DNA of 63,892 bases from NCBI GenBank assembly GCA_944322585.1, contig CALUPB010000014.1, positions 1 to 63,892 on the forward strand, read 5' to 3'. Below are positions 1-63,892 of this stretch, piece after piece. The notes beneath the pieces are model-generated. The model saw nothing but the letters and a program-made list of their open reading frames with translations. It was not told where the DNA came from and ran no database searches. This DNA comes from an uncultured Bacteroidales bacterium. Its GTDB lineage: Bacteria > Bacteroidota > Bacteroidia > Bacteroidales > UBA932. The first letter of the stretch is position 1; every line of letters begins with the position of its first letter. The position numbers and the translations under genes are program-made.

Positions 1-122
1 TGAAAGCCGGCAACAACTACACCTACACCGTCACCGTCCGCAACAAGGACCTGAGCATCGAATCTGCCAAGATTACCCCATGGAATCCGGTAAGCGGCGA
101 TGACGTGAATGCAGACCTCTAA
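1..122 (+). CDS. Fimbrillin-like protein, C-terminal end only (partial)
   Basis: The reading frame is open from the left edge (first full codon at base 3) and stops at 120-122. The visible tail has the alternating Tyr/Thr/Val beta strand NNYTYTVTVRNKDLSI followed by ITPWNPVSGDD, a pattern typical of the last strand of fimbrillin-family surface proteins of Bacteroidales. These are secreted subunits or accessory proteins of type V fimbriae. The next gene, also fimbrillin-like, starts 25 bases downstream on the same strand, so both probably belong to one operon. Only 39 residues are visible, so the exact subfamily cannot be named. Confidence 0.6.
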   Translation, partial: KAGNNYTYTVTVRNKDLSIESAKITPWNPVSGDDVNADL

Positions 123-147
123 GTAATCATTAACGAAACAGAAAGAC

Positions 148-1932
148 ATGAGTATCAGATATTCATATCATATATACTTCTCTGCCCTGCTCCTTCTCCT
201 CGCTGCTTGCACGCAGGACGAACTGACGGACGACACACGGTTGCCCGAAGGACAATACCCGCTGGAGATTGCCCGCATCACCCTCGGCGTGGAGGGCGGC
301 GAGGCGCAGCCCTGGGGCACACCGGCGACGCGCGTCAGCGAGACCGCGGACGGCACGGGCAGCGTGTTCGACACGGGCGACCCGTTCGCCGTGCAGATAG
401 ACGACGGCACAGAGACTGCCACCTACACCGTGCAGGACGACGGCACAGCCACCTCCGACGCGCCCCTCTACTGGACGAACACGACACCCAATCGCACCGT
501 CAGCGCCTGGTACCCCGCCACGGGCGGCACCCTCGACCTCAGCGACCAAAGCCAAAGTCTTGCCTACCTGCTGGGCGGCTCGGGCACGGGAGACTACCAG
601 ACACCCGTCACGCTGACCTTTGCCCACCGTCTGGCCAAGGTGCGCGTCACGCCCACCGGCGATGCGCTCGGCGAAGTGCAGAGCCTCCAGCTCTATACCT
701 ACACACAGTGTACTTATGAAAAGGGCACGGTAGTGCAAGGCTCGCAAGAGGGCTGGATAGAGATGAAGAAGTGCGAATACACCGAAAACGGCAACGCCAT
801 CACCTGCTGGGAGGCGAACGTGGTGCCCGGCTACGAAATCACGAAACTGCGGGCGAATGGCACCGAGGAACGCAACCTCTCCGCTGCCATCACTCCCGAG
901 GCGGGCAAGTTCTATGACATCACGCTGAACTATGACCCGGGCTATACCGAAGTGAGCGAAGGCAACTACACTGTGAACAACGAGAAGGGCCTGAAGAACC
1001 TTGCCGAACTGGTGAACAATGGAGCGACCGACATCAACATCACCCTTAACACAGACCTCAACCTAACAAATATAGACTGGACGCCGATAGGAACTGAAAG
1101 CCGACCATACACCGGCAACTTCGACGGCGGCGGCCATACCATCACGGGGCTGAAGATTGACAAATCGGGAACGGACTATGTAGGACTGATTGGCTGTCTC
1201 GGCAGCGGAGGTAAGGTGCAGAACGTGACGCTGACAAATATAAGCGTATCCGGTGCAAACTGCGTCGGCGGCATTGCGGGACAGAACTATGGCACTGTAG
1301 AGAATTGCTCGGTCAATGGCACGGTGACAGGTAAGGGGTTCACCGATACCGGCGGCATTGCGGGATCAAACTATGGCACCATCTCCGGCTGCTCGGCGGA
1401 AGGGACTGTGACGGGTAGTGTCAATGTCGGCGGAATAGCCGGAGGCAGCTATCTCGGGGTAATCATCGATGGCTGCCATTCTACAGCGGCTGTATCGGGC
1501 ATTAGCTCTGTCGGCGGCGTGGTGGGCAACTTGGGAAATGGCTGCTCGCTCATGGCCTGCTACTCCACGGGCAACGTTACTGCCACGATAACGGATGGTT
1601 ACGCTTATGTCGGCGGTGTGGTGGGAATTAACTCCCAAGGTACCGTAACCGGCTGCTACCACGCCACGGGCGAAATTACCAGCTTAAGAGGAGGTAGAAT
1701 CGGCGGCATCGTGGGTGAAAATTACATCGGAACTGTCGCTGCCTGCTACTGGGACAGCAATCTCAGCAGCGGCACCGGTTCTAATAACGGCAAGGATGAC
1801 ACTCATAAGGTGGACGGCACTGACGTTACCTGGCAGACGGCCGTTGATGCCATGAACGCCACCCTGCAGAACGCAGGTTCAGAGTGGCGTTACGAACTCA
1901 CTGGAGAATTGCCTACCTTGAAGAAACAGTGA
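148..1932 (+). CDS. Fimbrillin-like lipoprotein with GLUG repeats
   Basis: A 594-residue surface lipoprotein. The N-terminus is a lipoprotein signal (hydrophobic SALLLLLAAC, lipobox Cys about residue 21). Residues about 30-275 look like a fimbrillin-type beta domain. From about residue 340 to 570 there are six or seven GLUG-type repeats with the pattern VGGIAGxNxGTVxxCxxxGxVTG, found in bacterial surface adhesins and proteases. The C-terminus ends soon after the repeats, with no obvious anchor, so lipid anchoring is the likely attachment. It follows another fimbrillin-like gene by 25 bases. Its codons are markedly GC-rich (many GGC, ACG, GCC) compared with the genes after 2.2 kb, which may point to different ancestry. 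An adhesive or fimbria-associated role is inference. Confidence 0.7.
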   Translation: MSIRYSYHIYFSALLLLLAACTQDELTDDTRLPEGQYPLEIARITLGVEGGEAQPWGTPATRVSETADGTGSVFDTGDPFAVQIDDGTETATYTVQDDGTATSDAPLYWTNTTPNRTVSAWYPATGGTLDLSDQSQSLAYLLGGSGTGDYQTPVTLTFAHRLAKVRVTPTGDALGEVQSLQLYTYTQCTYEKGTVVQGSQEGWIEMKKCEYTENGNAITCWEANVVPGYEITKLRANGTEERNLSAAITPEAGKFYDITLNYDPGYTEVSEGNYTVNNEKGLKNLAELVNNGATDINITLNTDLNLTNIDWTPIGTESRPYTGNFDGGGHTITGLKIDKSGTDYVGLIGCLGSGGKVQNVTLTNISVSGANCVGGIAGQNYGTVENCSVNGTVTGKGFTDTGGIAGSNYGTISGCSAEGTVTGSVNVGGIAGGSYLGVIIDGCHSTAAVSGISSVGGVVGNLGNGCSLMACYSTGNVTATITDGYAYVGGVVGINSQGTVTGCYHATGEITSLRGGRIGGIVGENYIGTVAACYWDSNLSSGTGSNNGKDDTHKVDGTDVTWQTAVDAMNATLQNAGSEWRYELTGELPTLKKQ

Positions 1933-1938
1933 ACCGTT

Positions 1939-2019
1939 GGGCGGGAAAAGTTCCGCCCGAAATGGAAAATAACCGAAGTATAACCCCAAAAGAAAAGAAC
2001 TCCCATTCCGGGCGGGAGT
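1939..2019 (+). other. Two tandem hairpins after the GLUG gene
   Basis: Just after the stop codon there are two short stem-loops: GGGCGG/CCGCCC at 1939-1944 and 1953-1958, and ACTCCC/GGGAGT at 1999-2004 and 2014-2019. They precede the stronger terminator at 2049-2085, giving three hairpins in 140 bases. The rest of the gap up to the next gene holds that terminator and one promoter; nothing else is recognised in it. Confidence 0.5.
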
Positions 2020-2048
2020 ATTGTGCCCGGTAACATCATACAGACACC

Positions 2049-2085
2049 GCAGCCCGCTACCGTAAGGTCAGCGGGCTGCATTTTT
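2049..2085 (+). terminator. Rho-independent terminator
   Basis: A 10-base perfect stem (GCAGCCCGCT at 2049-2058 with AGCGGGCTGC at 2070-2079) is followed by a run of T at 2081-2085. It would end the fimbrillin/GLUG transcript. Confidence 0.8.
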
Positions 2086-2181
2086 ATGATGAATACCCCC
2101 CTGCATTACATGCGTGTAAAACGGGATGGATGAAAGCCGGCATAAATTTCAGCCATACATCTCTAATCGGGACAAATTTAT

Positions 2182-2189
2182 TATTTTTG
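2182..2189 (+). promoter_or_regulatory. Bacteroidales -7 box for the aldo/keto reductase
   Basis: TATTTTTG matches TAnnTTTG. No clear upstream TTTG box is seen. It supports the start at 2277 rather than the longer open frame from 2130, which would begin upstream of the promoter. Confidence 0.5.
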
Positions 2190-2276
2190 CGTCTCAGGAT
2201 CCGGTTTCAGACAACCATTAATGCAAACCGGCACCTGCCCCAAGAAACTGTTTTGAATTTTCAAATGCTTTCATAT

Positions 2277-3626
2277 ATGGAGGAGCGCAACACTGAAAAA
2301 ATTTCCAGAAGGGACTTCCTGAAAACCCTCGGCATCGCCGGGCTTGCATCATCTGGCCTAAACGCATGCGGAAATGCAGACAGCGGAGAGGCTGGAGAAT
2401 ACGGGACGATGACATTGCGGACAAACCCATCATCGGGAGACAGGGTGTCCCTGCTCGGCTTCGGGATGATGCGTCTGCCGTCCGGAGACAACGGCGAAAT
2501 CGTCGATCAGGAAACTGTCAACCGTCTCGTGGACTACGCAATAGAGCACGGCGTCAACTATTTCGACACTTCGCCGGCCTACTGTCAGGGCATGTCGGAA
2601 CGTGCCACAGGGATAGCCCTGAAGCGTCATCCGAGGGACAAATGGTTCGTCGCGACCAAACTGTCCAATTTCGCCCCCTCCACATGGAGCAGGGAGGCAT
2701 CCATGGAAATGTACCGCAACTCGTTCAGGGAACTGCAGGTCGACTGCATCGACTACCTGCTTCTCCATGCCGTCGGTCAGGGCGGAATGGGAAACCTGCA
2801 TGCAAGATATCTCGACAACGGCATCCTTGACTTCCTTCTCGAAGAGCGGGAGGCTGGAAGGATACGCAACCTCGGTTTCTCGTACCACGGGGACATAAAG
2901 GTATTCGACTATCTTCTTTCAGAACAGGATGTGTACAAATGGGATTTCGTCCAGATCCAGCTCAACTACCTTGACTGGAAATTCGCCGGAAGCGACGCCG
3001 ATGCCGAATATCTGTACAATGAACTGTCCCGCAGGGATATCCCTGCCGTGATAATGGAGCCGCTTCTCGGAGGAAGGCTCTCAAATGTCCCGGACAACAT
3101 AGTGGCACAGCTGAAACAGAGGGAACCCGAGCGGAGCGTAGCTTCGTGGGCGTTCCGTTTCGCCGGAAGTTTTCCGGGAGTGCTGACAGTGCTCAGCGGG
3201 ATGACAAGGATGGAACATCTTCAGGACAACCTGCACACCTACTCCCCTCTCAAGCCGCTTACGGAAGCCGAATTCGACTTTCTGCAGGACACAGCCTCGT
3301 TGATGATGGAATACGACACCATCCCGTGCAACGACTGCAAATACTGTATGCCGTGTCCTTACGGAATAGATATTCCCGGAGTGCTGCTGCACTACAACAA
3401 ATGCATCAATGAAGGCAATATGCCTGTCAACCCCGAAAGCGCAAACTACCGTAAAGCGAGAAGGGCATTCCTGATCGGGTACGACAGAAGTGTTCCCAAG
3501 TTAAGACAGGCCGACCACTGTACGGCATGCGGGCAATGCAACCCGCACTGTCCGCAGAACATCGACATTCCGGCAGAAATGCAGAGAATCGACAAGTTCG
3601 TGGAGAACCTGAAACGAAGCATGTAG
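2277..3626 (+). CDS. Tat-exported aldo/keto reductase with two 4Fe-4S motifs
   Basis: A 449-residue oxidoreductase. The N-terminus has a Tat-type signal (SRRDFLKTLGIAGLASSG, ending in NACG, which may also be a lipobox), so the protein is probably exported folded and with cofactors. The middle is an aldo/keto reductase TIM barrel (LGFGMMRLP, DTSPAY, DYLLLHAVG). The C-terminal part has two ferredoxin-like Cys clusters, CNDCKYCMPCP near residue 353 and CTACGQCNPHCP near residue 413. This matches the aldo/keto reductase plus 4Fe-4S family common in anaerobes; the substrate is unknown. The frame is open from 2130, but the signal sequence and the upstream promoter favour 2277. It converges with the ApbE gene across only 14 bases. 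Confidence 0.85.
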   Translation: MEERNTEKISRRDFLKTLGIAGLASSGLNACGNADSGEAGEYGTMTLRTNPSSGDRVSLLGFGMMRLPSGDNGEIVDQETVNRLVDYAIEHGVNYFDTSPAYCQGMSERATGIALKRHPRDKWFVATKLSNFAPSTWSREASMEMYRNSFRELQVDCIDYLLLHAVGQGGMGNLHARYLDNGILDFLLEEREAGRIRNLGFSYHGDIKVFDYLLSEQDVYKWDFVQIQLNYLDWKFAGSDADAEYLYNELSRRDIPAVIMEPLLGGRLSNVPDNIVAQLKQREPERSVASWAFRFAGSFPGVLTVLSGMTRMEHLQDNLHTYSPLKPLTEAEFDFLQDTASLMMEYDTIPCNDCKYCMPCPYGIDIPGVLLHYNKCINEGNMPVNPESANYRKARRAFLIGYDRSVPKLRQADHCTACGQCNPHCPQNIDIPAEMQRIDKFVENLKRSM

Positions 3627-3640
3627 AATCTGTAACCGGC

Positions 3641-4777
3641 TCATTCTGAAAGCCAGGTCCCGAACGATGACGTGGCGGCGGAAGATGACGGATCACCGGA
3701 GACCGGAGAGGAAGCGTCTTCATTGCCGGCATCACTGCCGGAACGGGCATAGATAAGGTAGCCGTGCAGATCCGGACGGCTCTGTATGAATTCCCTGGAC
3801 TTTTCGAATCCGATGACCATACAATATGTCGCAAGGGCATCGGCCGTAGCCGCATCCTTTGCAACCACAGTAGCGCTCAAAAGAGAATCCGTTGCCGGAT
3901 ATCCCGTACGCGGATCTATTGTATGGGCATATTTGCGTCCGTCCCGTACATAATATTTACGGTAATTGCCGGAAGTGACAATCCCGCACGGGCCTCCGTC
4001 AGTCGAAAGCGTACCCTCCAGCATCGCCCCCGGTACATTGTTCCCGTCCACCGGTTTGTCGACTCCTATTGTCCAGGGCTTCCCGGCAGGATTGACACCG
4101 TCGCAGTAGATCTCGCCTCCGATGTCTATCAGCATGTCCTTCACACCTAACGAATATAGATAACGTGCCACAAGATCGCAGGTATAGCCCTGCGCTATGG
4201 CATTGTAGTTCAGCCGTGGCCGGTCATAACGTTCCGGGGCGTCCTCCCTGAGCAGAGAGGCAGACGTTACGGTACCGTCCTCCGCCACGGCTGTCCTTAT
4301 GTCTTCCACGAGCGGTCCCATGCCGCATGATGACTTCACTTCAGCGACTTTCGCGTCATCAGGGAAAGACCCTTCCCTGAATCCGAACCCCCATATGTCG
4401 AAAAGCGGACCGGCAGCCACATCGAAAGCCCCTCCGGTTTCCTCGAAGAAACGGTATGAAATATTGTATATGTCAAGGAAAATGCTGTCGGGAACTATCG
4501 TCTCTCCGGCATTGAACCGCGTGAGCAGTGAACCGGCGTTGTATCCGGACAGGGAACTGTCTACGGCGGCTATTACAGAATCAATCCCGTACTTGATTTC
4601 TTCCGGAGGGACCTTTACCTTCCCCGACTTTCCCGTCAGATTGAGTTTGACGATATACGTCCCTCCCTGGGCATAACCGGAAACGGACACATATTGCCCC
4701 GGCTGACCGCAAGAAAGGGCAAGACAGGTCATTGCTACGACAGAAAAGGCAATCCGGAAAACTGGTTTATCGAGCAT
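3641..4777 (-). CDS. apbE: FAD:protein FMN transferase (ApbE), lipoprotein
   Basis: A 378-residue exported flavin transferase. It moves FMN from FAD onto Thr/Ser of SGAT motifs in respiratory subunits. A lipoprotein signal is seen (VVAMTCLALSC). Family motifs are present in order: NYNAIAQGYTCDLVARYL, LIDIGGEIYCDG, and the C-terminal HTIDPRTGYPATDSLLS with DAATADALAT, which contains the metal and FAD binding residues. Length is normal, with an extra Ser/Ala-rich tail of about 30 residues. It stands alone here, but the Nqr operon at 37.6-43.6 kb encodes NqrB and NqrC with SGAT sites, its most likely clients in the cell; that pairing is inference from the family. Confidence 0.92.
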   Translation of the reverse strand: MLDKPVFRIAFSVVAMTCLALSCGQPGQYVSVSGYAQGGTYIVKLNLTGKSGKVKVPPEEIKYGIDSVIAAVDSSLSGYNAGSLLTRFNAGETIVPDSIFLDIYNISYRFFEETGGAFDVAAGPLFDIWGFGFREGSFPDDAKVAEVKSSCGMGPLVEDIRTAVAEDGTVTSASLLREDAPERYDRPRLNYNAIAQGYTCDLVARYLYSLGVKDMLIDIGGEIYCDGVNPAGKPWTIGVDKPVDGNNVPGAMLEGTLSTDGGPCGIVTSGNYRKYYVRDGRKYAHTIDPRTGYPATDSLLSATVVAKDAATADALATYCMVIGFEKSREFIQSRPDLHGYLIYARSGSDAGNEDASSPVSGDPSSSAATSSFGTWLSE

Positions 4778-4826
4778 TTTAATGTCTTTTTAGCATATTT
4801 GCCGGCATTGAGGCAAACTATTTGTA

Positions 4827-4834
4827 CAAAGGTA
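4827..4834 (-). promoter_or_regulatory. apbE: -7 box for apbE
   Basis: Read on the minus strand, TACCTTTG matches TAnnTTTG, 49 bases before the apbE start. A TTTG lies upstream, but at a spacing of 11 rather than 19-21, so the upstream box is doubtful. Confidence 0.45.
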
Positions 4835-4904
4835 GCGGATTTTCGCAAAAAAATGCGGATATTTGTATGATTGTTATTTTATAAATGTTAATCTGAAACA
4901 GAAG

Positions 4905-6089
4905 ATGGTATCGAGGAAGACAAGGACTGCATTTATCATTGTACTCGCCGCTATGGCGGCAATCTCATGCAAGGACGACGAAGAATCGACAAGTTATCCC
5001 TCCCTCAACGGAATGGTAAGCATATCCGGGCTTGACCCTTTCATAAGCTATAACAAAGGAACCATAGAGATGACGGCAAGCGGAGCAGAACATCCGGAGG
5101 GGAAACAGATAGAATACTCATGGTCAGTGAGCCCGTCCGAGGACGAGGAAGAAGACGAGGATGACGGGACTCCGCAGACAGAGCATTTTTCCTACAATTT
5201 CTGTGAAGATACGGACAATCCCGACCTGAGAACATATACCGTCACATGCAGCGCTTCAGCTGAAGGCTACTATGGGATATCGGGCTCTCGTACGACTACA
5301 GTAGTGAAGACCGGACTGGACGGGAACGGCTCGATAAGGTTCTACAGGCAGACAGGCAATGAAACAGTCCCGGATCTCGGGATAGAGGATCTCGGAATAT
5401 CTTCACTCGCATCGTTTGCCGACACCAGGACAGACGACGGTCAGGAAGCGAAAACCTACTATTACACGACCATCGGAGACCTCGACTGGTTCGTCCAGAA
5501 TCTTTCATACAGGGTGGCAGACAGGAGCGTGGACGGAAAGACCGTACCGCAGTGCCTTTCATATGCCAATTCCGAAGCCATGACCGACATATACGGACTG
5601 TATTATACTTATGAGGCCGCCGTAGCCGAAGGCACATGCCCTGACGGATGGAGACTCCCTACCGAAACCGAATGGGATGCCTGCTTCGGGACAGGGGAAT
5701 TCAAAAGCGGCGACCTGATGGTCAAGGCGGAATTCAACGGTGAAAGGATGTGGGAATACTGGCCTCAGGTGACAATTACGGACGAGCCTGTCTTCTGCGC
5801 CCTACCTACGGGATATGCAAACATAGTGACAGGGACATTCAAAGATGCCTTCGACATCAGATATTCCGACAGTTCCGTCACTACACGGGCCGTATTCTGG
5901 GTAAAGGCTGCGGACGGGACAGAGGATGCCGTATACAAATACATAGTTGAGGACCAGCCGGTATATGAAGGAGAGGACGGGGAAACGTTGCCTCTCGACA
6001 AGAAGACAGGCATATACACCGGATATGCGGACCGTACTTCCTTCGGGGCATCCATAAGATGCGTACGGGAACATACGGACGGGAACTGA
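4905..6089 (+). CDS. Lipoprotein with Fibrobacter-type paralogous (FISUMP) domain
   Basis: A 394-residue lipoprotein of unknown function. The start at 4905 gives a clean lipoprotein signal (TAFIIVLAAMAAISC); the frame is open further upstream to 4863. Residues about 20-150 form a beta-rich, acidic region (EDEEEDEDDG). Residues about 183-392 match the FISUMP domain: GDLDWFVQNL, YGLYYTYEAA, CPDGWRLPTETEWD, and SIRCVRE at the end. The domain is related to the formylglycine-generating/sulfatase-modifying fold and is common in surface proteins of Bacteroidetes and Fibrobacter. It is transcribed away from apbE; the gap holds the apbE promoter. Confidence 0.75.
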   Translation: MVSRKTRTAFIIVLAAMAAISCKDDEESTSYPSLNGMVSISGLDPFISYNKGTIEMTASGAEHPEGKQIEYSWSVSPSEDEEEDEDDGTPQTEHFSYNFCEDTDNPDLRTYTVTCSASAEGYYGISGSRTTTVVKTGLDGNGSIRFYRQTGNETVPDLGIEDLGISSLASFADTRTDDGQEAKTYYYTTIGDLDWFVQNLSYRVADRSVDGKTVPQCLSYANSEAMTDIYGLYYTYEAAVAEGTCPDGWRLPTETEWDACFGTGEFKSGDLMVKAEFNGERMWEYWPQVTITDEPVFCALPTGYANIVTGTFKDAFDIRYSDSSVTTRAVFWVKAADGTEDAVYKYIVEDQPVYEGEDGETLPLDKKTGIYTGYADRTSFGASIRCVREHTDGN

Positions 6090-6146
6090 TACGGGGCATC
6101 CTGTCTGAACATACAGCAAATCGAAAAAACAAATACTACGTACATC

Positions 6147-6758
6147 ATGAAAAAAGGAACTACAGCCCTTGTAATCACGGCAGTGATAATAGGTTTTCTG
6201 TTCATCTGCGCATTGGGCATCTTCATATGGGGCAAGAATTCATACAACAGCCTTGTGGCCGGGGAAGAGCAGGTAAGTGCCGCATGGTCACAGGTGGAGA
6301 ACGTATACCAGAGACGCGCTGACCTGATACCCAATCTCGTAGCCACTGTAAAAGGCTACGCGGAGCATGAATCGGAGACTCTTGAAAGCGTGATTGCAGC
6401 ACGTTCAAGGGCTACCCAGGTAACGGTAGACCCATCGGAGCTTTCCGAAGAAGAGATAGCGGAGTTCCAGGAGGCCCAGGGAGAACTCGGGGCTGCGCTC
6501 GGAAGACTGCTGCTGCTTACGGAGAATTATCCGGATCTCAAGGCCAGCCGGAATTTCTCGGAACTCCAGGCCCAGCTCGAAGGGACGGAAAACAGGATAG
6601 CTACCGAGAGGATGAAATACAATGAAACCGCGAGAGCATACAACACAAGTGTCCGCAGTTTCCCGAAAAACATCATTGCATCCATTTTCGATTTCACACC
6701 AAAAGGCTATTTCAAGGCGTCCGACGGTACAGAAAACGCCCCTAAGGTAGAATTTTAG
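6147..6758 (+). CDS. lemA: LemA family membrane protein
   Basis: A 203-residue protein with one N-terminal membrane segment (LVITAVIIGFLFICALGIFIWG, about 9-30) followed by a helical LemA domain: YNSLVAGEEQVSAAWSQVEN, YQRRADLIPNLV, and the C-terminal YNETARAYNTSVRSFPKNI. These are the family hallmarks. LemA proteins are thought to act in the envelope; the exact role is not settled. It lies 57 bases after the FISUMP lipoprotein and 30 bases before a TPM-domain gene. LemA and TPM genes are commonly found together, so the two may work as a unit. Confidence 0.92.
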   Translation: MKKGTTALVITAVIIGFLFICALGIFIWGKNSYNSLVAGEEQVSAAWSQVENVYQRRADLIPNLVATVKGYAEHESETLESVIAARSRATQVTVDPSELSEEEIAEFQEAQGELGAALGRLLLLTENYPDLKASRNFSELQAQLEGTENRIATERMKYNETARAYNTSVRSFPKNIIASIFDFTPKGYFKASDGTENAPKVEF

Positions 6759-6788
6759 CATTGCCCCGGCTCACACGCCGCATAATCC

Positions 6789-7652
6789 ATGAAATTCCGG
6801 AAAACAATCCACCTGCATTCCATAGATAAAGTGAAAGGGCCGGTCAGAAAACTTCTGTCCGCGGCTGTGGCTCTATTGTCTCTAACGGCCATGTCGGCAG
6901 CCATACCGCCACGGCCTGAACCGGCAAGACTTGTAAATGATTTCGCAGGCATCCTGACACCGCAACAGGAATGGCAGCTGGAAAGAGTCCTGGTCGCTTT
7001 CGATGACAGCACCTCGAACCAGATAGCGGTAGTGACAGTCGGCAGTCTCGAAGGCTATACCTCATCCGAATATGCGACACGGATAGGTCTGGACTGGAAT
7101 ATCGGAAGCGCGGACCATGACAACGGTATAGTGGTACTTGTAAAGCCCAAGACCGGCAATTCGTATGGAGACGTGGCAATCAGCGTCGGATACGGTCTTG
7201 AAGGCGCGATCCCGGACGCCTACTGCAAAAGGATAATAGACAATGAAATGATTCCTCGGTTCGCCGAGGGGGACTACTATTCAGGCATTGCCGCGGGATG
7301 CAAGGTGCTGATGCAGCTCGCTTCAGGCGAAATCTCCGAACCACGTGAGGACAAGTCCGAATTCAGTCTGTTCGGACTTATGGTCTCATTTATAATTTTC
7401 AGTGTCATATTCTTTGCCATACTGGGCCGCGGAGGCAATGGAGGCAACGGGAGAAACAACGGCGGTTCCGGAGGGACAGGTGCCGATGACATAATGCGTG
7501 GCATCATTATCGGAAACATACTCGGAGGACACGGACACCGCGGGGACAGCAGGCCGTCAGGCGGCGGTTTCGGCGGAGGATTCGACGGAGGCGGTTTCGG
7601 AGGCTTCGGAGGCGGAGATTTCGGTGGAGGAGGCGCTTCAGGCCGATGGTAG
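6789..7652 (+). CDS. TPM-domain (YgcG-like) membrane protein, Gly-rich tail
   Basis: A 287-residue protein. After an N-terminal hydrophobic segment (LLSAAVALLSLTAMSAA) comes a TPM domain at about 45-170, starting VNDFAGILTPQQEWQLE and containing SNQIAVVTVGSLEGY, DNGIVVLVKPK and SVGYGLEGAIPDAYC. A second membrane segment lies near residue 197-213 (MVSFIIFSVIFFAILG). The remainder is almost all Gly/Phe/Asn (GGGFGGGFDGG and similar), ending GASGRW, as is typical for this family. It probably forms an envelope unit with the LemA protein encoded 30 bases upstream. No enzymatic activity can be assigned safely. Confidence 0.88.
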   Translation: MKFRKTIHLHSIDKVKGPVRKLLSAAVALLSLTAMSAAIPPRPEPARLVNDFAGILTPQQEWQLERVLVAFDDSTSNQIAVVTVGSLEGYTSSEYATRIGLDWNIGSADHDNGIVVLVKPKTGNSYGDVAISVGYGLEGAIPDAYCKRIIDNEMIPRFAEGDYYSGIAAGCKVLMQLASGEISEPREDKSEFSLFGLMVSFIIFSVIFFAILGRGGNGGNGRNNGGSGGTGADDIMRGIIIGNILGGHGHRGDSRPSGGGFGGGFDGGGFGGFGGGDFGGGGASGRW

Positions 7653-7697
7653 GTAATTTTCGGATTTTAAAATATGACTTATCAATTACTCTATTCT

Positions 7698-8798
7698 ATG
7701 AAACGTCGTTTTTTCTCACTGCTGCTGATGGCGTCGGCAGCAATATTCATGTCCCAGACGGTGTCCGGGCAGGAAATAGAATATCATGATGCAGCCGCTT
7801 TCCCGTTATACGGCAAAGCCTCTGAAAATACCCTGTCCCGTTATGAACGGCTTCCGGGCAATCTGGAATCGGTCAGCAGGGAGCCGGTATGGATTCTCGG
7901 AAGGAATTCTACCGGACTGTATATCCGTTTCAGGTCGAATTCTACCGCCATATATGCACGTTGGACTTCCAGAAGAGGGACTGAAATGAATCACATGGCT
8001 GCGACAGGAATCCGCGGACTCGACCTGTATGCCATGTATGACGGAGAATGGAGATTTGCCGGATGTGCAAGACCGGCAGCAGAAAAAACGAGCGATGTCC
8101 CTGTCGTGAGATATATGGATGGGGAGTTCAGGGAGTACATGCTGTATCTTTCATTATATGACGGAGTTACGGCACTTGAGATAGGAGTGGATAAAGGCTC
8201 TGTGCTGGAACAGCCCCGGCTCGACAGTCCGGTGTCCGACCGTCCTGTTGTCGCATATGGCACAAGCATACTCCAGGGAGGATGTGTCAGCCGTCCGGGC
8301 ATGGTGGAAACGTCTGTCCTGAGCCGTCTTCTTGACAGGGAGGTGATAAATCTCGGGTTCAGCGGAAATGCATTGTTGGACTATGAGATAGCGGAACTTA
8401 TGGCATCAGTGCCTGATCCTGCCCTGTATATTCTGGACAATGTGCCTAATGCAAGCGCAAAGCTGATCGATGAGAAAGGTGAGAAGTTTTTCCGTATTAT
8501 CAGGGATGCACATCCTGATGTGCCGGTGATTTTCGTAGAAGATCCAGAATACCCTACTACACTGTTCGACAGCGAATTGCGCGATCTGATGGTTTCCAGG
8601 AACGCAGCGCAGAAAAGGCTTTTCGCCAAATTGAAGGCAGACGGAGAGAAACTGATATATTACGTTGGGGCGGAAGGCATGATAGGCGATGACGGTGAGG
8701 CTACGGTCGATGGGGAACATTTTACGGATCTCGGATCAGTGAGATATGTCAGGCATATCCTTCCTACCGTAAAGAAAGCCTTGAAGCGATCGCTGTGA
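7698..8798 (+). CDS. Secreted SGNH/GDSL-type hydrolase
   Basis: A 366-residue secreted esterase-like protein. The start at 7698 gives a signal peptide (RRFFSLLLMASAAIFMSQTVSGQ); an earlier ATG at 7674 is less likely. The N-terminal half is a beta-rich domain and the C-terminal half an SGNH hydrolase: the Ser block VAYGTSILQGG near residue 187, the Gly block NLGFSGNALLD, the Asn block YILDNVPN, and the final DGEHFTDLG with Asp and His near residue 337. Such proteins remove acetyl or other acyl groups from sugars or polymers, but the substrate is unknown. It faces the SusCD-type locus on the opposite strand and could act on the same glycan, which is speculation. Confidence 0.8.
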   Translation: MKRRFFSLLLMASAAIFMSQTVSGQEIEYHDAAAFPLYGKASENTLSRYERLPGNLESVSREPVWILGRNSTGLYIRFRSNSTAIYARWTSRRGTEMNHMAATGIRGLDLYAMYDGEWRFAGCARPAAEKTSDVPVVRYMDGEFREYMLYLSLYDGVTALEIGVDKGSVLEQPRLDSPVSDRPVVAYGTSILQGGCVSRPGMVETSVLSRLLDREVINLGFSGNALLDYEIAELMASVPDPALYILDNVPNASAKLIDEKGEKFFRIIRDAHPDVPVIFVEDPEYPTTLFDSELRDLMVSRNAAQKRLFAKLKADGEKLIYYVGAEGMIGDDGEATVDGEHFTDLGSVRYVRHILPTVKKALKRSL

Positions 8799-8999
8799 GA
8801 CTCATTCCTCTCCGGTCAGAATAATTTTGAGTATTGTGGTTGCGAGGTAAAATCTTCCGGTTACAAGGCACACGCCTCGTTGGACGCATTTTGTAAGAAG
8901 TTTTCAGACAGGATAAGAAACAAGTATCTGATTTACACGAAAGACATGCTATCGAATAGCCCATAGAATGATTACGGATACCGGAAATTTTAATCAAAC

Positions 9000-9030
9000 G
9001 GGGCTGCGCGGAACGGATCCGTGCAGCCCC
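9000..9030 (-). terminator. Terminator of the SusCD-type operon
   Basis: An 8-base stem (GGGGCTGC at 9000-9007 with GCAGCCCC at 9023-9030) is followed on the minus strand by a T/A-rich tract. It lies 25 bases past the last gene of the operon. The remaining 200 bases back to the SGNH hydrolase show nothing recognisable. Confidence 0.7.
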
Positions 9031-9055
9031 GATGACATAAGGTCAGGAAAATCAA

Positions 9056-10459
9056 TTATTCGGACATTTCTTCAGTCACTGTTATCTTCTGTATAGCATG
9101 ATTGCTCGCATCCGTGAAATAAATCTCCGTCCCGTCGGAACTTACATCGATACAGCGCGGACCTGTCAACGTACTGTTTCTCACACCTCCTCCGGCAATA
9201 GTCTCGACAACAGCATCGGAATAGTCAGGATTTTCTCCGATACGTACGAGCTTTATCTTCTTGGCTCCATAATCCGTCATCCAGATGTTGCCCTCAGGAT
9301 CAATGGCGAAATCATACACATCCATGAAAACAGCATCCGATACCGGTCCATCAACATCTGCGGCCCCTGTCTTTCCGAACAGATGGACAGGCTCCCCGCC
9401 TTCTGCCGGGATTCTGTAAAATCCGCTCTTTGCGTACACTATAAGATTGCCATCCAGATCGAAATCGAGAGCCAATATCTGTTCTCCTTCAAACTGGACA
9501 AACACTTCCTTTTCACTATCAGACATCTTGTCCTTTGAGCAATAATAAATCGTACCGCACGTCCTATCGCTCCAGATCCCGTCTCCCCGACACAGCGCAT
9601 AAAGGTTCCCTTCGGAGTCACAAAGTACATCTACGGCATTGGCTGTGTTTTGCTGCAATATTATTACTGGATCAGCCGGTGTGGTGCCTGCAAGATCAAA
9701 CATGCCGAATTTACCTCCCTTATAGGCAATATACAATTTATTGTCAGGACTTAGCGTAATACCGTATGGGAATCCTCCGGCAACAGAGTTTATCAATAAT
9801 TGTGACTCCCCAGTACTTGAATTCACCTTGAAGAAATTATTATCCCACCTGTTCCCGACAGCGATATAGTCATCTGAAAGAAGGCAGAGTGCATGCATAT
9901 CACCCTGAGAGTATTGAGGTACAGAAGATATCGTGAATACCTTGACAGGCACTCCTTCCGGAAAATTCCTCTCTATCAGAAAATATTTCACATTCTTGCC
10001 TTCCTCGACACTTGCTCCATCTTCCCCCTCGATCCTGTCTATCACGACAGGGAGAAGATATGTCCCGTTCTCCGGGATATCATTTCCGGTCACCGTGATT
10101 TCAGCCGTAGACGACACCGTATTATAACGGGGAAGCAGGACCGACGACTTCGTCAGTTCGAACGCATCGGTCGGCAGGGCCTGATAATCGGTACCGTTGG
10201 CCTCATTGTAATCAGGGACGAGCGATATGTCCGCCCGCAGACTGACATTGAGGACATTCTCAGTAATCCGGGCAGCCTCCACCCTGACCTCCAGCCTTGA
10301 AGAAGGCATTATATCCGTGAGTGTCACGACAGGCACTTCGCCGGCATTCTGCATTGCAAGTACGGCCGGACCTGCCGGTTCCTGTCCGTTCCTGTCGGAG
10401 CAGGAGAAAAGCACCGGAATCACAAATACCGATGCAAAAAAATAAGATATTCTGTTCAT
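9056..10459 (-). CDS. DUF1735 plus NHL-repeat propeller lipoprotein
   Basis: A 467-residue lipoprotein (signal FFASVFVIPVLFSC). Residues about 35-150 resemble DUF1735 (BT_3987-type N-terminal domain): LVPDYNEANGTDYQALP and SSTAEITVTGNDIPENGTYLLPV. Residues about 175-465 are a beta-propeller of NHL type, with repeated blade signatures such as FPYGITLSPDNKLYIAY, DVLCDSEGNLYALC, DFAIDPEGNIWMTDYG and RCIDVSSDGTEIYFTDASN. It is the last gene of the SusCD operon, 12 bases after the nuclease-fold lipoprotein. A role as a surface ligand-binding protein is likely by position; the ligand is unknown. Confidence 0.78.
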   Translation of the reverse strand: MNRISYFFASVFVIPVLFSCSDRNGQEPAGPAVLAMQNAGEVPVVTLTDIMPSSRLEVRVEAARITENVLNVSLRADISLVPDYNEANGTDYQALPTDAFELTKSSVLLPRYNTVSSTAEITVTGNDIPENGTYLLPVVIDRIEGEDGASVEEGKNVKYFLIERNFPEGVPVKVFTISSVPQYSQGDMHALCLLSDDYIAVGNRWDNNFFKVNSSTGESQLLINSVAGGFPYGITLSPDNKLYIAYKGGKFGMFDLAGTTPADPVIILQQNTANAVDVLCDSEGNLYALCRGDGIWSDRTCGTIYYCSKDKMSDSEKEVFVQFEGEQILALDFDLDGNLIVYAKSGFYRIPAEGGEPVHLFGKTGAADVDGPVSDAVFMDVYDFAIDPEGNIWMTDYGAKKIKLVRIGENPDYSDAVVETIAGGGVRNSTLTGPRCIDVSSDGTEIYFTDASNHAIQKITVTEEMSE

Positions 10460-10471
10460 TTCGTTAAAATT

Positions 10472-11350
10472 TTAATTGTTGTTCAACTTTACATCGATAT
10501 AGACCGGGAAGTGGTCCGATGCCTTGGATGCATCCGCAGACTTCAAACCTGTCCCGACATCGGAGCCGAGCAATTCATAGCTGCCTTCACCTTTCAGACC
10601 GAATATCATGTCGATACATGTCCCGTTCTGGAATGTAGCCTTCTCGCAGGAAAGCCTGTCCCAGTCGGTGCCGAGCCATATCACAGCAGCACTGTTGGAA
10701 TACTCATTCATGTCACCGCCGAAAAATACCGGTTTGCCTGTCCCTGAATACCATTCTTTGATCCTGGCTGTTATCGTCTGCACTTCCTTCAGTCTCTCGG
10801 AAGAACTCGAGACCTCAAGATGGGTCGTGGCAAAGATGAAAGAATCGAATTCAAGCACCAGACAGCCCCTGTCTTCCCCATCATTCGGAAGAGAGATAAA
10901 ATGCTCGTCTACAAGTTCCCCAATGGCATCAGGATTCCAGGCAATGCCCACACCGATATGTCCTCCGTTCCACGCCGCACTCGGACCGAAGACAGACTTC
11001 CAACCCTTCATTCCATGCGCGAATTGGGCGATCTGATCGATATCATGTCTGCCGTTCATATAATCCAGTTCGTTGAATCCCACGATATCCGCTTCCAGTT
11101 CGGTCATCATGGACACGACCATCGGAATACTGTTGGCAACATACTTGTCAAAATATCCTACATTGTACTGGACAATCCTCAATGCTCCTTCATCCTTGGG
11201 ATAAAGTCCCCCGTCACCGGACTCATCCGCATCGGGCTCCGTGATGGCAGGAGGAGGCAATTCAGGCACCGGTTCCCTGGCATCCGAACACGCTGACAGC
11301 ATCATTGCAGAAAGGCTGCAGAGAAAAAATTGCAAAACTCTGTTCTTCAT
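10472..11350 (-). CDS. Endonuclease/exonuclease/phosphatase-fold lipoprotein
   Basis: A 292-residue lipoprotein. The start at 11350 gives a lipobox (FFLCSLSAMMLSAC); a longer open frame would run into the upstream SusD gene. The catalytic pattern of the EEP fold is present in order: VQYNVGYFD (Asn), DIVGFNELDY (Glu), FATTHLEV (His), FFGGDMNEYS (Asp/Asn), IDMIFG (Asp) and SDHFPVYID (Asp-His). Such enzymes cleave phosphodiester bonds in nucleic acids, lipids or sugar phosphates. It lies 10 bases after SusD, so it probably acts at the cell surface on the cargo of the SusCD pair, or frees phosphate from it. The substrate is inference. Confidence 0.85.
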   Translation of the reverse strand: MKNRVLQFFLCSLSAMMLSACSDAREPVPELPPPAITEPDADESGDGGLYPKDEGALRIVQYNVGYFDKYVANSIPMVVSMMTELEADIVGFNELDYMNGRHDIDQIAQFAHGMKGWKSVFGPSAAWNGGHIGVGIAWNPDAIGELVDEHFISLPNDGEDRGCLVLEFDSFIFATTHLEVSSSSERLKEVQTITARIKEWYSGTGKPVFFGGDMNEYSNSAAVIWLGTDWDRLSCEKATFQNGTCIDMIFGLKGEGSYELLGSDVGTGLKSADASKASDHFPVYIDVKLNNN

Positions 11351-11360
11351 ATCTTTCCAT

Positions 11361-13124
11361 TTAAAAATCAAGTCCGTCATTCCATCCCGGATTCTGCGTG
11401 AGGGCGCCTTTGGACAACGACCTGTCATCCGTAGGAATCGGATAGAAGTAATCCCTTTCCTCATCCCACGAGAGGGTTATGTTGCTGTAAGGATCCACAT
11501 ATCCGTGATCGCCTTCGGACAGATTTATGTCCGTTCCGACTTTCAGGAAAAGCCTTGCATCGGAATCCGGCTTCTCCTCGCCCTGATACAGGCAAATATC
11601 GACCGTACCGTCATTATCAAGGTCATAGTCTCCGAGCCTGTCGAAATACATCCCATAGCATTTCTGGGTGAATGTCTGGCCTTCCTTCCATCTGATGATG
11701 TCATAATACCTGAATCCCTCACGGGAAAGTTCGACGGTACGTTCCCTGCGGATTTCAAGGATTACTCCCTTGTTGTCCCCAGTGACATGGGGGTACATGG
11801 CAGCCATATAATCATCCGCATCGGCTTTCGCCGCTGCCAAGTCGATATTAGGCATGTCTACCCTGTCCCGTATCTTCTTGATGGAATTGTCGAGGTCCGT
11901 CTGGGTAAGTGTACCGAGTTCCGCCTTTGCCTCGGCAAAATTGAGATATACTTCCGCAGACCTGAAAATCGGGAGGTCGATATATGACTTGTTGTAAGGA
12001 TCGCACTCGACCCCGGCTACAAACTTTATCGGCTGATAACCGGTAACCGTGTAGGTAAAATCAGGAGCGACCGGCTCGGTCGATCCCACCCTTGTATATC
12101 CCGGAGTGCGTATGCTCTGGGCATACCTGGGATCACGTCCTTCACTTTCCTCGGCGAACTCCATAGTCTCCCAGCCTGGCTGGTCAGTGAAAGGCTTGCC
12201 TGTATCCATAAGATAACTGGCCATGATCTTCCTCGACATTCCCGGCCGTCCGTAACTCTGGGTCATGGTATAATAATTGGCATCATGCACAACATTCAGA
12301 GCATTGCTGTAGTCTCTTGCAAGTATTATTTCCTGGCTGATGGCATTCTCCGATATGAAAAGGTTAAGGTAACTCTTGTCCGGACCGTCCGCCGTATAGA
12401 TGCCGTAACCGCTGGTGTTCATGAATTCCTCGCTGGCAGAAACGCACTGTCCGAGATACCATTCCCAGTTGTATTCAGGATACATTGTCTCCTGGTATTC
12501 ATGGTATTTGCGGAAAGTGCCCTCGAAAAGGCAGAAACGGGACTTGAGGGCAAGGGCAGTCCATTTCGTCACACGGTACAGGGATTTTTCTGCAGGAAGG
12601 TTTGCTATTGCGTAATCTATATCCTCTATCATCTTCTGCATCACAAGCTCCCTGCTGTCCCTCGGCTTGTAGAGGTCAGGGTCAGCGGAACCGAGCTGAT
12701 GGTCATACCATGGTACATCCCCGAAACGTTTGACCTTCTCGAAATAGAAATATGCCCTGAAGAACCTTGCCACAGCATCATATTCAGCCCGCACAGCCGC
12801 ATCCTCGCAATTGACGGAATATTCGAGCAGGGTATTGAAGTTCCTGAGGGCAGACCAGTCCCATCCTCCGCCTGAGGCAGGGACAGTCCGGCCATCGCGC
12901 ATCTCGGCCGGACATTCCATGGATAGACACAGGTCATAATTCTCGGAATATATACCTGACCCCGGGAAAATCGTATAGAATCCGTTGCTGAATGCCTGGA
13001 GTTCATTCTCATTGGAGAAAAACGAACCCGGCGACATCTGTGCCAAAGGTTCCTTGTCCAACCATCCGGCACAGCTGCAGAGAATCAGCAGTGAAAACAG
13101 CGGTATTATCGTATTCTTTTTCAT
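11361..13124 (-). CDS. SusD/RagB family nutrient-binding lipoprotein
   Basis: A 587-residue outer-membrane lipoprotein (signal IIPLFSLLILCSCAGW). N-terminal motifs LDKEPLAQMSPGSFFSNENELQAFSNGFY and RAYFYFEKVKRFGDVPWYD are typical of SusD; the C-terminal half has the RagB pattern with PIFRSAEVYLNFAEAKAELG, EIRRERTVELSREGFRYYDIIRWKEG and FYPIP. It forms the lid of the SusC channel encoded upstream, 39 bases away. The ligand is unknown; no glycoside hydrolase or sulfatase is in the operon to suggest a glycan. Confidence 0.95.
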   Translation of the reverse strand: MKKNTIIPLFSLLILCSCAGWLDKEPLAQMSPGSFFSNENELQAFSNGFYTIFPGSGIYSENYDLCLSMECPAEMRDGRTVPASGGGWDWSALRNFNTLLEYSVNCEDAAVRAEYDAVARFFRAYFYFEKVKRFGDVPWYDHQLGSADPDLYKPRDSRELVMQKMIEDIDYAIANLPAEKSLYRVTKWTALALKSRFCLFEGTFRKYHEYQETMYPEYNWEWYLGQCVSASEEFMNTSGYGIYTADGPDKSYLNLFISENAISQEIILARDYSNALNVVHDANYYTMTQSYGRPGMSRKIMASYLMDTGKPFTDQPGWETMEFAEESEGRDPRYAQSIRTPGYTRVGSTEPVAPDFTYTVTGYQPIKFVAGVECDPYNKSYIDLPIFRSAEVYLNFAEAKAELGTLTQTDLDNSIKKIRDRVDMPNIDLAAAKADADDYMAAMYPHVTGDNKGVILEIRRERTVELSREGFRYYDIIRWKEGQTFTQKCYGMYFDRLGDYDLDNDGTVDICLYQGEEKPDSDARLFLKVGTDINLSEGDHGYVDPYSNITLSWDEERDYFYPIPTDDRSLSKGALTQNPGWNDGLDF

Positions 13125-13163
13125 TGTTCTGGATATTGATTGTTTGTCTTATAGTACACCATG

Positions 13164-16100
13164 TCAGAACTTGATGTCGATTCCGAATATGAATGTCTTC
13201 TGCCATGGATATATCTGCTGGTATGCACCGGATACAGCCATTTCGGGATCTATGTAGTCCGAATGGATATCATGCCAGGTGACGAGGTTCTCTCCGCTGA
13301 AATAGATCCGGACATCATCTATCTTTATCTTGCGGGTCCATTTCTGCGGAAGCGTATAGCCTACAGTCAGACTCTTGAGCCTGCAGTACCCTGCATTCTG
13401 GAGATATCTGTCGTTGACTGCGGAAAGCTCCCTTGCATTATCGCCGACATCCAAGGCAACATATCCCCTCGGCCTCGGGAAATATGCATCAGGATTGTCT
13501 TCCGACCATATCTGGGTATGGAAATCCTTAGGAATGAATGTAGAGTAAGGTCTTGAATACGGTCCCCAGAAATACATCGAACCGGCATCAGGGTACCAGT
13601 CCCTGTGACCGACTCCCTGAAAGAATATCGAGAAATCAATACCGCACCACTGGAAACCGAGATTGATACCGTAATTGTATCTCGGCTGTGAATTTCCGAT
13701 GATTTCCCTGTCGCCCGGATCATCTACGGTATCCTTTCCCCTGTTGATTTCTCCATCGCCATCGATATCCCTGAACTTGAGGTCTCCGGCCCTGAGTCCT
13801 TTTTCAGCCCCTGCCGAACTTTCTATGATGGTATTGACTACTTTCTGGTCCACCGGCCAGGAAGCAGCCTCCTCGTCAGATGCGAAAAGTCCGTCTATGC
13901 GGTATCCCCATATTTCGCCCCATCTCATACCTTCGTAATAGTTCTTGGCAAAAGACTTCTCGGGATTGTCGAATTTGGTAATCTCGCTTATGTAGTCACT
14001 GAACACTACCGATGCATTATAGGAAAACGGTTTGCCGAGAAGCATGAACATGTCCTTCCATGAAAGCGTAAGCTCATATCCCTGAGTGCGCAGGTCGGCG
14101 GTATTCATTTTCGGCGATGATGCCCCGTACACAGCCGGGAGCGCTATCCCTGCCGTGAGCATGTCCTTGGTGTCACGGATATAGAACTCTCCGGTGAACC
14201 CGAGCCTGTTGTTCAGGAATGCCATATCGATACCGAGATTCTGGTGCTGGGCCACCTCCCATGTCAGATCGGAAGCCACAGGAGCTGATATCGTAGCCAC
14301 CGTAGGCTTGTTGCCTCCGAAAAGATAACTCTGGGAACCTATCGAAATCGTCCTGACATAATCATAATAGCCCACCTGCTGGTTGCCGAGCTGACCGAAA
14401 GAGTATCTGATCTTCAGATTGTTGAACCAGTTCCTGACCGGCTCGAAAAACTTCTCCTCGGAGATGCGCCACCCTGCAGACACGGACGGGAAGAACCCCC
14501 AGCGCGTTCCTCTCGCGAATCTGGATGTCCCGTCATAGCGTCCGCTGACTTCGAACAGGTATTTCCCGGCATAGTCATAGTTGATACGGCCGAAGAAACC
14601 GGCAATGGCATATTCGTTCTGTCCTCCGCTGACTTCCATACGTTCCTCGCCATCGGCGCCCTGCCCTACCAGGTTAAGGTCATTCAGAGTATCGGACAAC
14701 AGGTTATATCCTCTGGCCGTCACATCCTTGAGATGTTTCGTCTCCCAGTTGAAACCGGCCATGACCTTCAGATTATGTTTTTCGGCATACGTGTCTTCGT
14801 AAGTAGCAAACACATTGGTCTGCATGTACTCCTGCGTCTTGAAATATTCAGAAAGCTTGTTTTCCCATATTCCGGTTGTCTGGGTGACAGTCTCTCCTGG
14901 ATACTGGGAATAGGTGGTGTTCACCTGTCTGTTCATGGATCTGGCGATATCTGTCATATAAGTGAAATTACCACGTATCTCCAATTTTTCCCAGGGTTTC
15001 AGGGTAATCTCCGCAGTAGTGGAAATATTGTCCTGCTTATCGGTATTCCTGTTCAACCCGGCATCCAGAATCGGCATGTAGCCATCCATGACCGGCGAGT
15101 TGCTGAATGATGTCATCGAAATGCTTGTCCCGTCGGGATTTTGCGTAGGATAGCTTGCCAGGGCATGCTTGGTGATATAGTTGAACGTACTGTTCACAAC
15201 CGCTATTCCGGGATAACTGTAGGTATAATGATAATAGCTCGTATTGCTGCTGATGTTGATCCAGTCGTTCACATCGAACGAAAGCCTTGCCCTGAAATTC
15301 ACCTTGTGATAGACATCCGTATCCTTGCGGAACATTCCCTCTTCTCTGTTGAATCCGCCGGACAGATAATACTTGAACCTTTCAGAGCCTCCGTTGAACG
15401 AAATATTGTGGGTCATGGACGGATGTCTGTCACGGTAGACATGGTGATACCAGTCTGTGTTGGCATAGTACACATACGTATCCCTGCCGTTCCTCTGGTC
15501 GATCATAACCCACGGACGCTCGGGATTCTCGACGACATCGTTGCGTCTGATCCAGAGCTGGTACATATCCTCCTCCGTATATGTAGAGTAGTTCACCCCG
15601 GCATAGGATTTATAGAACATGTCATTGAGGTAGACGGAATAATATCCCCTCGTCTCGAAATCGGTGGACATCGTAGGCTCCGACCAGCCGAAGCGGCCGC
15701 TGTATGTCACCTGAGGTTTCCCGTCCGACATCTGTCCTGACTTGGTGGTTACGAGAATGACACCGAAAGACGCCCTCGCACCGTAGATGGCGGCGGATGA
15801 GGCATCCTTTATCACGGATATGGATTCCACATCATTGGGATTGACAAGATCAAGGTCGCCTTCCACACCGTCCACAAGGACAAGCGGAGAGCCCCCGTTG
15901 ATCGAGTTGATACCGCGGATATTGATGCTCGCTCCGTTTCCCGGCCTTCCGGAAGATGTGGTGACATTCAGTCCGGGAACGCTTCCCTGAAGCATGTGGG
16001 TCAATGTCGGGGATACCCTGTCCTGAAGATCGGAAGACTCAACGGTAGAGACAGCTCCGGTAAGGTTGACTTTCTTCTGGGTACCGTAACCTACCACTAC

Positions 16101-16679
16101 AGTGGCATCGAGGCTGATGGCATCCTCCGAAAGCCAGATTGTAAGATTGTCTTTTGTACCTGTGAGCCGGACTGTCTTCTCGACATAGCCGAGACAGGAG
16201 AATGTAAGGGAATGCTCCTCCTGTGACAGTCTGATGGAAAATTTACCGTCAAGGTCAGTTGTCACTCCATGAGATGCCTGATTGGTAAAGACGGCTGCCC
16301 CGACTATCGGCTCATTGTTGACATCGAATACCTCTCCGGTAATGACTCTGTAAACACCGTCATCCACATCGGAATTCAGAGGATACAGGGCTATCTGACG
16401 CCCGTTGATTTCATAACCGACGGATACAGGGAAAAGCATCCTGTCCAATGCTTCCTGCACAGGAATGTTTTCAGCGGATAATGAAACCTTTACGGAAAGG
16501 TCAAGCCCGGCTGCATCATACAAAAAAGTATAGCTGGAGGCAGATTCCACGGCATCTATTGCCTCACTTAAAGGGATACTGCTGAAACTGACAGTAATCC
16601 TGTCTGTTCCGGTCTGTCCCCATGCAAGCAGACTGCCCATAACAAGCAGTACTGCCGAAACAAATGATCGTAAATGCAT
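13164..16679 (-). CDS. SusC/RagA TonB-linked outer-membrane transporter with STN domain
   Basis: A 1171-residue TonB-dependent channel. Order of parts: signal peptide (SAVLLVMGSLLAWG), STN domain at about 25-80 that talks to a FecR-type anti-sigma, carboxypeptidase-like regulatory domain at about 112-190 (GEVFDVNNEPIVGAAVF), plug domain from about 195 (VVVGYGTQKKVNLTGAV, the SusC signature; then NIRGINSINGGSPLVLVDG), and a long beta-barrel ending in IFGIDIKF with a terminal Phe. The STN domain together with the linked FecR and sigma genes indicates cell-surface signalling: substrate binding probably switches on its own operon. Confidence 0.96.
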   Translation of the reverse strand: MHLRSFVSAVLLVMGSLLAWGQTGTDRITVSFSSIPLSEAIDAVESASSYTFLYDAAGLDLSVKVSLSAENIPVQEALDRMLFPVSVGYEINGRQIALYPLNSDVDDGVYRVITGEVFDVNNEPIVGAAVFTNQASHGVTTDLDGKFSIRLSQEEHSLTFSCLGYVEKTVRLTGTKDNLTIWLSEDAISLDATVVVGYGTQKKVNLTGAVSTVESSDLQDRVSPTLTHMLQGSVPGLNVTTSSGRPGNGASINIRGINSINGGSPLVLVDGVEGDLDLVNPNDVESISVIKDASSAAIYGARASFGVILVTTKSGQMSDGKPQVTYSGRFGWSEPTMSTDFETRGYYSVYLNDMFYKSYAGVNYSTYTEEDMYQLWIRRNDVVENPERPWVMIDQRNGRDTYVYYANTDWYHHVYRDRHPSMTHNISFNGGSERFKYYLSGGFNREEGMFRKDTDVYHKVNFRARLSFDVNDWINISSNTSYYHYTYSYPGIAVVNSTFNYITKHALASYPTQNPDGTSISMTSFSNSPVMDGYMPILDAGLNRNTDKQDNISTTAEITLKPWEKLEIRGNFTYMTDIARSMNRQVNTTYSQYPGETVTQTTGIWENKLSEYFKTQEYMQTNVFATYEDTYAEKHNLKVMAGFNWETKHLKDVTARGYNLLSDTLNDLNLVGQGADGEERMEVSGGQNEYAIAGFFGRINYDYAGKYLFEVSGRYDGTSRFARGTRWGFFPSVSAGWRISEEKFFEPVRNWFNNLKIRYSFGQLGNQQVGYYDYVRTISIGSQSYLFGGNKPTVATISAPVASDLTWEVAQHQNLGIDMAFLNNRLGFTGEFYIRDTKDMLTAGIALPAVYGASSPKMNTADLRTQGYELTLSWKDMFMLLGKPFSYNASVVFSDYISEITKFDNPEKSFAKNYYEGMRWGEIWGYRIDGLFASDEEAASWPVDQKVVNTIIESSAGAEKGLRAGDLKFRDIDGDGEINRGKDTVDDPGDREIIGNSQPRYNYGINLGFQWCGIDFSIFFQGVGHRDWYPDAGSMYFWGPYSRPYSTFIPKDFHTQIWSEDNPDAYFPRPRGYVALDVGDNARELSAVNDRYLQNAGYCRLKSLTVGYTLPQKWTRKIKIDDVRIYFSGENLVTWHDIHSDYIDPEMAVSGAYQQIYPWQKTFIFGIDIKF

Positions 16680-16751
16680 TTGACAATTGGTTAGTTATTA
16701 TTATGGATTATAATGATCCGGACATCCGGAAACATTTCATACCGGATTCCG

Positions 16752-17750
16752 TCAGAATATCTGTACCGAACCATCTTCGAGATATCTGTAGTCTATCTCT
16801 GGACTCGCCTTGTTGATAAGGGAAAGTATTACGTCGAGAGGCTCATCCGTCACGGTGAAGGAAAGCCTGGCCGCATGGTCGGTTTCAGCAATGATATCTA
16901 TCTTCACATCATACCACACAGACAGTTCCCTGCACACCGACTCGATGTCATCATCGCGGAACGAAATCCGGTCATGCGCCCATAACGATGCGAATGCGGT
17001 ATCCCCCGTCCGCACCGATATGATCCCGTCCGACTTTGAATAGCTCGCAATCTCACCTGCCGTTATGACCTGCACCCCATCGCGGTCTCCGGAAAAGCCG
17101 CTGCTGTCCAAACATCCCGGGACCAATCTGACAGTACCTTCCACAAGACTGACAACGACTCTGTCACGGCAATCCTTTATATCGAACGAAGTTCCGAGCA
17201 CTTCGATGCCCAGCCCCGAAATGCTTACCCTGAACGGTCTGTCAGCATCCTTCGCGACATCGAAGAATGCTTCCCCTGAAAGACTTACACTTCTTGTCTT
17301 CCGTCCGAAATCCTTATCATAGCTGACATGGGCACCGTTCCGCAGCCATACTTCCGAGCCGTCGGGGAGTGTCGCCACGGTCTTGCCGGCGACATTGCCG
17401 AAAGATGCATCTGCCATTGTTCTGTCATGAGCCTGATCCGATACCGTATAGACGGCAAGTCCGGCAATCAGGACAGCCGCGACAGAAGCAGCCATAGCGG
17501 AAATGGCCCCGTACCGCCTGCCGGACATGCCGTTAACCATGGCCGATATCTTCCGCCATGTCTTTCTCTCGTCCGGACGCACCGAAGAAGCCTTCGCCCT
17601 GGCGGCCGACCATACCGCTGACACCTTCCGGTACAGTTCCCTGTTTTCCGGAACAGCAATCCATTCATCGAACGCCGTCTTCTCCGTATCCGGAAGCGTA
17701 TTCTTCAAGGATTTGATTATCAAATCAACAATAGGCCGATTATCTTTCAT
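16752..17750 (-). CDS. FecR-family anti-sigma factor
   Basis: A 332-residue single-pass inner-membrane regulator. The cytoplasmic N-terminus (DEWIAVPENRELYRKV) would hold the sigma factor. One membrane segment lies near 80-103 (ISAMAASVAAVLIAGLAVYTV). The periplasmic part has the FecR domain (TLPDGSEVWLRNGAHVSYD, VSLSGEAFFDVAKDADRPF, VLGTSFDIKD) and a DUF4974 C-terminal domain (ISFRDDDIESVCRELSVWYD). It lies between the sigma gene and the STN-containing SusC, the usual arrangement. The start at 17750 is preferred over ATG/GTG options up to 17780. A 107-base palindromic element separates it from the sigma gene. Confidence 0.93.
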   Translation of the reverse strand: MKDNRPIVDLIIKSLKNTLPDTEKTAFDEWIAVPENRELYRKVSAVWSAARAKASSVRPDERKTWRKISAMVNGMSGRRYGAISAMAASVAAVLIAGLAVYTVSDQAHDRTMADASFGNVAGKTVATLPDGSEVWLRNGAHVSYDKDFGRKTRSVSLSGEAFFDVAKDADRPFRVSISGLGIEVLGTSFDIKDCRDRVVVSLVEGTVRLVPGCLDSSGFSGDRDGVQVITAGEIASYSKSDGIISVRTGDTAFASLWAHDRISFRDDDIESVCRELSVWYDVKIDIIAETDHAARLSFTVTDEPLDVILSLINKASPEIDYRYLEDGSVQIF

Positions 17751-17845
17751 TTCCTGTATCATTACATAATAAAGACACAAAAACAGACTCCGACCCTTGA
17801 TTTATTTCAGATTTTTTATCTGATTTTTCTGAAATCAGTAATAGG

Positions 17846-17952
17846 TCTGGCAGAGACTGCCCTGCAGGCGTGACCGCCCGTGGTCTCGTGAACGGGAGGG
17901 ACCCGCGCCGCAGGCGTGGGAGGGATTTACCTGCAGGGCAGTCTCTGCCAGA
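17846..17952. repeat. Long palindromic element between sigma and anti-sigma genes
   Basis: Perfect 23-base inverted repeats at 17846-17868 and 17930-17952 (each contains CCTGCAGG or its continuation GGGCAGTCTCTGCC) enclose a GC-rich 61-base loop. The loop itself holds a smaller stem, CCCGT/ACGGG at 17877-17881 and 17892-17896, and two near-copies of GCAGGCGTG. It fits a mobile REP- or MITE-like unit, or a structured RNA element in the sigma-fecR transcript. It is not protein-coding, although open frames cross it. Confidence 0.75.
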
Positions 17953-17968
17953 TATATACCCGAATATG

Positions 17969-18553
17969 TCAAAAAGAAATAAGAAAAAGGAAGAAATTCT
18001 TCTTGAGGGCAAGACGGATTGTCTTGATGGCCTTGGTCATATGACCCTCGACCGTCTTGACGGACAGATTCATGCTTGCCGCTATCTCGGCATTGGACAT
18101 GCCTTCTGAACGGCTTTTCTCGAACACTTCCCTGCTTTTCGGAGAAAGGGATCTGACAGCCTCCCAGACTATCCGGGAAGCATCCTCTACATTCATGCTG
18201 TCCTGTTCATACAGACATGACAGAGGATCTACTTCATCTATGCTGACCGTAACGTAACTGTGATCCCTGAGATAATTGAGACAGCGGTTGCGGACCGAAC
18301 GGAGCGCATAGCCCCGGAATGACGAAGATATATTCACCGAAGTCCTGTGAAGCCACAGATGCATGAAGAAATCCAGCACTACCTCTTCGGCATCGGTCAT
18401 CCCGGGAAGATAGAATGCTGCATAGCGGCAGAGATCGGAATACCATCCCGTGAAAAGTTCACGGTAAACCCGTCTGCTGCCGGTCTCCCGGAATTCATTC
18501 CACAGGGGTTCATCTGCTGCTACGCCCATCCCTTTTCCTGATCCGTTATTCAT
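17969..18553 (-). CDS. ECF RNA polymerase sigma factor
   Basis: A 194-residue sigma-70 family protein of extracytoplasmic type. Region 2 is visible (LFTGWYSDLCRYAAFYLPG, DAEEVVLDFFMHLWLHR, FRGYALRSVRNRCLNYLRD). Region 4 is near the end: LSPKSREVFEKSRSEGMSNAEIAASMNLSVKTVEGHMTKA, a helix-turn-helix that reads the -35 element. It is the first gene of a sigma-FecR-SusC-SusD cascade and is probably held by the FecR protein. Its own promoter has a 14-base palindrome just after the -7 box, a possible operator. Confidence 0.95.
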   Translation of the reverse strand: MNNGSGKGMGVAADEPLWNEFRETGSRRVYRELFTGWYSDLCRYAAFYLPGMTDAEEVVLDFFMHLWLHRTSVNISSSFRGYALRSVRNRCLNYLRDHSYVTVSIDEVDPLSCLYEQDSMNVEDASRIVWEAVRSLSPKSREVFEKSRSEGMSNAEIAASMNLSVKTVEGHMTKAIKTIRLALKKNFFLFLISF

Positions 18554-18571
18554 CCGTTCCAGATTTTCCTA

Positions 18572-18593
18572 ATACGTTAACGTATCAAAAATA
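18572..18593 (-). promoter_or_regulatory. -7 box with adjoining 14-base palindrome upstream of the sigma gene
   Basis: On the minus strand TATTTTTG (18586-18593) matches TAnnTTTG. It is directly followed by the perfect palindrome ATACGTTAACGTAT (18572-18585), which would cover the transcription start. No clear -33 TTTG is seen. The palindrome may bind a repressor. Confidence 0.55.
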
Positions 18594-18704
18594 CATAAAA
18601 TACCGATACTATACCGGAAAATGGTATTAATTTTTTGTCATCATAAAATTTTCCGGGATATATTCGAGGATGCCGGTTTTTCTTTTTGAAAACGATAGCG
18701 GTTA

Positions 18705-19457
18705 CTATCTGAGGTCAGTGACAAACCAGTCTGAACCGAAAGACGGAACAGAAAATTCACTCTCGTCACCGCAAGGCAGGAAACCGAATGATGATATCAT
18801 GAAGACAAGTTTCACTTTTACCGTCTCTATTTCAGCCCCGACAAGAATATTGTCCGTCTTTCTGAAATACAGCTTCATGCCGGATATATCCGATGAGTCG
18901 GACAAAGGCTCAAGATCATACCGCACCGACGCAACGCCGTTAAAAGCGGTTTCCTGTCCTGGAATGTCCCAGCGGAACTCCCTGTCCACATTCCTGACAA
19001 GGGCAACAGGATCGACAAATGCCCCGCCTGCCTGCGTCACAGGCTCTATAACGGCTTCCTTGGCCTCATCATCAGCTGTACATACGACAGAACCGTCGCA
19101 CCACACCTCTATTCCATCACCATACATATGATAGCATTCACCCTGGACCGCAACGCTGCCTTTCCCAGTCATCTTCATCTTTCCGTCATCCATGACATAA
19201 GAATAGCCGAACTGCACCTTCGACACGGCGACCCTGTCTGCCAAAGCCCTTACTGCATTCTCCTGAGCCGACATATCCGAAGCAGGAAGGAATACCGCGA
19301 CAAAAGCGATGAGAGCCGCAGCCGCATACCTTGCTCCGACATTCGCGGCAACGTACCCGGCCCTTCCGGACGGGGCCGCATTCCCCGGTGCCCACAGACC
19401 TGCCCGACCAAAAGTCTTCCCAATGTACAGTTTTCTGAAGCCGATACTATCTTTCAT
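18705..19457 (-). CDS. LolA-like outer-membrane lipoprotein carrier
   Basis: A 250-residue periplasmic protein. After a long N-terminal stretch there is a hydrophobic export segment (YAAAALIAFVAVFLPASDMSAQ). The mature part fits the LolA/LolB-like half-barrel: GYSYVMDDGKMKMTGKGSVAVQGECYHMYGDGIEVWCDGSVVCT (split by strands), then VASVRYDLEPL and MKLYFRKTDNILVGAEIETV. It would ferry lipoproteins through the periplasm. The start is placed at ATG 19457, one codon after a GTG. It lies 39 bases after ftsK on the same strand, a pairing seen in other Bacteroidetes. Confidence 0.8.
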   Translation of the reverse strand: MKDSIGFRKLYIGKTFGRAGLWAPGNAAPSGRAGYVAANVGARYAAAALIAFVAVFLPASDMSAQENAVRALADRVAVSKVQFGYSYVMDDGKMKMTGKGSVAVQGECYHMYGDGIEVWCDGSVVCTADDEAKEAVIEPVTQAGGAFVDPVALVRNVDREFRWDIPGQETAFNGVASVRYDLEPLSDSSDISGMKLYFRKTDNILVGAEIETVKVKLVFMISSFGFLPCGDESEFSVPSFGSDWFVTDLR

Positions 19458-19496
19458 CACTCAAATTTCTCAAGTCCGTAATTATAAAACCTGAAA

Positions 19497-22052
19497 TCAC
19501 CGGCCCATATAGGTATCGAGAATGCCCTGAAGTTCATCGAGGTCGGAAACAAGAACCTGACGGGGCTTGGAGCCGTCCTGATGGCCTACTATTCCTGCCG
19601 CCTCTAACTGATCCATCACACGACCGGCACGCGCATAGCCCATACCCAGACTCCTCTGGAGATCAGTAGTGGAACCTTTCTGCTTCCTCACTACATATTC
19701 AGCCGCATCCCTGAAATTCTCGTCAAGATTCTGCATGTCTATCATCCCTCCGCTTCCCGATGATTCCGCTGATTCCGGCTCCGGCAAATAATACGGAGTG
19801 TTGTAACACTGCCTGTAACCGGTCTGACAACCGATGTAGTCCGTGACCCGGTAGATCTCGTCCATCCCTATCATCGCACACTGCACCCGCTCAAGCTCTA
19901 CGCCCGCATAGTAAAGCATATCTCCCTTTCCTATCAGTTTCTCAGCACCCGGGGTGTCAAGTATCGTGTTCGAATCCACCCGCGTCGATGTCCGGAACGC
20001 TATCCGCATCGGGAAATTAGTCTTGATTATACCTGTCACCACATCCACCGACGGCCGCTGTGTCGCTATGATGACATGGATTCCTGCTGCCCTCCCCTTC
20101 TGTGCCAGCCGGATGATTGATGTCGTGATGTTACGCGCCTGGCTCTTCGACTCCGAACCGGCCCCGACTGACATGATAAGGTCGGCATATTCGTCTATCA
20201 CAACTACTATGTATGGCAGGAACCGGTGGCCTTCGTTCGGGTTCAGATGCCGGTCACGGTATTTCTCGTTGTACAGCTTTACATTGTTCGCCGAAGTCAC
20301 GCTCATCAGCTTGTACCTCTCGTCCATCTCTATACACAGTGATCGGAGCACCGTCTCCGCCTGCTTGGGATTCTTGACTATCGCTCCCGACATCTCCTCC
20401 TGTTCGCCAGATGCTGTCGGAAGTACCGCAAGATAATGCTTCAGCAGCTTCGCATAGGCGTTGAATTCTACCATCTTTGGGTCTATGAACACGAACTTCA
20501 GCTCCGACGGATGCTTCGAATAAAGCAGAGACGTGATGATGACATTCAGACCGACCGACTTGCCCTGTTTGGTCGCACCCGCCACCAGAAGATGAGGCGC
20601 CTCCGTCAGGTCGAAGACCTTGATTTTCTGGGTAATGGTATACCCTATCGCAACCGGCAGTTCGTATTTGTTGTTCCTGAATGCTTCATCATTGAGAAGG
20701 GACTTCAACGGTACTATGGAAGGACGCTCGTTCGGCACCTCTATGCCGACCGTATCCGAAAGCCTCACTACCCTCACCCCATGGGCATTCAGCGCCATGG
20801 CTATGTCCTCCTCGAGATTCCTGATGGCGGAAATCTTCACGCCCGGCGCCGGTGTCACCTTATAGAGAGTCACTGTAGGGCCCTTACAGGCTACCACGTT
20901 CTCCACCTCTATCTTATAGTTGAGAAGGGTTGCCCTTATCTTGTTGTTGTTCCTTTCAAGTTCCTCCTTCGGAACATCATGCCTGGATTCCGAATAATCC
21001 TTCAGCAGGTCGAGGGTAGGGAACTCATATCTGTTCAGTTCCTCCCACGTGTCAATACGAGGAAGTTCGCGGACATCTTCCGTAGAAAGATCCTTGCCTT
21101 CGAGAACCTGCATCTCCTGTTCCGCCCGCAATTCCGATTCCTTATATTCAGGACTGCCTGTTCCGTATCCGCCTTCGTCCATGCCGGAGCCGCTGTCTGC
21201 AATGCCGGAAACATCTTCCTTATCAGAATCCTTCCGGATTGCCGTCCCGTCGTAACGCCCTTCCGGCACCGTATCAGCCTCCTCTTCCGTATCATCCCTG
21301 AACTTGTCTTCATCCGGACCGGAAACCGGATCCATGAACGGTACATCCCTGTCACCGGCACTGACATTTGAAGACGGTGACTCCTGCGTATCCCCGGCAT
21401 GCCGCGCCACGGCTCTGTCTCCGGCCGTTTCCGGAGAAGACTCCCCGATTTTCACGAACCATCCTGAGAAGCGTCCGCTGGCATAGAGCAGCCATACGAC
21501 CACAAGCAGAAGCAATACGAATGCTGTGACTATATGCCCCGCAAGATTGACGGACCACGAATTCAGCAGGGCGCCGCAGTCACCCCCGAGTCCGCCTCCG
21601 AATGCATTCTCTCCTCCGGCAAGCCCTGCCGCATATGCCAGAATTACAGATGACAGCATGGCTCCCGACAATGTCAGGACGACAACTTTCACGATACCTG
21701 AAGCATTCCTTCTGAAAAAGAGGCGGCAGGATATGAAAGCCAGAAGAATCACTATAAAGAAACTCCCGAGGCCGAAACATCCGGACACAAGAAAACGGCT
21801 CCAGCGGTATCCGAGCTTGCCGCACCAGTTGTGGACAGCAGAGCTGCGGTCCATCATATGCGGGTCTGTCAGCAGACTCTGATCAGCCTGCCATGAAAAC
21901 AGATATGACAGGACAGACAGGAAAGTGAATACGGTAAATACACCGACCACCAGTCCGGACACCTTCAGTATCCTGATCCTGGTCTCCTCGCTGATCCTGT
22001 ACTGAACGCGTCCCGGTTTTTTCCTTTCCTTTACATCGGATTTTCGGGGCAT
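19497..22052 (-). CDS. ftsK: DNA translocase FtsK
   Basis: An 851-residue membrane-anchored motor that pumps chromosome ends through the division septum. About four membrane segments lie in the first 200 residues, then an acidic linker (SGPDEDKFRDDTEEEADT), then the RecA-like motor: Walker A VAGATKQGKSVGLN near residue 494, Walker B YIVVVIDEYADLIM near 620, and ATQRPSVDVVTGIIKTNFP. The C-terminal gamma winged helix that reads polar sequences is present (LQRSLGMGYARAGRVMDQLE, about 790-850). Length is normal. It starts 2 bases after the DUF4290 gene and is probably co-transcribed. Confidence 0.97.
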   Translation of the reverse strand: MPRKSDVKERKKPGRVQYRISEETRIRILKVSGLVVGVFTVFTFLSVLSYLFSWQADQSLLTDPHMMDRSSAVHNWCGKLGYRWSRFLVSGCFGLGSFFIVILLAFISCRLFFRRNASGIVKVVVLTLSGAMLSSVILAYAAGLAGGENAFGGGLGGDCGALLNSWSVNLAGHIVTAFVLLLLVVVWLLYASGRFSGWFVKIGESSPETAGDRAVARHAGDTQESPSSNVSAGDRDVPFMDPVSGPDEDKFRDDTEEEADTVPEGRYDGTAIRKDSDKEDVSGIADSGSGMDEGGYGTGSPEYKESELRAEQEMQVLEGKDLSTEDVRELPRIDTWEELNRYEFPTLDLLKDYSESRHDVPKEELERNNNKIRATLLNYKIEVENVVACKGPTVTLYKVTPAPGVKISAIRNLEEDIAMALNAHGVRVVRLSDTVGIEVPNERPSIVPLKSLLNDEAFRNNKYELPVAIGYTITQKIKVFDLTEAPHLLVAGATKQGKSVGLNVIITSLLYSKHPSELKFVFIDPKMVEFNAYAKLLKHYLAVLPTASGEQEEMSGAIVKNPKQAETVLRSLCIEMDERYKLMSVTSANNVKLYNEKYRDRHLNPNEGHRFLPYIVVVIDEYADLIMSVGAGSESKSQARNITTSIIRLAQKGRAAGIHVIIATQRPSVDVVTGIIKTNFPMRIAFRTSTRVDSNTILDTPGAEKLIGKGDMLYYAGVELERVQCAMIGMDEIYRVTDYIGCQTGYRQCYNTPYYLPEPESAESSGSGGMIDMQNLDENFRDAAEYVVRKQKGSTTDLQRSLGMGYARAGRVMDQLEAAGIVGHQDGSKPRQVLVSDLDELQGILDTYMGR

Positions 22053-22054
22053 GA

Positions 22055-22717
22055 CTATTTGTTCCTCTGGTTTTTCCTCTGGTTATTGTATCTCTGGAAA
22101 TGTCCGTTCCTGTTTCCCGAACCGGGACGGGAGAATGTGGCATCTGATGATATTCTTGACAGATGAATGTTCTCCGGAACCTGTATCCTTCCATCCGACA
22201 AGGCTTCGATATCGCTGAAAATCGTCTCGTCTGAGACCGTATCCTTGTTCCATATCAGATACTGCTGCCTCATGTACCCTGCCAAAGACCTGAGCATGGC
22301 AGTCTTGGTCTCCCCGTCCTCCATACCGGCTATCAGGTCGATGATGCTTTCGATGTTGCGGCCATAATGCGCAGCACGTATGGGCTTTTTCCTGATCGGG
22401 ATCATTGCGGGCGGAGCCGTGAACTTGTCCGGACTGGGCATAGGATATGGGGAATCCACATCAAGATTGAAGTCAGCTATTATAAAAAGGTGATCCCACA
22501 GTTTCTGTTCATAATTCTCCTGCAGATGGACCTGAGGATTGACTGTCTCCATGACCTTGATCACCGCACGCGCCTGCTCGTTGCGCTTCTCCCTGTCCGG
22601 TATCGAACGGAGGTATTCGACCATTTTCTGGACATTGCGTCCGTATTCCGGAAGTTTCAGACTCTTGCGTTCCGTATTGTACATCAGCCTGTAGCTGTTC
22701 TTTTCATCAAATTCCAT
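22055..22717 (-). CDS. DUF4290 family protein
   Basis: A 220-residue protein of a Bacteroidetes-specific family without known function. Recognised by YNTERKSLKLPEYGRNVQKMVEYL, LWDHLFIIADFNLDVDSPYP and AHYGRNIESIIDLIAGMEDG. The tail is rich in Arg/Asn/Gln (RNGHFQRYNNQRKNQRNK) and may bind nucleic acid, which is inference. It opens the ftsK operon; the family is often next to core replication and division genes. A tiny upstream frame overlaps its start (see findings). Confidence 0.88.
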   Translation of the reverse strand: MEFDEKNSYRLMYNTERKSLKLPEYGRNVQKMVEYLRSIPDREKRNEQARAVIKVMETVNPQVHLQENYEQKLWDHLFIIADFNLDVDSPYPMPSPDKFTAPPAMIPIRKKPIRAAHYGRNIESIIDLIAGMEDGETKTAMLRSLAGYMRQQYLIWNKDTVSDETIFSDIEALSDGRIQVPENIHLSRISSDATFSRPGSGNRNGHFQRYNNQRKNQRNK

Positions 22718-22739
22718 ATTCCCAGTTTTTCATGAATTG

Positions 22740-22747
22740 CAAAGATA
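22740..22747 (-). promoter_or_regulatory. -7 box for the DUF4290-ftsK operon
   Basis: TATCTTTG on the minus strand matches TAnnTTTG and lies 22 bases before the DUF4290 start. No convincing upstream TTG box at the usual spacing. Confidence 0.6.
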
Positions 22748-22777
22748 GCAAGAATATGTCTTACTTCCATATTATCA

Positions 22778-25700
22778 TCACGATATTTCCTGGACTTCAT
22801 CCTGGACGACATACCATACGGCCGCTTCCACGTTCCTGTATCCCATCCTCCTGTAGAGATCCGCATATGCAGCCACCTGGACTGCATATTCATCCCGTCT
22901 GCGGCCGAACTTGTAGTCGATGATACGCACATTTCCGTCCGGAGACAGCTCCACGCGGTCCGGCCTGTGGACGGCACCGTCCGTATCTATGACATCAGTC
23001 TCGTTTCTTACCGACACCCGCTCCGAGAACCAGCCCCGGCCCCTGGCTGAGGCTATCCTTTCCGACAGCAGGGTACGGGCCTCTTCCGCACAGGACATAT
23101 CAAGGGCACCGTCCGTAACGGCCCTGTCCACAGCACCGTCGAGGTCGCCAGGGATTTTCACTTCGGCGAGTATGTCATGAAGAACTATTCCTTTCAGCCT
23201 GCCCGATGTCGCGACCCCGGCTTCTCCGTCTCCCGAGAAAAAATCAGACGGTTTCCTGCCGAGCAGGAGGCGCGGCATGCCGTCTGCAGGATTGAGAGGC
23301 CATGAAGGATACGACGCGCCGACACCCGCCACATGATCCGCCTCCTTTCCGTCATTCCAGCCCATCGGAATATCCCCCATAGAAAACCTGACCTCATCCT
23401 CGCCCGCAATATGCTTCATACCGGCAAAGCATGCCGCATAATTATACAGGGCCTGTGAAAAATCCGTAAAGGACAGCCATTCTCCGGGACTGACAGAATC
23501 GAGGAACTTTGCGGAAGGCAGTCTGCCGATGATATGCATTCCCTTCCTTGCCCTTGTCAATGCCACATAAAGCACATTGACATTGTCAATATACTGTCTG
23601 AGCAGTTCTTCATGGTAATCGGAAGCAAAAACAGTATACTCGCTTTCCGCCGAGAGGATGACATCATATACGCTTCTGCATGCATCACCGAGAGGAGTGC
23701 CGGAAAGATCGGGAGAACACCAGTGCCTGCCGCTCCTGAAAAGGGTGACGCTCTCTGTAAACGGTACGATGACATACGGGAAATCAAGTCCTTTGGCCTT
23801 GTGTATCGTCATGACCCTTACCGAATCCCCGGCATCGGGCGACGAGATTGCGGGATCCATGTCCTCCCACTGTTTCAGGAAACCCCTCAACCCGTTACCG
23901 TTGACCCTTGCATAATCCGACACGCAATCGACAAAAGACTGGATATACAGAGTCTCGGCATCGAATATATCCTCATCCTTCGTCCGAAGCTCCCTCAACA
24001 GAGCTTCGCACAGGTCGACAAGAGAATGATATTCCTGAGGGACAGACACTTCCATATCGGATGCGACATAACCGCTGATACTGTCTGACGGATTGTCGAT
24101 AAAGGACAGCAGCGACACCAGCCTGCGGACCGTCAGCGAAGACCTGACTTTAAGGGAATCATCGGTGACAACCCTCACGCCATTTGCAATCAGATACCCG
24201 GCAACGGATGCTCCGGCACTGTTGTTCCTCACGAGTACGGCGATATCCTTCAGTGAAGCTCCGTGAGATTGCAGTTCCGTTACAGACTCAAGGACTTTGG
24301 AAAGCTCCATATCCTTAGGACAGAATGTAAGGTCGACACTGCCCTGCTCATCGGAATGACATTTCTGTACTACATCGGCATATACGGATGAAATGACCCC
24401 CGGCACACCGTCCCGGGACACGGCGGCCCCGTACATCCTGTCCAGCTGTTCCGACACAGCACTGAAAAAGCCGTTGTTGAAGGACACTATACTGGCGCTG
24501 CTCCTGTAATTGGTGTCGAGGGTATCGACTTCCGTATCATGCAGCTGCCTCTGGAGTTCGGTCGCCAGAAGATTCCAGTCGGATCCGCGCCACCTGTAGA
24601 TACTCTGCTTGACATCCCCCACCACAAGACAGTCATATCCCTTGCCCTGACTCTCTTTCAGCAGAGGAAGGAAATTCTCCCACTGTATCCTTGACGTGTC
24701 CTGAAATTCGTCAAGCAGGAAATTGTCATATCTCACACCTGTCTTTTCGTATATGAACGGTGCATCCGACCCTGCGATTATATCCTTCAGAATAGTATTC
24801 GAATCATCGATACTCAGGACATTCTTCTCTTTCAGAAGGGCATTGAATTCCCTGTACAGATCACCCGCTATGCCAAGTCCATACAACTGGTCACGTATAG
24901 CGACGGCCGTGCGGTAAAGGGTGTACGGCCTGTCAAAGAGGGCACAGAAATCATTCAGGGGACCTTCAAGGACAGGATATACGGATGCCTTCATGGACTT
25001 CGGCTTCGACTTTGCGAACCACAGTTCAGGATCCGATGCCTTCGACAGGAAACTGTCAGAAGGTCTGGCCACTACGGTCCCCCCACCGATATCACGATAA
25101 TTGTATATAGCCGCGAGAAAGCGTCTGTTGAAATCCTCGGGCTTCATACCGGCTGCATGCACAATCTCCAACACCCGTCCGGCCGCATCCTGCACAGAAA
25201 TCCCGAAATCCCTGATGATCTGTCTGCATCCTTTCCTGACTTTCAGCAGATTCTCCCTGGAATACGCCTCTTTCTCATCCACTCCGAACGCCTCGACCAT
25301 GGTTCTGTGCTCGTCAGACTTGAGCCGGGATGCAATTTCCATAAGACCGGACTCAAGACTGTACCGGCCTCCCTGCTCGATCTGTTCCACAGCACTTTCC
25401 GTGAGCCATTGAAGTTTGTCAGCATCCTTTTCAGTCAAGGCATCCAGCAGTCTGTCGACACTTTCAGCAACAAGAGAATCCTTGTCGAGCTCCACCTGGT
25501 ATGACGAAAACTGTCCTATCTCCCGCGAGAACGACTTGAGCGTCTGCTGGAAGAACCTGTCTATCGTACTGACAGAAAATGCACTGTAATCATGCAGAAT
25601 ATTACAGAGCAGTCCATCCGCTTCCTTCCGGAGCGTCTCATCGTCCGGGAACACGGAAGGCACGAAAAAATCATGATAGCCGGACAACTCCGGACTGTCA

Positions 25701-25885
25701 GCAAGGACAGAGAGCTCATGCATTATCCTGCTCTTCATTTCATCCGTCGCCTTGTTGGTAAACGTAACGGCAAGGATATGCCTGTATGCATACCTGTCCT
25801 TTTTCGCAAACAGCAGGGCTATATATTTCCTGGCGAGGTTGAATGTCTTTCCCGAACCCGCCGAAGCCTTCATTATCTGTATCAT
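22778..25885 (-). CDS. addA: AddA-type UvrD-helicase/nuclease
   Basis: A 1035-residue helicase-nuclease subunit for repair of double-strand DNA breaks. Walker A is at the very N-terminus (KASAGSGKTFNLARKY, residues 6-21), then TFTNKATDEMKSRI, the DEFQDTSRIQW Walker B, VGDVKQSIYRWRGSDW, and VMTIHKAKGLDFPYVIVPF, all superfamily 1 helicase motifs. A RecB-type nuclease domain lies at the C-terminus: LKGIVLHDILAEV, then VRIIDYKFGRRRDEYAVQVAAYADLY near 985-1010. It overlaps the partner addB by 4 bases (ATGA type), so translation is coupled. Confidence 0.93.
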   Translation of the reverse strand: MIQIMKASAGSGKTFNLARKYIALLFAKKDRYAYRHILAVTFTNKATDEMKSRIMHELSVLADSPELSGYHDFFVPSVFPDDETLRKEADGLLCNILHDYSAFSVSTIDRFFQQTLKSFSREIGQFSSYQVELDKDSLVAESVDRLLDALTEKDADKLQWLTESAVEQIEQGGRYSLESGLMEIASRLKSDEHRTMVEAFGVDEKEAYSRENLLKVRKGCRQIIRDFGISVQDAAGRVLEIVHAAGMKPEDFNRRFLAAIYNYRDIGGGTVVARPSDSFLSKASDPELWFAKSKPKSMKASVYPVLEGPLNDFCALFDRPYTLYRTAVAIRDQLYGLGIAGDLYREFNALLKEKNVLSIDDSNTILKDIIAGSDAPFIYEKTGVRYDNFLLDEFQDTSRIQWENFLPLLKESQGKGYDCLVVGDVKQSIYRWRGSDWNLLATELQRQLHDTEVDTLDTNYRSSASIVSFNNGFFSAVSEQLDRMYGAAVSRDGVPGVISSVYADVVQKCHSDEQGSVDLTFCPKDMELSKVLESVTELQSHGASLKDIAVLVRNNSAGASVAGYLIANGVRVVTDDSLKVRSSLTVRRLVSLLSFIDNPSDSISGYVASDMEVSVPQEYHSLVDLCEALLRELRTKDEDIFDAETLYIQSFVDCVSDYARVNGNGLRGFLKQWEDMDPAISSPDAGDSVRVMTIHKAKGLDFPYVIVPFTESVTLFRSGRHWCSPDLSGTPLGDACRSVYDVILSAESEYTVFASDYHEELLRQYIDNVNVLYVALTRARKGMHIIGRLPSAKFLDSVSPGEWLSFTDFSQALYNYAACFAGMKHIAGEDEVRFSMGDIPMGWNDGKEADHVAGVGASYPSWPLNPADGMPRLLLGRKPSDFFSGDGEAGVATSGRLKGIVLHDILAEVKIPGDLDGAVDRAVTDGALDMSCAEEARTLLSERIASARGRGWFSERVSVRNETDVIDTDGAVHRPDRVELSPDGNVRIIDYKFGRRRDEYAVQVAAYADLYRRMGYRNVEAAVWYVVQDEVQEIS

Positions 25886-28797
25886 TTTCCGCAGATTTTT
25901 CTGAAATCACAATAGGAACAGGTCTTCGGATCATCCGTTCTCCTGAAAGGGACATCCGTATCCGCTATCTCATCCAGCAGCCTGGCAAGCCTCTCTTCCA
26001 TCATGGAATAGAATTTTCCATCAAGGGGAACCACTTCCACCGGCTCCCTGAATATACGGGAAGTCTGATAGACCGAATTGCATACGGGCCCCGTGAATCC
26101 GTTTCTGCGCAGCAGCATATCATAGATGAAAAACTGGAGCGCAATCTTCGGCCTTGCCGAATTGTCTTCGCCGAAAACGGCATCCGCCACTTCTTCAGCA
26201 TTCCCTTCATCTATGAAGATATCATCGTCGGAAACCTTTCCTGTCTTGTAATCGCAGACCCTAACCTGTCCGTCTCCGAGACTGTCTATCCTGTCCACAT
26301 AGCCCGTGAAACGGAAACCGGCGAAATCGGCCGAATAACGTTTCTCGGTACCTATGATCTCGAATGCGCCGGCCCCTGACCTCCTGAGCAGTTCCAGATC
26401 CCGTTCTATCGTCTTCATCACATACCTTACAATGACATCCGCCACCACGAAATTCCTTCCCGTTATCTCCCTGGTATTTAGCTCGCTGCATATCAGGCTC
26501 CTCACCTTCCGTCTTATTTCCTCCTCCCTGCCGAGCCAGGATTCGAGATATGCGGCCGTCACCCTGTCCTGCATCCGGATCCCTTCCGGTCCGCCGCGCC
26601 TTCTGTCCATGACATCATCACGGGACATAGCCTCCTCCCCTGCAAATAACGCCCACATAAGATCATGATACACTGTACCGAACATACCGGCGTCGAGAGA
26701 TTCCGAAACCTCTTCCGCCGCCTTCAGACCCTTTACCGTCCCGTAATAGAATCTGGCGGGACATGCAAGATAATTCTGCAGGGAAGTCGCAGACAGGCTT
26801 GTACTGCGTATCACCGCCACATCTTCAGGTGTTTTCTCTATGACCGGCCTTATCTCCGGACTGCCTATTCCGGAACCTGAAACATAACGGCTGACAGGCA
26901 GTCTGAAATGATACACCAACTGCCTGATGTACCGGCTCTCCTCTCCCGTATGCAGTCCTTCCGTCCTCGAATCGTATATCATCCATACATTTTCCGCCCT
27001 CTGTATCATCCTGTAGAAATAATATGCCCATACGGCATCCTGATACTCATACGTAGGAAGACCGAATCCTTTCCTCAGCTCAGCAGGAATAAAGGAAGAA
27101 CTTACACTTCTTCTCGGGAAAGTGCCCTCATTCGCAGAGAGTATCACTATATTGCTGAAGTCCAAGGCTCTCGTCTCCAACGGCCCCATTATCTGAAGAC
27201 CCTTGAGAGGTTCTCCCCTGAACGGGACTGTCTCCGGCCCGATGATCTGATCCAGCAGACGGATAAAAGTGGCGGGCATCACGGAAAGGCCGAAAGACGA
27301 AAGCCTCATGACATCGCAATAATATGCCCTGGCAAATTCCGACTCGACTGCCATACTGTCCGAACCGCTGAATTTCGAGGCGATGCCCGACACGGCTTCA
27401 AGCAGGTATTCCGCCAGTGCCCTGACCTGTCCTGCATCGGTCGACTTCTGATCCCTGACCACCGGTCTGAACAGCAGTTCAAGCAGGGGGCTTCCGATAA
27501 AATCGGACTGAGGGATATAAATCTTTTTTTCTTCCCTAATCCTGTCAACAGTTCCGAGGCTCTCCCTGTCCGCCACTTTCCGGAACAGTCCGCTGGAAAA
27601 TACGGACCAGACCTGTCTGTAATAGAAGGCCCATTCCCCGTTCCTTTCCCTCATATGGAGCTGCATGGAAGCGATGTCCGACATCAATGCATATATTGCA
27701 CTGGAAGACATTCCGTACCCCATGGTGACATTGATGTCCTCTATCTCGGGAGGAATGGTATTGAGAAGAGGGAGCAGGAGATGCTCGTCGGCAAGGACGA
27801 CAGCGCAGTCGGCTCTGTTCCTTATTATGTCAGGCACCGCCTTTACCTGTCCTACGGAGGAAGGAACGCTCATCACGTTGACTGAAGGGACTCCGAGCCC
27901 TCCGGGATCCCAGCAGTATGCCTGCGGGAACTCGCGCACGTTGTCTTCCATAAAAAAGGAAGACTTGTTTCTCCTGTCTTTTATCATATCCCCGGAATAG
28001 TCCCAGCAGAATTCCGCAAGAGAGGCATCGCGCATCTTGCGCATCACGGTTTTCTCACACTCGTTCAACGCATTGAGCCCTGTAAACACGAACCGCGAAA
28101 CTTCAGGGAACACTTCCGCAAGCACATCTGCGACTGACCTTTCCCGGAGCATGTGCACGGCTTTTCTGTATACCATTCCTTCATAGGCATGCCCTTTTTC
28201 CTCAAGAGCCTTTCCATAAGAAACATACAGAGGTTCAAGGATATTCCATATCTGCAGGAATCTTGCCTTGACATCAGGTCTGTCGGAGCCGATATCCGCG
28301 GTAATCCTTGAATTCCTTTCATTGAAATGGCTGACAAACCGTTCCACAGCCGCTCTCTGGACATCCGACAGATATGAATAGCTGTCCTGGATGGCCTTGT
28401 AATCCGACACATTGGTAAAAAGCCGGCGGGGATCTGCCAGATACTTGTCCGCATCATTGAAATCGCCGAGTATTATATCTCCCCAGAATATGAATTCATC
28501 CAGAGGTTCGGCTTTCGGATTCAATTTCCTGTAGGACTCATACAGAAGCAGAAGAAGCGTCACCCGGTCCGTAGGCCTGATCCCGTTCAGCATATAGAAG
28601 AAATCATTCTCGGTGACCATCACCGGAGACACGAGAGGCACATCTGTACCGGAACATGCAACGGTTTCCGCCAGATATTTCCGGAAGAAGACCATGGACC
28701 TCCTGTTCGGGAATATAAAACAGCTGCCGGGAATTTTCCCGTCCGCAAAATACCTGTCTGCTACCTGTTTCAGAAATGGTGTCATGGCTTTGTACAT
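25882..28797 (-). CDS. addB: AddB-type PD-(D/E)XK nuclease with Fe-S cluster cysteines
   Basis: A 971-residue partner of AddA. The N-terminal part (CFIFPNRRSMVFFRKYL) is an inactive helicase-like fold. The C-terminal nuclease shows LGTVYHDLMW-like and VRVCDYKTGKVSDDD motifs, near residue 847. Four cysteines that hold an iron-sulphur cluster are in place: one in NYLACPARFYYG near 677 and three in the final TCSYCDFRKICGK. The pair processes broken DNA ends for RecA. A promoter box lies only 8 bases before the ATG; a second ATG 12 bases further in is possible. Confidence 0.9.
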   Translation of the reverse strand: MYKAMTPFLKQVADRYFADGKIPGSCFIFPNRRSMVFFRKYLAETVACSGTDVPLVSPVMVTENDFFYMLNGIRPTDRVTLLLLLYESYRKLNPKAEPLDEFIFWGDIILGDFNDADKYLADPRRLFTNVSDYKAIQDSYSYLSDVQRAAVERFVSHFNERNSRITADIGSDRPDVKARFLQIWNILEPLYVSYGKALEEKGHAYEGMVYRKAVHMLRERSVADVLAEVFPEVSRFVFTGLNALNECEKTVMRKMRDASLAEFCWDYSGDMIKDRRNKSSFFMEDNVREFPQAYCWDPGGLGVPSVNVMSVPSSVGQVKAVPDIIRNRADCAVVLADEHLLLPLLNTIPPEIEDINVTMGYGMSSSAIYALMSDIASMQLHMRERNGEWAFYYRQVWSVFSSGLFRKVADRESLGTVDRIREEKKIYIPQSDFIGSPLLELLFRPVVRDQKSTDAGQVRALAEYLLEAVSGIASKFSGSDSMAVESEFARAYYCDVMRLSSFGLSVMPATFIRLLDQIIGPETVPFRGEPLKGLQIMGPLETRALDFSNIVILSANEGTFPRRSVSSSFIPAELRKGFGLPTYEYQDAVWAYYFYRMIQRAENVWMIYDSRTEGLHTGEESRYIRQLVYHFRLPVSRYVSGSGIGSPEIRPVIEKTPEDVAVIRSTSLSATSLQNYLACPARFYYGTVKGLKAAEEVSESLDAGMFGTVYHDLMWALFAGEEAMSRDDVMDRRRGGPEGIRMQDRVTAAYLESWLGREEEIRRKVRSLICSELNTREITGRNFVVADVIVRYVMKTIERDLELLRRSGAGAFEIIGTEKRYSADFAGFRFTGYVDRIDSLGDGQVRVCDYKTGKVSDDDIFIDEGNAEEVADAVFGEDNSARPKIALQFFIYDMLLRRNGFTGPVCNSVYQTSRIFREPVEVVPLDGKFYSMMEERLARLLDEIADTDVPFRRTDDPKTCSYCDFRKICGK

Positions 28798-28805
28798 TTG
28801 TCCGG

Positions 28806-28813
28806 CAAATATA
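28806..28813 (-). promoter_or_regulatory. addB: -7 box for addB-addA, 8 bases from the start
   Basis: TATATTTG on the minus strand matches TAnnTTTG. Only 8 bases separate it from the addB ATG, so the transcript would be leaderless or nearly so. Confidence 0.55.
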
Positions 28814-28892
28814 ATGGATCATTGTGCCATTGTACGGCACAGACCGGAAAATTTAAAATTCAGTCGACTGACAAATTTACGGAAATTTTGGC

Positions 28893-28900
28893 TAAATTTG
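28893..28900 (+). promoter_or_regulatory. -7 box for the phosphotransferase gene
   Basis: TAAATTTG matches TAnnTTTG, 31 bases before the ATG at 28932. The upstream TTTG box is not clear. Confidence 0.5.
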
Positions 28901-28931
28901 TAGAATTGTTCAATCACTAAAACTATATGCA

Positions 28932-30032
28932 ATGGCAGATCTCAACAAAATCATTTCCGGGTTCGACGTAAAGGGAAGCATAGCCGGAGTTGCCCCGTTC
29001 GGTTCGGGACTAATCAACGACACATATAAGGTCACTACGGCAGGGCGGGAGTGTCCGGATTACATCCTGCAGAGAATAAACCATAACATATTTCAGGATG
29101 TGGATATGCTGCAGTCCAACATCGAGGCCGTGACAAGACATATCAGACACAAGCTGGAGGCTGCCGGAGAAACGGACATAGAACGGAAAGTGCTGCATTT
29201 CGTCAAGGCCGGGAACGGAAAGACCTACAGCCGGGACAGTGAAGGGAACTGGTGGCGGATGATGGTGTTCATACCGGGAGCACATACGTACGAGACCGTC
29301 AATCCTGAATATTCATACTGTGCGGGCAAGGCTTTCGGCAATTTCCAGTCGATGCTGTCCGACCTTGAGGAACCTCTGGGCGAGACCATTCCGAATTTTC
29401 ACAATATGGAGTTCCGGCTCAGCCAGTTCCATGATGCCTTAAAGGCGGATGCAGCAGGTCGCGCCGCTGAAGTCAGACACTACATCACTGAAATCGAGAA
29501 ACGTTCCGATGAAATGTGCAAGGCGGAACGGCTGCACAGGGAAGGCAGGCTTCCGAAACGGATCTGCCATTGCGACACGAAAGTGAACAACATGATGTTC
29601 GATGACAAAGGAGAAGTCCTTTGCGTCATCGATCTCGACACTGTCATGCCGAGCTATATCTTTTCGGATTACGGAGACTTCCTGCGGACAGGAGCGAACA
29701 CGGCCGCCGAAGACGAGAAAGACCTCGGTAAAATCAATTTCAACATGGAGATATTCGAGGCCTTCACCAAGGGATATCTCGAATCGGCGAAGGCATTCCT
29801 TCTCCCGATAGAAATCGAGAACCTGCCCTATGCGGCCGCACTCTTCCCATACATGCAGTGCGTCAGATTCCTCACCGACTATCTGAACGGAGACACCTAT
29901 TACAAGATCCAGTATCCAGAACATAACCTCGTACGGACGAAAGCACAGTTCAAGCTGCTCCAGAGCGTAGAAGAGCATAATGACCGGATGCGATCCTTCA
30001 TAGACAGGACTTTGTCGAAAATGGCGAAATAA
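28932..30032 (+). CDS. Phosphotransferase-family sugar kinase (NahK-like)
   Basis: A 366-residue kinase of the aminoglycoside phosphotransferase/choline kinase fold. The N-terminal lobe has GSGLINDTYKV, the glycine-rich loop, and YILQRINHNIFQDVD. The catalytic loop is RICHCDTKVNNMMFD near residue 210 and the metal site is CVIDLDTVMPSYIFSDYGDF near 233. The sequence pattern and length resemble N-acetylhexosamine 1-kinase, which phosphorylates GlcNAc/GalNAc in host-glycan use, so a sugar substrate is more likely than an antibiotic. It stands alone, diverging from addB. Confidence 0.8.
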   Translation: MADLNKIISGFDVKGSIAGVAPFGSGLINDTYKVTTAGRECPDYILQRINHNIFQDVDMLQSNIEAVTRHIRHKLEAAGETDIERKVLHFVKAGNGKTYSRDSEGNWWRMMVFIPGAHTYETVNPEYSYCAGKAFGNFQSMLSDLEEPLGETIPNFHNMEFRLSQFHDALKADAAGRAAEVRHYITEIEKRSDEMCKAERLHREGRLPKRICHCDTKVNNMMFDDKGEVLCVIDLDTVMPSYIFSDYGDFLRTGANTAAEDEKDLGKINFNMEIFEAFTKGYLESAKAFLLPIEIENLPYAAALFPYMQCVRFLTDYLNGDTYYKIQYPEHNLVRTKAQFKLLQSVEEHNDRMRSFIDRTLSKMAK

Positions 30033-30033
30033 A

Positions 30034-30064
30034 TTTGCAGAGAAGAAAATTTAAAGTATCTTTG
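30034..30064 (+). promoter_or_regulatory. Full Bacteroidales promoter for reverse rubrerythrin
   Basis: TTTG at 30034-30037, a spacer of 19 bases and TATCTTTG at 30057-30064: a textbook match. It overlaps the end region of the preceding kinase gene by only a few bases, and the leader to the ATG is about 65 bases. Confidence 0.8.
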
Positions 30065-30132
30065 CAGCGGAATAATTTAGAATTATTCAAAATTATTACA
30101 TTTCTGTAAAACAACTCTAAAAGGATCATAAG

Positions 30133-30687
30133 ATGAAGAAAAGATTCAGATGCCTCGTATGCGGATACATACATGAAGGCGACAGTGCGCCGGCAGAGTG
30201 CCCTATCTGCCATGCCGGAGCAGACAAGTTCGAAGAAATAGTTGAAAACGGGGATTCCCTCACATGGGCCGACGAGCACAGGCTCGGAACCGCCAAAGAC
30301 GTGGATCCGGAAATACTTAAAGGACTGCGCGACCATTTCAACGGCGAATGCAGTGAGGTGGGCATGTATCTGGCAATGAGCCGTCAGGCAGACAGGGAAG
30401 GCTACCCGGAGATTGCAGAAGCATTCAAAAGGTACGCTTTCGAAGAGGCTGAACATGCAGCCCGCTTCGCAGAACTGCTCGGAGAATGCGTATGGGATAC
30501 AAAGACCAATGTCGAGAGAAGAATGCTGGCAGAGCAGGGAGCATGCGAGGACAAGCTCCGCATCGCCAAACTTGCAAAGGCACAGAACCTCGATGCCATC
30601 CATGACACCGTGCATGAAATGTGCAAGGACGAAGCCCGTCACGGAGCGGGATTCCAGGGACTTTATAACCGCTACTTCAAGAAATAA
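30133..30687 (+). CDS. Reverse rubrerythrin (peroxide-reducing)
   Basis: A 184-residue oxidative-stress protein. The order is reversed relative to classical rubrerythrin: an N-terminal rubredoxin-like iron site (Cys 7, 10, 23, 26: [11 protein letters not shown] and CPICHAG) followed by a four-helix diiron ferritin-like domain with [28 protein letters not shown] and [11 protein letters not shown]. Such proteins reduce hydrogen peroxide (and oxygen) with electrons from NADH-linked partners in anaerobes. It is a single-gene unit with a strong promoter and a strong terminator. Confidence 0.93.
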
Positions 30688-30701
30688 CTTCTTTTACTCA
30701 A

Positions 30702-30747
30702 AACGCAAAGGGGGCTGGCTCAAATTTGAGCCAGCCCCCTTTGCGTT
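30702..30747. terminator. Bidirectional terminator between rubrerythrin and dnaK
   Basis: A perfect 46-base palindrome (two 23-base arms meeting at 30724/30725) with a GGGGGCTGGCTC core. It lies between two converging genes and ends in A/T runs in both directions. Confidence 0.85.
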
Positions 30748-30778
30748 ACCTATATTATTAATGAGTTTAACTCATCAA

Positions 30779-32668
30779 TTACTGCTCATCCGGTCCCTGG
30801 TCATCCGGCCCCTGATTCTGCGGTCCGGACTGAGGCCCCTGAGGACCTGCCTGCTGACCGCCCTGGGCAGCCTTTGCCATATCCTCTGAAGCGGCATGCC
30901 ATGCATTGTTAAGCTGCTCGGTATATCTGTCGATGTCAGCTGCATTCTGACTCTTTACCGCTTCCTTGAGACTGCCGAGTGCCGTCTCGATCGCTCCTTT
31001 CTTGTCGGAAGGTATCTTGTCACCGTACTCTTTCAGGTTTTTCTCGGACTGGAAGCAAAGAGTATCCGCAGCATTGATCTTGTCCACGCGTTCGCGTTCG
31101 GCCTTGTCCGCAGCCTCATTGGCCTTGGCCTCATCACGCATTCTCTTGATTTCGTCCTCGCTAAGTCCGGAAGATGCCTCGATACGTATCTTCTGCTCCT
31201 TTCCTGTAGCCTTATCCTTTGCAGATACGTTCAGAATACCGTTTGCATCGATATCGAATGTGACTTCTATCTGAGGAATACCTCTCGGTGCCGGAGTGAT
31301 GCCGTCCAGATGGAATGTACCGATGGTCTTGTTGTCCTTGGCCATCGGCCTTTCTCCCTGGAGGACATGTATCTCTACTGACGGCTGGTTGTCCGCTGCC
31401 GTCGAGAACACCTCGGACTTGCGTGTCGGTATGGTAGTGTTGGCGTCTATAAGCTTCGTCATCACACCGCCCAAAGTCTCGATACCGAGAGAAAGCGGAG
31501 TAACATCGAGCAGAAGGACATCCTTCACATCACCGGCGAGCACACCGCCCTGAATTGCGGCTCCGATAGCCACGACCTCATCCGGGTTGACACTCTTGTT
31601 AGGAGTCTTGCCGAAGAACTTCTCTACGATAGCCTGGATTGCAGGGATACGTGTAGACCCTCCCACGAGAAGCACCTCGTCAATCTCTGATGCCTGCAGA
31701 CCTGCATCAGCAAGTGCCTTGCGGCACGGTTCTATTGTCTTCTGGATAAGATCATCGGCAAGCTGCTCGAACTTCGCCCTCGTCAGAGTCTTCACAAGAT
31801 GCTTAGGAATACCGTCTACCGGCATGATATACGGAAGATTGATCTCTGTAGAAGTCTGGTTGGACAGTTCTATCTTCGCCTTCTCGGCTGCTTCCTTAAG
31901 TCTCTGGAGAGCCATCGGATCCTTTTTCAGGTCGATACCTCCGTTCTCTGATGCGAACTCCGAAGCCAGCCAGTCTATGATGACCTGATCGAAATCATCA
32001 CCGCCGAGGTGGGTATCACCGTTGGTGGACTTTACTTCGAACACGCCGTCCCCGAGCTCCAGTATGGAGATATCGAATGTACCGCCACCGAGGTCGTACA
32101 CTGCAATCTTCATGTTCTTGTCAGTCTTGTCAAGACCGTATGCAAGAGCAGCTGCAGTCGGCTCGTTGATGATACGCTTTACATCCAGCCCGGCTATCTT
32201 GCCGGCTTCCTTGGTTGCCTGACGCTGTGAATCAGAGAAGTATGCAGGCACTGTAATTACAGCTTCCGTAACCTCCTGTCCGAGATAATCCTCGGCTGTC
32301 TTCTTCATCTTCTGGAGAATCATCGCAGAAATCTCCTGCGGAGTATAGAGACGGCCGTCAATGTCCACACGCGGAGTATTGTTGTCGCCCTTCACGACCT
32401 TGTACGGCACTCTCCCGATCTCCTTCGTTACCTGGTCATAGGTCTCACCCATAAACCTCTTGATAGAGAATACTGTCTTGTGAGGATTGGTAATAGCCTG
32501 ACGTTTTGCAGGATTACCTATCTTTCTCTCTCCCCCGTCTGTGAATGCCACAACGGAAGGAGTGGTCCTCTGTCCCTCATTGTTTATGATAACGGTCGGC
32601 TCGTTGCCTTCCATAACTGCCACGCATGAGTTCGTGGTTCCTAAGTCAATACCAATAATTTTTCCCAT
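30779..32668 (-). CDS. dnaK: Chaperone DnaK (Hsp70)
   Basis: A 629-residue Hsp70. The ATPase part starts [20 protein letters not shown] and has [35 protein letters not shown] and [14 protein letters not shown]. The peptide-binding part has [20 protein letters not shown] and [20 protein letters not shown] good ribosome site (AAAGGAG) precedes the ATG. The last 25 residues are Gly/Pro/Gln/Asp-rich and end [10 protein letters not shown], without the usual acidic EEV-type end seen in most bacterial DnaK proteins. No grpE or dnaJ is adjacent, and no CIRCE element was seen. Confidence 0.97.
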
Positions 32669-32840
32669 AATATTTATCTCCTTTTATTTCGTTTCTCCGC
32701 CTCGCAGCACCGCATCAGCGACTCTTGCGGGCAGTCCGGCCACCGGCCCTGAATGTTCCGGAAGACAGACGCGAAGCCATCTATCTAAAGCTGTGCCATT
32801 GGGAAAACACGGCCCCCGGTATGCCAAAATGTCAGAAATA

Positions 32841-32871
32841 TTGGCAGATGATGTCAGAAATAGTATCTTTG
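32841..32871 (+). promoter_or_regulatory. Promoter of the pseudouridine synthase gene
   Basis: TTG at 32841-32843, spacer of 20 bases, TATCTTTG at 32864-32871. The ATG follows 8 bases later. Confidence 0.65.
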
Positions 32872-32879
32872 CAGCCGTT

Positions 32880-33635
32880 ATGGAATACAGAGAATTGACA
32901 AGCACCGAATATGGGGACATCGACTCACGCATCCTCTATGAAGACAATCATATCATTGTCATAAACAAGAAAGCGGGAGAGATCACACAAGGAGACAAGA
33001 CGGGAGACGAGCCTTTGGGAGACACCCTGAAAGCATTCATAGCCCAAAGGGATGCCAAGCCTGGCAAAGTCTTCCTGGGCATTCCTCACAGAATAGACCG
33101 TCCCGTAAGCGGGATCGCCATGTTCGCCAAGACCTCCAAGGCCCTTGAACGGCTGAATGCCATGTTCCGTGACGGCGAAATCCATAAATTCTACTGGGCC
33201 CTCGTCGGCAGGGAGCCGGTTCCCTCCGAAGGAGAACTCGAAGACATGATATACCGGGTGGAAAAGCAGAACAAATCCTACATCTGCAAAGCCGGACAAC
33301 GCAGGGCTGACGCAAAGCTCGCCAGACTCAGATACAGGGTCACAGGGAGGACCGACCGCTACTTTCTCGTAGAAGTACAGCTCCTGACAGGGCGGCACCA
33401 TCAGATCAGATGCCAGCTTGCAGGCATCGGCTGCCCCATCAAGGGAGACCTCAAATACGGGGCACCCCGGTCCAACCCCGACGGAGGGATTTCCCTCCAT
33501 GCCAGAAGAATAACCTTTATTCATCCCGTCAGGAAGGAAGAAATCACAATCGAAGCTCCTGTCCCATCCTCCTGGAAGGGTATTGACAGTATTCTCCTCA
33601 ATGGAGGCACAAGACAGGATACTTCTAATAAATGA
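32880..33635 (+). CDS. RluA-family RNA pseudouridine synthase
   Basis: A 251-residue enzyme that converts uridine to pseudouridine in rRNA or tRNA. Motifs: LYEDNHIIVINKKAGEITQGD, then HRIDRPVSGIAMFAKT with the catalytic Asp, and LLTGRHHQIRCQLAGIGCPIKGD near the end. There is no S4 domain at the N-terminus. The frame is open far upstream, but the promoter places transcription just before the ATG at 32880, so this start is chosen; if the promoter is wrong, an ATG at 32829 is possible. It overlaps the converging lipoprotein gene by 11 bases. Confidence 0.88.
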   Translation: MEYRELTSTEYGDIDSRILYEDNHIIVINKKAGEITQGDKTGDEPLGDTLKAFIAQRDAKPGKVFLGIPHRIDRPVSGIAMFAKTSKALERLNAMFRDGEIHKFYWALVGREPVPSEGELEDMIYRVEKQNKSYICKAGQRRADAKLARLRYRVTGRTDRYFLVEVQLLTGRHHQIRCQLAGIGCPIKGDLKYGAPRSNPDGGISLHARRITFIHPVRKEEITIEAPVPSSWKGIDSILLNGGTRQDTSNK

Positions 33636-34731
33636 CGAAATCCGAGACATTCTTGATACCCGGCAGTCCGAAATAGGCCGCCTCTATATCACCTTTCAGA
33701 CAAACACGCCTGCCGACAAGCTCCGGATTCGTCACAAGATTAAGGGCATCCCTGACATCCCCGGACGGAAGCTGGACTGACATGCACGAGCCCTTTTCAG
33801 TGACCGAGCCTCTGGAGGCAATCGCAAGATTGGTCGCAGAGCCGAACGGCGGACTGAAAGATATGCCGGTTGAGGAAGAAGAAAGATCTCCTCCCACAAT
33901 ATATCCTGTCACCCACACATCATCTTTCCCTATGCTTGTCTTTGCCTGTGAGACCGACATTGCATTCTCCGCGCTGTCCCCCTTGCCGGTTTCCCCGCCT
34001 ATGACATATTCCTCATCGCTCCATATTCTCGTCGTATCAAGCTGGATAGTCATCCCGTCTTCAGCCGTCCCGGACACGGACGTGGCGACACCGATCCTGA
34101 CTGTCAGTATTTCCCTCGGGCCGAGCATCCTTGTCATAAGGACATTCTCCTTGCCGGCATCCTTGAGTACGACAGATATGTTGCCCGGAAGAAAATATGC
34201 CACTCTCTTTTCGGAATAACCGTACATGAGCTGTCCGTCCTCCCCACGCACAAACAGCACTCCTTCCGGATAGGCTGTCAGGAAATCGGGATCAGTCTTC
34301 AGGACGATGCCTGAATTCAGCTGGGTGCATACCAGACTGACATCAAGAACTCCTCCGGCCGGAACCACGACGCACCGGTCATCTCCATACAGCGGAGAAG
34401 CGAACGCAGGACCGTCAAATTCTTCCGACCTGACACTTACAGTACAGTTTCCGGCAGGCACTGCGACCTTCTCTGGAGACTGGCCGTAAAGTCCTTTATA
34501 TATGACAGTGTTTCCGGAGACAATCTCAAGGATAAAGTCATTTGTGTCAGGCATCTCTTCCCTGATCACTTTCGAGACGGCTTCCGCCGCCATCCCTTCA
34601 AACCTGAGACGCAGAATTCCATCGGCAGGCACATCGCCGCCCTTCGAACAGGACACTGTCATTGCTACAGAAGCAACCGCAAGGACAGCCGTAAGAAGAT
34701 GTCCCGCCTTCATAACATTTTTGTTTCCCAT
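33625..34731 (-). CDS. DUF4493/DUF6359 lipoprotein
   Basis: A 368-residue lipoprotein (signal LLTAVLAVASVAMTVSC). Residues about 30-215 match DUF4493: TNDFILEIVSGNTVIYKG, VAVPAGNCTVSVRSEEFDGPAF and VRGEDGQLMYGYSEKR. Residues about 270-368 match DUF6359: DVWVTGYIVGGDLSSS, NLAIASRGSVTEKGSCMSVQLPSG and GRRVCLKGDIEAAYFGLPGI, an OB-fold-like domain. Both are Bacteroidales surface families of unknown role. The start at 34731 is supported by the promoter upstream; the open frame runs to 34824. Its 3' end overlaps the rRNA pseudouridine synthase gene. Confidence 0.8.
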   Translation of the reverse strand: MGNKNVMKAGHLLTAVLAVASVAMTVSCSKGGDVPADGILRLRFEGMAAEAVSKVIREEMPDTNDFILEIVSGNTVIYKGLYGQSPEKVAVPAGNCTVSVRSEEFDGPAFASPLYGDDRCVVVPAGGVLDVSLVCTQLNSGIVLKTDPDFLTAYPEGVLFVRGEDGQLMYGYSEKRVAYFLPGNISVVLKDAGKENVLMTRMLGPREILTVRIGVATSVSGTAEDGMTIQLDTTRIWSDEEYVIGGETGKGDSAENAMSVSQAKTSIGKDDVWVTGYIVGGDLSSSSTGISFSPPFGSATNLAIASRGSVTEKGSCMSVQLPSGDVRDALNLVTNPELVGRRVCLKGDIEAAYFGLPGIKNVSDFVIY

Positions 34732-34785
34732 ATCATTCTCCTCTTTTCCGGTTAATATCAGCTGCAACTCCACCGGCAGCGGATA

Positions 34786-34816
34786 CAAAATTATACTGCG
34801 TGGGAAAGACAGGCAA
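34786..34816 (-). promoter_or_regulatory. Promoter of the DUF4493 lipoprotein
   Basis: On the minus strand TTG (34814-34816), spacer of 20 bases, TAATTTTG (34786-34793). A leader of about 50 bases follows. Confidence 0.7.
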
Positions 34817-34960
34817 TATGGCACAAGAAGGTTTTTCTGTTTTTGGGAATTATTTTTCCTTTTTCGGTAAATTTTGTCATGGAACCGGTCTCATTTGCTT
34901 TTTTTATGATATTTTTCAAGCATTGAAAATTTTATTGCATCCTCAGACAGAAAAGAATAC

Positions 34961-34997
34961 AAAAAAACGGGGCAGAAACCGGAACGGTCCCACCCCG
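34961..34997 (-). terminator. uvrD: Rho-independent terminator of uvrD
   Basis: On the minus strand a CGGGG...CCCCG stem (34993-34997 with 34968-34972) is followed by seven T. It lies about 60 bases after the uvrD stop. Between the terminator and the lipoprotein promoter the sequence is AT-rich and shows nothing else. Confidence 0.7.
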
Positions 34998-35058
34998 CTA
35001 CTTACTTAACCTAAACTTAAACTATGAAAAACTTCACTGCAAAAATAGATATTTTTAT

Positions 35059-37551
35059 CTATTCTGCAACATCCGCAATCCTGATTTTGGCATACTGCAG
35101 CAGCAGAATCTTCTCCCCGAAATCATCGAACTGAATTCTTGCCTTGAGATTCTCGGCCGTACCTGAAATCCCGATTATCTTCCCGTACCCGAAACGGTTG
35201 TGTTCGACCCTCTGCCCGGCCCGGAGCTGCAGAACAGGTGTAGGAACGAATTCAGCGTCGGGGACTCTTGCAGGAAGCGCCGCATTTGGTCTCCTGAACG
35301 GTGTCACTGACGGTTTCGGACTGCTGTCCCGGACAGGCGCCGACGGCCGCGGAGCCGGACCGGCATAATGCCGCTGCATGCCTGAGATGTCCTTTCTCCC
35401 GTATGGCTGTCCTGAGCCGTAAACCTGACGCTGACCGGTCTGAGGTGCTCTGCTCCTCCAGAAAGACGGAGCGACATCATCCGGATCCGGACCGTCCTCC
35501 TGCCCTGAAGGCAGAGGATTGGCGATGTACCGGCTGTCTATCTCCCTGATAAACCGGCTCGGAGGATTTGTTTCATGCTTGCCGTTACGCATTCTGGTAT
35601 TGGCGAATGTCAGCACGACCGCTTTTTCCGCCCTTGTAACAGCGACATAGAACAGTCTGCGCTCCTCTTCGATATCATGTTCGGATGCCATATATCCCCC
35701 CGAGGGGAAAAGATTTTCTTCCAGACCGGCTATATATACATAAGGAAATTCCAGACCCTTGGAGGAATGCACCGTCATCAGGGCGATCCTGTTTGCTGCA
35801 TCTTCTCCGGAATCCATATCTACGGCACTCAAGAGCGATATATTCTCAAGATATTCGTCAAGCGTCACAACCGGAAGATCCATATCGGCGATCTCCGCAC
35901 CCTCCTCCACCGAACCGTCCGCCTGCATCTCCTCGAAATAATCATTGTGCCTCTCGTCCACATATGACTTGACGCTGTTGAGAAGCTCCTCGACATTCGC
36001 CGTCCGCGACTGTCCCTCTATACTGTTGTCCGACTTGAAAAAGGCGTAAAGCCCGGAAACCATCGCAAGTTCAGATGCCATGGCATATGCATCGGTCCCG
36101 GAAAGTCTTACAGTCATTCCCGTCATCATCCCGCAGAATTCCCGGATTTTTTTGATTGCGGCAGCTTTCAGCCCGTATGTTTCCAGATCGTCGGCAAAGG
36201 CTGCCTTCATAAGCGGACATCCATGATTGTGGGCAGCGGCTATAAGAGCTGCAAGGGAAGTGTCACCTATCCCTCTTGCAGGCCTGTTTACAATCCTGCG
36301 GAACGATTCATCATCATTCGGATTGACAACCAGCTTGAAATATGCCATCATGTCCTTGACTTCCGTCCGGTCGAAAAATGAATTCCCTGAATATATCATA
36401 TACGGTAGATTCCTCTTCCTGAGGGCCTCTTCCAATGCCCGGGACTGGGAATTGGTCCTGTACAGTATCGCGAAATCCTGATACTGCGCATGGTCTTCCT
36501 GCATTCTCCTGACAATCGAAGACGCTATCAGCAATGCTTCCTCCTGCTCCGTATATGCCTGGACAAGCCTTATCTTCTCCCCTTCCTCCCCCATCGAGAA
36601 ACATTTTTTCGGTATCCTTGCACTGTTTCTGGCTATCAGAGAATTGGCAGCGTCCACGATTACTTTTGTCGAACGGTAGTTCTGCTCCAGCCTGAAAATC
36701 TGCCTGTCCGGATAATCCTTCTGGAAATTGAGGATATTCTCTATCTTCGCCCCCCTGAATGCATATATCGACTGCGAATCGTCACCTACCACGCAGATAT
36801 TGCGGTGCTTCTCCGCAAGTTTCTTGAGTATCAGGTACTGGGCATAGTTGGTGTCCTGATACTCGTCCACCATTATATAGTCGAACCTGCCGGACAGGTC
36901 GTCCAAAGCCTGGCCGTTATCCCTGAGCAGGATGTTCATGTTCAGCAGGATATCATCGAAATCCATTACCCCGGCCTGTCTGCATTTGGCGGAATACAGC
37001 CGGTAGATGTCAAATATGCGCGGCTTTTTCGCTGCCGCGTCGTTCTGGATGACGGTCTGGTTCCGGCCGTAGGCCTCTGCTGTGACCAGATTGTTCTTGG
37101 CCATGGAAATCCTCGAAAGGACATCCTTGGGCCTGTACACCTTGTCATCAAGCTGGAGCTCTTTCAGGCATGTCTTGATGGCTGAGACAGAATCGCTTGT
37201 ATCATATATGGTGAATCCCGGCGGATATCCTATACTGTCGGCATATTCCCTCAGGAAGCGGATGAAGACCGAATGAAATGTACCCATCTGAAGGCGCCTC
37301 GCCTTCCTTGCCCCGACCATCACGGCTATCCTCTCCTTCATTTCGGATGCCGCCTTCTTTGTGAATGTCAGTGCGAGAATCCTCTCCGGATCTCCCCCCT
37401 GTTCAAGAATGTATGCGATCCTGCTCGTGAGGACCCTTGTCTTTCCCGAACCCGCTCCCGCCACTATGAGCACCGGTCCGTCCACACAGCTGACAGCACG
37501 TTTCTGTTCGCTGTTCAGCCCCTCTAAAATAGCACTCGTACCTTGTTCCAT
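35059..37551 (-). CDS. uvrD: UvrD/PcrA-type DNA helicase
   Basis: An 830-residue superfamily 1 helicase for nucleotide-excision and mismatch repair. Motifs: LNSEQKRAVSC, VAGAGSGKTRVLTSRIAYI (Walker A), FTKKAASEMKERI, MVDEYQDTNYAQY, VGDDSQSIYAFRGA, LEQNYRST, LMTVHSSKGLEFPYVYIAG and FYVAVTRAEKAVVLTFA. The C-terminal end has a PcrA-type Tudor-like module, GQRVEHNRFGYGKIIGI. The start at 37551 follows the family N-terminus; the frame is open to 37572. A promoter box lies 8 bases before the ATG. It diverges from the nqr operon. Confidence 0.95.
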   Translation of the reverse strand: MEQGTSAILEGLNSEQKRAVSCVDGPVLIVAGAGSGKTRVLTSRIAYILEQGGDPERILALTFTKKAASEMKERIAVMVGARKARRLQMGTFHSVFIRFLREYADSIGYPPGFTIYDTSDSVSAIKTCLKELQLDDKVYRPKDVLSRISMAKNNLVTAEAYGRNQTVIQNDAAAKKPRIFDIYRLYSAKCRQAGVMDFDDILLNMNILLRDNGQALDDLSGRFDYIMVDEYQDTNYAQYLILKKLAEKHRNICVVGDDSQSIYAFRGAKIENILNFQKDYPDRQIFRLEQNYRSTKVIVDAANSLIARNSARIPKKCFSMGEEGEKIRLVQAYTEQEEALLIASSIVRRMQEDHAQYQDFAILYRTNSQSRALEEALRKRNLPYMIYSGNSFFDRTEVKDMMAYFKLVVNPNDDESFRRIVNRPARGIGDTSLAALIAAAHNHGCPLMKAAFADDLETYGLKAAAIKKIREFCGMMTGMTVRLSGTDAYAMASELAMVSGLYAFFKSDNSIEGQSRTANVEELLNSVKSYVDERHNDYFEEMQADGSVEEGAEIADMDLPVVTLDEYLENISLLSAVDMDSGEDAANRIALMTVHSSKGLEFPYVYIAGLEENLFPSGGYMASEHDIEEERRLFYVAVTRAEKAVVLTFANTRMRNGKHETNPPSRFIREIDSRYIANPLPSGQEDGPDPDDVAPSFWRSRAPQTGQRQVYGSGQPYGRKDISGMQRHYAGPAPRPSAPVRDSSPKPSVTPFRRPNAALPARVPDAEFVPTPVLQLRAGQRVEHNRFGYGKIIGISGTAENLKARIQFDDFGEKILLLQYAKIRIADVAE

Positions 37552-37559
37552 AATGAGCG

Positions 37560-37567
37560 CGAAGATA
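37560..37567 (-). promoter_or_regulatory. uvrD: -7-like box 8 bases before uvrD
   Basis: TATCTTCG on the minus strand has one mismatch to TAnnTTTG. The spacing to the ATG equals that seen for addB and the pseudouridine synthase. No upstream TTG box found. Confidence 0.45.
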
Positions 37568-37601
37568 CGCAAAATCTGGTGTATTTAAGAAAAAATTTTC
37601 G

Positions 37602-37609
37602 TATCTTCG
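37602..37609 (+). promoter_or_regulatory. nqrA: -7-like box for the nqr operon
   Basis: TATCTTCG, the same variant as the divergent uvrD box, 36 bases before the nqrA ATG. Confidence 0.45.
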
Positions 37610-37645
37610 CGGCGGTTTTCAGAAAATACTAAAAACGGTTTTATA

Positions 37646-39004
37646 ATGTCAAACAACATTAATTTGAAACGCGGGCTGGATATCCCTATCTCCGGGGAAG
37701 CGGCCCAGAAGATCAAGAAGGCTGTCTCGCCTGACGTTGTTGCCGTTAAACCCACTGATTTCAGAGGGTTGCTCCCAAAACTTCTGGTAAAGGAAGGCGA
37801 CAAGGTTCTGGCCGGCACACCTGTCCTGGCGGACAAGAAGTCTCCAGACATCGTCTTCGCATCTCCGGTAAGCGGAACGGTGGAAACGGTTGTCAGGGGA
37901 GAAAAGAGGAAACTCCTCGAAGTCCGAATAAAGGCAGACAAGACCCAGGAATATGTGGATTTCGGAGTCAGGAAAGTCAAGGAACTGTCCGCTGACGAAA
38001 TCAAAGAGGCCCTGCTGAAAAGCGGTCTGTGGCCGGCTCTCATCCAGAGGCCTTACGGTGTGCTTGCGAGTCCGGAAATACGGCCGAAAGCCATCTTCGT
38101 ATCCGCCTTCTCCACGGCACCTCTTGCAGCCGACACGGACTATGTCCTCAGGGATGAATTCGCGAACATCCAGACAGGCATCGACGCCCTCACCAAACTG
38201 ACCGACGGAGGCGTACATGTCTCATTCGACTCCCGGAACTACAGCGGCACCCCGTTCCACAAGTTAGAGAATGTGATCCAGCACACGTTCACGGGAAAAC
38301 ATCCGGCCGGCAATGTCGGTATCCAGATACACCATATCTGTCCGATAAAGAAAGGAGATACAGTATGGACGGTATCACTGCTGATGCTTGCAGCCATAGG
38401 CAAGCTCTTCAACACGGGCAGATACGACATGACAAGGAAGATCGCCGTCACCGGGCCGAAAGCCATTGACCCGAGCTACGTTACAGGTCTTCCGGGAATG
38501 GCAGTCGCCGACTTGAAGGAATTCTACGACAACTCGGCTGAAGAACTGCGTTTCATCAGCGGCGATGTCCTCACCGGGACCAGTGTCGGAGAGGCCGGGT
38601 TCCTCGGTTTTTACGACAATCAGGTCACAATCATAAAGGAAGGCAGGGAATACGAGATGCTCGGATGGGCAAAGCCTTTGAGGTCCGGCCTTTTCAGTGC
38701 ATCGCGTACATATTTTTCATGGCTTACCCCGAAAAAGAAATACGACATGGACACCAACCTCCATGGAGGGGTACGTGCATTCCTGATGAACGATGTCTAC
38801 GGTAAAGTACTCCCTATGGATATTTTCCCGGTTTACCTTACCAAGGCCTGCATAGCAGGGGACATCGACAAGATGGAGAAATACGGCATCTATGAAGTTC
38901 TGGAGGAAGATCTCGCGCTCTGCGAATATGTCTGTCCTTCAAAAATCGACATACAGGCCATTATTTCCGACGGCATAAGCCTTATGATGAAAGAAATGGC
39001 ATAA
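37646..39004 (+). CDS. nqrA: Na+-translocating NADH:quinone reductase subunit A
   Basis: A 452-residue peripheral subunit of the sodium-pumping NADH:ubiquinone (here probably menaquinone) oxidoreductase. It starts LKRGLDIPISGEA, followed by the VAVKPTDFRGLLPKLLVKEGDKV lipoyl-like region and SPVSGTVETVVRGEKRKLLEV. Full family length. First gene of a complete nqrABCDEF operon; the complex couples NADH oxidation to Na+ export across the inner membrane. NqrB follows after 16 bases. Confidence 0.96.
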   Translation: MSNNINLKRGLDIPISGEAAQKIKKAVSPDVVAVKPTDFRGLLPKLLVKEGDKVLAGTPVLADKKSPDIVFASPVSGTVETVVRGEKRKLLEVRIKADKTQEYVDFGVRKVKELSADEIKEALLKSGLWPALIQRPYGVLASPEIRPKAIFVSAFSTAPLAADTDYVLRDEFANIQTGIDALTKLTDGGVHVSFDSRNYSGTPFHKLENVIQHTFTGKHPAGNVGIQIHHICPIKKGDTVWTVSLLMLAAIGKLFNTGRYDMTRKIAVTGPKAIDPSYVTGLPGMAVADLKEFYDNSAEELRFISGDVLTGTSVGEAGFLGFYDNQVTIIKEGREYEMLGWAKPLRSGLFSASRTYFSWLTPKKKYDMDTNLHGGVRAFLMNDVYGKVLPMDIFPVYLTKACIAGDIDKMEKYGIYEVLEEDLALCEYVCPSKIDIQAIISDGISLMMKEMA

Positions 39005-39020
39005 AGAAAGACAGGAAGCT

Positions 39021-40205
39021 ATGAACGGATTAAGAAAATTGACAGACAAGATAAAGCCTGCCTTCGAGAAAGGCGGCAAGCTCGGATTCCTGCATTCGAC
39101 TTTCGATGCTTTCGAGACATTCCTCTTCGTTCCGGATACGGTCACAAAACGCGGTGCGCATGTCAGGGACAGTGTCGATCTGAAGAGAATCCTCATAATA
39201 GTAGTCCTCGCCCTCCTTCCGGCCATGCTTTTCGGCATGTGGAACGTAGGGTACCAGCACAGCAATGCCTTCGGCCTCGGCTGGGGCTTCTGGAACATGT
39301 TCTGGTACGGACTTGTGAAAGTGATACCTCTCTATCTGGTATCCTACATCGTCGGACTCGGCATAGAGTTCATATCCGCACAGATCAAGGGACATGAGGT
39401 CAGCGAGGGATACCTCGTTTCCGGAATGCTCATCCCGCTTATTGTTCCGGTGGACGTACCTCTCTGGATGCTTGCGATTGCAGTCGCCTTTGCAGTCATC
39501 CTCGGCAAGGAAGTCTTCGGCGGAACCGGCATGAACATCTGGAACCCCGCACTCCTGTGCCGTGCATTCCTGTTCTTCTCCTACCCGAGCAAGATGTCGG
39601 GCGACACTGTATGGACAGGCGGTCTTGACAGATTCCTTTCCGAAGGTACTGCCTATGCCACTAACGGCCACGGCCTCGTGGATGCGTTTTCCGGTGCGAC
39701 CCCTCTCGCATACAAATCCGTCGAGGGACTCCAGCAGGCCGGGACAAGTTTCATGGACCTTTTCATCGGTACCGTTCCAGGCTCTGTGGGAGAGACATCG
39801 GTAATCGCCATCCTGATAGGAGCTGTCATCCTTATCTGGACAGGCGTCGCAAGCTGGAAGATAATGCTTTCTTCAGTAGCAGGCGCCCTTGCGATAGGAT
39901 ACCTCGGCTTTGCATGCGGAGCGACCGACCTTCCGGGATATTACCAGCTGGTACTCGGCGGTTTCGCTTTCGGAACGGTCTTCATGGCCACCGATCCTGT
40001 GACATCGGCCCAGACCGAAACCGGTAAATGGATCTACGGATTCCTCGTCGGAGCACTGACAGTCACGGTAAGGATCTTCAATCCGGGATACGTGGAAGGG
40101 ATGATGCTCGCCATCCTGCTGATGAATACATTCGCACCTCTGATCGACTATTACGTCATCGAAGGGTCAATCAGGAGAAGGGAGAAAAAAGTCAAAGTCG
40201 CTTAA
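39021..40205 (+). CDS. nqrB: Na+-translocating NADH:quinone reductase subunit B
   Basis: A 394-residue integral membrane subunit with about ten membrane segments. The covalent FMN site DAFSGATPLAYK is visible, with Thr about 227 as the attachment residue. EVFGGTGMNIWNPALLCRAFLFFSYP and FMATDPVTSAQT are family signatures. It carries FMN, riboflavin and the Na+ pathway. An ApbE enzyme (at 3.6-4.8 kb) is needed to attach the FMN. Confidence 0.97.
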   Translation: MNGLRKLTDKIKPAFEKGGKLGFLHSTFDAFETFLFVPDTVTKRGAHVRDSVDLKRILIIVVLALLPAMLFGMWNVGYQHSNAFGLGWGFWNMFWYGLVKVIPLYLVSYIVGLGIEFISAQIKGHEVSEGYLVSGMLIPLIVPVDVPLWMLAIAVAFAVILGKEVFGGTGMNIWNPALLCRAFLFFSYPSKMSGDTVWTGGLDRFLSEGTAYATNGHGLVDAFSGATPLAYKSVEGLQQAGTSFMDLFIGTVPGSVGETSVIAILIGAVILIWTGVASWKIMLSSVAGALAIGYLGFACGATDLPGYYQLVLGGFAFGTVFMATDPVTSAQTETGKWIYGFLVGALTVTVRIFNPGYVEGMMLAILLMNTFAPLIDYYVIEGSIRRREKKVKVA

Positions 40206-40219
40206 TATATATATAAGGT

Positions 40220-41062
40220 ATGAATACTAACGGAAATTTATATACGGTAATATATTCGACCGTACTGGTTGTACTGGTCGCGGCGATTCTGTCTTTCGTT
40301 GCCATGTTCCTGCAGGACAAGCAGAACGAAAATGTCAAGCTCGAAACGATATCGAAGGTACTCTCTGCGGCTGTACAGTCCGACAAGAGCATCAAGATAG
40401 ACGAGACCACCAATGTGCTTGAACTCTATGCATCCAAAATTACCGATGCCTTCTATGTGGACGGGAACGGCAAAAGGGTGAAAGACATGAATATGGGAAA
40501 GGAAAACCTCAACGACATAGAGGTGCCGACCACGTCAGACCTGAAGAAGCAGAACGACCTGCTGAAAAAGATCGCCGACGGGGATAAGGAACTTACAGAC
40601 CGGCTCGAACTTCCTGTCTTCATATTCGATATCGCAGGAAATGAAATCAGGGTAATTCCTTGCTACGGAGCCGGACTGTGGGGTCCCGTGTGGGGATATA
40701 TCGCAGTGGCTGCCGACGGCAGGACCATTGACGGTGCCATTTTCGACCATAAGGGAGAGACCCCCGGACTGGGATCCAAGATTGCGGAAGAACCGTTCTA
40801 CGGATCATTCAAAGGCAAGACCTTCTCTTCCGGGGACGTTAAATTCTCAGTCCTGAAAGGAGACCAGTCAGGCAATCCCAATGCTGTGGATGCCATCAGC
40901 GGTGCGACTATCACATCGCAGGCAATCGGAAGAAGCATCAATCTTTGGGCTACATACTATACTCCATACCTTCAGACTGTTGCAGCTGCCTTCAATCAGG
41001 CTGCGGTTTCAGCTGCTGATGCAAACGAAGCCGGAGAGACAACCAATAATGAGGAGGAATAG
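40220..41062 (+). CDS. nqrC: Na+-translocating NADH:quinone reductase subunit C
   Basis: A 280-residue subunit anchored by one N-terminal membrane helix (YSTVLVVLVAAILSFVAMF) with a periplasmic FMN domain. The flavinylation motif is VDAISGATITSQA, Thr about 230. GLWGPVWGYIAVAADGRTIDGAIFDHKGETPGLG is a family hallmark. The short C-terminal tail is acidic (EAGETTNNEEE). It lies 14 bases after nqrB and 3 bases before nqrD. Confidence 0.96.
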   Translation: MNTNGNLYTVIYSTVLVVLVAAILSFVAMFLQDKQNENVKLETISKVLSAAVQSDKSIKIDETTNVLELYASKITDAFYVDGNGKRVKDMNMGKENLNDIEVPTTSDLKKQNDLLKKIADGDKELTDRLELPVFIFDIAGNEIRVIPCYGAGLWGPVWGYIAVAADGRTIDGAIFDHKGETPGLGSKIAEEPFYGSFKGKTFSSGDVKFSVLKGDQSGNPNAVDAISGATITSQAIGRSINLWATYYTPYLQTVAAAFNQAAVSAADANEAGETTNNEEE

Positions 41063-41065
41063 GCA

Positions 41066-41692
41066 ATGAAAGAGAAAATCAACTGGAAAGAAGTATTATT
41101 GCAGCCGATATTCAAAGGCAACCCTGTAACGGTCCTTGTACTCGGCATATGTTCCTCTTTAGCTGTAACCGTACAGCTTGAAGGGGCCATAGTGATGGGC
41201 ATCTCTGTACTCATAGTCACCGGACTGTCCAGCTTCGTGGTCTCACTCATGAGGAATTCCATACCTAACCGTATCAGGATCATAGTACAGCTCGTTGTCG
41301 TGGCCCTTATGGTGATTCTTGTGGATCAGGTTCTGAAAGCATATATGTACAGTGTCAGCAAGGCTCTCTCTGTATATGTGGGGCTCATCATCACCAACTG
41401 TATAGTCATGGGACGTATAGAGGCATATGCTCTCGGCAACAAGCCGATACCATCCCTGCTCGACGGTCTTGCAAACGGTGCCGGATATGCACTTATTCTC
41501 ATTGTAGTGGCTTTCATAAGGGAACTTCTGGGATCCGGGACACTGTTCGGAGTGCAGATAATCCCTCAGGCCCTCTACGAAGCAGGTTATGTCAACAATG
41601 GTCTCATAATACTGCCTCCTATGGCTCTTATCATTCTCGGACTCATTGTATGGGCACAGAGAAGCATACAGAAAGACCTGCAGGAAAAATAA
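41066..41692 (+). CDS. nqrD: Na+-translocating NADH:quinone reductase subunit D
   Basis: A 208-residue integral membrane subunit with six predicted helices. Motifs LGICSSLAVTVQLEGAIVMG and LIITNCIVMGRIEAYALGN carry the conserved cysteines that hold the intramembrane iron site shared with NqrE. It starts with KEKINWKEVLLQPIFKGNPV. Confidence 0.96.
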   Translation: MKEKINWKEVLLQPIFKGNPVTVLVLGICSSLAVTVQLEGAIVMGISVLIVTGLSSFVVSLMRNSIPNRIRIIVQLVVVALMVILVDQVLKAYMYSVSKALSVYVGLIITNCIVMGRIEAYALGNKPIPSLLDGLANGAGYALILIVVAFIRELLGSGTLFGVQIIPQALYEAGYVNNGLIILPPMALIILGLIVWAQRSIQKDLQEK

Positions 41693-41710
41693 CATCAAAC
41701 TCGAATCAAG

Positions 41711-42325
41711 ATGGAATATATAAGTTTATTCGTTAAGTCAATCTTCGTTGACAACATGATATTCGCCTATTTCCTGGGAATGTGTTCCTATCTGGCGGTA
41801 TCAAAGAATGTGAAGACAGCGACAGGTTTGGGTATTGCTGTTATCTTCGTGCTCCTCGTGACGCTTCCTATCAACTACCTGCTCAACGAACACGTGCTGA
41901 AAGCCGGTGCACTCAAATGGCTCGGTCCCAAATTCGCAAGCATCGACCTGAGTTTCCTCAGTTTCATCGTGTTCATCGCAGTAGTTGCGGCCATAACGCA
42001 GATAGTCGAAATGGTAGTGGAGAAATTCTCTCCATCCCTTTACTCGTCACTCGGTATCTTCCTTCCTCTCATTGCGGTCAACTGTGCAATTCTCGGAGGC
42101 TCGCTCTTCATGCAGGAAAGGGATTTCGTGAATGTAGGAGAAGCGACCGTATATGCACTCGGTTCCGGAATAGGCTGGGCTCTCGCGATAATGACCCTTG
42201 CCGCAATCAGGGAAAAGATGGCATATTCACAGATACCGGCAGGTCTGCGCGGACTCGGTATCACCTTTATAACCGTCGGCCTTATGGCGATATCATTCAT
42301 GACATTTATGGGTATTCAACTTTAA
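41711..42325 (+). CDS. nqrE: Na+-translocating NADH:quinone reductase subunit E
   Basis: A 204-residue integral membrane subunit, inverted relative of NqrD. It has [26 protein letters not shown] and [20 protein letters not shown], again with the paired Cys for the intramembrane iron. It lies 18 bases after nqrD. Confidence 0.96.
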
Positions 42326-42340
42326 GCTGGAGGGACTGCA

Positions 42341-43609
42341 ATGAATTTATTATTTTCTACAATGATCATAGCGGTGATTGCAATAGTCGTAGTCACCGTA
42401 ATCCTTGTGGCGCTCCTGCTTTTCGTCAAGATAAAGCTGACACCTGCAGGGAAAGTCAGGATCAACATCAACAACGGCACCAAAGAAATTGAGGTGACTC
42501 CGGGAAGCTCCCTGCTCGCCACACTTGCAGAGCAGAAGATTTTCCTGTCATCCGCCTGCGGAGGCAAGGGAAGCTGCGGACAGTGCAAATGCCAGGTACT
42601 TGAGGGAGGCGGAACAATACTTCCTACCGAGGTAGGCTTCTTCAACCGCAAGCAGATCAACAATCACTGGAGACTCGGCTGTCAGGTAAAGGTGAAGGAA
42701 GACATGAAGATCGCCGTTTCGGAATCCGCCCTGAGCGTAAAGAAATGGGAATGCGAAGTGGTTTCGAACCACAATGTCGCCACCTTCATCAAGGAATTCG
42801 TAGTCAAGCTCCCTGAAGGAGAACACCTGCACTTCAAGTCCGGAGGATACATCCAGATCGATGTCCCGGCATGCACCATCGATTACAGGAATATAGATGT
42901 GGATCCCGAATACCGTGCCGACTGGGAAAAGATGGGCGTATTCGACCTGAAGATGGTCAACACCGTACCGACAATCAGGGCATACAGTATGGCCTGCTAC
43001 CCGGCAGAAGGCGACATCATCAAACTGAACGTGCGCATTGCCACACCTCCTGTAGACAGGGCCACCAAGAAATTCCTGCATGTCAATCCGGGCGTATGCT
43101 CTTCCTACATCTATTCGCTCAAGCCTGGAGACAAGGTGACTGTCTCAGGTCCTTACGGAGAATTCTTCATTCCGGACAACCTTCCTGATGATCAGGAGCT
43201 TATCTTCATCGGAGGTGGTGCAGGAATGGCTCCTATGAGAAGCCACATCATGCATCTGTTCAAGACGGAAAAAACCAACAAGAAAGTCAACTTCTTCTAC
43301 GGGGCACGCAGCCTCAAAGAGGCTTTCTACCTCGAAGATTACCATGAGATAGAGAAAGAATTCCCTAACTTCCATTTCCACCTTGCACTTGACAGGCCGG
43401 ATCCTGAAGCTGATGCAGCCGGAGTGAAGTATACGGCAGGCTTCGTGCACAATGTCCTCTATGAGACCTACCTCAAACAGCATGAGAATCCGGAGGATGC
43501 CCTCTATCTGATGTGCGGACCTCCTATGATGACCAAATCCGTTCTCGGTCTTCTGGACAGCCTCGGGGTTCCGTCGGAGAACATCCTGTTCGATGACTTC
43601 GGAGCGTAG
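42341..43609 (+). CDS. nqrF: Na+-translocating NADH:quinone reductase subunit F
   Basis: A 422-residue electron-entry subunit. One N-terminal membrane helix, then a 2Fe-2S ferredoxin domain (SACGGKGSCGQCKCQVL near residue 70-86), an FAD domain (RAYSMACYPAEGD) and an NADH-binding domain (FIGGGAGMAPMRSHI, YLMCGPPMM). NADH is oxidised here. Last gene of the operon, followed by a terminator. Confidence 0.97.
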   Translation: MNLLFSTMIIAVIAIVVVTVILVALLLFVKIKLTPAGKVRININNGTKEIEVTPGSSLLATLAEQKIFLSSACGGKGSCGQCKCQVLEGGGTILPTEVGFFNRKQINNHWRLGCQVKVKEDMKIAVSESALSVKKWECEVVSNHNVATFIKEFVVKLPEGEHLHFKSGGYIQIDVPACTIDYRNIDVDPEYRADWEKMGVFDLKMVNTVPTIRAYSMACYPAEGDIIKLNVRIATPPVDRATKKFLHVNPGVCSSYIYSLKPGDKVTVSGPYGEFFIPDNLPDDQELIFIGGGAGMAPMRSHIMHLFKTEKTNKKVNFFYGARSLKEAFYLEDYHEIEKEFPNFHFHLALDRPDPEADAAGVKYTAGFVHNVLYETYLKQHENPEDALYLMCGPPMMTKSVLGLLDSLGVPSENILFDDFGA

Positions 43610-43643
43610 AGCGACAATATCATCGGAACCGAAAGTTACAAAA

Positions 43644-43690
43644 AGCCAACTGATTCGCAATGCTTTCAGCATGAATCAGTTGGCTGATTT
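43644..43690. terminator. Bidirectional terminator after nqrF
   Basis: A 13-base perfect stem (AGCCAACTGATTC at 43644-43656 with its complement at 43673-43685), extended by an inner ATGCT/AGCAT pairing and followed by a T-rich run. It serves the converging nqr and DUF47 genes. Confidence 0.8.
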
Positions 43691-43719
43691 TATATTATTA
43701 ACTGAATGTCCCTGTGGAA

Positions 43720-44376
43720 TTACTGCTGGGCATAGCGCATCAGTATTTTCCTGATATGATCAGAGAATCTCTTGGCTCCGTCTGTCGTATCCTCAAATAC
43801 TTCGGCAAGATTTTTATATTTCATAAGTTCCACAGCATTGTGCTCATTCCGGAAGATATTTCCGATGTATTCTTCATATGAATCATCCCCTGCATGTTCA
43901 AGTTCCGTTATTCTGTCGCACTGCATGATGATATCCGAAAAATTTTCCTTAAGATCGTCCATCAGAGAAATTATACGGATCATGGCCTCCGCCTCCATAT
44001 CAATGTACTGGGCCAGATCCGCAATAGGCTGATCTATTTTTTCAGGCATATAGAGCATAATTGACTTGGCAGACGTATTGATCCTGTCAAGAAATACATC
44101 TATATCCATAGCAAGAATCTGAAGATCATCCCTGTCAATCGGGTACAGCAGAACTTCATAAAGGATTTCATAGAATTCCGCCAGAAGGGCATCGCCCTGG
44201 ACCTCACACTGCTTGACTTCTTTCTCCAGTCTTGCCCACTCTGATCTTTCGGAAGTCCTCACTATACCGTACAATGCAGAGGACGCCTGTCTGCACAATG
44301 CAACCTGCTGGACAAAAATAGGCAGGAAATGGGATTTCGCCTTTGAGAACTTTCTCTGACGCCTGAATAATCTCAT
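43720..44376 (-). CDS. DUF47 family protein (PhoU-like)
   Basis: A 218-residue all-helical protein of the DUF47/PhoU-like family, often a partner of Pit phosphate permeases. It starts RLFRRQRKFSKAKSHFLPIFVQQV and contains VKQCEVQGDALLAEFYEIL, LYPIDRDDLQILAMDIDVFLDRI and ITELEHAGDDSYEEYI. The start at 44376 fits the family; the longer open frame would include a hydrophobic stretch read from an AT-rich promoter region. No permease gene is next to it here, which is unusual. Confidence 0.87.
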   Translation of the reverse strand: MRLFRRQRKFSKAKSHFLPIFVQQVALCRQASSALYGIVRTSERSEWARLEKEVKQCEVQGDALLAEFYEILYEVLLYPIDRDDLQILAMDIDVFLDRINTSAKSIMLYMPEKIDQPIADLAQYIDMEAEAMIRIISLMDDLKENFSDIIMQCDRITELEHAGDDSYEEYIGNIFRNEHNAVELMKYKNLAEVFEDTTDGAKRFSDHIRKILMRYAQQ

Positions 44377-44396
44377 ACATATTTTTCTTAGGTTGT

Positions 44397-44404
44397 CAAA
44401 TTTA
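44397..44404 (-). promoter_or_regulatory. -7 box for the DUF47 gene
   Basis: TAAATTTG on the minus strand matches TAnnTTTG, 20 bases before the ATG. Confidence 0.5.
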
Positions 44405-44499
44405 TAAAGAAAATGTATACAAAAAGTGACAACGGCAGTAAAAAAGAGAAAAATAACAGTAAAAAAAAGAAAAAACCTCCATTCTACGCAATCCGGCTG

Positions 44500-44530
44500 T
44501 TGACGGATACAGTAATTATAGCAAGATTTG
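44500..44530 (+). promoter_or_regulatory. Promoter of the fimbrial operon
   Basis: TTG at 44500-44502, spacer of 20 bases, AAGATTTG at 44523-44530 (one mismatch to TAnnTTTG). The ATG follows 10 bases later. Confidence 0.5.
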
Positions 44531-44540
44531 CAGAAAAAAG

Positions 44541-45620
44541 ATGGACATGACATTCAGATATAAAGGCCGGAGACAAGCTCCTTCTACGCGCATTCGCGCC
44601 ATCGCCTTACTCATTTCTATTTACAATATTCCGGCCTTTTTTACCGGATGCTCTTCAGACAGGGATATGTCTGAAGAGCAGTGCCGGTATTCAGTAACAT
44701 TAAAGACCGTATCCGCAACCGGCGATAAGGGTTCAGGAGACGCGTCCAGGATTGTCCACAGCGACATATTCATCTTTAACGACGACGGGCTCAAGCGGCT
44801 CGACTCATACCAGAGATCATCCGGAGACGGTCCTGTAAAGGTCGCTTCCAGGACCGGCAGGAAAATCATGGCCGTAATAGCAAATTCATCCCTCAGTCCT
44901 CTGGAATGGAGGAAAATAAACTCTCTTGAAGGCCTCATGGAAGAAACCGCCATGCTCGAAAATGAAGACCCTGAACATCCTGTAATGAGCACAGTCATTG
45001 AAATCGATCCTGAACAGGAATATATGTACTATGCCGAACCGGAACGTCTTGTGTCCGAAATCAGGATAAATTCGATCCGCACCGATTTTCAGGGCAGGGA
45101 ATATTACGGGGAACCGCTGACGGACGTCAAAATCTATCTGACCAATGTCAACGCTTCCTGCTGCATCATGAAACACGAAGACTTCAGACCCGAATCGATT
45201 GTCAATCCCGGGTTTCTCGACACTGAAGCCATGGGCCGGTTCCATGACAGCAGGATCGTATGCGCCGATGCGGTACCGGATATAGGCCGGTCTCCCGTCA
45301 ATCCGGGCATCAGACTGTACTGCTACCCCAATGACAGCCTGGAAGAAACGCCCGGTTCGCCGTTCACGCGTCTCGTAATAGAAGGGAAAATAGCCGGATA
45401 CACATACTGGTACCCTATTACTATAAACAGGGGCGATTTCGGGGCAATTACAGGAGGGGACGGCAACGGCATAGGAAGGAACATGTGCTACTCCTATGAT
45501 ATCACCATATTGAGAACAGGGACTCCGGATCCGGACATTCCGGTCGACAAGGATGATATCAGGATAGAATGCTCGATAGAGCCATGGCAGGAGAAAGGAA
45601 ATGAAACAATAGCATTCTGA
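44541..45620 (+). CDS. FimA/Mfa1-like fimbrial subunit lipoprotein
   Basis: A 359-residue lipoprotein (signal AIALLISIYNIPAFFTGCS). The body follows the P. gingivalis-type major fimbrillin pattern: YSVTLKTVSATG, SDIFIFNDDGLKRLDSYQRS, GRKIMAVIANSSL, YYGEPLTDVKIYLTNVNASC, and the last strand region IRIECSIEPWQEKGNE. Such subunits are exported as lipoproteins, trimmed by a gingipain-like protease and polymerised. No RgpB-type protease is in the window. It is the first of two genes of an operon. Confidence 0.75.
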   Translation: MDMTFRYKGRRQAPSTRIRAIALLISIYNIPAFFTGCSSDRDMSEEQCRYSVTLKTVSATGDKGSGDASRIVHSDIFIFNDDGLKRLDSYQRSSGDGPVKVASRTGRKIMAVIANSSLSPLEWRKINSLEGLMEETAMLENEDPEHPVMSTVIEIDPEQEYMYYAEPERLVSEIRINSIRTDFQGREYYGEPLTDVKIYLTNVNASCCIMKHEDFRPESIVNPGFLDTEAMGRFHDSRIVCADAVPDIGRSPVNPGIRLYCYPNDSLEETPGSPFTRLVIEGKIAGYTYWYPITINRGDFGAITGGDGNGIGRNMCYSYDITILRTGTPDPDIPVDKDDIRIECSIEPWQEKGNETIAF

Positions 45621-45624
45621 TGTG

Positions 45625-46947
45625 ATGGGAAACATGGCAGGGAAAAGACTTTACATAACAGGGCGCATAATACGACATGCCGCTATGGCCGGCATGACGG
45701 CTTTTTTCATTTCATGCGAAGGGTACACCGGCATTCCGGACATGCAGACGGATATCGTTATCTGTCCGGGTATACCTGGTACACGGTCGGAAGATCCGGA
45801 CGAATACCTCATCACCGATGCCAACATATTCGTATTCAACACAGACGGTCTGTTGGAAGAACATCTGTATCTGAATGCCGCACAACTCTGCAGGACGGAT
45901 GACGGCAGCTATACATATCCGCTGAAACTGCTCAAAGGCTGCGTGTATTCCGTCTATGTATGTACAAATACCGGCTTCAGCATCCCGTGCGGCACTCTTG
46001 AGGAACTTCTTGACTACAGATTCTACCTTGCCTATCCCGACGACTACAGAATCGGCATCCCGATGTCCGGAGAGAGGAAGGAATTCGAATTCACCGGGGA
46101 AGAGAAGATCCAGGTACAGCTCAGGAGGGCAATGGCCAAAATCTCGGTGCGCATAGACAGAAGCGGTCTTGACGAGGGCATAGAGTTCAATGTGACCAGG
46201 CTTCAGGTCGGGAACTGTCCGCGAAGCGTAAGACTGTTCGGTGAAAGCAGTGTCGAATACGACAACGGTTCCTATATTTCCGGATTCGAGAAAAGCGAAG
46301 GAGGCACCGATCCCCTCAACACGAATGAAACAGGACAGACAAGCGGAGAAGTGCACATGTTCATGTTCGAAAACCTACAGGGCCGTCCGTTAGGAGACAT
46401 AGACAGTTATGAAGAAAAGGTGTTCAGGGAGGGGGACCCGTTAGAAAGAAGATGTTCGTACATAGAACTGGAAGCGGAATACATTTCATCGGACTATTAT
46501 TCCGGACCGGGGAAAGGACTTGTCTACAGATTCTACCTCGGAGACAGTCCGTCGGACTTCAATGTGGAAAGGAACTGCCATTACCATATAACGGTAAGGC
46601 CGGAAGGAACAGGACTTGACGGAAACGGATGGAGGGTGGACAAATCCGGTCTGGAATACAGAGGCCCCGTATCGATGTCAGTATCGCCCGGCAACTATAT
46701 ACGCGGAAAAATCGGGGACAGGATACATATAAGGTGCGATATCGTGCCTTCACATACACCGCTCGACATAGGGAAAGAACATCTGGAATACGACAGGGAG
46801 AGAGGCATCTACGACTATGTCATCGATGATGACGGCAAAGGAGTCGAACTCATTCTGAAAGGCAGCGGCAGCGGACTGATTTACATCGAAGCCGGAGAAC
46901 CTGTCAATGATGCCGCTCTTATCGTCGTGGAAGTCGACCTGCCATAA
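45625..46947 (+). CDS. Fimbrial lipoprotein, FimB/Mfa2- or DUF4906-like
   Basis: A 440-residue lipoprotein (signal AAMAGMTAFFISC). It contains a FimB/Mfa2-like pattern: DANIFVFNTDGLLEEHLYL, KLLKGCVYSVYVCTNTG, QVQLRRAMAKISVRIDRSG and YRFYLGDSPSDFNVERNCHYHITV, the last typical of DUF4906 and fimbrial anchor proteins. The C-terminus has an extra beta domain of about 100 residues. Starting 4 bases after the fimbrillin gene, it may be the anchor or terminator subunit of the same fimbria. GTG at 45622 and ATG at 45634 are alternative starts. Confidence 0.65.
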   Translation: MGNMAGKRLYITGRIIRHAAMAGMTAFFISCEGYTGIPDMQTDIVICPGIPGTRSEDPDEYLITDANIFVFNTDGLLEEHLYLNAAQLCRTDDGSYTYPLKLLKGCVYSVYVCTNTGFSIPCGTLEELLDYRFYLAYPDDYRIGIPMSGERKEFEFTGEEKIQVQLRRAMAKISVRIDRSGLDEGIEFNVTRLQVGNCPRSVRLFGESSVEYDNGSYISGFEKSEGGTDPLNTNETGQTSGEVHMFMFENLQGRPLGDIDSYEEKVFREGDPLERRCSYIELEAEYISSDYYSGPGKGLVYRFYLGDSPSDFNVERNCHYHITVRPEGTGLDGNGWRVDKSGLEYRGPVSMSVSPGNYIRGKIGDRIHIRCDIVPSHTPLDIGKEHLEYDRERGIYDYVIDDDGKGVELILKGSGSGLIYIEAGEPVNDAALIVVEVDLP

Positions 46948-46983
46948 AGCGTGTTCCCGGCCTGCCCCTGCGGGCACAGCCTG

Positions 46984-49950
46984 TCACTGCCTGATATACT
47001 GAGCCGTAAAGGTATCTGCCTTCGCCAGATCTTCCGGAGTGCCCTCAAACACGATCCGCCCTCCGGCATCCCCCGCATCAGGGCCCAGATCAATCACCCA
47101 GTCGGCAGCCCTTATGACATCAGGATTATGTTCTACAACCACGATGGAATGCCCTTTGGCTATGAGTGCATCGAAAGATTTCAGCAGCTTCTCCACATCA
47201 TAGAAATGCAGTCCTGTAGTAGGTTCGTCGAAAATGAACATGATCCGCTGTCTTTCGCCACGGGACTGTACTTCATTGAGAGACAGGAAATAGGCTAGTT
47301 TTATTCTCTGGCTCTCTCCTCCGGACAAGGTACTGCTGCTCTGTCCGAGCTTTATGTATGAAAGACCTACATCGGCAAGCGGCTGCAGTCTTTCCGCAAT
47401 ACGCCTTGCCGTCGGATCAGACTGACTGCCGAAGAAATCCATGGCCTCCTCCACACTCATGTTCAGAATATCATCTATATTCTTGCCCTTATACCTTACT
47501 TCAAGGATATCGGGTTTGAATCTCTTGCCGCCGCAGGCCTCGCACGTCATGGTGACATCTGCCATGAACTGCATTCCTATCCTGACGAAGCCCTCGCCCT
47601 GGCATTCCGGACATCTGCCACCGTCCATATTGAAGGAAAAGAATGACGGAGTATAGCCATTGAGCTTTGCATACTGCTGGTCTGAAAACAGTTTCCTTAT
47701 GTCGTCATATACTTTCAGATAGGTGACGGCATTCGACCTGGAGCTCTTCCCTATCGGATTCTGATCCACGTATTCGACTGAAGAAATCCTGTCCAGATTG
47801 CCTCCCAGACCACGGAATGTTCCCGGAGCCGACCCTGTCTGATTGATATGCCTGAACAGGGCCGGATAAAGTATGTCGCCTACAAGCGAAGACTTGCCGC
47901 TGCCGCTGACACCCGTGACTACTGTAAGGACACCAAGCGGGAACCTGACATCAATGTCCTTCAGATTATGTTCCATGGCACCCTCGACTGTAATGGAATA
48001 TGTCCATCCGTGCTTCGGACGGACATATCTTTTGCGGAGCCCGCCGAGATACTGCAGGGTAAGCGACCTGTCCACTGTCTCTTCCGGCACTTTGTCACCC
48101 GTTTTCCCGCAGAAAACCACCTCTCCTCCATCGATTCCTGCCTTAGGGCCTATATCTATCAGCATGTCGGCCGCTCTCATTATCTCCTCGTCATGCTCTA
48201 CCACAACTACCGTATTGCCGATATCCCTCAAGCGTCTGAGTACATCTATCAGGCGGGCCGTGTCACGCGGGTGCAGTCCTATGCTCGGCTCATCAAGTAT
48301 ATACAGGGATCCGACAAGCGAGCTTCCGAGGGCTGTCACGAGATTTATCCTCTGGCTCTCACCTCCGGACAGGGTATTGGATGCCCGGTTAAGGGTCAGG
48401 TATGACAGTCCGACATCCTTGATATACTGGAGCCTGTCCGTCACTTCAGCGACTGCCTTGGAAACGATTTTCCTCTCATAGTCAGTAAGCTGCAGATTCC
48501 TGAAAAAGTCCAGCAGCTGCTCTACATTCATGCACAGCAGTTCGTGGATGTTCTTGCCTCCCACCTTGACATACAAAGCTTCTTTTCTCAGACGGCTGCC
48601 CCCGCACTCACGGCATACTGTTTTTCCGGAATAACGGCTCAGCATGTATTTGTACTGGATCTTATACTTGTTGGCCTCCACCCAGCGGAAGAACTCATTC
48701 AGCCCGATCAGGGAATCTTCCTCCGTATCCGCTTTCACCCCTTCCCATACAAGCCGTTTCTGCCCTTCAGTCAGGTTGTGCCACGGCTCGAATACCGGAA
48801 TGCCGTAACGCGCTGCATTCCGCACCAGTTGATCCTTGAACCAGCCCATTTTCTCCCCCCTCCAGCAGGCAATCGCCCCGTCATAGATACTCCTGCTCTG
48901 ATCCGGAACCACCAGTTCTTCGCTGATACCTATTATTTTTCCGAGACCTCCGCACACCGGACACGCACCGAGAGGGCTGTTGAAACTGAACATATATTCA
49001 TCCGGCTGGCGGAACGTCATGCCGTCTGCTTCGAATCGACTGACGAACTGCTTCATGTCCGTGCCGGCACCGGCCCTGTCCCCGGACTGGCCATCCGGAC
49101 TGTCTGCTGCCACAGCAGTGTTCTGCCCGGCTCCCGGATGCTCCGTATACACGTACATTGTCCCGTTGCCTCTGTCGAAAGCCGTCTGGACCGAAGAATG
49201 CAGCCTTGTCCGGAGGTCTTCCATAGCGGTTTCACCTGAAGTCCTGATATCAGGCATCCTGAGCCTGTCGACAAGGAGATACAGATTTTCCGGATAATCC
49301 CCTGTCTCAGCCTTTTTCATCACTTCCTCTATCCGCACAACCCGGTCCGTAAAGAACCGGGAATAACCGTCTTCCTTGAGACGAAGCATCAGTTCCACCT
49401 TGTCCGTCCTTGCCTTCCATCCGATATCCGCAAGCAGATATACTGCCGTGCCCTCCTTGAACGGGATGTCGGAGGAATCTCTGCCGGTTCCGACACCATT
49501 TCCTTCAGCCAGGGCGCCGCCCAGAATATATTCCATGACATCATTGACGTTGCGGCACTTGACCTCCTGCCCGGATACAGGTGAATATGTTCGGCCTATC
49601 CTGGCAAAGATAATCCTGAGATAGTCATATATCTCCGTGCTTGTGGCCACTGTGGAGCGGGGATTTCTCGTATTGACCTTCTGCTCTATAGCAATGGCAG
49701 GAGGAATCCCCTCTATAAGATCGACATCAGGCTTTGCCATTCTTCCGAGAAACTGCCTCGCATATGACGAAAGGCTCTCTGCAAAACGCCTCTGTCCTTC
49801 GGCAAACAGGGTATCGAAAGCAAGGGATGACTTTCCGGACCCCGATATGCCGGTTATGACCACAAACTTGCCTCTCGGGATAACTACAGAGACATTTTTA
49901 AGATTATTGACCCTCGCATTATGTATTATTATATTCCCCTCGTCTGACAT
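46984..49950 (-). CDS. uvrA: Excinuclease ABC subunit UvrA
   Basis: A 988-residue DNA-damage sensor of nucleotide excision repair with two ABC ATPase halves. Walker A of the first half is [26 protein letters not shown], of the second [22 protein letters not shown]. Signature [19 protein letters not shown] and [16 protein letters not shown]; zinc sites [17 protein letters not shown] and CPECQGEGF with CEACGGKRF. The start at 49950 fits the family ([17 protein letters not shown]); the open frame continues to 50046. It converges with the fimbrial operon across 36 bases. Confidence 0.97.
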
Positions 49951-49981
49951 ATATCCGCTTTCAAAGTAACCTGCGAATTTA

Positions 49982-50203
49982 CTAAAATCCAACAAGAAAA
50001 TACGGAGAATCCGCAAAAAGGTCATAATAATCACGGTACTTTCCACGTGTCAAAGCAAGTTCCATTTTCAATATGGCAATGGAATCTATATCTGCAAGGG
50101 TAATGTTCCCCGTAAACAGAACTGTATCTTTTAATGGATTTCGGCATTCTGCTTTTGAAATATCCGGCAAAATGGATTCTATGTCAGCTGTTATACCTGT
50201 CAT
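49982..50203 (-). pseudogene. AbiEii-type nucleotidyltransferase C-terminal fragment
   Basis: A 73-residue open frame. ITLADIDSIAILKMELALTRGKYRDYYDLF strongly recalls the C-terminal helix-rich part of AbiEii/AbiGii-type nucleotidyltransferase toxins (ADIDDIA-x-K then KKDFYDL). The catalytic front part of that family is missing, so this is probably a remnant. It overlaps the next upstream small frame by 4 bases (ATGA), so it may still be translated. Confidence 0.5.
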
Positions 50204-50394
50204 CGCATCCTTTCATTTAATTCACGGGTGCGTATTCTCTTCACATATGAATCCGGATTCTTTACACCGAAATAACAGCCGGCTATGAACCGGTTCAAAT
50301 CTTTGTAGCGATTGTCCTGCAAAGCCATTGTCATGGCCCAGACTTTTTTGATTTCCTTTATCGGGTTGCAGGAAATGTAACAAAAATTTATCAT
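50200..50394 (-). CDS. Small protein of unknown function
   Basis: A 64-residue frame lying 6 bases after the HigA-like gene and overlapping the next frame by 4 bases. It is rich in Tyr, Lys and Arg (YISCNPIKEIKKVWAMTMALQ, KRIRTRELNERMR). No family is recognised. Tight spacing suggests it is translated with its neighbours, or that it is the end of a decayed gene. Confidence 0.4.
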   Translation of the reverse strand: MINFCYISCNPIKEIKKVWAMTMALQDNRYKDLNRFIAGCYFGVKNPDSYVKRIRTRELNERMR

Positions 50395-50400
50395 GTCCGC

Positions 50401-50757
50401 TCAAAGTGCTGCCACAAGTTTACGGACATTTCTCAGACGTGCAGCAAATGATTTGTCATTTTTGGTCGTCTGCATATCGTAGTCGGACTGCAATCCCATA
50501 AGAATATGTGCCGGGATACCCAGCGCAGCCTCGCACAAAAGTGCGAATTTGGTATTTACAGGACGTTTGCAATTTACTATATCATTCAAGACAGTATATG
50601 AGACTCCCATATCGGCAGCAAGCTGTTTCTGGGATATATGCCTGCACTCAATCTCATCCCGCAAAAGTTCTCCAGGATGTGTCGGCTCGAACGGCTCGGT
50701 ATTGTTTGCTATCATTTTCGGGTCTATCCCTTTGATTTCAATCATGGCTTGTATCAT
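50401..50757 (-). CDS. higA: HigA-like antitoxin, Xre family
   Basis: A 118-residue DNA-binding protein. NTEPFEPTHPGELLRDEIECRHISQKQLAADMGVSYTVLNDIVNCKRPVNTKFALLCEAALGIPAHILMGLQSDYDM (read in pieces) is the classical HigA addiction-module pattern with a Cro/C1 helix-turn-helix. HigA usually represses and neutralises a HigB RNase encoded just upstream; here the region upstream holds an IS end and no toxin. ATG at 50745 is an equal start candidate. Confidence 0.82.
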   Translation of the reverse strand: MIQAMIEIKGIDPKMIANNTEPFEPTHPGELLRDEIECRHISQKQLAADMGVSYTVLNDIVNCKRPVNTKFALLCEAALGIPAHILMGLQSDYDMQTTKNDKSFAARLRNVRKLVAAL

Positions 50758-50810
50758 TTATAATGGTTGGAAATTCAATCATTGATATACTTATCGTATG
50801 ATTTTACACT

Positions 50811-51207
50811 AGTGTCCCGTTAAGAGACTGCTAAAAGTTTATAATTGTTTTATTTTTAGTTAATTATAAAGGTTTTTTCTTGTACACGACTTGAATCGTA
50901 ACTTTGGACTGACCATTTTATCTGTCAGCCTGTGTTCACAGGGAAAACCGTATTTGCTCAACTTGTGTCGCTCATACCTCTCAGAGACTTCAATATATGT
51001 GTCGCCAGATACAAGGGAGACTATCGTTCCAGGAACCTTTCCTGCTACGACCAGTTTCTCGTGATGTGCCTTGCGCAGTATGCTTCGAAGAACAGTCTTC
51101 GCGACATTGAGGCCAGCCTCATTGCAGTCGAGCATAAATTGTATCATAGCGGTATCAGTTACGCCGTTCCAAGAAACACTCTTGCCAAAGCAAATGAACA
51201 GAGGGAC
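50811..51207 (+). mobile_element. Truncated IS4-family (DUF4372) element
   Basis: The open frame from 50932 has the N-terminal DUF4372 transposase pattern: FTGKTVFAQLVSLIPLRDF, RYKGDYRSRNLSCYDQFLVM and SLRDIEASLIAVEHKLYHSG, ending NTLAKANEQRDW. After about 92 residues the match stops at the start of a repeat (51203), so the catalytic part is gone. The left end is probably near 50811, after an ACACTAGTGT palindrome (50806-50815); the exact end is inference. The first codon is GTG. Confidence 0.75.
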
Positions 51208-51440
51208 TGGCTGTTTGTTCTGCGCTCGGCTTCTGCGCAATTTAGCCTGGCGGCTACATATACTGTTCACGCCTCGGCAAGTCTTTCTCCGAAAGACCAC
51301 TCCCTCTAAACCCCCTGCACCCCCTATCAGGGGGATTTCGCGACTGCCCGTCGCGGTCCCTCCGGGACTGGCTGTTTGTTCTGCGCCCGGCTTCTGCGTA
51401 ATTTAGCCTGCGGCTACATATACGGTTCACGCCTCGGCAT
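51203..51440 (+). repeat. Two direct repeats of about 76 bases with hairpins between
   Basis: Copy 1 at 51203-51279 and copy 2 at 51364-51439 are nearly identical (they begin GGGACTGGCTGTTTGTTCTG and end CGCCTCGGCA). A third partial copy starts at 51451 (TTTGTTCTGCGCTCGGCTTC). Between copies 1 and 2 lie three stem-loops: 51281-51297, 51320-51334 (CCCCC/GGGGG) and 51340-51354 (GCGAC/GTCGC). Open frames over this part are not genes. It continues to about 51520, just before the next gene. Confidence 0.8.
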
Positions 51441-51531
51441 AACAAATAAATTTGTTCTGCGCTCGGCTTCTGCGTATATTTGTCCTTGTGGTGGGGGCGT
51501 ATACTGCCTCGCCAGGGATTTGTTGTAAATT

Positions 51532-52103
51532 ATGGAATCGTCTGAATTGAGCATTGTCACGAACCGGCTCATACTGCGGCCGTGGAGGGAATCCGATGCC
51601 GGATCATTGTACAAATATGCCAGAGACCCCGAGATAGGCCTGGCAGCAGGATGGCCGCCCCATACTTCCGTAGAAGACAGCCTGAATGTGATCCGTACGG
51701 TCTTTTCAGCCCCGGAGACCTATGCCGTGGTCCTGAAAGAGACAGGCGAGCCTGTCGGAAGTGCAGGGATAATGTCCGGAGATGGTCTGCACAGTGCGGA
51801 AATGAAGGCGGACGAGGGTGAAATCGGTTACTGGATAGGCAGGCCGTACTGGGGACTAGGCCTCATACCGGAGGCGGTGAGGTGTCTGCTGCGGCGGTGC
51901 ACCTGGGCATGTCGGCGGTCTGGTGCGGTTATTATGACGGAAATGCCAAGTCCCGCCGCGTGATGGACAAATGCGGCTTCCGCTTCCACCACACCGAGGA
52001 AGGCAAGACCTCCCCTCTCGGCGACATACGCACCGAGCATTTCATGAGAATCACGGAAGAAGAATGGCGGGAGGACAGTGACAGATATGGATACCAGGAT
52101 TGA
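51532..52103 (+). pseudogene. GNAT acetyltransferase, frameshifted
   Basis: The N-terminal part (51532 onward) reads LILRPWRESDAGSLYKYARD, EPVGSAGIM and IGYWIGRPYWGLGLIPEAVRCLL, the RimJ/RimL-type GNAT pattern with the acetyl-CoA loop. It then leaves the family frame and stops at 51963. The rest of the family pattern, VWCGYYDGNAKSRRVMDKCGF and HFMRITEEEW, continues in another frame from about 51885 to 52103. One base is missing near 51881-51900. Either a true mutation or a sequencing fault. Confidence 0.8.
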
Positions 52104-52695
52104 CGGCAGTATTTTGTCAGGAAAAATTGTCCTGCTGACAGGGGCAGGAGGCGGCATAGGACTTGAAGCCGCAAAGGCATTTGCAGAAATGGGGGCAAAA
52201 GTCCTCATCGCTGAAATTGACTGGGAAAAGGGAGAAAAGGCGGCAGAAGATATAACGGTAAAGTTCCCCGGCGCTGCGTTCTTCCTGCATACGGATTTGT
52301 CGGACGGGACGGCAGTAAGGAAATTGTGCGGAGATATACTTGCACGTTTCGGCTGTCCGGATATTATATTCAACAACGCTGCAGCCGTCATTACCGGAAA
52401 AATCGGAGAAGTGAGTATCGAAGACTGGGACTTGTGCTATGCGGTAAACCTGAAAGCCCCGGTCATGCTGACATCCTATTTCCTCGGAATGATGAAAGAA
52501 AGGGACAGCGTGAATAGCCGGACTTCTGTTCCGTACAATGTCCTTGAAAAACTGCAGCACTACTGGGAACATCAGCTGAAACTTCTTTCGGGTTTCGAAA
52601 AAGACGGGCAGAAATTCATGGAATACAGCCGGGAAATCCGTGGATGGATTGATGATATCAGGACTTTACTTGAAACAATTGATACGCGGAACTGA
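52087..52695 (+). CDS. SDR dehydrogenase chimera lacking the active site
   Basis: A 202-residue frame. Residues 1 to about 140 are a short-chain dehydrogenase: LTGAGGGIGLEAAKAFAEMGAKV (NAD loop), PDIIFNNAAAV, and DWDLCYAVNLKAPVML. From about residue 143 (SVNSRTSVPYNVLEKL) the sequence turns into an unrelated, helical end that lacks the catalytic Ser and the YxxxK pair. The protein cannot work as a normal SDR. GTG at 52078 is another start. It starts inside the end of the GNAT remnant and lies 2 bases before the next gene. Confidence 0.7.
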   Translation: MDTRIDGSILSGKIVLLTGAGGGIGLEAAKAFAEMGAKVLIAEIDWEKGEKAAEDITVKFPGAAFFLHTDLSDGTAVRKLCGDILARFGCPDIIFNNAAAVITGKIGEVSIEDWDLCYAVNLKAPVMLTSYFLGMMKERDSVNSRTSVPYNVLEKLQHYWEHQLKLLSGFEKDGQKFMEYSREIRGWIDDIRTLLETIDTRN

Positions 52696-52697
52696 GT

Positions 52698-54074
52698 ATG
52701 GAGAAGAAAACGTTGCAGACGGCAAAAGGCAGGATAGTATACTGGACATCCGGTCCGGATCAGTCTGGCGGGGATAAGGATACCGGAATCCGGATTGTCT
52801 TCCTGCCGGGATTGTCCGCTGACCGCCGGCTTTTCGAAAAACAGACGGAATATTTCAGCAAATCATGGAATTGCCTTGTCTGGGACCCTCCTGCACATGG
52901 AGAATCGAGACCGTTCAGCCTGAGTTTTACCATGGATGACCTTGTCTCGTATCTGCGGCAGATACTTGAAAAGGAAGGCGGCGGCCCTTGCGTACTTGCA
53001 GGGCAATCTTTCGGAGGATATGTCGCGCAGGCGTTCATGTCCAGGTACAAAAGCCTTGTCAGAGGATTCATCTCCATAGATTCGGCCCCGCTCGACCGCA
53101 AATATTACTCGGCGGCCGAACTGTGGCTTCTGAAACATACATACCGGCTCTATATGTGCTTTCCATGGAAACTTTTGGTAAAATCCGGATCGTTCAGCTG
53201 CGCCGAGACGGAATACGGGCGCAAACTCATGAAAACAATGATGCTGTCCTACGGGAAAAAGGAATATTGCAGGCTTGCGGCAAGAGGATATCGCCTATTG
53301 GCAGACGCACTGTCCATGAAACACGACATCCCTGCCTGTCCCGTGCTGCTCATAAGCGGGAAGAAAGACAGGCAGATTACCAATATATACAATAGAAGAT
53401 GGGCGGCAGGAGCAGGAAAATCGGTCCACTGGATCGAAGGTGCCGGACATAACTCGAACGCCGACAGGCCGGAGGAAATCAACAGGCTTATCGAAACTTT
53501 TCTGAATGAAATCACGTCTCCGGACGGGATACAAGAAAACGGCGGCCAGGAATACAGGATAAGGAGACTTGCGGAAAACGACATCCCGCAGATGCGGGAG
53601 CTGTTCCGCTCCACCGTTCTGTGCGTGAACTCAAGGGACTACACCGGTGAGGAATGTGAAGACTGGGCATCCTGCGGGGACAGTACGGAGCACTGGAAAA
53701 GGCTTATGGAAGAAAATGACTTTTTCGCGGCTATTGACAGCGGAGGGAATATCGTCGGTTTCTCGTCGATGAACACGAAAGGGCATCTGCATTCGCTTTT
53801 CGTCCACAAGGACCGGCAGGGAAAAGGCGTGGGTGCACGGCTGCTTGCGGAAGCCGAGAGGATGGCCATGGAATACAGGGCCGGGAAAATCACGGCCGAA
53901 GTCAGCATCACGGCCCGTCCGTTCTTCGAAAGACACGGCTACAAGGCGGTGAAGGAGCAGAAGGCAACGGCAAACAGGATGTACCTAACCAATTACGTTA
54001 TGGAAAGGAGTGCAGGACAAGAATATTGCCTGTCAAGGCTGACAGATTTCAAACGCAACATACAGGACCGATGA
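52698..54074 (+). CDS. Alpha/beta-hydrolase fused to a GNAT acetyltransferase
   Basis: A 458-residue two-domain protein. Residues about 28-272 are an alpha/beta hydrolase: FLPGLSADRRLF, WDPPAHGESRPF, the nucleophile elbow LAGQSFGGYVAQAF, LLISGKKDRQIT and GAGHNSNADRPEEI with the catalytic His. Residues about 285-435 are a GNAT domain: YRIRRLAENDIPQMRELF, HLHSLFVHKDRQGKGVGARLLAEAERM (acetyl-CoA loop) and FFERHGYKAVKEQK. Both domains look intact. The last 20 residues look foreign. Function unknown; it may modify and cleave the same small molecule, which is inference. Confidence 0.85.
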   Translation: MEKKTLQTAKGRIVYWTSGPDQSGGDKDTGIRIVFLPGLSADRRLFEKQTEYFSKSWNCLVWDPPAHGESRPFSLSFTMDDLVSYLRQILEKEGGGPCVLAGQSFGGYVAQAFMSRYKSLVRGFISIDSAPLDRKYYSAAELWLLKHTYRLYMCFPWKLLVKSGSFSCAETEYGRKLMKTMMLSYGKKEYCRLAARGYRLLADALSMKHDIPACPVLLISGKKDRQITNIYNRRWAAGAGKSVHWIEGAGHNSNADRPEEINRLIETFLNEITSPDGIQENGGQEYRIRRLAENDIPQMRELFRSTVLCVNSRDYTGEECEDWASCGDSTEHWKRLMEENDFFAAIDSGGNIVGFSSMNTKGHLHSLFVHKDRQGKGVGARLLAEAERMAMEYRAGKITAEVSITARPFFERHGYKAVKEQKATANRMYLTNYVMERSAGQEYCLSRLTDFKRNIQDR

Positions 54075-54232
54075 ACGCAAAGGACAATTCCAGGACATCT
54101 TTCGACCGCCAGGCGGCGGCATACGACATAGACAGGAATGGAAGCCACGCGCGGACCGTGTACAGGCCGGTACTCGATATGGACCCGGAGCAATTCTACA
54201 GGGAAGAGGCGGCATCACAGGCATCCTGCTGA
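54071..54232 (+). pseudogene. SAM-dependent methyltransferase N-terminal fragment
   Basis: A 53-residue frame overlapping the previous stop (ATGA). SRTSFDRQAAAYD followed by HARTVYRPVLDM resembles the very start of a class I methyltransferase (SFDRQAAxYD, then HAR-x-LYRP). After about 36 residues it changes into EQFYREEAASQASC, which resembles the start of the MutS-like gene, and stops. The methyltransferase core is absent. Confidence 0.5.
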
Positions 54233-54545
54233 CTGCGGCATCGCTGATCCTCTATATGGCTGCGATAAAAGCCGATGGCAGACTCGGCAAAAAAGCCGGC
54301 CGTCTCCGTGCCCGGAAGAAAACCTGCGAAAACGAGTCGGCCTGTCTCCGCGGAGACTTTACGCCATTCGGGGACGGTGCAGAGTATATCGACCTCCGGC
54401 ACGAATATTCATACGACCTCGACATCTTCGGGCCGGAATCCCTCTTCAACCGCATCAACAGGACGGTGACAAAAAAGGGAGAGGAAGCCCTGGCGGCACG
54501 GCTGGCAAACCTGCCGCCGTACGGGAAATCACCAGCAGGCGGCAT
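54202..54545 (+). pseudogene. MutS-like membrane protein fragment
   Basis: In the frame of 54256 the sequence reads GITGILLTAASLILYMAAI (membrane helix), then GRLRARKKTCENESACLRGD, DGAEYIDLRHEYSYDLDIFGPESLFNRINRTVT and GEEALAARLANLP. This is the region just before the ATPase of the short membrane-anchored MutS-like proteins of Bacteroidales. The ATPase domain is missing; the frame runs on into the CAT gene. A 14-base direct repeat (54519-54532 and 54555-54568) marks the junction. Confidence 0.65.
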
Positions 54546-54630
54546 CATTAAACAGTACGGGAAATCACAATTCTATCCGCAGTTTGACAGCGGACTTAAC
54601 TTTACTCTTATTCAACGTAAAATAAGCTAC

Positions 54631-55272
54631 ATGATGAAAGAAGTAAATCCGAAAGAAACGCCCCGTGCATACGCATTCGAGATGTGGATGGACGCGCCCA
54701 TGCCCATGGTCACGTTCTTCAAGACACTCGATGTCACCCGGCTCACCAGGCTCAGCAGACGCAGCGGCCTGAAGTTCAATATGCTGATGTGCTGGTGCAT
54801 CGGACGTGCAGCAAGCCGCATCAAAGAGTTCCATATGCTTCCCGCAGGGCGGAAACTCATACAGTACGACAGCATCGCCGTCAACACGATTGTAGCTAAT
54901 CGGGAGGGTGAAGTCAGCTCCTGCGATGTTCCATTCTCCGATAATTTGCAGCAGTTCAATGCCGATTATTTAAGATTGACGAAGCAAGTGGCCGAAAGCT
55001 GCCAAAATCATGATCTGACGGACAGTATGGTCATCGGCACTTCTGCCCTTGCACAATACGAGATAGACGGGGCGGTAGGCATGTACAGCGGTGTGTTCAA
55101 CAATCCGTTCCTGATTTGGGGCAAATACAAGCGGCGTTTGTGGAAACGGACGCTCACCGTCTCATTCCAGTTCCACCATACGCAGATGGACGGCGCACAT
55201 GCTGCCCGCTTTTTGGAAAACCTGCAGAAAAGAATCAGGGAACTCTATAAAACATTTACCGATGAACAATGA
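54631..55272 (+). CDS. CatA-like acetyltransferase (CAT family)
   Basis: A 213-residue protein with the length of a chloramphenicol acetyltransferase. Family hallmarks are PRAYAFEMWMDAPMPMVTFFKTLDVT near the start, LKFNMLMCWCIGRAAS, and the catalytic FQFHHTQMDGAHAARFLENLQ (HHxxxDG). The start at ATG 54631 is chosen because the frame upstream belongs to the MutS remnant. CAT-family proteins include true resistance enzymes and others with unknown acceptors, so resistance is not claimed. Its stop overlaps the next gene. Confidence 0.85.
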   Translation: MMKEVNPKETPRAYAFEMWMDAPMPMVTFFKTLDVTRLTRLSRRSGLKFNMLMCWCIGRAASRIKEFHMLPAGRKLIQYDSIAVNTIVANREGEVSSCDVPFSDNLQQFNADYLRLTKQVAESCQNHDLTDSMVIGTSALAQYEIDGAVGMYSGVFNNPFLIWGKYKRRLWKRTLTVSFQFHHTQMDGAHAARFLENLQKRIRELYKTFTDEQ

Positions 55273-55747
55273 AATCATATCACTTCATTCCCATCCCGAA
55301 TGGCGCATCCCAGCCGCACGGTGGTTCCAGGAGAAATGGGGAATACCCCTGGAGGAATACCTGACAAGCATTGACGAGTGCATTGAGGGAAGGGCGGCTG
55401 TCCCGCAATGGTACATTATGACAGATGGGGAGCGGATTATAGCCGGAGCCGGTGTGATAGCGAACGATTTCCATGACCGCAAGGACCTGACACCGAATGT
55501 CTGCGCCCTGTACGTCGAGCCGGAACTGCGCTGTCGCGGCATTGCCGGACAACTCTTGGCACATATCTGCAAGGATATGGCGGCGAAAGGCATCGGCACG
55601 CTTTACCTCATCACAGAACACACCTCGTTCTATGAACGCTACGGCTGGGAATACCTGTGCATGGTGCAGGGCGATGACGGGGAACAGATGCGGATGTATA
55701 TATCACAGCACATACGTTCTTCGATGAGCACTGATAAAGGACGGTGA
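55262..55747 (+). CDS. GNAT acetyltransferase, copy 1
   Basis: A 161-residue GNAT protein. WYIMTDGERIIAGAGVI, TPNVCALYVEPELRCRGIAGQLLAHICKDM (acetyl-CoA loop RCRGIAGQLL) and TEHTSFYERYGWEYL are present. It starts 11 bases before the CAT stop, so the two are probably co-translated. A second, broken copy lies at 60.2 kb. The last about 20 residues (SQHIRSSMSTDKGR) differ from the copy, and the sequence right after them matches the end of the GNAT domain of the hydrolase fusion. Confidence 0.85.
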   Translation: MNNEIISLHSHPEWRIPAARWFQEKWGIPLEEYLTSIDECIEGRAAVPQWYIMTDGERIIAGAGVIANDFHDRKDLTPNVCALYVEPELRCRGIAGQLLAHICKDMAAKGIGTLYLITEHTSFYERYGWEYLCMVQGDDGEQMRMYISQHIRSSMSTDKGR

Positions 55748-55829
55748 AGGAGCAGAAGGCGAAGCAAACAGGCTTCACCTGACAGATAACAGAATGGAGA
55801 AAGAATTGAACTACTGAAATATAAGCATT

Positions 55830-56048
55830 ATGAAACCGATACGAGTCTGCCGGAGCTGCGGCTTGCCTATGTCCGGAGAATATATGTTCGGCACTCACGG
55901 AGACGGGCACCCGTGTTCAGAATATTGCAGGGATTGCTTTCAAAAAGGATTTTTCACAGCCGCTTCACTTATGGTGAATATGCAGTGCTCTTCGAGCTTT
56001 CTGGCTATTCCCCTGCCGACTCTCCGGAATCTGTCAGGGGCGGTGTGA
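55830..56048 (+). CDS. Putative zinc-ribbon protein, truncated
   Basis: A 72-residue frame. The first about 45 residues are a zinc ribbon: CRSCGLPMSGEYMFGTHGDG and EYCRDCFQKGFFT (CxxC ... CxxC), as in the zinc-ribbon family with CGxPM and FGT. The rest (SLMVNMQCSSSFLAIP) looks unrelated, so the gene is probably cut. Confidence 0.55.
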   Translation: MKPIRVCRSCGLPMSGEYMFGTHGDGHPCSEYCRDCFQKGFFTAASLMVNMQCSSSFLAIPLPTLRNLSGAV

Positions 56049-56430
56049 CCAGAGCTGCCTTCGGTATGACATCTTGTCCAGCCCTCTCTACGCATTCTAC
56101 CGGAGCGTAGAAGGATTTGAGATCTATGGAAATGTATGGTCGCCCGCTTTCTGGCATGATGCGAAGTTTCAAATTTAGAAGGAGCCTGAAATTTTATCAA
56201 TATAAAAAACTGTCTCTAAATTTCATGAGAGGGTCCCTGATTTTATGAAAAGTATAGGGGCTGCACAGGAAGACTCATCAACAATGGAGATTTAATATTC
56301 TATAATGCCACCTCCGCTTCTTACCCATATATAGGTAGGTCAAAAGGGGGAAATCCTTACATATTGCGATTGTCTGCCGCATATACGTGAAATACCTTTG
56401 TTGCCGTTTGTATAAACTGAAACACTATCA
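56049..56430 (+). other. Gap with gene remnant and promoter
   Basis: From about 56030 to 56168 a third reading frame is free of stops and looks protein-like (YDILSSPLYAFYRSVEGF, then WSPAFWHDAKFQI, then a stop), so it may be the end of a decayed gene that was not recognised. From 56169 to 56360 the sequence is AT-rich without recognised sites. The promoter of the TonB receptor is at 56369-56400. Confidence 0.4.
56369..56400 (+). promoter_or_regulatory. Promoter of the TonB receptor operon
   Basis: ATTG at 56369-56372, spacer of 20 bases, TACCTTTG at 56393-56400, followed by a leader of 30 bases. No Fur-box-like sequence was seen around it. Confidence 0.7.
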
Positions 56431-58791
56431 ATGAAAAATCTTATTGCAGCAGCGGTGCTTGTAATTTTCAATATCATGTCAATTCATGCGCAGAACAGGA
56501 TTTACGGGACCGTTACAGACAGGAACGGAGAGCCCCTTGCAGGAGTGAACGTACAGGTGAAAGGGACCGGAAACGGCACTGTTTCGGACAAGGACGGCAA
56601 ATACTCGCTTGTCCTGAAAGAGGCTTCAGGGGGCAATACGGAAATAGTGTTTTCGTTCATTGGAATGGAGCATAAGACTGTCAGGGCAAAAGTTTCTGAC
56701 GGGGGCGAGACAAGGATTGACGCGGTTCTGGAAGAAAGTTTCGACGAGATCGCCGGAGTCGAAGTGGTCGGAATCGGCGAGCGCAAGGAAATCCGCGATG
56801 TCAAGCAGCAGGGGGTGCCGGTATCTGTCATAGACGGCAGGATGCTGTCAGGCCGCGGCACTTCATTGAGCGAGGTGCTCAACCATCAGACGGGGGTGAA
56901 ACTCCGCCAGACCGGAGGGGCAGGAAGTCAGACCAAGATAAATGTACGCGGACTGGAAGGCAACAGGGTGCAGATCTATATGGACGGATATGCCCTGAAT
57001 ACTCCTGACGGCAATTTTTCGATAAACGACATACCCCTCCAGTTCATCGACAGGATAGAGATATACAAGGGAATAGTGCCTGCTGAATTCGGAGGGGACG
57101 GGCTCGGAAGTGCAATAAATGTCGTCACGATAGATGCCGACAAGGATTTCTACGATGCCGGCTACCGCTATCAGAGTTACGGAGTCCATGACGCATCCGC
57201 AACGGTCAGACATTTTTTCAAAAGGTCCAAGGTGGCAATGACCCTTTACGCTTCAGGCATGTATGCGGAAAACGACTATACCATAGATTCTCCATACGAA
57301 GAAGGTCTGCGTATAAAACGGGACCACGACAGACTGAAAATGGTGAATTTCTCCGTCGGCCTCGACTTCATGGACAACTGGTTTGACAAGAGCGAAGTCG
57401 AACTGCTCGGCTACCTGAACAACAAACAGATACAGGGGATACAAAGTAATATACAGCATACATTTACACATGGGCAAACCTACGGGGCCAATGTCCATCT
57501 GGAAAAAACTGGGTTTTTCGCCGAAAACCTTGATATGAAATTCAACGGCGGCTATCTGTTCATCAATTCCGGACAGGTGGACACAAGTTCGGTACTGTAC
57601 GATTTCCACGGAAATGAATATGTTAACAGTTCGGGAGGAGAAGTGGGAAGCATACCTAACCTTTCGGATGACTATACGCACGATGTCAGGTACAATCTGA
57701 ACCTGAAATACCGGCTTCTGCCTGAAACGATGTCAGTCAACCTGAACAATGACTACAGAATCGTGTTCCAGAATTCAAGCGACCCGGTGGCGGGAGCATT
57801 TCTTGGCCGGGACCTGGACAATATGAAGGCCCGGGTGTCGGGGATGATCACTTCCTTTTCCGTTGAGAACAAATGGCTTAAAAAGAAACTGACCTCAGTG
57901 CTTACCGGAAGGCACTACTTCTATAAGATCAAGGGTGAAACCGTCGACCTCACGTTTCCAGGATCGGGGGACACGCCGCAGTTCACAGACCGCTCGGGGA
58001 ACAATTTCGGGTACAGCCTCGCGCTGAAATATGATCTTCCGCACCATTGGCATCTCAAGGCCGCTTTCGAGCACAACTATCGTCTTCCACGCTCGGAGGA
58101 GCTGCTCGGGGACAGGATGAACGTGATGACCAACCCATCTCTCCTCCCTGAAAACGCCAACAACCTGAATCTCGGGACATATTATGACCATTATTACGGC
58201 AACGAGTCCAGGCTCCAGATCGAGATGAACGTGTATGCCATGAAAGTAAACAACATGATGTATTCCACGGCACAGTACAATTTTCTAAAATACGCCAATC
58301 TCGGGCAGGCGCTTCTGTACGGGGCGGATGCCGAAGTGAAATGGGATATAGACCGGCACTGGTTCGTATCGCTGAACGGGACATGGCAGAAATCGCTGGA
58401 CAACTCAAAGTATGTACCCGGGACCAATACTGTCAGCCAGACTTACATGATGCAGCTTCCGCACATTCCGGTACTGTATTTCAACTGGATGGCCGATTAC
58501 CGGAAAGACAACCTTTTCGGAGGACGGGGCCAATACACGAGAATATATTACGAAGGCGGATTTACCGGGCAGTATTATTATGGATTCGAACTGAGCAAGA
58601 AGCAGGACTACAAGATACCGGCAAGCTGCATACATACGATAGGTATAGAATACGGCATACTTGACAGAAAGATAATTTTCGGAGTGGAATGTCATAACGT
58701 GCTTGATTCGCCTGAAATGACAAATTTCAACTATCCTCTTGCAGGCAGGACACTGACGGCAAAGGTAAGGTTCACAACTCTGGAATGGTAG
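56431..58791 (+). CDS. TonB-dependent outer-membrane receptor
   Basis: A 786-residue receptor. Order: signal peptide (AAAVLVIFNIMSIHAQ), carboxypeptidase-like domain about 22-105 (IYGTVTDRNGEPLAGVNVQV), plug about 120-235 (GVPVSVIDGRMLSGRGTSLSEVL, INVRGLEGNRVQIYMDGYAL, IEIYKGIVPAEFGGDGLGSAINVVT), then a beta-barrel ending RFTTLEW with a terminal aromatic. Unlike SusC there is no SusD partner; the next gene is a DUF4374 lipoprotein. That pairing resembles the XusA/XusB xenosiderophore system of Bacteroides, so iron-siderophore uptake is the best guess, not proved. Confidence 0.88.
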   Translation: MKNLIAAAVLVIFNIMSIHAQNRIYGTVTDRNGEPLAGVNVQVKGTGNGTVSDKDGKYSLVLKEASGGNTEIVFSFIGMEHKTVRAKVSDGGETRIDAVLEESFDEIAGVEVVGIGERKEIRDVKQQGVPVSVIDGRMLSGRGTSLSEVLNHQTGVKLRQTGGAGSQTKINVRGLEGNRVQIYMDGYALNTPDGNFSINDIPLQFIDRIEIYKGIVPAEFGGDGLGSAINVVTIDADKDFYDAGYRYQSYGVHDASATVRHFFKRSKVAMTLYASGMYAENDYTIDSPYEEGLRIKRDHDRLKMVNFSVGLDFMDNWFDKSEVELLGYLNNKQIQGIQSNIQHTFTHGQTYGANVHLEKTGFFAENLDMKFNGGYLFINSGQVDTSSVLYDFHGNEYVNSSGGEVGSIPNLSDDYTHDVRYNLNLKYRLLPETMSVNLNNDYRIVFQNSSDPVAGAFLGRDLDNMKARVSGMITSFSVENKWLKKKLTSVLTGRHYFYKIKGETVDLTFPGSGDTPQFTDRSGNNFGYSLALKYDLPHHWHLKAAFEHNYRLPRSEELLGDRMNVMTNPSLLPENANNLNLGTYYDHYYGNESRLQIEMNVYAMKVNNMMYSTAQYNFLKYANLGQALLYGADAEVKWDIDRHWFVSLNGTWQKSLDNSKYVPGTNTVSQTYMMQLPHIPVLYFNWMADYRKDNLFGGRGQYTRIYYEGGFTGQYYYGFELSKKQDYKIPASCIHTIGIEYGILDRKIIFGVECHNVLDSPEMTNFNYPLAGRTLTAKVRFTTLEW

Positions 58792-58814
58792 AAATATTCA
58801 CTAACAATATTGTA

Positions 58815-60038
58815 ATGAAGACAAGACATTTGATTATTGCGGCATGTGCCGTATCGGCACTGGCTGCATCCTGTGAAAAGACAGGAGGGGATGACAATGA
58901 AACGGTCCCTGGGAAGAGACCTGAAATCCTGGCTACAATCGACATGAGCCCCAAGGCATCCAACGGCTACCTGGTACCGGTCTATGACCTGGCTTCGGAC
59001 GGGGCGTCCATGGATGAAGCCTATGAAGTCAAGACATCGAATTACGTCATTACCTACAACGACTGGGCATTCGTCGTCGAAGGGACCTCAGGAGGCAACA
59101 TACGGAAATTCAATATAAACAATGACGGGACACTGTCCGAAGCGGGGCAGCTGACTGTCGATGGCGCAGGATACGGAGCGGCGCATCTTCTTGTAATCAG
59201 CGAGACCAAGGCATACGCTTCCGCAATGATCTCAAATAAGATAGTGATTTTCAACCCTTCCGACATGACGAAGACAGGAGAAATCGATCTTATGAAAGAC
59301 GGAAGCACTGAATTTGTCGACACGGACAAAGGAGCAAAAACCCCGAACCCGCTCGGGATGTTCCTCCGCGACGGGAAAGTATATGTCGGACTCGGCCAGT
59401 TCATACAGATGCCTACAACGGTACAGGGGGCATACATGCTGATAATAGACGAAAAGACCGACACTCCGGAAAAAATGATTTCGGATGACCGTCTTACTTC
59501 CGCAACGGCAATCGGAGAAGGCGGGATGTTCATTGATGAAAACAATGACCTCTACATTCCGTGCTGGGGCTCGTATGGATTCGACTCTGCTCACCACAGC
59601 GGACTTTTACGTATAAAGTCCGGAGAGGACGTGTTCGACAGTGACTACTGCTTCGACATGTCTGAAATGACCTTCGATGGTGTGAAGGGAGGAAAATTCC
59701 AGTATGTGCTTACTTATCATTATGCAGGAGACGGGGAAATCTATTTCTTCGGCTACTGTCCTGCTTTTGCATCACAAAGCGCGAATACATTCTATGAAGA
59801 CCATACGAACTACGCCATGAAAGGAGACCTATATGGGCGCACTGCTGAAGCGCTGCCTTTGCCACGGACGAATGCCATCAGCTGCGCAATAAACCATATC
59901 GGGGACGAAGTCCTGTTCGGCCTGACCACTGAAAGCAACGGCGTAGGGATTTTCAGCTATGACCGCAGGACCGGGGAATGCAGTGGTGCGCCTATAGTAA
60001 ACATGCAAGGAACGATGCTCAAGATGCAGGTGCTGTAG
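58815..60038 (+). CDS. DUF4374 lipoprotein (XusB-like)
   Basis: A 407-residue surface lipoprotein (signal IIAACAVSALAASC). The body is a beta-propeller-like DUF4374: NYVITYNDWAFVVEGTSGGN, YGAAHLLVISETKAYASAMISN, NPLGMFLRDGKVYVGLGQF and NAISCAINHIGDEVLFGLTTE. In Bacteroides the DUF4374 protein XusB captures ferric siderophore for the neighbouring TonB receptor. It starts 23 bases after the receptor. The usual third partner, a PepSY membrane protein, is absent. The start at 58815 is chosen for the signal peptide. Confidence 0.8.
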   Translation: MKTRHLIIAACAVSALAASCEKTGGDDNETVPGKRPEILATIDMSPKASNGYLVPVYDLASDGASMDEAYEVKTSNYVITYNDWAFVVEGTSGGNIRKFNINNDGTLSEAGQLTVDGAGYGAAHLLVISETKAYASAMISNKIVIFNPSDMTKTGEIDLMKDGSTEFVDTDKGAKTPNPLGMFLRDGKVYVGLGQFIQMPTTVQGAYMLIIDEKTDTPEKMISDDRLTSATAIGEGGMFIDENNDLYIPCWGSYGFDSAHHSGLLRIKSGEDVFDSDYCFDMSEMTFDGVKGGKFQYVLTYHYAGDGEIYFFGYCPAFASQSANTFYEDHTNYAMKGDLYGRTAEALPLPRTNAISCAINHIGDEVLFGLTTESNGVGIFSYDRRTGECSGAPIVNMQGTMLKMQVL

Positions 60039-60068
60039 GGCAGATCTTCCGGAACTCTACGGGAAAGG

Positions 60069-60113
60069 CGGGACAAGCGCCGGTATGGCGCGACGTCCCG
60101 TCTTTGCGTTTTA
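60069..60113 (+). terminator. Terminator of the receptor operon
   Basis: CGGGAC (60069-60074) pairs with GTCCCG (60095-60100); inside, GCGCC/GGCGC (60077-60081, 60087-60091) pairs as well. TCTTTGCGTTTT follows. Confidence 0.7.
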
Positions 60114-60225
60114 TATACCCGGCATCTTTCAGGCGGCAAGCATTGACCACCGCCTGTCTGCTCTATTTGGTGAGATGACATTAATTCCGTAGTTTTGCAG
60201 ACGGCATCACAGACACACAGCTAAA

Positions 60226-60681
60226 ATGGATGAAATCATTTCACTTCATTCCAGTCCCGGCTGGCGCATTCCGGCAGCACGGTGATTCCAGGAGAAATGG
60301 GAAATTCCTCTGGAGGAATACCTTACAAGCATTGATGAGTGCATTGAGGGAAGGGCGGCTGTCCCACAATGGTACATTATGACAGATGGAGGACGGATCA
60401 TAGCCGGAGCCGGTGTGATAGCGAATGACTTCCACGACCGCAAGGACCTGACACCGAATGTCTGCGCCCTGTACGTCGAGCCGGAACTGCGCTGTCGCGG
60501 CATTGCCGGACAACTCTTGGCACATATCTGCAAGGATATGGCGGCGAAAGGCATCGGCACGCTCTACCTCATCACGGAACACACCTCGTTCTACGAACGC
60601 TACGGCTGGAAATCCCTCTGCGTAGTTCAGGGCGATGACGGGGAACGGATGCGGATGTATAAAAAAGATACTTCGCTATGA
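60226..60681 (+). pseudogene. GNAT acetyltransferase, copy 2, with internal stop
   Basis: A near-copy of the gene at 55262. The frame starts at ATG 60226 but the codon for Trp 20 of copy 1 (TGG) is TGA here (60283-60285). The rest reads the same protein, including YVEPELRCRGIAGQLLAHIC, and ends MRMYKKDTSL. The 128 bases at 60436-60563 are identical to 55475-55602. Restart at ATG 60379 would give only a 100-residue piece. Confidence 0.85.
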
Positions 60682-60968
60682 GACAGCTGAAACTATACAT
60701 AGCCACTTCGCTCGACGGCTACATTGCCACGGCAGATGGAAGCGTGGAATGGCTGGACGCTTACCAGTCCGATGAAGAAGATTACGGCTATCATCAGTTT
60801 TATGACTCGGTGGATACGTTGCTGATGGGCGGCAACACCTACCGTGCCATCCTCGGATTCGGCTGCGACTGGCCTTACGCCGGGAAACAGACGTGGGTGC
60901 TTTCACGCTCCATTCAAGAGGCAACTTCCGGGCAAGTCGGGATTATCAGCCACGATGCTCACTTATAA
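60678..60968 (+). pseudogene. RibD-C/dihydrofolate-reductase-like protein, truncated
   Basis: A 96-residue frame overlapping the previous stop by an ATGA. LKLYIATSLDGYIATADGSVEWL, DTLLMGGNTYRAI and WVLSRS are the typical front half of the RibD C-terminal/DHFR-like family (normally about 175 residues). The second half with the GGG substrate/NADPH motif is missing; the frame ends SHDAHL. Confidence 0.75.
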
Positions 60969-61021
60969 ATTGTGCTGACAAACCGCTTGCCCGCATCGAA
61001 ATTTCTCTACTCCGCTCGGAC

Positions 61022-62752
61022 TCATAGTTTCCAACCGGAAATGCTTTCCTGTATTTCCCATAAATGAGCGTAAAGCCCTTGTTTCCGGAGCAGTTCATCG
61101 TGCGTGCCTTCTTCCTTTATCCGTCCGTTGTCCAAGACGATTATCCGGTCGGCATCCTTGATTGTTTTGAGCCTGTGGGCAATGGCAATGACGGTGCGTC
61201 CTTTAATCAAAGAGTCGATGGCTTTCTGCACCTCCACTTCATTTTCTGGGTCGAGCGAAGCGGTAGCTTCGTCCAGCAGGATGACTTGTGCGTCTTTCAG
61301 CATGGCACGGGCAATGGATATGCGCTGCTTTTCTCCTCCTGAAAGGGTACAACCTCCTTCGCCCACCATCGTGTCGTACCCTTGCGGCAAGCGCATGATA
61401 AAATCATGGCAACAGGCTTTCCTGGCTGCGGCGATGATTTCCTCGTCTGTCGCGTCTGTCTTACCGAAACGGATGTTGTTGCGTATCGTGTCCTGAAACA
61501 GATAGACATCCTGAAATACCATGGAGATATGGCTCATCAGGCTTTCGGGATTTATCTCGTTCATCGGAACACCATTGAAATAAATATGCCCTTTCTGCGG
61601 GTCATAGAAGCGGGCGCAAAGTTTCATCAGCGTACTTTTTCCGCTTCCCGACGGGCCGACAAGAGCTGTCAGTGAGTTGTTGGGAAGCGTTACGGTTACA
61701 TCGTGCAGCACTTCTTTATCTTGATAAGCGAACGATACGTGTTCAAACCGAATGTCACCTGCCGCCGGAGATTGCCTTTCCCCTTTCATTTCCGGCTCAT
61801 TCATCAAGGTAAGGATACGCCCTCCGGCAATGGAAAAGTACCGGAACTCGGTGAAATTGGTCAGGGCGGAAGTCAGCGGGTCGAACACACGCGAGCCGAC
61901 CACGAGGAACAGCACGAATACAAGGATGGAAAGTTCTCCTCCCAACAGAAGATAAGTTCCGCACAGCACCATCAGAGTCAGTCCGGCACGTACCAATGTA
62001 ATGCTCAACAAGACGAAGGGGCCTAACAGGGCTTCCTGACGGATGCAGGCACGGCGAAGCTGGGCAAAAGCATCGCGCAACCGGACGAAACGGTCACCCA
62101 ACAGGTTGTAGGCTTTCATCACGCGGATGCCCTGCAAGTATTCCTCCAACCGGTTTCCTGCATTTATCTTCGCTTGGATTTGCCTGCCGCTCAACTTCCG
62201 CTGCACACCGGTACTTGCCCACAGGACAAGCATGGCAAGCGGCAAGGCGGCAAACATGCAGACCGCCATCCTCCAGTCTATCCATATCAATGAGGCAAAA
62301 GCCAGTACGGGCATTACCACTGCGCCCATCAGTTGGGGCAGGTGGTGCGAGATGCCGGTTTCTGCCATCATGAAGTCCGTAATCAGCATGGAGGACAAAT
62401 CACCGGGGTCGCGCCTTGATAGGAAACCCAATGAAAGTTTCCGCAGATGTTCTGCCAGCGACAAACGCCCGGAAGCACTCATTTCGTATGCTCCCCTGAA
62501 ATTGGCTCGGTAAGATGCCCGTTCCGCCAAAGCCATGACCAGCATATAAGCAGCCATAACGCCGAATATCCACCACAAGCGGGTCGTGTCGAGCGGCTGT
62601 CCGCTTCCGTCAAATGCATTGAAGATGATGCGTATCGCTTCTATGGAAAGGCAAAACGGCACGATATTCACCAAATTGGCAAGCATGGTGTAACCCACAG
62701 GCTTGTAAAGCCGTTCGGTATGTCCTATTGTAATGTTTTTGATTGCATTCAT
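61022..62752 (-). CDS. ABC half-transporter (membrane plus ATPase domains)
   Basis: A 576-residue half-transporter. Six membrane helices lie in the first about 310 residues (MLANLVNIVPFCLSIEAI, VMAAYMLVMALAE, MGAVVMPVLAFASLIWI and others). The ATPase has Walker A LVGPSGSGKSTLMKLCARF, the signature TLSGGEKQRISIARAML, Walker B VILLDEATASLDPENE and the switch His in AIAHRLKTI. It is encoded 15 bases after a similar half-transporter, so the two most likely form a heterodimer. Export-type fold; some members (YbtPQ/IrtAB) import siderophores, an attractive but unproved role next to the receptor operon. Confidence 0.9.
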   Translation of the reverse strand: MNAIKNITIGHTERLYKPVGYTMLANLVNIVPFCLSIEAIRIIFNAFDGSGQPLDTTRLWWIFGVMAAYMLVMALAERASYRANFRGAYEMSASGRLSLAEHLRKLSLGFLSRRDPGDLSSMLITDFMMAETGISHHLPQLMGAVVMPVLAFASLIWIDWRMAVCMFAALPLAMLVLWASTGVQRKLSGRQIQAKINAGNRLEEYLQGIRVMKAYNLLGDRFVRLRDAFAQLRRACIRQEALLGPFVLLSITLVRAGLTLMVLCGTYLLLGGELSILVFVLFLVVGSRVFDPLTSALTNFTEFRYFSIAGGRILTLMNEPEMKGERQSPAAGDIRFEHVSFAYQDKEVLHDVTVTLPNNSLTALVGPSGSGKSTLMKLCARFYDPQKGHIYFNGVPMNEINPESLMSHISMVFQDVYLFQDTIRNNIRFGKTDATDEEIIAAARKACCHDFIMRLPQGYDTMVGEGGCTLSGGEKQRISIARAMLKDAQVILLDEATASLDPENEVEVQKAIDSLIKGRTVIAIAHRLKTIKDADRIIVLDNGRIKEEGTHDELLRKQGLYAHLWEIQESISGWKL

Positions 62753-62767
62753 ATCTTGTTTTCCTTT

Positions 62768-63892
62768 TTAGTTTTTGTTCAATGTCCAATGGTATGCGCT
62801 CGTATAGGCATCCCACATATTTTTATATATGCCCTCGGTCACGGACAGGTGTTCATGCTTTCCGCACTGCACGATGCGCCCTTCTTTCAAAACGACAATC
62901 TGATGAGCGGAAATGACGGACGAAAGGCGATGAGCAATCACGATGACCGTCTTGTCCTTTATCAGCGACTGTAAAGCCATCTGCATTTTATGCTCGTTTT
63001 CAGGGTCGGCGAAAGCTGTCGCTTCGTCCAGTACCAGTATCGGCGCATTCTTCAATATGGCACGGGCCACACATATCCGTTGGGCTTCGCCGCCGGACAA
63101 GAACACCCCTTTGTCGCCTATACGTGTTTCATAACCTTGCGGCAGACGCTCTATGAAGTCGTGGCATTGGGCAGCTTTCGCGGCGGCTATCACCTTTTCT
63201 TTCGTAGCATCAGGAGAGCCGACAGCAATGTTCTCATAAAGCGTGTCGTAGAAAAGAAAAGTGTCTTGAAACACGAATGAAACCATGTCCATCAGCTTTG
63301 CAGTAGCTATCTGACGTATATCCACACCACCTATGCAGATTTCCCCTTGCTCCACATCCCAGAACCGTGGTATCAGGTTGGCAACCGTTGATTTGCCGCT
63401 TCCCGACGGGCCGACAAGGGCGGTTATCTTTCCTTGTGGCGCGACAAAGCTGACATCGCGCAGGGCTTCCGTCCGTGTTCCCTGTTCCGTGTTTTCGTAG
63501 GAAAATGACACCTGCCGGAACTCTACATCATAAGCCACAGGCACTTGCGGATGTTCCGGCTCCGGCACAGGCCTCTTTTCCAATATGCGGTCAATACGGT
63601 TTACCCCTTCGTTGATGTCGCGCGTATTCCCTCCTAAAAAAGTCAGTTTGTAAACGGGCGAAGCCATACCCGGTCCCATGATGATAAAAAACAGCCACAC
63701 CACAGCCAATGAGAGTGATTGCGGACTGGCTTGCAACAGCAGAATACCCATAGGAAGAATAAACGTAACCATCGAATTAAGCAAGACGGTAAATGCTATC
63801 ATACCGTTCTGATATGTGTCACAGCATTTCAAGGCGAATGTCTTGTACGCCTGAATCTCGGCATTGAACTGACGGAACGAACGGACGCTTTG
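62768..63892 (-). CDS. ABC half-transporter, N-terminus beyond the window
   Basis: The frame is open to the right edge; the visible 374 residues hold the last membrane helices (MVTFILPMGILLLQ, LSLAVVWLFFIIMG) and the ATPase: Walker A LVGPSGSGKSTVANLIPRF, signature FLSGGEAQRICVARAIL, Walker B ILVLDEATAFADPENE, switch His in VIAHRLSSV. A TTG at 63832 is not a real start. It is the first partner of the heterodimer. Confidence 0.9.
   Translation of the reverse strand, partial: QSVRSFRQFNAEIQAYKTFALKCCDTYQNGMIAFTVLLNSMVTFILPMGILLLQASPQSLSLAVVWLFFIIMGPGMASPVYKLTFLGGNTRDINEGVNRIDRILEKRPVPEPEHPQVPVAYDVEFRQVSFSYENTEQGTRTEALRDVSFVAPQGKITALVGPSGSGKSTVANLIPRFWDVEQGEICIGGVDIRQIATAKLMDMVSFVFQDTFLFYDTLYENIAVGSPDATKEKVIAAAKAAQCHDFIERLPQGYETRIGDKGVFLSGGEAQRICVARAILKNAPILVLDEATAFADPENEHKMQMALQSLIKDKTVIVIAHRLSSVISAHQIVVLKEGRIVQCGKHEHLSVTEGIYKNMWDAYTSAYHWTLNKN

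Follow-up and report, generated by a model that had tools for sequence, protein, structure and literature searches.

In the window (the whole 63,892-nt stretch of DNA that was analysed), the region that begins near 50.9 kb and runs to the end of the contig is probably an accessory island of horizontally acquired genes that is now decaying by short-homology or illegitimate deletions, with paralogous GNAT genes partly homogenised by conversion. The two GNAT genes, copies A and B, flank a pair of genes predicted to serve siderophore uptake and appear to be remnants of a rearranged island that is losing sequence, not a tool for moving that pair. Decay of bacterial accessory islands by short-homology deletion is a known concept, and the region resembles such islands in its truncated and fused genes and in endpoints that differ among related species. 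No integrase or complete transposase was recognised among the open reading frames of the window's island.

The direct repeat described in the first-pass annotation is real. Copies A (55262-55747) and B (60226-60681) both lie on the plus strand, and base-by-base alignment gave a repeat of 432 nt with 92.6% identity (55269-55700 and 60230-60661) at a spacing of 4,961 nt. The 128 identical bases reported at 55475-55602 and 60436-60563 were found at exactly these coordinates, and copy B is indeed broken, by an in-frame stop at 60283-60285. Calling the copies near-identical was, however, too strong: dN was 0.03 and dS 0.20-0.26, the differences being concentrated at third positions. Copy A is an open frame, but its GNAT homology ends at 55700, so that its last 15 codons are foreign. 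Its leader (55241-55261, plus strand) overlaps the end of the preceding CAT-like gene and is homologous by alignment to the GNAT leaders of two relatives, L009 and L010, where blastn matches likewise start at 55241. No common sequence extends past the GNAT gene, the flanks of the two copies being distinct, and a search of the genome with the GNAT protein returned only copies A and B at E ≤ 0.001.

The 128-nt tract is the longest identical stretch of the repeat. A run of this length was improbable by chance both when mismatches were shuffled within codon positions (P = 1.6e-4) and when sites were weighted by their variability in three relatives (P = 8e-5). These statistics suggest that the tract is probably a gene-conversion patch, by which copies A and B would have been partly homogenised. 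Sites at which the two copies agree with each other but not with L009 and L010 numbered 11 before the tract, 2 within it and 1 after it; since the tract is not enriched in such sites, the argument for conversion draws solely on the absence of A-B differences there.

The gene pair between the copies is XusAB-like. The first gene (56431-58791, plus strand) encodes a TonB-dependent receptor with an N-terminal carboxypeptidase-like domain (Pfam) and aligns to XusA (PDB 9GBC chain A) over residues 33-781 with an E value of 2.8e-50, indicating a XusA-related receptor. The second (58818-60038, plus strand) encodes a XusB-like surface lipoprotein that is predicted to form a beta-propeller. A profile built from eight relatives of the lipoprotein matched XusB (9hqe) at 1.4e-15, and a fold search with its structural model (pLDDT 73) returned XusB chains in the top six places, led by 9hqk and 9hqe, placing a predicted propeller of the XusB/DUF4374 kind next to the receptor. 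The earlier label DUF4374 thus holds at the level of profile and fold but not as a direct match: the lipoprotein itself matched no Pfam family, and DUF4374 was matched by one of five distant relatives scanned (L112, itself in the profile). XusABC is the xenosiderophore system of Bacteroides thetaiotaomicron and, as far as the available text of PMC13142918 describes it, likewise has a carboxypeptidase-domain TonB-dependent receptor adjoining a beta-propeller lipoprotein. The pair in the window differs from it in that its lipoprotein is distant, with 16-17% identity to XusB of B. fragilis, and in that the operon has no XusC (PepSY) gene, no further gene lying between the lipoprotein and the hairpin that follows it. 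Judged by family, capture and import of foreign ferric siderophores is the most likely function of the receptor and lipoprotein.

The pair was said to form a complete transcription unit with its own promoter (56369) and terminator (60069). Promoters of Bacteroidota follow the consensus TTG-N17..22-TAnnTTTG, and a search for this pattern on the plus strand of 54201-61100 found two instances where 0.08 were expected. One, at 56370-56400, precedes the receptor gene, supports the reported promoter and also occurs in L105 and L182; the other, at 60167-60197, had escaped the first annotation, precedes copy B and is identical in L182. For the terminator, a hairpin at 60064-60105 on the plus strand (fold z -2.79) makes the claim plausible, although it was missing from the output of a simple terminator scan.

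The receptor unit has apparently been passed between species of a single genus. The window shares 56234-60081 (plus strand) at 93.5% identity with genome G068, a match that leaves a single base of a 3,855-nt contig uncovered, and 55911-60397 (plus strand) at 93.7% with genome G709, a segment that takes in the start of copy B. Between G709 and G068 the unit is 99.7% identical, whereas DNA of their Rnf regions is 84% identical; the window's unit is 93.5% identical to both, against 74-82% for the longest core matches. Identities of 93.5-99.7% for the unit against 74-84% for the longest matches of core DNA support horizontal transfer, with the qualification that the short contigs involved (C46 in G068 and C78 in G709) may be misbinned. 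The unit-bearing genomes are draft assemblies, many of whose contigs break off within or close to the island.

To either side of the unit lie genes and truncated or fused pieces of genes. On the left, all on the plus strand, are an alpha/beta hydrolase-GNAT fusion (52698-54074; Pfam; relatives L164 and L213), which lacks a third domain that G068 and G645 have and shows a junction at 54044/54046, and a CatA-like O-acetyltransferase gene of family 2 (54256-55272). The latter matched NCBIfam NF040637 at 1e-109, which falls short of the cut-off for chloramphenicol CatA, and its in-frame N-terminal stretch (54256-54555) matched no Pfam family. Downstream of copy A follow the 3'-end remnant of another GNAT gene (55702-55803, plus strand), which forms a direct repeat related to 53907-54004, and the 5' part of a zinc-ribbon gene (55830-55970, plus strand; PF12674 at 9.6e-11 for 55830-55985) with a longer frame in G738 (L212). 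Next comes a minus-strand fragment with an internal deletion (55971-56166), which we take by eye to be a Y-family polymerase or UmuC-like gene and whose frame is continuous across both pieces in L225. On the right, a 3' stub of a NUDIX gene (60110-60161, minus strand; longer in G703) converges with the receptor unit. Beyond copy B are a RibD_C/DHFR-like gene (60678-60968, plus strand; Pfam 3.8e-5, just under its cut-off) with an internal deletion near 60952, which is full-length in L009 (8456-8986), and, near the contig end, a pair of ABC exporter genes (61022-63832, minus strand), the first of which forms the right flank also in L009, L182, L211 and L213.

This arrangement would be explained by exchange of a module consisting of the XusAB-like unit, copy B downstream of it and then the DHFR-like and ABC exporter genes. 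G709 has the same order on one contig, with the unit, a GNAT copy B', a DHFR tail and the ABC genes. Over 159 nt of GNAT sequence, B and B' differed at 3 positions, A and B' at 12, and A and B at 15; B' is thus closer to B than to A (nominal Fisher p of 0.03, with overlapping comparisons treated as independent). The G709 contig stops at window position 55911, before the place of copy A, so that G709 may have a copy A beyond it, although no second GNAT was found in G709 among the matches listed (two candidates scored). Copy A would be a more distant paralog on the other side of the unit; its position is observed, and the route by which it came there is our inference. Its left side abuts the end of the CAT-like gene and its right side is fused to the tail of the other GNAT gene.

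Deletions seem to have shortened adjacent genes and joined them to one another. Read by eye, with relatives standing in for the parents, two or more of these deletions fall at short homologies of 7-10 nt, and short homology is present at the window's DHFR junction and where GNAT meets DHFR in G709. The UmuC deletion and the junctions of UmuC with the unit and of NUDIX with copy B occur in G709 as well. At up to 3 mismatches, none of the other loci retrieved contained the junctions of CAT with copy A, of copy A with the other GNAT or of that tail with the zinc ribbon, nor did any contain the DHFR deletion, the hydrolase deletion or either of the two junctions to the left of CAT. The zinc ribbon-UmuC junction matched nowhere within 3 mismatches, though a BLAST alignment with G709 crosses it. 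Against short-homology decay, short homology is nearly absent from the hydrolase junction, and bases of unassigned origin occur at the junction in G645.

The first-pass annotation had proposed a cargo segment brought in by repeat-mediated exchange. The cargo stands, as a complete transcription unit that was apparently acquired horizontally; GNAT recombination as its route is unsupported, since a B-type GNAT is already joined to the unit in G709, a NUDIX gene and no A- or B-type GNAT follows the end of the unit in G703, and the endpoints in G645 and G738 lie elsewhere. In the latter two genomes the CAT-like gene, copy A, the receptor and copy B are missing between the flanking genes, the gap running from the hydrolase gene, or from where the next gene begins, to the DHFR piece, with endpoints in other genes and outside the GNATs; the segment may never have been present there. 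Recombination between the copies could in principle delete or duplicate the unit, but no such event was seen among the relatives, which were compared as one genome per species. Neither a single GNAT between CAT and DHFR nor tandem copies were found among the matches listed for 400 genomes of the genus, where two candidates were scored per genome and counts are therefore lower bounds. Three of these genomes (G598, G671 and G784) carry distant GNATs (68-71% DNA and 54-58% amino acid identity), followed in two of the three by a piece of a GNAT of the type at 51532, and stretches of 7-13 kb around them gave no CAT, receptor, DHFR or ABC match at E ≤ 1e-5.

One locus that sits uneasily with a decaying island is L009, from an uncultured Paraprevotella draft genome. 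It shares the order GNAT-DHFR-ABC and 89-91% DNA identity with copy B and its right flank; unlike the window it has one uninterrupted GNAT and a full-length DHFR-like gene, and the receptor unit had no match within its 9.6 kb. By joining an A-like leader and a B-like right flank around one GNAT, it has the form that would be expected either ahead of a single-crossover insertion or once the two copies had recombined to delete what lay between them. A Campbell-type crossover, in which a circle carrying a GNAT and the unit entered a resident leader-GNAT-DHFR-ABC locus and left the resident leader on A and the tail on B, would account for L009 having these parts in one piece, and the crossover could sit in the 128-nt tract. 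We nevertheless consider it unlikely. The expected switch in similarity is absent: in a hand count against L009 over the GNAT homology, 13 sites fell to A and 8 to B before the tract, and 6 and 4 after it. Moreover, a B-type GNAT is joined to the unit, the DHFR tail and the ABC genes in G709 too, and the matches listed for the 400 genomes, a lower bound, included neither a free form nor one with a single copy.

Less likely again is an assembly effect, in which the 128-nt tract led the assembler to copy, collapse or mis-phase the GNAT copies. The window's genome (G000) is a draft assembly in 33 contigs, its contig stops beside the island at 63,892, and contigs of several other genomes end here; however, G709 independently has its unit, B' and DHFR-ABC genes on one contig, and the two GNAT copies can be told apart both before and after the tract and are flanked by different sequence. 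Slightly less credible still is a recent tandem duplication of the GNAT in this genome, followed by insertion of the receptor unit. That only two copies exist, on the same strand, and that they share some sites against L009 and L010 would fit, but a dS of 0.20-0.26, the greater nearness of B to the G709 copy than to A, and the lack of a common flank beyond the gene argue against it. Least likely of all, and very improbable, is that the GNAT genes are a living crossover point, kept similar by gene conversion, that releases or accepts a 4,961-bp circle with the iron-piracy unit; if true, gut Bacteroidales would use an acetyltransferase family as a common docking point for cargo.

The cargo (GNATs, CAT-like and DHFR-like genes, an HTH gene) and a repeated element near 51.4 kb suggested an integron. 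An integron-cassette array was tentatively set aside, since several genes abut or overlap, leaving next to no room between them for sites, and the repeat near 51.4 kb is dispersed over the genome. A phage or plasmid origin was also rejected. Matches of the GNAT protein to phage and plasmid records (7 and 28 records) were all below 60% identity, and it had no match in viral contigs; the 6.8-kb DNA had one match among plasmid records, to the CAT-like gene only. As a candidate insertion site, uvrA was compared by its right flanks in eight relatives, several of them cut by contig ends: only a transposase piece matched notably (37% amino acid identity, G100), the other island proteins giving weak ABC or GNAT matches (20-28%), and no empty site emerged, the window's contig ending at 63,892. 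No Rfam family matched 50047-63892 at gathering thresholds.

The repeat itself carries little weight unless strain data show recombination. What gives the region its interest is a XusAB-like siderophore-piracy unit that apparently crosses species within one genus, in an island whose pieces can be followed from one junction to the next.

The window is one entire contig of 63,892 bases within a 2.87-Mb draft genome, and it carries the only two copies of this GNAT gene in that genome: copy A (55262-55747), with an open frame, and copy B (60226-60681), whose frame is interrupted by an in-frame stop. The copies have 432 nt in common (55269-55700 and 60230-60661) and form a direct repeat with a spacing of 4,961 nt. 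The direct repeat described in the first-pass annotation is real, and its longest identical run, 128 nt at 55475-55602 and 60436-60563, was located correctly; its end is now set at 55700/60661, and the description of the copies as near-identical did not hold (92.6% identity; dS 0.20-0.26 by two methods, dN ~0.03). These dN and dS values do not agree with a recent duplication. The similarity is confined to the gene, the flanks of copies A and B being unrelated. In copy A, GNAT homology extends only up to 55700; the final 15 codons come from the tail of a GNAT gene other than these two, one that is related to 53907-54004.

Over sites 55271-55699, the copies differ at 22 of 204 sites before the identical tract, at 0 of 128 inside it and at 10 of 97 after it. 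A run of 128 nt had a probability of 1.6e-4 when mismatches were shuffled within codon position, and of 8e-5 when weighted by variability among L009, a locus of an uncultured Paraprevotella draft genome, and two further GNAT relatives, L010 and L011. Sites common to both copies against both L009 and L010 numbered 11 before the tract, 2 inside and 1 after, and therefore do not single it out. What argues for conversion is the absence of A-B differences in the tract. The simplest reading of the sequences is a short conversion tract, in either direction.

The proposed transcription unit between the copies was recovered: it has a promoter pattern (56370) and, at 60064-60105, a hairpin resembling a terminator. 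Copy B has a promoter pattern of its own upstream, at 60167. The unit encodes an XusA-like TonB-dependent receptor (56431-58791), whose match to 9GBC chain A has an E-value of 2.8e-50; according to PMC13142918, this is XusA in the XusAB complex from B. theta. The adjoining lipoprotein (58818-60038) had no match in Pfam or NCBIfam and is XusB-like by profile and predicted-structure matches; no additional gene lies between it and the hairpin. A profile built from eight relatives matches XusB (1.4e-15); it takes in L112, itself a DUF4374 match and the only one among the five distant lipoprotein relatives scanned. For the AlphaFold2 model (mean pLDDT 73), the top six fold matches were all XusB chains.

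A DNA search with 52600-61020 matched at least 58 of 400 genus genomes (E <= 1e-8), and the receptor unit occurred at >=93% identity in at least four including its own, these counts being lower bounds since two candidates were scored per genome. The other three are G709, G068 and G703, the last holding the final part of the unit at a contig end; a piece at 85% was found in G569. Between G709 and G068, the unit is 99.7% identical (receptor dS 0.002, one method) and the Rnf region 84%. The window unit is 93.5% identical to both alike. For core DNA, the main matches at Rnf and uvrA stand at 74-76%, and the G068 match on the dnaK side at up to 82%. The part in G703 is 96.6% identical; its two longest core DNA matches are at 82% and 74%. 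The unit-bearing contigs of G068 (3.9 kb) and G709 (5.2 kb) are short and may be misbinned; the window contig itself bears core genes. With 93.5-99.7% identity for the unit versus 74-84% for the longest core matches, the unit looks like transferred cargo, as previously suggested, but the GNAT repeat was not upheld as its vehicle.

Copy B appears to go with the receptor unit. A single G709 contig carries, in order, a zinc ribbon piece, a UmuC-like piece, the receptor, the lipoprotein, a NUDIX stub, a promoter, the first part only of a GNAT, a DHFR tail and an ABC exporter. Over 159 nt, this GNAT differs from copy B at 3 positions and from copy A at 12 (A versus B, 15). Shared with G709 are the deletion in the UmuC-like piece, the junction where that piece meets the unit, and the border between NUDIX and copy B; the borders around copy A were matched in none of the other loci compared, at a tolerance of 3 mismatches. 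A NUDIX gene and then other genes come after the unit in G703, so the unit also exists without an adjoining A/B-type GNAT; the far end of that contig holds pieces of dehydrogenase, hydrolase and 51532-type GNAT genes, the latter a different GNAT.

The main rival explanation is a single-crossover insertion. L009 has one GNAT with a leader like that of copy A and a DHFR-ABC flank like that of copy B, which is how copies A and B would look after recombining with each other, or how the locus would look ahead of such an insertion. However, the switch of site patterns that simple insertion predicts was not seen: by hand count against L009 within the GNAT homology, 13 sites are A-like and 8 B-like before the tract, and 6 and 4 after it.

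A short element of ~76 nt is repeated in 51203-51486; a 123-nt piece had 38 matches in its own genome, itself included, and many were found in G068 and G100, and the element is an uncharacterised dispersed repeat. A DUF4372 match near uvrA (50932-51309; Pfam, 8e-26) is presumably a fragment of a transposase N-terminus, and a related broken gene lies likewise close to uvrA in G100 (L173). The N-terminal part of a short-chain dehydrogenase (52078-52695) ends in an unrelated last third; differently joined pieces are found in G709, G703, G738 and G645. About 100 codons (54256-54555) stand in-frame ahead of the CatA-like O-acetyltransferase (CAT) gene; they had no Pfam match, are taken by eye to resemble a MutS fragment, and in part match G634 at 76%. 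Contig C1 of the same genome holds another CAT-like gene (L222 3072-4028), which is shortened and has a 51532-type GNAT after it, and a CAT gene or piece precedes such a GNAT in G029, G767 and G645. In G598 and G671 (L226 6165-6785, L227 715-1391), a distant relative of copy A lies directly 5' of a 51532-type GNAT piece, another combination from the same gene pool. In G068 (L166 5466-6200) a HigB-like toxin and HTH gene adjoin a CAT-like gene; of this pair, only the HTH gene is seen in the window (50401-50757).

The A/B GNAT matched 6 of 151 genus genomes (E <= 0.001) and 16 of 393 in the order, its own included in both. Among the best 80 of 590 relatives in the genome-contig scan, the nearest kept matches were L009 (92% protein identity) and L010 (86%), followed by matches of 75% and lower, mostly Clostridia by their titles. 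A lone distant GNAT (54-58%) is present in three further genomes of the genus, with no CAT, receptor or DHFR gene found within the stretch examined around it. We infer that this GNAT is itself an acquired gene.

Two related genomes have no CAT, GNAT A, receptor or GNAT B at the corresponding place, having either lost the segment or never acquired it. The 130.8-kb contig of G645 joins the beginning of the gene downstream of a hydrolase-GNAT fusion to an internal point of the DHFR-like gene, with a few extra bases at the junction; a CAT piece lies elsewhere, upstream. On the 17.9-kb contig of G738 the hydrolase gene is truncated, and after it come ~220 nt, part of them a longer DHFR tail, and then the ABC exporter. 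The endpoints in G645, G738 and G709 (inside GNAT to DHFR) all differ from one another, and none of the three is a GNAT-to-GNAT crossover. Read by eye, the window DHFR deletion has ~10 nt of short homology with one mismatch, the G709 GNAT-DHFR deletion 7 nt and the hydrolase deletion almost none. The preferred reading is that the island is a mosaic of acquired genes, which deletions ending at different places are eroding and fusing.
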